Shown: in pieces, positions 1-16,901 of the stretch
Numbering within the stretch: the stretch's first letter is position 1
Layout: every line of letters begins with the position of its first letter
Assembly (NCBI GenBank): GCA_015494005.1
Contig: WGCB01000597.1
Coordinates: 1 to 16,901 of the forward strand
Reading direction: 5' to 3'
From: Caldilineaceae bacterium
GTDB taxonomy: Bacteria > Chloroflexota > Anaerolineae > Caldilineales > Caldilineaceae
Length of the DNA: 16,901 bases
Program-made: the position numbers and the translations under genes
Notes under the pieces: model-generated
What the model was told of the DNA's origin: nothing
Databases searched by the model: none
The model's input: only the letters and a program-made list of their open reading frames with translations

Positions 1-66
1 CCAGTCCGGCGTGGGGACGTAGTCGGGCTTGGGGTAGGCGCCCAGGGTGGTGGTTCGCAGCGGCAT
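1..66 (-). CDS. MetE-like methyltransferase, N-terminal fragment (cut by window edge)
   Basis: Only the first 22 codons are present; the gene continues beyond position 1. The peptide begins MPLRTTTLGAYPKPDYVPTP. The opening pattern TTT-(L/V)-G-(A/S)-YP-(K/R)-P is typical of cobalamin-independent methionine synthase (MetE C-terminal/UROD-like) proteins, where this loop lies at the start of the methyltransferase barrel. The ATG at 66 is preceded by a good SD (AAAGGAG, complement of 74-80), spaced 7 nt. It is separated from the upstream HisN-like gene by a 100-nt gap with heptamer repeats. It could be the last gene of the importer operon or have its own promoter; none was recognised. The family call rests on about 15 residues and is tentative. 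Confidence 0.55.
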   Translation of the reverse strand, partial: MPLRTTTLGAYPKPDYVPTPDW

Positions 67-140
67 GGGTGGACTCCTTTGGGCGATTGGGAAATCAGAC
101 AATTGGGTGCTTGAGCAACCGGGCAGACGATTTCGTCCCC

Positions 141-182
141 AATCCTCAATCTTCAATCTTCGATCTTCAATCTTCGATCTTG
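141..182. repeat. Heptamer tandem repeat (AATCTTC, about 6 copies)
   Basis: Six consecutive 7-bp units on the plus strand: AATCCTC, AATCTTC, AATCTTC, GATCTTC, AATCTTC, GATCTTG. On the coding (minus) strand the unit reads GAAGATT. The array overlaps the 3' end of the HisN-like gene: its last codons and TGA stop (167-169) lie inside the repeat, so the C-terminal residues KIED are repeat-encoded. Tandem heptamers of this kind are known as STRR elements in cyanobacteria; any link here is only by analogy. Confidence 0.85.
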
Positions 183-973
183 CTGTTCAACCGCCGGATC
201 ACCTCCTCGTGGATGGCGCCGCCGGTGGCCACCACACCGCCGCCCTGGAAGGGATCCTCCCCTTGCCAGTTGGTGATGCGCCCCCCGGCCCCCTGGACGA
301 TCGGCACCAGCGCGGCCAGGTCCCAGGTCTCCAGGACCGCGTCGGTCATGATGTCCGCGCCGCCGGTGGCCACCAGGAAGTAGCCGTGGCAATCTCCCCA
401 GGTGCGGTAGCGCTTGACTCGGCGGCTCAGGGCCTCGTAGGCCGGGCCGTTGTGCAGCTGGAAGACGCTCCAGTGGTCCGTGTTCAGGAGCACCGCCTCC
501 CGGATGCTGGAGCAGGGGCGCACGGAGACCGGCCGCCCGTTGAGCCAGGCCCCCTCCCCGTCCCCGATGAGGAAGTCGTCCACCAGGGGCTGGTGGATCA
601 CCCCCAGGATGGGCCGCCCCCGATGGAGCAGGGCGATGAGGGTGCCGAAGAGGTAGCTGCCGGCGATGAAGTTCTTGGTGCCATCGATGGGATCCAGCAC
701 CCAGCGGTAGGCCGCGTCCGGCTGGTGCAGGCCGAACTCCTCGCCCAGGATGCCGTGCTCCGGGTACTCCTGCATGATCCGCTCCCGCATGCGCTCCTCG
801 GCCTGGCGGTCGGCGATGGTCACCGGCGTCTCGTCGGCCTTCAGCTCCACCTGGTAGCCGCTGCGGAAGTAGTGGCGGATGATCCCGGCGCTCTCGTCGG
901 CCAGGTGACGGGCAAACTGCATAAATTCGGCCAGGGGCGAGCCTGGCATGGGCGTGGCGATGGGTTTGGACAT
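167..973 (-). CDS. hisN: Inositol-monophosphatase-family phosphatase, histidinol-phosphatase (HisN) type
   Basis: The 268-residue protein has the whole IMPase fold signature: KADETPVTIAD (45-55), metal-binding GEE (77-79), DPIDGTKNF (94-102) and the late WDLAAL motif (217-222). The spacing and the segment WGDCHGYFLVATGGADI (192-208) resemble actinobacterial HisN, which removes phosphate from L-histidinol phosphate in histidine synthesis using Mg2+. A related sugar- or nucleotide-phosphate phosphatase (IMPase, CysQ) is the alternative. It lies 45 nt after the UspA-domain gene in the same direction, so it is probably the tail of the importer operon. No other his gene is nearby, so the histidine role is inferred from motifs alone. 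The ATG at 973 has only a weak SD. The last residues and stop are contributed by a heptamer repeat. Confidence 0.8.
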   Translation of the reverse strand: MSKPIATPMPGSPLAEFMQFARHLADESAGIIRHYFRSGYQVELKADETPVTIADRQAEERMRERIMQEYPEHGILGEEFGLHQPDAAYRWVLDPIDGTKNFIAGSYLFGTLIALLHRGRPILGVIHQPLVDDFLIGDGEGAWLNGRPVSVRPCSSIREAVLLNTDHWSVFQLHNGPAYEALSRRVKRYRTWGDCHGYFLVATGGADIMTDAVLETWDLAALVPIVQGAGGRITNWQGEDPFQGGGVVATGGAIHEEVIRRLNSKIED

Positions 974-1018
974 GGGATGTGCCTGTCTGGTGGGGTGTGG
1001 AAACCGCTCCGGTGACCG

Positions 1019-1519
1019 TCAGTGAGGGTGGTAGAGCAGGAGTGGCACCCGGGCTTTCTGGAGCACCTCCAGGGCGATGCTGCCGAAGAAGAAACGGCGC
1101 AGACCGTCCCGGGCTCGGGTGGACATGGCCACCAGATCCACGGCCTGGTCCTGGATGGCCTGCAGGATCTCCTCGGCCACGTTTTCTCCGAAGTTCACCT
1201 GCAAGGAGACCGGGTAGCCCTGGGCCTCCAGCCGCTCCAGGACGGGGAGCATCTCCGCCTCCACGCTGGCCCGGATGCTGTCCTCCTGCTGGGTGGAGTA
1301 GATGGGGTGGGTCTCCGCCTCGGAGATCTCCCGGACCTCGCCGAAGCCGTAGCCCAGGTCGTACTCCGGTGCAGAGAGGCCGATGACCTTGGGCGGTCGG
1401 GCCACGTAGAAGAGGATCAGCCGGTGGCTGCCCGGGGGCAGGTGCCGCTCCACGTGGGGCAGGATGGTCTTGCTCATCTCCGACTGGTTCAGGGGGATCA
1501 GGACTCGGGTCTCGGCCAT
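1019..1519 (-). CDS. Universal stress protein (UspA domain) with degenerate ATP loop
   Basis: The protein is 166 residues, a single UspA domain. It starts with beta-strand VLIPLNQSE (6-14) and ends with RVPLLLYHP (157-165), typical of the family. The usual ATP-binding signature G-x2-G-x9-G-(S/T) is only half kept: at 133-147 the first glycine is Ser133 and the second is Ala136, while Gly146-Ser147 remain. The Asp of the N-terminal P-x-D-x-S motif is Asn11. It may therefore bind ATP poorly or not at all. There is a clear SD (GGAGG, 7 nt before the ATG). It follows the OppF-like gene by only 21 nt, so it is likely co-transcribed with the importer. USPs accompany transporters in several bacteria, but the partner and role here are unknown. 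Confidence 0.9.
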   Translation of the reverse strand: MAETRVLIPLNQSEMSKTILPHVERHLPPGSHRLILFYVARPPKVIGLSAPEYDLGYGFGEVREISEAETHPIYSTQQEDSIRASVEAEMLPVLERLEAQGYPVSLQVNFGENVAEEILQAIQDQAVDLVAMSTRARDGLRRFFFGSIALEVLQKARVPLLLYHPH

Positions 1520-1540
1520 GGATGCCTCCGGGCGTCTGGC

Positions 1541-2578
1541 TCAGGCGGATGCGTTCTGAGGGCCGCCCACGCCGGTGAGGGTCAGCTCCTCCGCGAAGTG
1601 GCAGGCCACGAAATGCTCCGGCGCCACCTCCTGCCAGGCCGGGACCTGGCTCCGGCAGATGTCGGCCACGTAGGGGCAGCGGGTGTGGAAGCGGCAGCCG
1701 GCCGGCGGGTTGGCCGGGTTGGGGATCTCCCCCTCCAGGGGGATGTGGCGCATGGTCTGGTCCGGGTCCACCTCGGGGATGGCGGAGAGCAGGGCCTCGG
1801 TGTAGGGGTGTTTGGGGGTGTAGAAGAGGGACTTCGTGGGGGCCAGCTCCACGATCTGCCCCAGGTACATGACCGCCACCCGGTCCGAGATGTGGGCCAC
1901 CACGCTCAGGTCGTGGGCGATGAAGAGGTAGGTGACCCCCAGCTGCTCCTGCAGGTCCATGAGCAGGTTGAGGATCTCCGCCTGGATGGAGACGTCCAGG
2001 GCAGAGACGGTCTCGTCGCAGACGATGAACTCCGGGTTGGCCACCAGGGCCCGGGCGATGCCGATGCGCTGGCGTTGGCCGCCGCTGAAGGCGTGGGGGA
2101 AGCGGCGCAGGTGTTCCAGGCTCAGCTGGCAGAGGGCGGCCGTCTCTCGCACCCGCTCGTCCACCTCCCGCTTGTTGCGCACCATGCCGTTGGCCACCAG
2201 GGGCTCCGCGATGATGTCCCGGACAGTCATGCGGGGGTTCAAGGAGCTGTAGGGGTCCTGGAAGATCATCTGCATGTGGCGGCGGAAGTTGCGCAGCTCC
2301 CGGCCCCGCAGCCCGGTCACGTCCACGGCCTGGCCGTTCACGTGGAAGGTCACCCGGCCCTCCGTGGGCGGGATGGCCCGCAGGATGGAGCGGCCCGTGG
2401 TGGTCTTGCCCGAGCCGCTCTCCCCCACCAGGCCCAGGGTCTCCCCTTTGTGGATGGTGAAACTCACCCCGTCCACCGCCTTCACATGGCCGTGGACCCG
2501 TCCCAGCCACCCGGCCCGGATGGGGAAGTAGACTTTCAGATTTTCGACTTCGAGCAGGGGGTGGTGTTCTGCAGGCAT
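1541..2578 (-). CDS. Peptide/nickel-type ABC importer ATP-binding protein, OppF/DppF-like
   Basis: Cytoplasmic ATPase of the importer, 345 residues from the ATG at 2578. All ABC motifs are present: Walker A GESGSGKT (52-59), Q-loop Gln107, signature FSGGQ (164-168), Walker B IVCDE (185-189) and switch His222. The C-terminal oligopeptide-transporter extension with GCRFHTRCP and cysteines 294, 301, 308 and 326 identifies the OppD/OppF class; in several relatives these cysteines hold an iron-sulfur cluster. A TTG at 2599 could extend it by 7 residues, but the ATG has GAGG upstream and the family N-terminus ([12 protein letters not shown]) begins right after it. It is separated from the OppD-like gene by an unusually long 127-nt gap filled with repeats, while the rest of the operon is tightly packed. 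Confidence 0.93.
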
Positions 2579-2638
2579 TGTCGGACGGACCTCAAGCAAT
2601 CAGACGAGTTCGAAATGGTGTGTCTTTCGCTAGAATAT

Positions 2639-2712
2639 GGGAGCTGGGAGCTGGAAGTTGGTAGTCGTTGCAATGTCAAGTCCCAACTCCCGTCCCTCCC
2701 GTCTCCTAACTC
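2639..2712. repeat. Inverted heptad-like repeats between the two ATPase genes
   Basis: Plus-strand units GGGAGCT, GGGAGCT, GGAAGTT, GGTAGTC run from 2639 to 2666. A second, irregular array of the same kind (GGGAGTT-like) reads on the minus strand from about 2681 to 2712. The two face each other, so GGAAGTTGG (2653-2661) can pair with CCAACTCCC (2683-2691) with one mismatch. The second array overlaps the end of the OppD-like gene: its final codons and TAG stop (2706-2708) lie in the repeat. Confidence 0.75.
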
Positions 2713-3752
2713 CCCTCATACAAAAAACAATTCACCTCATGGGTCGGGCTGAAGTGGGTGGTCTCCGGGAAGGCTTTGTCGCAGACGCCGGGCATGGCCT
2801 GCGGGCAGCGGGTGTGGAAGGGGCAGCCCGGCGGCCGTTCCATGGGGCTGGGGATGCGCCCGCCGATGGCGTGGAGCCGCTGGCCCAGGCTCTCCAGCCG
2901 GGGGATGGCCTGGAGCAGGTTCTGGGTGTAGGGGTGCTTGGCCTCCTTGATCACCTCCCGCACCGTGCCCCGCTCCATGATCTGCCCCAGGTACATGACC
3001 ACCACGTCGTGGGCGATCTGGGAGATGACCCCCAGGTCGTGGGTGATGAAGAGGATGGCCATGCCCATCTCCTCCTGGAGCTCCCGCATGAGGGCCAGGA
3101 TCTGGGCCTGGATGGTCACGTCCAGGGCGGTGGTGGGCTCGTCCGCGATGAGCAGGGAGGGGTTGGCCGAGAGGGCCACGGCGATCATGGCCCGCTGGCG
3201 CATGCCCCCGGAGAGCTCGAAGGGGTACTGGTCCACCCGCCGGCTGGGATTGGCGATGCCCACCCGGTCCAGCAGGTGGATGGCTCGCTCCCGGGCCTCC
3301 TGCTTGGAGACCTCCTCGTGGGCCAGGATGGCCTCCATGATGTGGTTGCCGATGGTGTAGACCGGGGAGAATGTGGCCATGGGCTCCTGGAAGATCATGG
3401 CGATCTCGCCCCCGCGGATGGCCCGCATCTCCCGGCCTGTGGGGGCGAGCTGGGTGATCTCCACCACCGTCCCGTCCTTGCGCCGGAACTGGATGGAGGA
3501 GTCCGGGTGGATGACCGCGGTCCCAGGCAGGAGGCGCATGATGGCGTGGGTGCTGACGCTCTTGCCCGAGCCGCTCTCCCCCACGATGCCCAGGGTGCGG
3601 CCGGTCTGGGCGGTCAGGTCCACCCCGTCCACCGCCTGGATCTGCCCTTCGTCCGTGCGAAAGGCGATGCGCAGGTTCTCCACCTTGAGCAGGGCCCCGT
3701 CAAGGCTGGTTCCGTTCATACTGGTTTCGCTCGTGCCGATGCTGTTCCTCAT
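2706..3752 (-). CDS. Peptide/nickel-type ABC importer ATP-binding protein, OppD/DppD-like
   Basis: Second ATPase of the importer, 348 residues. Walker A GESGSGKS is at 58-65, Q-loop Gln122, signature SGGMRQR at 181-187, Walker B LLIADE at 200-205 and switch His238. The C-terminal oligopeptide domain has GCPFHTRCP with cysteines 310, 316, 324 and 342. Signature SGGMRQR and Walker [10 protein letters not shown] are typical of OppD/DppD, whereas the neighbouring ATPase has SGGQRQR, so the pair looks like the usual heterodimer. The ATG at 3752 overlaps the stop of the OppC-like gene as ATGA, implying translational coupling. A second in-frame ATG at 3719 is possible and would drop 11 poorly conserved residues. 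The final residues YEGS and the stop codon are shared with an intergenic repeat. Confidence 0.93.
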
Positions 3753-4915
3753 GAGCCGCTCACCGTGTACGGATCCGCCGCGTCCCGCACGCCGTCCCCC
3801 AGGATGGTGAAGGAGAGCACCGCGGTGACCACGAAGGCGGCAGGGATGAAGAGCCAGGGGGCCTGTTCGATGGCCCGGATGTTCTGGGCGTCCTGGAGCA
3901 GGATGCCCCAGCTGATGTCCGGCGGGCGCAGGCCCAGCTGCACGAAGCTGAGGGCCGTCTCGCTCAGGATCAGGTAGGGGAAGGAGATGACCAGATCCAC
4001 GATGATGTAGCTGGCGAAGGCCGGGAGCAGGTGGCGTCCGATGATGCGGGCGGCGCTGGCCCCGGCGATCTGCGCGGCCACCACGTAGTCCTCCGTGCGC
4101 AGGGTGAGGAGCTGTCCTCGGATGCGCCGGGCCAGGGTGGGCCAGCCCACCAGCCCCAGGATCAAGGTCATGGCGAAGTAGATTTGCTGGGTGGACCACT
4201 CCCGGGGGAAGGCCGCGGCCAGGCCCATGTAGAGGGGGATGACCGGGATGACCCGGACGATCTCCGTCAGGCGCTGGATGCCGTAGTCGATCCAGCCGCC
4301 GAAATAGCCCGCCACGCCGCCGATGATCAGGGCCAGGACGAAGGCGATGAGCACGCCCAGCACGCCGATGGAGAGGGAGGTGCGGGTGGCGATGAGGGTG
4401 CGGGTGAAGAGATCCCGGCCCAGGGGATCCGTGCCGAAGAGGTGCACCGTCCCCTCCTCCACGCCGAAGAGATGGATGTCCGACTCGATGACCTTGAGCA
4501 CGGTGTAGGGCTCCCCCCGGACGAAGAAGCGGATGGGGTGGCGCACCTCCCGGTCGATGGTGGGGATGCGGCGCAGGGTCACCGGATCCCGCTCGGTGGT
4601 GACGCCGTAGACGAAGGGGCGCAGGGAGAAGCCGTTCTCGTCCCAGAAACGGGGGATCTGGGGCGGGCCCAGCAGGTAGTCCGTGTTGCGGGTCACCCCG
4701 GAGTAGGGGCCGAAGAACTCGGCGAAGATGCCCAGGAAAGCCAGGAGGGCCAGGAAGAGGCCGCCGGCCATGGCCAGCTTGTGACGGCGGAAGCGCCACC
4801 AGACCAGCTGCCACTGGGTGGCGGAGTAGTAGCGCAGGGCCTCCTGGGACTCTCGCTCCTGGACGGCTCGCTCCTGTTGGGTCAGCTCCCGTTGGCTTAG
4901 CTCGTTGGTGGACAT
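3749..4915 (-). CDS. ABC importer permease, OppC/DppC-like, with long external loop
   Basis: Inner-membrane permease of 388 residues. A charged cytoplasmic N-terminus (1-45) precedes transmembrane helix 1 (about 48-68). Next comes a roughly 90-residue polar stretch (about 70-160) including HPIRFFVRGEPY and ending in FGTDPLGRDLF. The transport domain with five more helices runs from about 180 to 375. The EAA loop that contacts the ATPase is at 275-299 (EDYVVAAQIAGAS and on). Typical OppC proteins are near 300 residues; the excess is mainly the long loop after helix 1, seen in a subset of the family. There is a strong SD (AAGGAGG) inside the 3' end of the OppB-like gene, 7 nt separating the two genes. 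Confidence 0.93.
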   Translation of the reverse strand: MSTNELSQRELTQQERAVQERESQEALRYYSATQWQLVWWRFRRHKLAMAGGLFLALLAFLGIFAEFFGPYSGVTRNTDYLLGPPQIPRFWDENGFSLRPFVYGVTTERDPVTLRRIPTIDREVRHPIRFFVRGEPYTVLKVIESDIHLFGVEEGTVHLFGTDPLGRDLFTRTLIATRTSLSIGVLGVLIAFVLALIIGGVAGYFGGWIDYGIQRLTEIVRVIPVIPLYMGLAAAFPREWSTQQIYFAMTLILGLVGWPTLARRIRGQLLTLRTEDYVVAAQIAGASAARIIGRHLLPAFASYIIVDLVISFPYLILSETALSFVQLGLRPPDISWGILLQDAQNIRAIEQAPWLFIPAAFVVTAVLSFTILGDGVRDAADPYTVSGS

Positions 4916-4922
4916 GCTCGCA

Positions 4923-5918
4923 TCAACCTCCTTCCAGCTTGATGCGCGGGTCCAGGAAGGCCAGGGCGATGTCCGAGAGGAAATTCATGAAGACGATCAT
5001 GAAGGTGAGCATGAGCAGGATGGCCCCGGCCACGAACATGTCCAGGTCGATGTAGGACTTGATGAGCAGTTCCCCCAGCTCCGGTAGGCCCAGGACCAGG
5101 GCCACGATGGGCAGCTCCGAGAAGATGCGGTTGGCGTCGAAGCTGACGGTGCTCACCACCGGGTTGATGGCCAGCCGAGCCGGGTACTTGAGCAGCACCT
5201 TCCACTCTGGGATGCCCCGGGCCCGGGCCGCGGTGACCGAGAGCTTGTTCAGCTCGTCCAGCATGGTGGCCCGCACGGTCTGCAGCTGGAAGGCCGTGGC
5301 CGACCAGGCCAGGACCACCGCGGGCACGATGAGGTGCTTCAGCAGGTCCACGAACTTGGCCCAGCTCCAGGGCGCGCCCTCGAACTCCTGGGAGAAGAGC
5401 CCGCCCACGCTGGAGTCCAGCACGGTGACGCTGATGTAGAGCAGGATCAGGGCCAGGAGGAAGTTGGGCAAGGCCAGGCCCAGGTAGCTGAGCACCGTCA
5501 GGGAGTAGTCCGCGATAGAATGGCGGTGCACCGCGGCATAGATGCCGATGGGAATGGAGACCAGGTAGGTGACGATGAGGGTGGAGAAGAGGATGGCCAG
5601 GGTCAGCCAGAGCCGCTGGCCGATGACGTTGTTCACCGAGGTCTCGAAGGCGAAGGCCGGGCCAAAGTCGCCCTTGGTGACGATGCCCCAGATCCAGCTG
5701 AAGTAGCGCTCGTAGGCCGGGCGATCCAGCCCCAGCTTGACCCGGATGTTGTTCACATCCGCCTCGGTGACGGTGACCCCGGTGCCGGAGAACTTGCGGA
5801 AGGCGTAGCGCTCCGCGTAGTCGCCTGGCGGCAGCTCCATGATGATGAAGACCATGACGGAGACGAAGAACATGGTCACCAGCATGCCCAGAAAGCGTTG
5901 GACGATGAATCGAATCAT
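4923..5918 (-). CDS. ABC importer permease, OppB/DppB-like
   Basis: Inner-membrane permease of 331 residues. Helix 1 (about 9-29) carries the family start MIRFIVQRFLGMLVT. A polar segment (30-100) with LGLDRPAYERYFSWI follows, then five more helices up to about 320. The EAA loop is at about 219-248, with the conserved glycine in ARARGIPEWKVLLKY. The C-terminal DPRIKL motif is typical of the family. It pairs with the OppC-like protein to form the pore. The ATG at 5918 has no strong SD; it lies after an intercistronic hairpin that follows the binding-protein gene, so expression probably depends on read-through from that gene. Confidence 0.94.
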   Translation of the reverse strand: MIRFIVQRFLGMLVTMFFVSVMVFIIMELPPGDYAERYAFRKFSGTGVTVTEADVNNIRVKLGLDRPAYERYFSWIWGIVTKGDFGPAFAFETSVNNVIGQRLWLTLAILFSTLIVTYLVSIPIGIYAAVHRHSIADYSLTVLSYLGLALPNFLLALILLYISVTVLDSSVGGLFSQEFEGAPWSWAKFVDLLKHLIVPAVVLAWSATAFQLQTVRATMLDELNKLSVTAARARGIPEWKVLLKYPARLAINPVVSTVSFDANRIFSELPIVALVLGLPELGELLIKSYIDLDMFVAGAILLMLTFMIVFMNFLSDIALAFLDPRIKLEGG

Positions 5919-5937
5919 GGCATACTCGTGGGGAGAG

Positions 5938-5974
5938 GGGGCCTGACAGGAAGCACATTAACCTGCCAGGCCCC
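5938..5974 (-). promoter_or_regulatory. Intercistronic hairpin between binding-protein and permease genes
   Basis: Arms GGGGCCTGACAGG (5938-5950) and CCTGCCAGGCCCC (5962-5974) pair over 13 bp around an 11-nt loop. The single non-Watson-Crick position is A-C on the plus strand but G-U on the minus-strand RNA, so the stem is fully paired only in the operon transcript. There is no U-tract after it, so it is not a classic terminator. By analogy with malE-malF, it may protect the binding-protein message or reduce downstream expression. Confidence 0.75.
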
Positions 5975-5994
5975 TGGAATCTACACGCAGAGGA

Positions 5995-8106
5995 CTATTC
6001 GTTCAGGAACCACTGGTTCGGCCGGTAGGGATAGGCCCAGTAGTAGTCGAAGGCCTTCACAGGGAAGGGGCCGAAGTTGCCCAGGTTGTTGTGGTGGATC
6101 ACCGGCGTCTTGATGTTGCCGGCAGTGCCGATCTTCCACAGGTTGTTCACGTGGATGTCCACGATCTCCTTGCCGATGCGGTTGCTCTCCTCGCTGCCCA
6201 GGGGATACTTGACGAACTCATCCACCAGCTCGTAGAGGCGCTTCACATCGTCCGGCGGCTCGATGCCCGACTCGCCGTTGGTGTCGTGCCACTCCTCCCA
6301 CAGGTCGGCGATGCCCGGGTTCCAGAAATCGCCGAACTCCGGCACCAGCATGAAGGGGTTCTGGACGATGACCGCGCCGGAGGAGTTGTCGTACTTCCAG
6401 ACGGAGATGTCCAGGTCGTTGGTGTTGCCCTTGGCCCGGTACTCGTCGGAGGTGACCTCCTTGAGCTCCACCCGGATGCCCACGTCCGCCCAGTAGCTCT
6501 TCACCAGCTCGTGCATGGTCACCGGCGCACCCTGGTTGGAGTACTGGAGCAGGATGGTCAGGTTGGAGCCGTCCGGCCGCTCCCGGAAGCCGTCTCCATC
6601 CACGTCCTTCAGCCCCATCTCGTCCAGCAGGGCGTTGGCCCGGTCCGGATCGTACTCGATGAAGCTGGTCAGATGCTCTTCCGTCACGAAGCTGACCGTG
6701 TTGGGGTCCGCCGGGGTGGCCTGCATGGGCTCGGCCTGGCCCAGGAAGACGATCTCCACGATCTCCTCCCGGTTCATGGCCAGGGACATGGCCTGGCGGA
6801 AGCGCAGGTCGTTGAAGATCTCCCGCAGCCCCTCGTCCTTGTGGGTCAGGTTGAAGCCGTAGAAGATGAGCTCGCCCACGCCGTTGGCCAGATCCACGGT
6901 GTAGTTGCCCTTGGCCTCGTTTTCCTTGTAGAGGGGGAAGTCGTCCACGAAGATGGCCTGGGCCTTGTAGTCCACCTCGCCGTTGGTGATCTTCAGGTTG
7001 CGCACCTCTTTGTCCGGCACGTAGAGCTCGTTGATCTCGTTGATGTAGGGGAGCTGGTTGCCCTGGGTGTCCACCATGTGGAAGTAGGGGTTGGCCACCA
7101 GGCGACGCCCCTTGGTGGTCTCCTCCACCAGGATGTGGGACTCCAGGGTGGGGGCCACGTGGTCCGAGGCGCCGCTGAGCAGGGGCGAAGGCACGTCCTT
7201 CCAGTCGCTGTTGCCGTAGTAGAGCTCCGCGGCCTCGGCCAGGGAGAGGCCCTCCTCGGCCATCACCTTCTCGAAGAAGTGCTTGGGCTGGAAGGGCTGC
7301 ACGTAGATCTGGGCGAAGCGGGTGAGCATCCCCGGAGCGGAGGTGGGGAAGGTCATCTTCACCGTGGTCTCGTCCACCGCCTCCACGGTCATGGGCTCAC
7401 CGTCGAAGAGCCAGACCGAGGGGGTGTCCGGGTAGACATCCGGGTTCAAGATCAGGTCGTTGAACCAGAAACTCACGTCCTCCGCGGTGAAGGGCGCGCC
7501 GTCGGACCACTTGTGCCCCTTGCGCAGGAAGAAGGTCAGCTCGGTGAAATCGTCGTTCCACTCCCAGCCCTTGGCCACGTTGGGGACGATGGTCTGCAGG
7601 TCGTCGGCGAAGCGGACCAGGTTCACATGGCGCACGCTGAGCAGGTCCGACGTGCCGGCCTCGGTGGCGTTGGAGAGGCCGTCCAGCACGCCGCCGTAGG
7701 TGCCGATGGCCTGGTAGGGGGCCACCACCAGGGGCTCCTCCGGCAGGCGCTCGGTCACCGGCGGCAGATCCGGGTTGCCGGCGATGCGGGCGTTCAGGTC
7801 GGCGATGGCCGGGTTCTCCGAGAAGGAGAGCTCACAGCCGGCCAGCTCCTGGAACTCGCTCAGCTCGAACTGCTGGGGGAACTGTCCTGGGGCGACGCCC
7901 TGCATGTCCGCCACGGTGACGGCCGGGCAGCCGCCTTCGGGCATGGCCGCGGCCTCCTCCTTGGCCGGGGCCGCCTCCTCCGCGGCGGGGGGCGCGGCCT
8001 CCTCCGCGGCCGGAGCTTCCTCCTTGGCGCCACCGCCGCAGGCCGCCAGGAGCAGCACCACGATCAGGGCCAGGATGGTGAGCCAGAGTTTGCGATGGAT
8101 CTTCAC
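5995..8106 (-). CDS. ABC importer substrate-binding lipoprotein, family 5 (peptide/oligosaccharide type)
   Basis: Exported lipoprotein that would capture the substrate for the adjacent importer; 703 residues. The signal peptide ends in lipobox LAAC with Cys23 as lipidation site, followed by an Ala/Glu/Pro linker (24-57). The family-5 hallmark KWSDGAPFTAEDVSFWF starts at 199. It is longer than OppA (about 540) because of an N-terminal extension (about 58-135) that contains Cys60 and Cys91, a possible disulfide, and the segment LPPVTERLPEEPLVV seen in a distinct family-5 subgroup. The start is a GTG at 8106: SD AAGGAGGAGG (complement of 8110-8119) fits, and the signal peptide begins there. An overlapping ATG-TGA (8108-8103) makes a minimal start-stop. 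Peptide, oligosaccharide or other ligand cannot be decided. Confidence 0.94.
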   Translation of the reverse strand: MKIHRKLWLTILALIVVLLLAACGGGAKEEAPAAEEAAPPAAEEAAPAKEEAAAMPEGGCPAVTVADMQGVAPGQFPQQFELSEFQELAGCELSFSENPAIADLNARIAGNPDLPPVTERLPEEPLVVAPYQAIGTYGGVLDGLSNATEAGTSDLLSVRHVNLVRFADDLQTIVPNVAKGWEWNDDFTELTFFLRKGHKWSDGAPFTAEDVSFWFNDLILNPDVYPDTPSVWLFDGEPMTVEAVDETTVKMTFPTSAPGMLTRFAQIYVQPFQPKHFFEKVMAEEGLSLAEAAELYYGNSDWKDVPSPLLSGASDHVAPTLESHILVEETTKGRRLVANPYFHMVDTQGNQLPYINEINELYVPDKEVRNLKITNGEVDYKAQAIFVDDFPLYKENEAKGNYTVDLANGVGELIFYGFNLTHKDEGLREIFNDLRFRQAMSLAMNREEIVEIVFLGQAEPMQATPADPNTVSFVTEEHLTSFIEYDPDRANALLDEMGLKDVDGDGFRERPDGSNLTILLQYSNQGAPVTMHELVKSYWADVGIRVELKEVTSDEYRAKGNTNDLDISVWKYDNSSGAVIVQNPFMLVPEFGDFWNPGIADLWEEWHDTNGESGIEPPDDVKRLYELVDEFVKYPLGSEESNRIGKEIVDIHVNNLWKIGTAGNIKTPVIHHNNLGNFGPFPVKAFDYYWAYPYRPNQWFLNE

Positions 8107-8120
8107 ATTCCTCCTCCTTT

Positions 8121-8170
8121 GTGAAAGAAACGTTGTGAAAGACAGGCGTGGTGAAAGACAGGTGTGAAAA
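8121..8170. repeat. TTTCAC-type leader repeat abutting the SD of the family-5 SBP gene
   Basis: GTGAAAG occurs at 8121, 8135 and 8151, with GTGAAAA at 8164 (spacings 14, 16 and 13); two copies share the longer unit GTGAAAGACAGG. In the transcript (minus) this reads as four CTTTCAC-like elements, the last one ending next to the SD at 8110-8119. It lies at the 3' end of a long untranslated leader. Confidence 0.75.
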
Positions 8171-8500
8171 ACGGGTTGGACAGGGATTGGGAAACAGGCC
8201 GCTGAACGTCTGCCCAGCGGGAGGTTGGGCGTCGATCTCGGGAATGAGCAGGCTGGGATCGAACGGGCAGCAAGCCGGATCGGAGCCCGAATGCGGTGCC
8301 GAGAGGCGGGACGCCTGCAAGCCAGGAACGGTGCAACAAGAGCCTGGAAAAGTGGCACGGACGCGCCGCACACCCACGCGAGAGCAGCGCAAGGGAGACG
8401 CGACGAAGGGCCGGCGATGGAATGATGTTCGGAATTCGGCTTCGTGGGGGAAGAGGAAAAAGGACAAAAACTGGTGGGGGCACAGTTTGTAGGCGGGGAG

Positions 8501-8530
8501 AGTGTATCACGCCCTGCCGTGACTCGTCAA
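8501..8530 (-). promoter_or_regulatory. Sigma70-like promoter for the peptide-type importer operon, with inverted repeat in spacer
   Basis: On the minus strand TTGACG (8530-8525), an 18-bp spacer and TACACT (8506-8501) form a good -35/-10 pair. Transcription would start near 8494, giving a leader of about 390 nt. Within the spacer, TCACG (8507-8511) and CGTGA (8518-8522) form a 5-bp inverted repeat with 6-bp spacing, a possible repressor site. The promoter is read from consensus only. Confidence 0.55.
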
Positions 8531-8536
8531 ACGGCG

Positions 8537-8570
8537 AAAAAACGACAGGTGCAGGGCCCAGGAGGACCCT
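8537..8570 (-). terminator. Possible terminator after the DinB-type gene
   Basis: In the minus-strand transcript a 7-bp stem AGGGUCC/GGGCCCU (8570-8553, loop UCCU) is followed about 10 nt later by six U (8542-8537). One pair is G-U on this strand but C-A on the other, which favours the minus strand. The distance from stem to U-tract is greater than usual, so this is a weak terminator candidate. Confidence 0.4.
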
Positions 8571-8597
8571 TCCCGCTGTCCGTCGGGCCCGGGGAAT

Positions 8598-9572
8598 TCA
8601 GGCCCGAGGAACCAGATGGCCATCCGCCCGGGCCTGCCAGAGATCCCCGGCATGCTCGGCCCGGTGCTGGGCCAGGTCGAAGAGGAAGCCCAGCAGGGAG
8701 CCCTCCTGGCCCCAGCCGTAGTCGCCCTGGCTTTCCAGGAGCTGGTCGCTGGCCTGGTCGAAGAAGGCGAGGGTGCGCCGCTGCATGGTAGCCAGTCCGT
8801 CCAGCAGATCGATGAGGCTCTGGCCCTCCTTCTGGGCCAGCAACCGCGCGTTGATGGCGTCGATGTGCTCCCCCTCCAGCCAGGGGGCCAGGCTCTCCCG
8901 GTCCACCTGGGGCCACTGCTGCACCACCTGCCAGCCGTATTCCTCCCAGGCCAGCACGTGGGCCAGCACGTCCCGGGCGCTCCACACGCCGCAGACGGGC
9001 ACCGTGGTCAGGCTCTCCTCGTCCAGGCCACCGATGGCGTCCAGCAGGTGGGTGAACTGCCGGTCCAGGAAGGCCCGCATGCCCTCCCGGCCCCAGCGGT
9101 CCAGGGAGCGGGCGTAGGCCTGGATCTCCCAGGTGTGCTCCCGGGTGTGTTTGATCATGTGGGTGAGCAGGGCTGCCAGATCCAGCTGACGCTCTCCCTC
9201 GGGGTACGGGCGAGCCAGGGCCTCGGGCGTCAGGCTAGCCGCGAACTCGATCAGCCCCTGCCGGGCCGCGTCCGCCTCCGCCTGGATCTTGGTCCAGGGG
9301 CGCTGGGCGTCCCGCTCCGCCCGCTGGTCGTTGTCCTCGTCCGGCAGCTGCAGGCCTGTCGCCGCGGATTCCCCGGCCAGGGCCGCCTGCATGCGCCGGG
9401 TCTGGAAGGCGTCCCAGAAGGCCACGTGGGCCAGGGTGGCCTTGGGTGTCCAGCCGTTGGCCAGCCGCGCGGACTCCAGCTCCTCTGGCTCCAGCAGGGC
9501 CAGGGTGTGGATCAGATCCTCGTAGCTGCGTTGCAGCTTGTCGAGCAAGGATGGAAGCGAGGGCGTGCTCAT
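8598..9572 (-). CDS. Tandem DinB/YfiT-like protein (two four-helix metal-binding domains)
   Basis: The 324-residue protein contains two DinB-superfamily domains in tandem. Residue numbers here count from a TTG at 9587; subtract 5 for the chosen ATG at 9572. Domain 1 (about 11-160) has AHVAFWD (His54) and KHTREH (His147, His151). Domain 2 (about 170-320) has AHVLAWEE (His210) and QHRAEH (His308, His312). Each domain thus keeps the full three-histidine metal site. The halves align in order (NGWTPKATLAHVAFWDAF versus CGVWSARDVLAHVLAWEEYG), indicating an internal duplication. Single-domain relatives include thiol-dependent S-transferases and ClbS/DfsB-like proteins of about 150-180 residues; the reaction here is unknown. 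It has its own promoter and a divergent aldo/keto reductase neighbour. The start is uncertain because the SD is weak. Confidence 0.88.
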   Translation of the reverse strand: MSTPSLPSLLDKLQRSYEDLIHTLALLEPEELESARLANGWTPKATLAHVAFWDAFQTRRMQAALAGESAATGLQLPDEDNDQRAERDAQRPWTKIQAEADAARQGLIEFAASLTPEALARPYPEGERQLDLAALLTHMIKHTREHTWEIQAYARSLDRWGREGMRAFLDRQFTHLLDAIGGLDEESLTTVPVCGVWSARDVLAHVLAWEEYGWQVVQQWPQVDRESLAPWLEGEHIDAINARLLAQKEGQSLIDLLDGLATMQRRTLAFFDQASDQLLESQGDYGWGQEGSLLGFLFDLAQHRAEHAGDLWQARADGHLVPRA

Positions 9573-9590
9573 GGACGTGTTTTCCAAAGG

Positions 9591-9617
9591 GCCCCCCAGG
9601 GGTGCGCGTCGGGGGGC
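9591..9617. promoter_or_regulatory. GC-only hairpin just upstream of the DinB-type start
   Basis: GCCCCCC (9591-9597) and GGGGGGC (9611-9617) form a perfect 7-bp stem with a 13-nt loop. In the minus-strand leader it ends 18 nt before the chosen ATG. The start codon lacks a good SD, so this structure could influence initiation. No function is proved. Confidence 0.45.
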
Positions 9618-9693
9618 ACGTTAGGGGTGAGGGCATGGGGTGGACCGAACCATTCCGGGACGGCTTGGGCGTCAAAAGGCTTGTTGCCCGGCC

Positions 9694-9722
9694 ATTCTAC
9701 CCCATCCCAGGGCCGGGTTCAA
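9694..9722 (-). promoter_or_regulatory. Sigma70-like promoter for the DinB-type gene
   Basis: On the minus strand TTGAAC (9722-9717), a 17-bp spacer and TAGAAT (9699-9694) match the consensus at 4/6 and 5/6 positions. The expected start is near 9687, about 115 nt before the ATG at 9572. Confidence 0.6.
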
Positions 9723-9758
9723 ACTCGATTCCGGGACTGTACCGGTTTTGGCCAACAC

Positions 9759-9787
9759 TTGAAATTCTCTGCAAAGCGGAGTAAAGT
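9759..9787 (+). promoter_or_regulatory. Sigma70-like promoter for the aldo/keto reductase pair
   Basis: TTGAAA (9759-9764), a 17-bp spacer and TAAAGT (9782-9787) match the consensus at 5/6 and 4/6 positions. The expected start is near 9794, about 115 nt before the first reductase. The spacer contains a near-inverted repeat CTCTGC-AAA-GCGGAG (9767-9781). Confidence 0.6.
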
Positions 9788-9853
9788 GGGGACGGAACAA
9801 CCGCAGGCACTCCCCCGGCCCCACCGGCTGCCTTCCCTCGGCCAGCCGTGTTC

Positions 9854-9893
9854 ACGCATCCACTCTCACGCCATCCACTCTCATGCCACCCAC
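9854..9893 (+). repeat. Leader direct repeat abutting the SD of the first reductase
   Basis: ACGCATCCACTCTC (9854-9867) is repeated as ACGCCATCCACTCTC (9868-9882), then a partial third copy ATGCCACCCAC (9883-9893). The SD AAGGAGG begins at 9894, directly adjoining the repeat. The stretch is rich in C, A and U and nearly free of G in the transcript. Confidence 0.85.
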
Positions 9894-9908
9894 AAGGAGG
9901 GACGAGCC

Positions 9909-10925
9909 ATGGAGTACCGTTCTCTGGGCAGGACAGGCGTTCAGGTCAGCGTGCTCTGTCTGGGCTGCATGATGTTCGGCGGCAAAACCGAGCCGAAGGC
10001 CTCCTATCGCATCATCGACCGGGCCCTGGACGCGGGCATCAACTTCCTGGACACGGCCAACGTCTACAGCCGGGGGCGCAGCGAGGAGGTCACCGGGGAG
10101 GCCCTGAAGCGCAACGGCAAACGGGATCGGGTGATCCTGGCCACCAAGGTGCACGGCCGCATGACCGACGACGATCCCAACTCCTCGGGCAACAGCCGCC
10201 GCCACATCATCGAGCAGTGCGAGGCCAGCCTGCGCCGTCTGCAGACCGACTACATCGACCTCTACCAGATCCACCGGCCCCAGTCCAACATCCCCATCGA
10301 CGAGACCCTGCGAGCCCTGGACGACCTGGTGCGGGCCGGCAAGGTGCGCTACATCGGCACCAGCACTTTCGCCGCCTGGCAGGTGATGGAGTCCCTCTGG
10401 GTCTCCAAGGAGCTGGGGCTGAACCGGTTCGTCACCGAGCAGCCGCCCTACCACATCCTGGACCGGCGCATCGAGCGGGAGCTGATCCCCCTGGCCCAGA
10501 CCCACGGCCTGGGCATCATCCCCTGGAGCCCCCTGGCCGGCGGCCTGCTCACAGGAAAGTACCATCGGGGCGCGCCACCTCCGCCGGACAGCCGCTTCGC
10601 CCAGGCCGAGAGCAACCCCATCCTCCGGGCTCGGATGAACGAGGCCATCTACGACGTCATCGACGGCCTGCGCCCCCTGGCCAAGGCCAAGGGCTGCACC
10701 CTCTCCCAGCTGGCCCTGGCCTGGGTCATGCACCAGCCCGGTGTGACCAGCCCCATCATCGGTCCCCGCACCATGGAGCAGCTGGAGGACAACCTGGGCG
10801 CGCTGGAGGTGACGATCAGCGACGACGACCGGGAGGTCATCGACCACCTGGTGCCCCCGGGCCGCATGGTCTCCCCCTTCTACCAGGCGGACTTCGGGCC
10901 ACACCTGTATCGGACTATCGTCTGA
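9909..10925 (+). CDS. Aldo/keto reductase (Tas/YajO-like)
   Basis: NAD(P)H-dependent oxidoreductase of 338 residues with an (alpha/beta)8 barrel. The catalytic tetrad is visible: Asp48 (NFLDTANVY), Tyr53, Lys80 (ATKVHG) and His122 (YQIHRP). Opening MEYRSLGRTGVQVS, the PWSPLAGGLLTGKY segment (205-218) and the cofactor-binding GPRTMEQLEDN (285-295) are typical of the YajO/Tas-like and potassium-channel-beta-like branch. Such enzymes reduce aldehydes, ketones or sugar-type carbonyls; the substrate here is not evident. The ATG at 9909 has a strong SD (AAGGAGG at 9894-9900). A promoter is visible upstream, and a second, different reductase starts 48 nt after its stop, so the pair is probably an operon. 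Confidence 0.93.
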   Translation: MEYRSLGRTGVQVSVLCLGCMMFGGKTEPKASYRIIDRALDAGINFLDTANVYSRGRSEEVTGEALKRNGKRDRVILATKVHGRMTDDDPNSSGNSRRHIIEQCEASLRRLQTDYIDLYQIHRPQSNIPIDETLRALDDLVRAGKVRYIGTSTFAAWQVMESLWVSKELGLNRFVTEQPPYHILDRRIERELIPLAQTHGLGIIPWSPLAGGLLTGKYHRGAPPPPDSRFAQAESNPILRARMNEAIYDVIDGLRPLAKAKGCTLSQLALAWVMHQPGVTSPIIGPRTMEQLEDNLGALEVTISDDDREVIDHLVPPGRMVSPFYQADFGPHLYRTIV

Positions 10926-10973
10926 CGAGCCCAGCCACCGATCACACCAGTTTCATTCTGGAGGAAGCCAGCC

Positions 10974-11840
10974 ATGCCCACCATCGAGAAACGACCCTTT
11001 GGCCGCACCGGCCACATGAGCACCGTGACCCTCTTCGGCGCCGCCGCCCTGAGCCAGGTCACCCAGGCGGAGGCGGACCGGGTCCTGGAGCTGCTCCTGG
11101 AGTACGGCGTCAACCACATCGACACCGCGGCCAGCTACGGCGACGCGGAGCTGCGCATCGGCCCCTGGATGGAGCGCCATCGGGACCGCTTCTTCCTAGC
11201 CACCAAGACCGGCGAGCGCAGCTACGAGCAGGCCAAGGCGGAGATCCGTCGCTCCCTGGAGCGGCTGCGGGTGACCCAGATCGACCTGATCCAGCTCCAC
11301 AACCTGGTCCACCCGGACGAGTGGGAGCAGGCCCTGGGGCCCGGCGGCGCGCTGGAGGCGGCCGTGGAAGCCCGGGAGCAGGGCCTGGTGCGCTTCATCG
11401 GCGTCACCGGCCACGGGCTGGCCGCCCCGGCCATGCACCGGCGCAGCCTGGAGCGCTTCGACTTCGACTCGGTGCTCCTGCCCTACAACTTCGTGATGAT
11501 GCAGAATCCCCAGTACGCGGCGGACTTCGAGCGGCTCATGGCCCTCTGCCAGGAGCGCAACGTGGCCGTCCAGACCATCAAGACCATCGCCCGGGGGCCC
11601 TGGGGGAGCAAACCCCGCACCCGGGCCACCTGGTACGAGCCCCTGGAGGAGCAGGTGGACATCGACCGGGCCGTTCACTGGGCCATGAGTCGTCCCGGCA
11701 TCTTCCTGAACACCGTGGGAGACATCCACCTGCTGTCCAAGGTCCTGGACGCGGCCAGCCGCTACCCGGGCCATCCGCCCACGGACGAGGAGATGCGAGC
11801 CATGTTGGAAGGACTGCGCATGTCCTCCCTGTTTGCCTGA
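10974..11840 (+). CDS. Aldo/keto reductase, second and shorter paralogue
   Basis: A 288-residue reductase of the same superfamily. The tetrad is Asp50 ([11 protein letters not shown]), Tyr55, Lys78 (LATKTGERS) and His109 (IQLHNL). It lacks the loop between the tetrad lysine and histidine that its neighbour has, and it lacks a canonical C-terminal cofactor-binding segment like GPRT, having [14 protein letters not shown] (247-260) instead. This pattern is seen in a short AKR group of unassigned function. SD TGGAGG lies 10 nt before the ATG. Its TGA stop directly abuts the stop of the convergent oxidoreductase gene. With that neighbour it suggests handling of carbohydrate-like carbonyls, which is inference. 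Confidence 0.9.
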
Positions 11841-11847
11841 TCAGGCA
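11834..11847. other. Perfect 14-bp palindrome containing two abutting stop codons
   Basis: TGCCTGATCAGGCA is fully self-complementary. Its centre, TGATCA, gives the TGA stop of the second reductase (11838-11840) and, on the other strand, the TGA stop of the Gfo/Idh/MocA gene (11843-11841). The two convergent genes have zero nucleotides between them and both end in GCC-TGA. There is no room for a separate terminator. Confidence 0.9.
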
Positions 11848-12860
11848 CCCAGGGCCACCGGCTGGGCCTGGCCGGTCCGGGCCGAGGCGTAGAGGGCCAG
11901 CACGCTCTCCAGGAAGGTGCGGCTGAGGGCCAGGGGCACCACCGGCGGCGCGCCGTCCAGGACGCAGGCCTCCATGGCCTCCACCTCGCAGAGGTAGGGG
12001 TTCACCGCCGGGATGACCCGCTCCTCCACGTTGCCGTCCAGCCGGGTGAGGGTCATGGTGGTGTCGCCTCGCAGGCCCGGCTTCCAGGGCTCGGGGATCC
12101 AGAGCACGCCCTCGTCCCCCACCAGGTAGGCCCCCTCCCGGAAGGGGGTGCGGAAGCCGGAGGAGATCTGGGCCGCCACCTCCCCGCTGAAGTGGATCTG
12201 CCCTCGCATGGCCACGTCCACGCCGCTCTCCCCCAGGATCTGGCTGGCGAAGGCGACCTGGGGGCGCTGGGGCTGGGCCATGGTGATGGCCAGGCTGTTG
12301 GGGTAGACGCCCACATCCCAGAGGGAGCCGCCCTCCAGAGGGGCGCTCAGGCGCACGTTGCCCGCGTCCTCTGGGGGCAGGTGGAAGTGGAACCAGCTCT
12401 GGATGGTCTGGAGCCGGCCCAGGGCGCCCTCCTGGACCAGGCGGCGGGCGGTCTGGGTCTGGGGATGGTGCAGGTACATGAAGGCCTCGAAGATCGTGAC
12501 CCCATTGGCCTGGGCCGCGGCCTCCACCTGGTCCATCTGCTCCCGGGAGACCACCAGGGGCTTCTCGCAGAGGACATGTTTGCCGGCCTCCGCGGCCTTC
12601 ACCGTCCACGCCGCGTGGAGGGCGTTGGGCAGGCTGATGTAGACCACGTCGATCTGGGGATCGGCCAACATCTCCTCGTAGCTGCCGTAGGCCCTGGGGA
12701 TCTCCCACTGGGCCGCGTAGGCCTGGGCCCGCTCCCGGGAGCGGCTGGCCACGCCGGTCAACTCGCTGCGCTGGGCCGCGCGCAGGGGGCCGATGAGGGC
12801 CCGGTTGATGTTGGCGGTGGAGAGGAGCCCCCACCGCAGTTTCCTCGCTTGTCCGGACAT
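11841..12860 (-). CDS. Gfo/Idh/MocA-family NAD(P)-dependent oxidoreductase
   Basis: The 339-residue protein has an N-terminal Rossmann domain (about 7-120) and a C-terminal alpha/beta domain. Visible hallmarks are the cofactor start KLRWGLLSTANINR (7-20), the EKP motif at 99-101 with catalytic-type Lys100, and GGSLWDVGVYPNS (177-189) with Asp182 and Tyr186 from the G-x-D-x-G-x-Y/H site. This family oxidises or reduces sugars, inositols and related polyols; it resembles the glucose-fructose oxidoreductase/dihydrodiol dehydrogenase-like branch. The ATG at 12860 has SD GGAGG (complement of 12871-12875) preceded directly by a 15-bp tandem repeat. It converges on the aldo/keto reductases and diverges from the small membrane protein gene. 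No clear promoter was found for it. The substrate is unknown. Confidence 0.92.
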   Translation of the reverse strand: MSGQARKLRWGLLSTANINRALIGPLRAAQRSELTGVASRSRERAQAYAAQWEIPRAYGSYEEMLADPQIDVVYISLPNALHAAWTVKAAEAGKHVLCEKPLVVSREQMDQVEAAAQANGVTIFEAFMYLHHPQTQTARRLVQEGALGRLQTIQSWFHFHLPPEDAGNVRLSAPLEGGSLWDVGVYPNSLAITMAQPQRPQVAFASQILGESGVDVAMRGQIHFSGEVAAQISSGFRTPFREGAYLVGDEGVLWIPEPWKPGLRGDTTMTLTRLDGNVEERVIPAVNPYLCEVEAMEACVLDGAPPVVPLALSRTFLESVLALYASARTGQAQPVALGA

Positions 12861-12875
12861 GGGTCTTTTCCTCCA

Positions 12876-12905
12876 AGAAGGTGTGTGCCAGGAAGGTGTG
12901 TGCGG
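12876..12905 (-). repeat. Leader direct repeat abutting the SD of the oxidoreductase gene
   Basis: AAGAAGGTGTGTGCC (12876-12890) is followed directly by AGGAAGGTGTGTGCG (12891-12905), 13 of 15 bases alike. In the transcript (minus) it reads as two C/A/U-rich units, CGCACACACCTTCCT and GGCACACACCTTCTT. The second ends next to the GGAGG SD. Confidence 0.85.
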
Positions 12906-13027
12906 GGGCGATCAGCGGGGGTAGATGCTCCCGGCTATCTTCTCAGCTTTCCGGGGATCTGGCAAGCCTGTGTCGAGGCTCCTCTTGCTACCAGGTGGGC
13001 GTTCGCTGGGAGGCTCGTTCGATCTCT

Positions 13028-13042
13028 TAACCAAGGGTTAAC
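13028..13042. promoter_or_regulatory. Putative operator, inverted repeat TTAACC-N3-GGTTAA
   Basis: TTAACC (13028-13033), AAG, GGTTAA (13037-13042) is a perfect inverted repeat with 6-bp arms. It lies between two divergent genes and is an AT-rich island in GC-rich DNA, as expected for a repressor or activator site. No regulator gene is in the window. Confidence 0.4.
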
Positions 13043-13122
13043 CCAATCGATCTTGTTCGTTCTCCAGGGCATGGTACCGTGAACAGGTGAAAGAACCGTC
13101 CATCATGCCAGCCTGGCTGTGG

Positions 13123-13146
13123 CTGGTCACTTCACTGGTCATTTCA
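13123..13146 (+). repeat. Leader direct repeat before the small membrane protein gene
   Basis: CTGGTCACTTCA (13123-13134) is followed directly by CTGGTCATTTCA (13135-13146), one transition apart, then CCTGG. The purine-rich SD region (GGGAAGGAGAGG) starts a few bases later. Confidence 0.85.
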
Positions 13147-13169
13147 CCTGGAAGGGAAGGAGAGGAACC

Positions 13170-13304
13170 ATGCCAGTGTGGGCCCTGGTGCTGATCGGTG
13201 CTCCCATGGGAGCCGCCACGCTGATCGTCTGCTCCACGTTCATCATTTCGGCGCGAGAATCCGTCCTGGAGGAGTTGGAGGGCGGCTGGCCAAAGCGGAA
13301 ATAG
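13170..13304 (+). CDS. Small single-pass membrane protein, 44 residues, unknown function
   Basis: Not recognised as a named family. The ATG at 13170 has a strong SD (AAGGAGAGG, starting 13 nt upstream). The peptide starts MPVWALVLIGAPMGAATLIV and has one predicted membrane helix (about 3-27), followed by a charged tail (RESVLEELEGGWPKRK). The tail is probably cytoplasmic given its basic end, but orientation is uncertain. It ends in TAG at 13304. The SD and the leader direct repeat shared with neighbouring genes argue that it is real, although longer open frames on the opposite strand also cover the region. A longer form beginning at an ATG at 13119 would read through the direct repeat and lacks an SD. 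It may be divergently regulated with the oxidoreductase. Confidence 0.55.
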   Translation: MPVWALVLIGAPMGAATLIVCSTFIISARESVLEELEGGWPKRK

Positions 13305-13391
13305 CCTCGAAACGAAGGGCGGCCGTCCAGGGCTGGGCCTAGCGGAAGAGAGTGCCTGCAGCCCTCTGGATCCACGCCGCCTCTGCGCCTG

Positions 13392-13442
13392 GGGCAGGGT
13401 CGCCCTGTCCACCTGGCTGCGCCGCGCCCCTCCGCGGCCAGC
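13392..13442 (+). terminator. Two adjacent GC hairpins, terminator-like, after the small gene
   Basis: Hairpin 1: GGGCAGGG (13392-13399) with CCCTGTCC (13403-13410), 8 bp including one G-U that works only in plus-strand RNA. Hairpin 2: GCTG plus GCCGCG (13416-13426, one bulged C) with CGCGGCCAGC (13433-13442). A pyrimidine-rich tract follows (C/U-rich to 13475) but no pure U run. They may insulate the small gene from the next promoter. Confidence 0.4.
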
Positions 13443-13503
13443 AGCTCCCCCTCCTTTCTCCTCTCCGTCTGGACACCTCGCCGCGAAGCCACGAAAAAGC
13501 TGT

Positions 13504-13532
13504 TTGACACGGTTTTCAATCGCTGCTAGACT
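13504..13532 (+). promoter_or_regulatory. Strong sigma70-like promoter for the sugar-type importer operon
   Basis: TTGACA (13504-13509) is a perfect -35, followed by a 17-bp spacer and TAGACT (13527-13532) with an extended -10 TGC directly before it. The expected start is near 13539, inside the adjacent inverted repeat. The leader is about 340 nt. Confidence 0.75.
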
Positions 13533-13533
13533 G

Positions 13534-13554
13534 AATGTGACTAGCAGTCACATT
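13534..13554. promoter_or_regulatory. Putative repressor operator overlapping the transcription start
   Basis: AATGTGACT (13534-13542), AGC, AGTCACATT (13546-13554) is a perfect inverted repeat with 9-bp arms. It begins 2 bp after the -10 box and covers the expected start, the classic position for a repressor site. The core TGTGA-N7-TCACA resembles a CRP half-site pair but has 7 rather than 6 central bases. A sugar-responsive regulator such as LacI or GntR type is plausible. The repeat could also form a hairpin at the 5' end of the message. Confidence 0.7.
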
Positions 13555-13795
13555 GTCCCCCGAGTGCTTCCACGGTTTCTCCCACTGTGCGGTCGACTCA
13601 TTCTGGTCAACGATGCTCTAGGATGAGCCACTTCACACCGTTCCATCACACGGATGCTCTCCCGAAAAACTGGTCGCGGCGTCACGGCAGCGGATCGCTT
13701 TGCCGACGGGTTGTCGCTTTTGTGTCGGAGTGAGCACACGTGTGACCGAGCTTGGATCCCCTGCTGCTGCGGTAACCTGCTGTCTCTCCGTTCCA

Positions 13796-13831
13796 CCGGT
13801 TTCATCGGTGCATCTGGTTTCACTGGCGCAT
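13796..13831 (+). repeat. Degenerate 18-bp direct repeat in the leader of the family-1 SBP gene
   Basis: CCGGTTTCATCGGTGCAT (13796-13813) is followed directly by CTGGTTTCACTGGCGCAT (13814-13831), 14 of 18 alike, with all four differences being C/T changes. A looser third copy (TTTGGTCATTCG) follows. The SD AAGGAGG starts at 13865. Confidence 0.7.
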
Positions 13832-13878
13832 TTTGGTCATTCGTTTCCACAACATACCCAGTACAAGGAGGTTGTGCC

Positions 13879-15300
13879 ATGCAGGTATCCAAACGTTTTC
13901 TGCTGCTTGCCGTGTTGATCGTTGCCGCACTGGTGCTCACGGCCTGTCCGGCTCAGCAGCCAGCTGCCCCCGCCCCCGCTCCGGCCGAGGAGAAGGGCGA
14001 AGCAGCCGCGCCCGCGGCAGAGGAGGCCGCCGGCCCGGTGGAGATCGTGGTCTGGGCCGAGGCCAACAACGTGGAGCACTGGCGGGCGGACGGCCCGGCC
14101 AAGGCCGCGGAGATGGTGGAGGACTTCGACATCAACGTGACGCCCGTCAACGATGACGCCGGCTGGGGCGACTACAAGAAGAAGTTCACCCTGGCCGCGG
14201 ACGCGGGCGAGGCCCCGGACATCGTCCTCTCCGGCCACGAGGACATCCCGGTCTGGGCCAACGCCGGCTACATCGAGGAGTTCGGCTGGTGCCGGGAGAA
14301 GTATCCGGAGTTCGATGACGTGATCGACAGCCTGTGGGATTCGGTCACCTGGAAGGGCAAGATCTGGGGCGTTCCTCAGGACACGGAAGCCCGGCCCATG
14401 TTCTTCAACAAAAAGCTCCTGGCCGAGATGGGCTGGTCCCAGGAGGAGATCGACGCCCTGCCCGAGAAGATCAAGGCCGGCGAGTTCACCCTGGACGACA
14501 TGATCGCCACGGCCAAGGAGGGCATCGACAAGGGCGTGGTGGAGCCCGGCTTCGGCTACTGGCACCGACCCCGCAAGGGCGGCGACTACATCCAGTACTA
14601 CGCGGCCTACGGCGGTCGCCTCTACGACCCGGAGCAGGACAAGCTGATCGTCACCAAGGACGCCCTGGAGAAGTGGTACGCCTTCCAGCGCCGGGTGGTG
14701 GAAGAGGGCATCACCCCGGAGAACTACATCGGCACCGAGTGGAGCATCTGGCACGATACGGTGACCAGCGGCAAGGTCCTCTTCTGGAACGGCGGCATCT
14801 GGCAGTGGGCGGACTGGGCCACCAACTACGTGGCGGACCAGGGCGGCGAGGAGTACCTCTTCAGCTTCGTGGGCTACGCCCTGCAGCCCACCGGCATCCC
14901 CGGCCGCCCTGGGATCACCCTCTCCCACCCGCTGGTCTACATGATCACCACCGAGGAGGCCTCGGGCAAGAGCAACCAGGAGGCGGCCTGCGCCCTGCTG
15001 GCCAAGACCACCACGCCGGAGATCAACACCCTGCACGCGGTGGACAGCACCCACCTGGGCATCCTCAAATCCCAGGCCACCTATCCGGACTACGCCAACA
15101 ACCGCTTCCTCTCGGACGTGCTCTACATGCTGGACTACAACTTCTACCAGCCCAACCATGTGATGTACGGTCCCTACTTCGACATCGTGTGGGACTTCAT
15201 GGTGAAGGCGGAGAACGGCGAGATGGACCCGGCCGCGGCCGCGGAGGCGGCGGTGCAGCAGCTCCAGGCGGAGCTGGGCGACGCGGTGATCGTGGAGTAG
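13879..15300 (+). CDS. ABC importer solute-binding lipoprotein, family 1 (sugar type)
   Basis: Exported lipoprotein of 473 residues that would deliver a sugar to the two permeases encoded downstream. The signal peptide ends in lipobox LTAC with Cys23 as lipid anchor. An Ala/Pro/Glu linker follows (24-55), then the family-1 domain starting VEIVVWAEANNVEHW (from about 56). FTLAADAGEAPDIVLSGHED and GKIWGVPQDTEARPMFFNKKLL are typical of maltose/multiple-sugar binding proteins. The SD AAGGAGG (13865-13871) is spaced 7 nt before the ATG. It has its own promoter, operator and long leader. A strong hairpin follows 8 nt after the stop. The ligand is not evident. Confidence 0.93.
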   Translation: MQVSKRFLLLAVLIVAALVLTACPAQQPAAPAPAPAEEKGEAAAPAAEEAAGPVEIVVWAEANNVEHWRADGPAKAAEMVEDFDINVTPVNDDAGWGDYKKKFTLAADAGEAPDIVLSGHEDIPVWANAGYIEEFGWCREKYPEFDDVIDSLWDSVTWKGKIWGVPQDTEARPMFFNKKLLAEMGWSQEEIDALPEKIKAGEFTLDDMIATAKEGIDKGVVEPGFGYWHRPRKGGDYIQYYAAYGGRLYDPEQDKLIVTKDALEKWYAFQRRVVEEGITPENYIGTEWSIWHDTVTSGKVLFWNGGIWQWADWATNYVADQGGEEYLFSFVGYALQPTGIPGRPGITLSHPLVYMITTEEASGKSNQEAACALLAKTTTPEINTLHAVDSTHLGILKSQATYPDYANNRFLSDVLYMLDYNFYQPNHVMYGPYFDIVWDFMVKAENGEMDPAAAAEAAVQQLQAELGDAVIVE

Positions 15301-15308
15301 ATGGTGCT

Positions 15309-15345
15309 ATGGGATGGGGCGCGGGTTCTCCGGGCCCCATCCCAT
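15309..15345 (+). promoter_or_regulatory. Intercistronic hairpin after the family-1 SBP gene
   Basis: ATGGGATGGGGC (15309-15320) and GCCCCATCCCAT (15334-15345) form a perfect 12-bp stem with a 13-nt loop, starting 8 nt after the stop codon. No U-tract follows. As with the hairpin at 5938-5974, it probably stabilises the binding-protein message or lowers permease expression. Confidence 0.75.
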
Positions 15346-15366
15346 CTGCGCCACTAGCGCTTCTTT

Positions 15367-15396
15367 CAGATAGCCCATCCGGCAGATAGCCCATCC
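15367..15396 (+). repeat. Perfect 14-bp leader direct repeat before the MalF-like permease gene
   Basis: CAGATAGCCCATCC occurs at 15367-15380 and again, identical, at 15383-15396 (period 16). The SD AAGGAG begins at 15410, 13 nt after the second copy. Confidence 0.9.
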
Positions 15397-15424
15397 TGTG
15401 GATGGACACAAGGAGAGCAGGCCC

Positions 15425-16399
15425 ATGACGGCAACCAGCGAAGGCATTCGCAGCTCCGAACCGATCTCCCCCCGAGCCTCCTTCCTGGAGACGGTGCGGG
15501 GGCTGCTGGGGCCCTTGGCTTTCATGACCCCAGCCACGCTCCTGGTGCTCTTTTTCTTCTTCATACCCGTTCTGATCATCTTCGGCATCTCGTTGACCAA
15601 CCTGAGCACCTCCACCGGCTTCAAGAACTGGGAGTGGGTGGGGCTGGAGAACTACCGGCGCATTTTCATCAATCCCCAGTCCGGCTTCATCTTCCGCAAC
15701 ACCCTCAAGTACGTCTTCCTGACCCTGACCCTGTTCAACGTGGGCATGGCTCTGGTCATCGCCCTGTTGACCACCCACATCCCCCGGCGCACGGGCTTTT
15801 TCTTCCGCTCCCTCTGGCTCCTGCCCCGGATCACCCCCTCGGTGATCTACGTGATGATGTGGAAGTACATGGCCGCGGACGCCCCCTACGGTATCTTGAA
15901 CCAGCATCTCTTCGTTCCCCTGGGCATCGAGCCTACCAACTGGCTGCCGGCCCAGGCCTGGACCTTCGTGATCCTGACCAACGGCTTCATCGGCGCCTCG
16001 TTCGGCATGATCATCTTCACCTCGGCCATCGAGTCCATCCCCAAGGACTACATGATCGCTGCACTGGTGGACGGCTGCAACATGTGGCAGCGCATCCGCT
16101 ACGTGATCCTGCCCATGATCCGCTGGCCCCTGCTTTTCGTCACCACCTACCAGACCCTCTCCCTGCTCACCTCCTTCGAATACATCCTGCTCCTCACGGA
16201 TGGGCAGTTCGACACGGAGGTCTGGTCCCTCTGGGCCTATCACCGGGCCCTGAACAACTACTGGGGCAACTTCCAGTGGGGCTTCGGCGCGGCCCTGGCC
16301 ACGGTGCTGGTGGTGGTGGGCCTGGTCATGGCCATCGTCTACATGCGCTATTTCCAGTTCAACGAGCTGGTCCAGGAACCCAAGATCGAGGCCCTGTAG
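15425..16399 (+). CDS. Sugar ABC importer permease, MalF/UgpA-like
   Basis: Inner-membrane permease of 324 residues with about six helices (31-58, 94-115, 128-149, 179-200, 232-254, 287-308). The EAA loop that docks the ATPase is IPKDYMIAALVDGCNMWQRI (205-224), continuing to a final LP (229-230). The N-terminus (1-28) is cytoplasmic and polar. The ATG at 15425 has SD AAGGAG at 15410-15415; an earlier in-frame ATG at 15398 lacks one. It follows the SBP gene by 124 nt holding a hairpin and a tandem repeat. It pairs with the MalG-like permease starting 40 nt after its stop. Confidence 0.93.
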   Translation: MTATSEGIRSSEPISPRASFLETVRGLLGPLAFMTPATLLVLFFFFIPVLIIFGISLTNLSTSTGFKNWEWVGLENYRRIFINPQSGFIFRNTLKYVFLTLTLFNVGMALVIALLTTHIPRRTGFFFRSLWLLPRITPSVIYVMMWKYMAADAPYGILNQHLFVPLGIEPTNWLPAQAWTFVILTNGFIGASFGMIIFTSAIESIPKDYMIAALVDGCNMWQRIRYVILPMIRWPLLFVTTYQTLSLLTSFEYILLLTDGQFDTEVWSLWAYHRALNNYWGNFQWGFGAALATVLVVVGLVMAIVYMRYFQFNELVQEPKIEAL

Positions 16400-16404
16400 G
16401 ATCT

Positions 16405-16419
16405 GGCCCGGCTCGGGCC
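16405..16419 (+). promoter_or_regulatory. Small hairpin between the two sugar permease genes
   Basis: GGCCCG (16405-16410), GCT, CGGGCC (16414-16419) is a perfect 6-bp stem with a 3-nt loop in the 40-nt gap. It may slightly influence translation of the next gene; the SD AAGGAGG follows at 16429-16435. Confidence 0.4.
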
Positions 16420-16439
16420 CTGGCATTCAAGGAGGAACC

Positions 16440-16901
16440 ATGGAAGACCTAGGTACAGGCTCCCGCTGGCGTGTGGGCATCCCCATGCTGCTCCTGGGCG
16501 TGATGACCGTGCCCATCGTGGTGGGCTACATCTGGATCGTCGTCTCCACCTTCTCCCAGCGCACCTACGGACTGGTGCCAGTGGATCGGGACGGCAACTT
16601 CGGTGGGCTGACCCTGAAGAACTGGTCCTTCCTCTGGGAGGACCCCAACATCTGGCAGGTGACCATCAACACCTTCATCCTGGCCGTGGGGCTGACCGTC
16701 GGTGTGGTGCTCATCTCCTCCCTGGCCGGCTACGCCCTCTCCCGGATCAGCTTCCCGGGCCGGCGCTCCTTCCTGGCCACCACCCTGGTGCTCCACGCCT
16801 TCCCCAGCGTGACCCTGCTCATCGCCATCTATTTCGTCCTGCGCTGGATCTCCGGCATCCCGGTGCTGGGACGAGGGCTGCCCATCATCGGCGGCTTCGG
16901 C
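16440..16901 (+). CDS. Sugar ABC importer permease, MalG-like, N-terminal 154 codons (cut by window edge)
   Basis: The reading frame is open from the ATG at 16440 to the last base, 154 codons. It starts MEDLGTGSRWRVGIPMLLLG. Helix 1 is about 14-38. The segment LTLKNWSFLWEDPNIWQVTI leads to helix 2 (about 78-98) and then AGYALSRISFPGRRSF (95-110), a hallmark of the MalG branch (SSLAGYALSR). Helix 3 starts near 113. The EAA loop would lie beyond the window. SD AAGGAGG is 4 nt before the ATG, a little tight. It completes the two-permease set; an ATPase gene may follow outside the window or be encoded elsewhere. Confidence 0.9.
   Translation, partial: MEDLGTGSRWRVGIPMLLLGVMTVPIVVGYIWIVVSTFSQRTYGLVPVDRDGNFGGLTLKNWSFLWEDPNIWQVTINTFILAVGLTVGVVLISSLAGYALSRISFPGRRSFLATTLVLHAFPSVTLLIAIYFVLRWISGIPVLGRGLPIIGGFG

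Follow-up and report, generated by a model that had tools for sequence, protein, structure and literature searches.

The short direct repeats found just upstream of several genes in this Caldilineaceae genome are probably a mutational signature that marks noncoding DNA in each of the four family genomes sampled, with selection doing no more than filtering it. In the window, by which we mean the whole analysed stretch of 16,901 nucleotides, repeats were scored as best ungapped self-matches (Table 1). Five leaders carry head-to-tail repeats that lie far beyond chance, with lags and units of 12–16 bp and about two to three copies each; in the permease leader, the copies are identical at 14 of 14 positions. 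The original prediction had listed a sixth repeat, in the leader of the family-1 solute-binding protein (SBP), which did not hold up, as an equally good tandem pair was found in 20 of 300 shuffled leaders. All five significant repeats end within 13 nt of a Shine-Dalgarno sequence (SD). Their description as mostly abutting the SD fits the reductase and Gfo/Idh/MocA leaders, whereas in the other four, including the family-1 SBP leader, the repeat ends 9–33 nt away. UUUCAC or CAC had been noted in several units; TTTCAC was found in the SBP_bac_5 leader only, where it occurs four times with its last copy directly 5' of the SD, and no motif common to the units could be recognized by eye. No Pfam family matched the 44-aa ORF at 1e-3, and an Rfam scan of the window returned no match at gathering score.

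Table 1. Tandem repeats in gene leaders of the window, with the distance from the repeat end to the SD
Leader	Position	Strand	Repeat	Distance to SD (nt)	Gene family
Family-5 solute-binding protein (SBP_bac_5)	8131..8166	-	lag 16, CACACCTGTCTTTCAC / CACGCCTGTCTTTCAC / AACG	11	PF00496
Aldo/keto reductase	9857..9893	+	lag 15, CATCCACTCTCACGC / CATCCACTCTCATGC / CACCCAC	0	PF00248
Gfo/Idh/MocA	12873..12903	-	lag 15, GCACACACCTTCCTG / GCACACACCTTCTTG, reaches SD	2	PF01408
Small ORF (44 aa, 13170-13304)	13123..13147	+	lag 12, CTGGTCACTTCA / CTGGTCATTTCA	9	
Family-1 SBP (claimed 18-bp repeat)	13796..13831	+	14/18 identical, within chance	33	
ABC permease	15367..15396	+	lag 16, CAGATAGCCCATCC twice, 2 nt spacer	13	PF00528

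Real leaders differ strongly from shuffled ones, in line with the original prediction. A score of at least 10 was reached by 9 of 60 leaders from the sample of the window's genome (window included, an SD of 5 or more being required), compared to an average of 0.07 in dinucleotide shuffles (40 rounds). Leaders shorter than 35–40 nt were left unscored. The gene calls behind all counts placed the window genes on the expected strands and ignored ORFs below 60 aa. The sample of the window's genome (G000) comprised contigs C1–C60 and the window; 18 of these 61 contigs, all shorter than 3 kb and read as N, were dropped, leaving 278.7 kb. When all noncoding DNA was scanned for tandem hits, defined by a score of at least 10 and a lag of 8–25, the four Caldilineaceae genomes, the window's included, contained 0.66–1.48 repeats per kb (G000, 45 hits in 30.4 kb; G022, 42 in 45.9 kb; G013, 44 in 44.0 kb; G001, 24 in 36.2 kb). 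The corresponding values are 0.00–0.07 for shuffles, 0.11 for G034, which belongs to another family (5 in 44.5 kb), 0.07 for E. coli (1 in 15.0 kb) and 0.17 for the Rhodococcus plasmid pRHL1 (3 in 17.6 kb). That the repeats arise from chance, base composition or faulty assembly has next to no probability. Leader composition is biased, and those family genomes that have named records were assembled from metagenomes; however, a single dinucleotide shuffle per genome gave 0–2 hits where 24–45 were seen, the repeats recur in separate assemblies (L193, L196 and L199, as well as G001 and G022, with contigs matching L192 and L200), and hardly any occur in a genome of the same class that consists of one contig. 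These counts argue against chance for the five strong window repeats; for the family-1 SBP repeat, chance stands as the explanation.

The repeats are not confined to leaders. Summed over the four family genomes, window included, the last 80 nt 5' of genes harbor 50 hits in 51.1 kb and the remainder of same-direction gaps 51 hits in 50.2 kb, such that the leader zone is no denser than intergenic DNA away from starts. Divergent-gap middles of the four genomes contain 9 hits in 12.4 kb, and repeats are fewer in their convergent gaps, which may be the most neutral DNA (5 in 9.5 kb; binomial p=0.22). Leader repeats thus look like instances of a wider noncoding habit of the four sampled genomes and not like elements designed to serve gene starts. 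Selection or a common generating process had been proposed to underlie their recurrence; these data argue for the generating process, while selection is mostly unsupported because the 80-nt zone is no denser than other intergenic DNA. The equal densities also bear on a functional role, in which doubled units by the SD would offer the ribosome a standby site or an unstructured place to land, or be recognized by an RNA-binding protein of the S1, Csp or Csr type, and selection would keep them despite sequence change. Taking both variants together, we regard such a role as rather unlikely. A comparable one has been proposed for the TAACTGA repeats of Beggiatoaceae (PMC4679880), and repeat-bearing leaders are A-richer (0.29 vs 0.226) and weakly folded in three of the four genomes. 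The weaker raw folding, however, accompanies the A-richness: measured against their own shuffles, repeat leaders are no less folded (z -0.11 +/- 0.26, n=28; repeat-free leaders, 0.17 +/- 0.10, 100 sampled of 458), which lends no support to the suggestion that the repeats keep the ribosome landing zone unfolded. The lack of a shared unit sequence and of an Rfam match in the window likewise counts against a functional element.

A functional role is further weakened by the leaders of relatives that we read, where the repeats are not conserved. In the SBP-permease gap, 4 of 11 genomes have duplications, with unrelated units and positions; none of four relatives has a repeat in the reductase leader, and one of four has a weak repeat with a different unit in the Gfo leader. 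Judging from these places, orthologous leaders usually have either no repeat or an unrelated one. L196 and L197 share 91.8% identity across 5,650 aligned columns; at a 13-bp exact duplication that L196 carries, their alignment shows a gap of 12 nt. This duplication is located 5' of a promoter-like sequence and away from any SD. Opposite the first copy, L197 has a 5 nt gap and 8 nt matching at 5 of 8 positions; it may thus hold a decayed first copy, and either state may be the older one.

Within leaders, repeat placement is not uniform, because 17 of 67 repeats outside the window end between -6 and +2 of the SD, compared to 9.0 expected (p=0.004). The notion of repeats abutting the SD thus receives some support beyond the window, and this roughly twofold excess counts on the side of a functional role. 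Repeat density per kb was higher near the SD than farther up the leader in all four genomes (28 near and 33 far repeats; G000, 2.04 vs 1.80; G022, 1.84 vs 0.42; G013, 1.27 vs 0.78; G001, 1.57 vs 0.64). Truncated duplications that once spanned the SD were rejected as a source of the excess, as no SD remnant was present one period 5' of the abutting repeats (1.29 vs 1.40 of 6 matches, n=17). Near-SD repeats were also somewhat more diverged, and possibly older, with exact copies in 12 of 28 compared to 20 of 33 farther up, a difference that is not significant (Mann-Whitney p=0.067, Fisher p=0.20) and that gives a hint of longer retention. It is conceivable, though quite unlikely, that a dedicated or naturally error-prone Caldilineaceae activity writes the ~14-bp duplications into noncoding DNA and that doubled units ending exactly at the SD are kept for better translation start. 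If true, a mutational habit would keep supplying new leader elements of unrelated sequence.

The sizes of the repeats and their junctions inform on how they are made. Exact copies, scored from 6 bp up, exceed shuffles at 6–15 and 19 bp; units mostly measure 7–15 bp and are most frequent at 7 bp (54 duplications vs 16.0 expected) and 14 bp (15, as against 5, 5 and 6 at 11, 12 and 13 bp), none was found at 16–18 bp and two were found at 19 bp. Exact two-copy duplications of 9–15 bp amount to 51 in 158 kb, compared to 1.2 expected from shuffles and to one in 45 kb in G034. We scored junctions in 34 of the 40 exact duplications of 10–19 bp, excluding six with heptamer-like units or runs of at least 6 nt beyond the unit. 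Extra homology of 0/1/2/3/4/5 nt was observed in 20/8/2/1/2/1 cases, where blunt copying predicts 16.1/8.3/3.6/1.4/0.3/0.4 plus 4.0 at 6 nt or more, a class filtered from the observed side. Junction homology is as for blunt copying, and duplication is independent of pre-existing repeats. The proposal that the repeats arise by strand slippage between pre-existing short repeats is therefore disfavored for the first duplication, because the junctions lack extra homology. Target-site duplications left after clean excision of mobile elements are a very unlikely source. Some target-site duplications share this size range and the copies here are exact, but their lengths vary, the exact copies listed adjoin directly and their numbers are large.

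Replication slippage could also take a different form, in which the polymerase imposes a register of 7 or 14 nt and repeats are both made and expanded in it, as in long simple sequence repeats that prefer heptamers. Such slippage would explain the 7-bp excess and the 14-bp peak, and several multi-copy heptamer arrays are present elsewhere in the genomes; moreover, a published suggestion links the length of 7 nt to a possible contact with the polymerase (Mrazek 2007, cited through PMC4679880). Nevertheless, the scored first duplications of 10–19 bp lack the microhomology needed for re-pairing of the nascent strand, sizes of 8–13 bp are likewise above chance, and regions with several repeats are not in excess (two or more repeats in 10 of 653 intergenic regions vs 15.3 expected, hence no excess clustering). 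We thus consider register-set slippage an unlikely account of the whole signature, and as a mechanism it is the next most likely after the one outlined below.

In the preferred explanation, a duplication process would copy about 7–19 bp head to tail (mode 14 among units of at least 9 bp), with neither pre-existing repeats nor microhomology being needed. The copies would persist in noncoding DNA and be removed from genes by selection, which should act as a filter only; repeats within genes have lags divisible by three in nearly all cases. Leaders would tolerate copies lying either 5' of the promoter or in the stretch from promoter to SD. As the likeliest mechanism, rather than Ku-dependent end joining, we tentatively favor the fill-in and resealing of paired nicks or of a stalled cleavage complex, by analogy to what has been suggested for misfiring topoisomerase I in the E. 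coli mutant topA R168C. TopA matches were obtained in all 12 genomes searched (11 above cut-off), G034 included, and thus show no tie to the family. R168 of topoisomerase I is reported as invariant across 1,750 bacterial sequences; therefore, a substitution there is unlikely. Ku-dependent end joining was rejected, as Ku (PF02735) was found in none of 41 genomes, the same search finding it in one of 14 control genomes (Bacillus subtilis). Loss of mismatch repair was rejected as well, since MutS_I is present in 40 of 41 genomes, G000 included; the sole genome without it, G003, is 85% complete.

Our literature search on intergenic tandem duplication in Chloroflexi found no report, although one may still have been published, and papers on Caldilinea with tandem repeats did not address this signature, judging by titles and abstract openings. 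In PMC6954433, the origin of tandem repeats from unrepeated bacterial DNA is called unknown; a wild lineage rich in narrow-size, microhomology-free intergenic duplications would offer a natural system for studying it. It would also caution against assuming a regulatory role for repeats 5' of genes in genomes of this kind.

Several known systems resemble the signature in part. Prokaryotic long simple sequence repeats (Mrazek 2007, cited through PMC4679880) are likewise tandem, lineage-patchy and enriched at 7 nt, but they form long arrays of 1–11 nt units, whereas the sampled Caldilineaceae often have two ~14-bp copies with a new unit each time; the window leaders, by unit size and copy number, do not belong to this class. 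The TAACTGA repeats of marine Beggiatoaceae are likewise direct repeats just 5' of starts, for which PMC4679880 suggests a regulatory role. They consist of a single invariant heptamer and in most cases are not accompanied by an SD, whereas the Caldilineaceae units differ and occur by SDs and about equally elsewhere; by eye, no fixed heptamer runs through the listed leader repeats, and two places in G013 share CACGCAC-like letters. Short tandem duplications are also produced by break fill-in in mammals (PMC8355091) and adjacent nicks in plants (Schiml 2016, as cited in PMC6954433), but the mammalian route ends in non-homologous end joining, whereas the genomes studied here yielded no Ku. A further parallel is E. 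coli topA R168C, in which de novo tandem duplications of 2–19 bp form independently of existing repeats (PMC6954433). Both this mutator and the sampled Caldilineaceae show head-to-tail de novo duplications needing no existing repeats; the former is a laboratory mutant, whereas the latter bear a standing signature of wild lineages that peaks at 7 bp and at 14 bp, and the likeness is one of spectrum.

We mapped the six repeats of the window with Tandem Repeats Finder and a lag scan, the lag being the offset between copies (match +1, mismatch -2, lags 8-25). Five of the six predicted leader repeats were strong, but the sixth, the pair before the family-1 SBP gene, is identical at only 14 of 18 positions and was matched by 20 of 300 shuffled leaders. 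Pfam bore out the names SBP_bac_5, Gfo/Idh/MocA and permease domain and specified the first reductase as an aldo/keto reductase. The 473-aa 'family-1 SBP' and a 44-aa open reading frame had no Pfam match at 1e-3, and an Rfam scan of the window returned nothing at gathering score.

Features with coordinates
Feature	Location	Positions	Remark
Heptamer array CAATCTT, six copies	window	140-181	overlaps 3' end of first minus-strand gene
First minus-strand gene	window	167-973	
44-aa open reading frame	window	13170-13304	SD; hydrophobic stretch (by eye); in 1-kb gap between divergent genes
13-bp exact duplication	L196 (a relative)	9801-9827	just upstream of promoter-like TTGTAG...TATAAT pair, identical in L197

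The main point of interest is a duplication signature common to four Caldilineaceae genomes; an excess of repeats at the Shine-Dalgarno (SD) edge is secondary. The genome carrying the window, G000 (4.17 Mb, 820 contigs, 87.9% complete), was sampled through 61 contigs, namely the window itself (C597) and C1-C60; 18 of these 61 read as N. From the same family, G022, G013 and G001 contributed 400, 398 and 356 kb, and G034, which belongs to another family of the class, contributed 400 kb. Genes were called with a purpose-made codon-usage caller. Leaders 35 nt or longer, of which no more than 70 nt was used, were scored against shuffled versions at a cut-off of 10 if their SD had at least 5 bases. 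Leader repeats exceeded shuffles in the family samples, and thus the six repeats are a small subset of something common there.

Repeat matches and leader scores by genome
Genome	Last 80 nt before genes	Same-direction gap remainder	Convergent gaps	Coding, lag divisible by three	Coding per kb	Caller-free per 100 kb	Leaders reaching score 10	Shuffled mean
G000	14 in 9.0 kb	14 in 9.7 kb	2 in 1.3 kb	59/62	0.51	9.7	9/60	0.07
G022	13 in 16.2 kb	11 in 15.6 kb	0 in 2.3 kb	15/17	0.10	7.2	5/84	0.15
G013	12 in 13.4 kb	20 in 14.6 kb	3 in 3.3 kb	22/26	0.17	7.5	4/89	0.15
G001	11 in 12.4 kb	6 in 10.4 kb	0 in 2.7 kb	49/54	0.35	4.2	8/94	0.62
G034	0 in 13.2 kb	1 in 11.9 kb	0 in 4.5 kb	45/49	0.27	0.5	1/141	0.23

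Repeat density away from gene starts resembles that in leaders, and the middles of divergent gaps in the four family genomes together held 9 matches in 12.4 kb. In coding DNA, nearly every match has a lag that is a multiple of three, and the family rates straddle that of G034. A count made without the gene caller (lags 9-20 without multiples of three, score 11) was higher in every family sample than in G034; as controls, E. coli gave 0 in 150 kb and a Rhodococcus plasmid 2.0 per 100 kb (100 kb scanned). The original prediction was largely right in what it observed, and was probably misled by sampling, because the short gaps scanned are mostly leaders.

That the repeats abut the SD survives as an excess. 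The 486 leaders with an SD of 4 or more bases, window excluded, contain 67 repeats, 17 of which end within -6 to +2 of the SD, as against 9.0 under uniform placement (p=0.004). Nine threshold settings, which use overlapping data and are not independent, gave p values from 0.0015 to 0.022; placing repeats by their centre weakened the result (p 0.006 to 0.14). Density near the SD exceeded that in the far leader in all four family genomes, with the smallest contrast in G000 and the largest in G022 (L112-L131), where 1.84/kb near the SD is about four times the 0.42/kb farther away. Repeats spanning the SD are scarce: among 316 genes, those of the window among them, they make up 3 of 51. That the excess consists of remains of duplications formerly spanning the SD was ruled out by test. 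Repeats near the SD seem somewhat older, a difference that is not significant. The excess would be compatible with selection, with a local hotspot, or with insertions being tolerated between the promoter and the SD.

Comparison among relatives indicates turnover of the repeats and not conservation, since orthologous gaps and leaders lack them or carry unrelated units. In the SBP-permease gap, duplications occur in four of 11 genomes (G000, L193, L199 and G013), with unrelated units and differing SD distances; in the other seven, the single match at score 9 lies within a hairpin of L196. The G013 gap (record L054) holds two unrelated 14-bp duplications and a diverged CACGCACTACGCACC-like heptamer array with an inverted partner. 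The reductase leader carries no repeat in any of four relatives, and the Gfo leader has a weak repeat in one of four (score 9, different unit, 7 nt from the SD). Between L196 and L197, which are 91.8% identical, the 13-bp exact duplication of L196 aligns with a single clear copy in L197 and 12 nt of gap; its first copy is opposite some of this gap plus 8 bases that match poorly (5/8). The alignment would suit either duplication in L196 or decay of one copy in L197.

Across 158 kb of noncoding DNA from the four family genomes, exact two-copy duplications of 7 to 15 bp numbered, in order of length, 54, 16, 11, 6, 5, 5, 6, 15 and 3; none was of 16-18 bp, two were of 19 bp and one of 28 bp. Shuffles predicted 16.0, 3.6, 0.8 and 0.4 at 7-10 bp and none beyond. 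Inexact repeats in the four genomes also peak at lag 14 (32 of 193 matches, lags 3-60) and stay frequent up to about 18 bp. Junction homology was no greater than expected from blind copying (34 of 40 exact duplications scored), which makes slippage between short repeats already present a less likely first step. Because Ku was found in none of 41 genomes and MutS in 40, neither Ku-dependent end joining nor loss of MutS is a likely cause. Among experimental systems, the nearest likeness found is the E. coli topA mutant R168C: insertions made up half of its galK resistance mutations, and every one was a de novo tandem duplication, 2-19 bp long, that did not depend on repeats already there (PMC6954433). 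A topoisomerase reading of the Caldilineaceae duplications would be an analogy in spectrum and no claim of membership.
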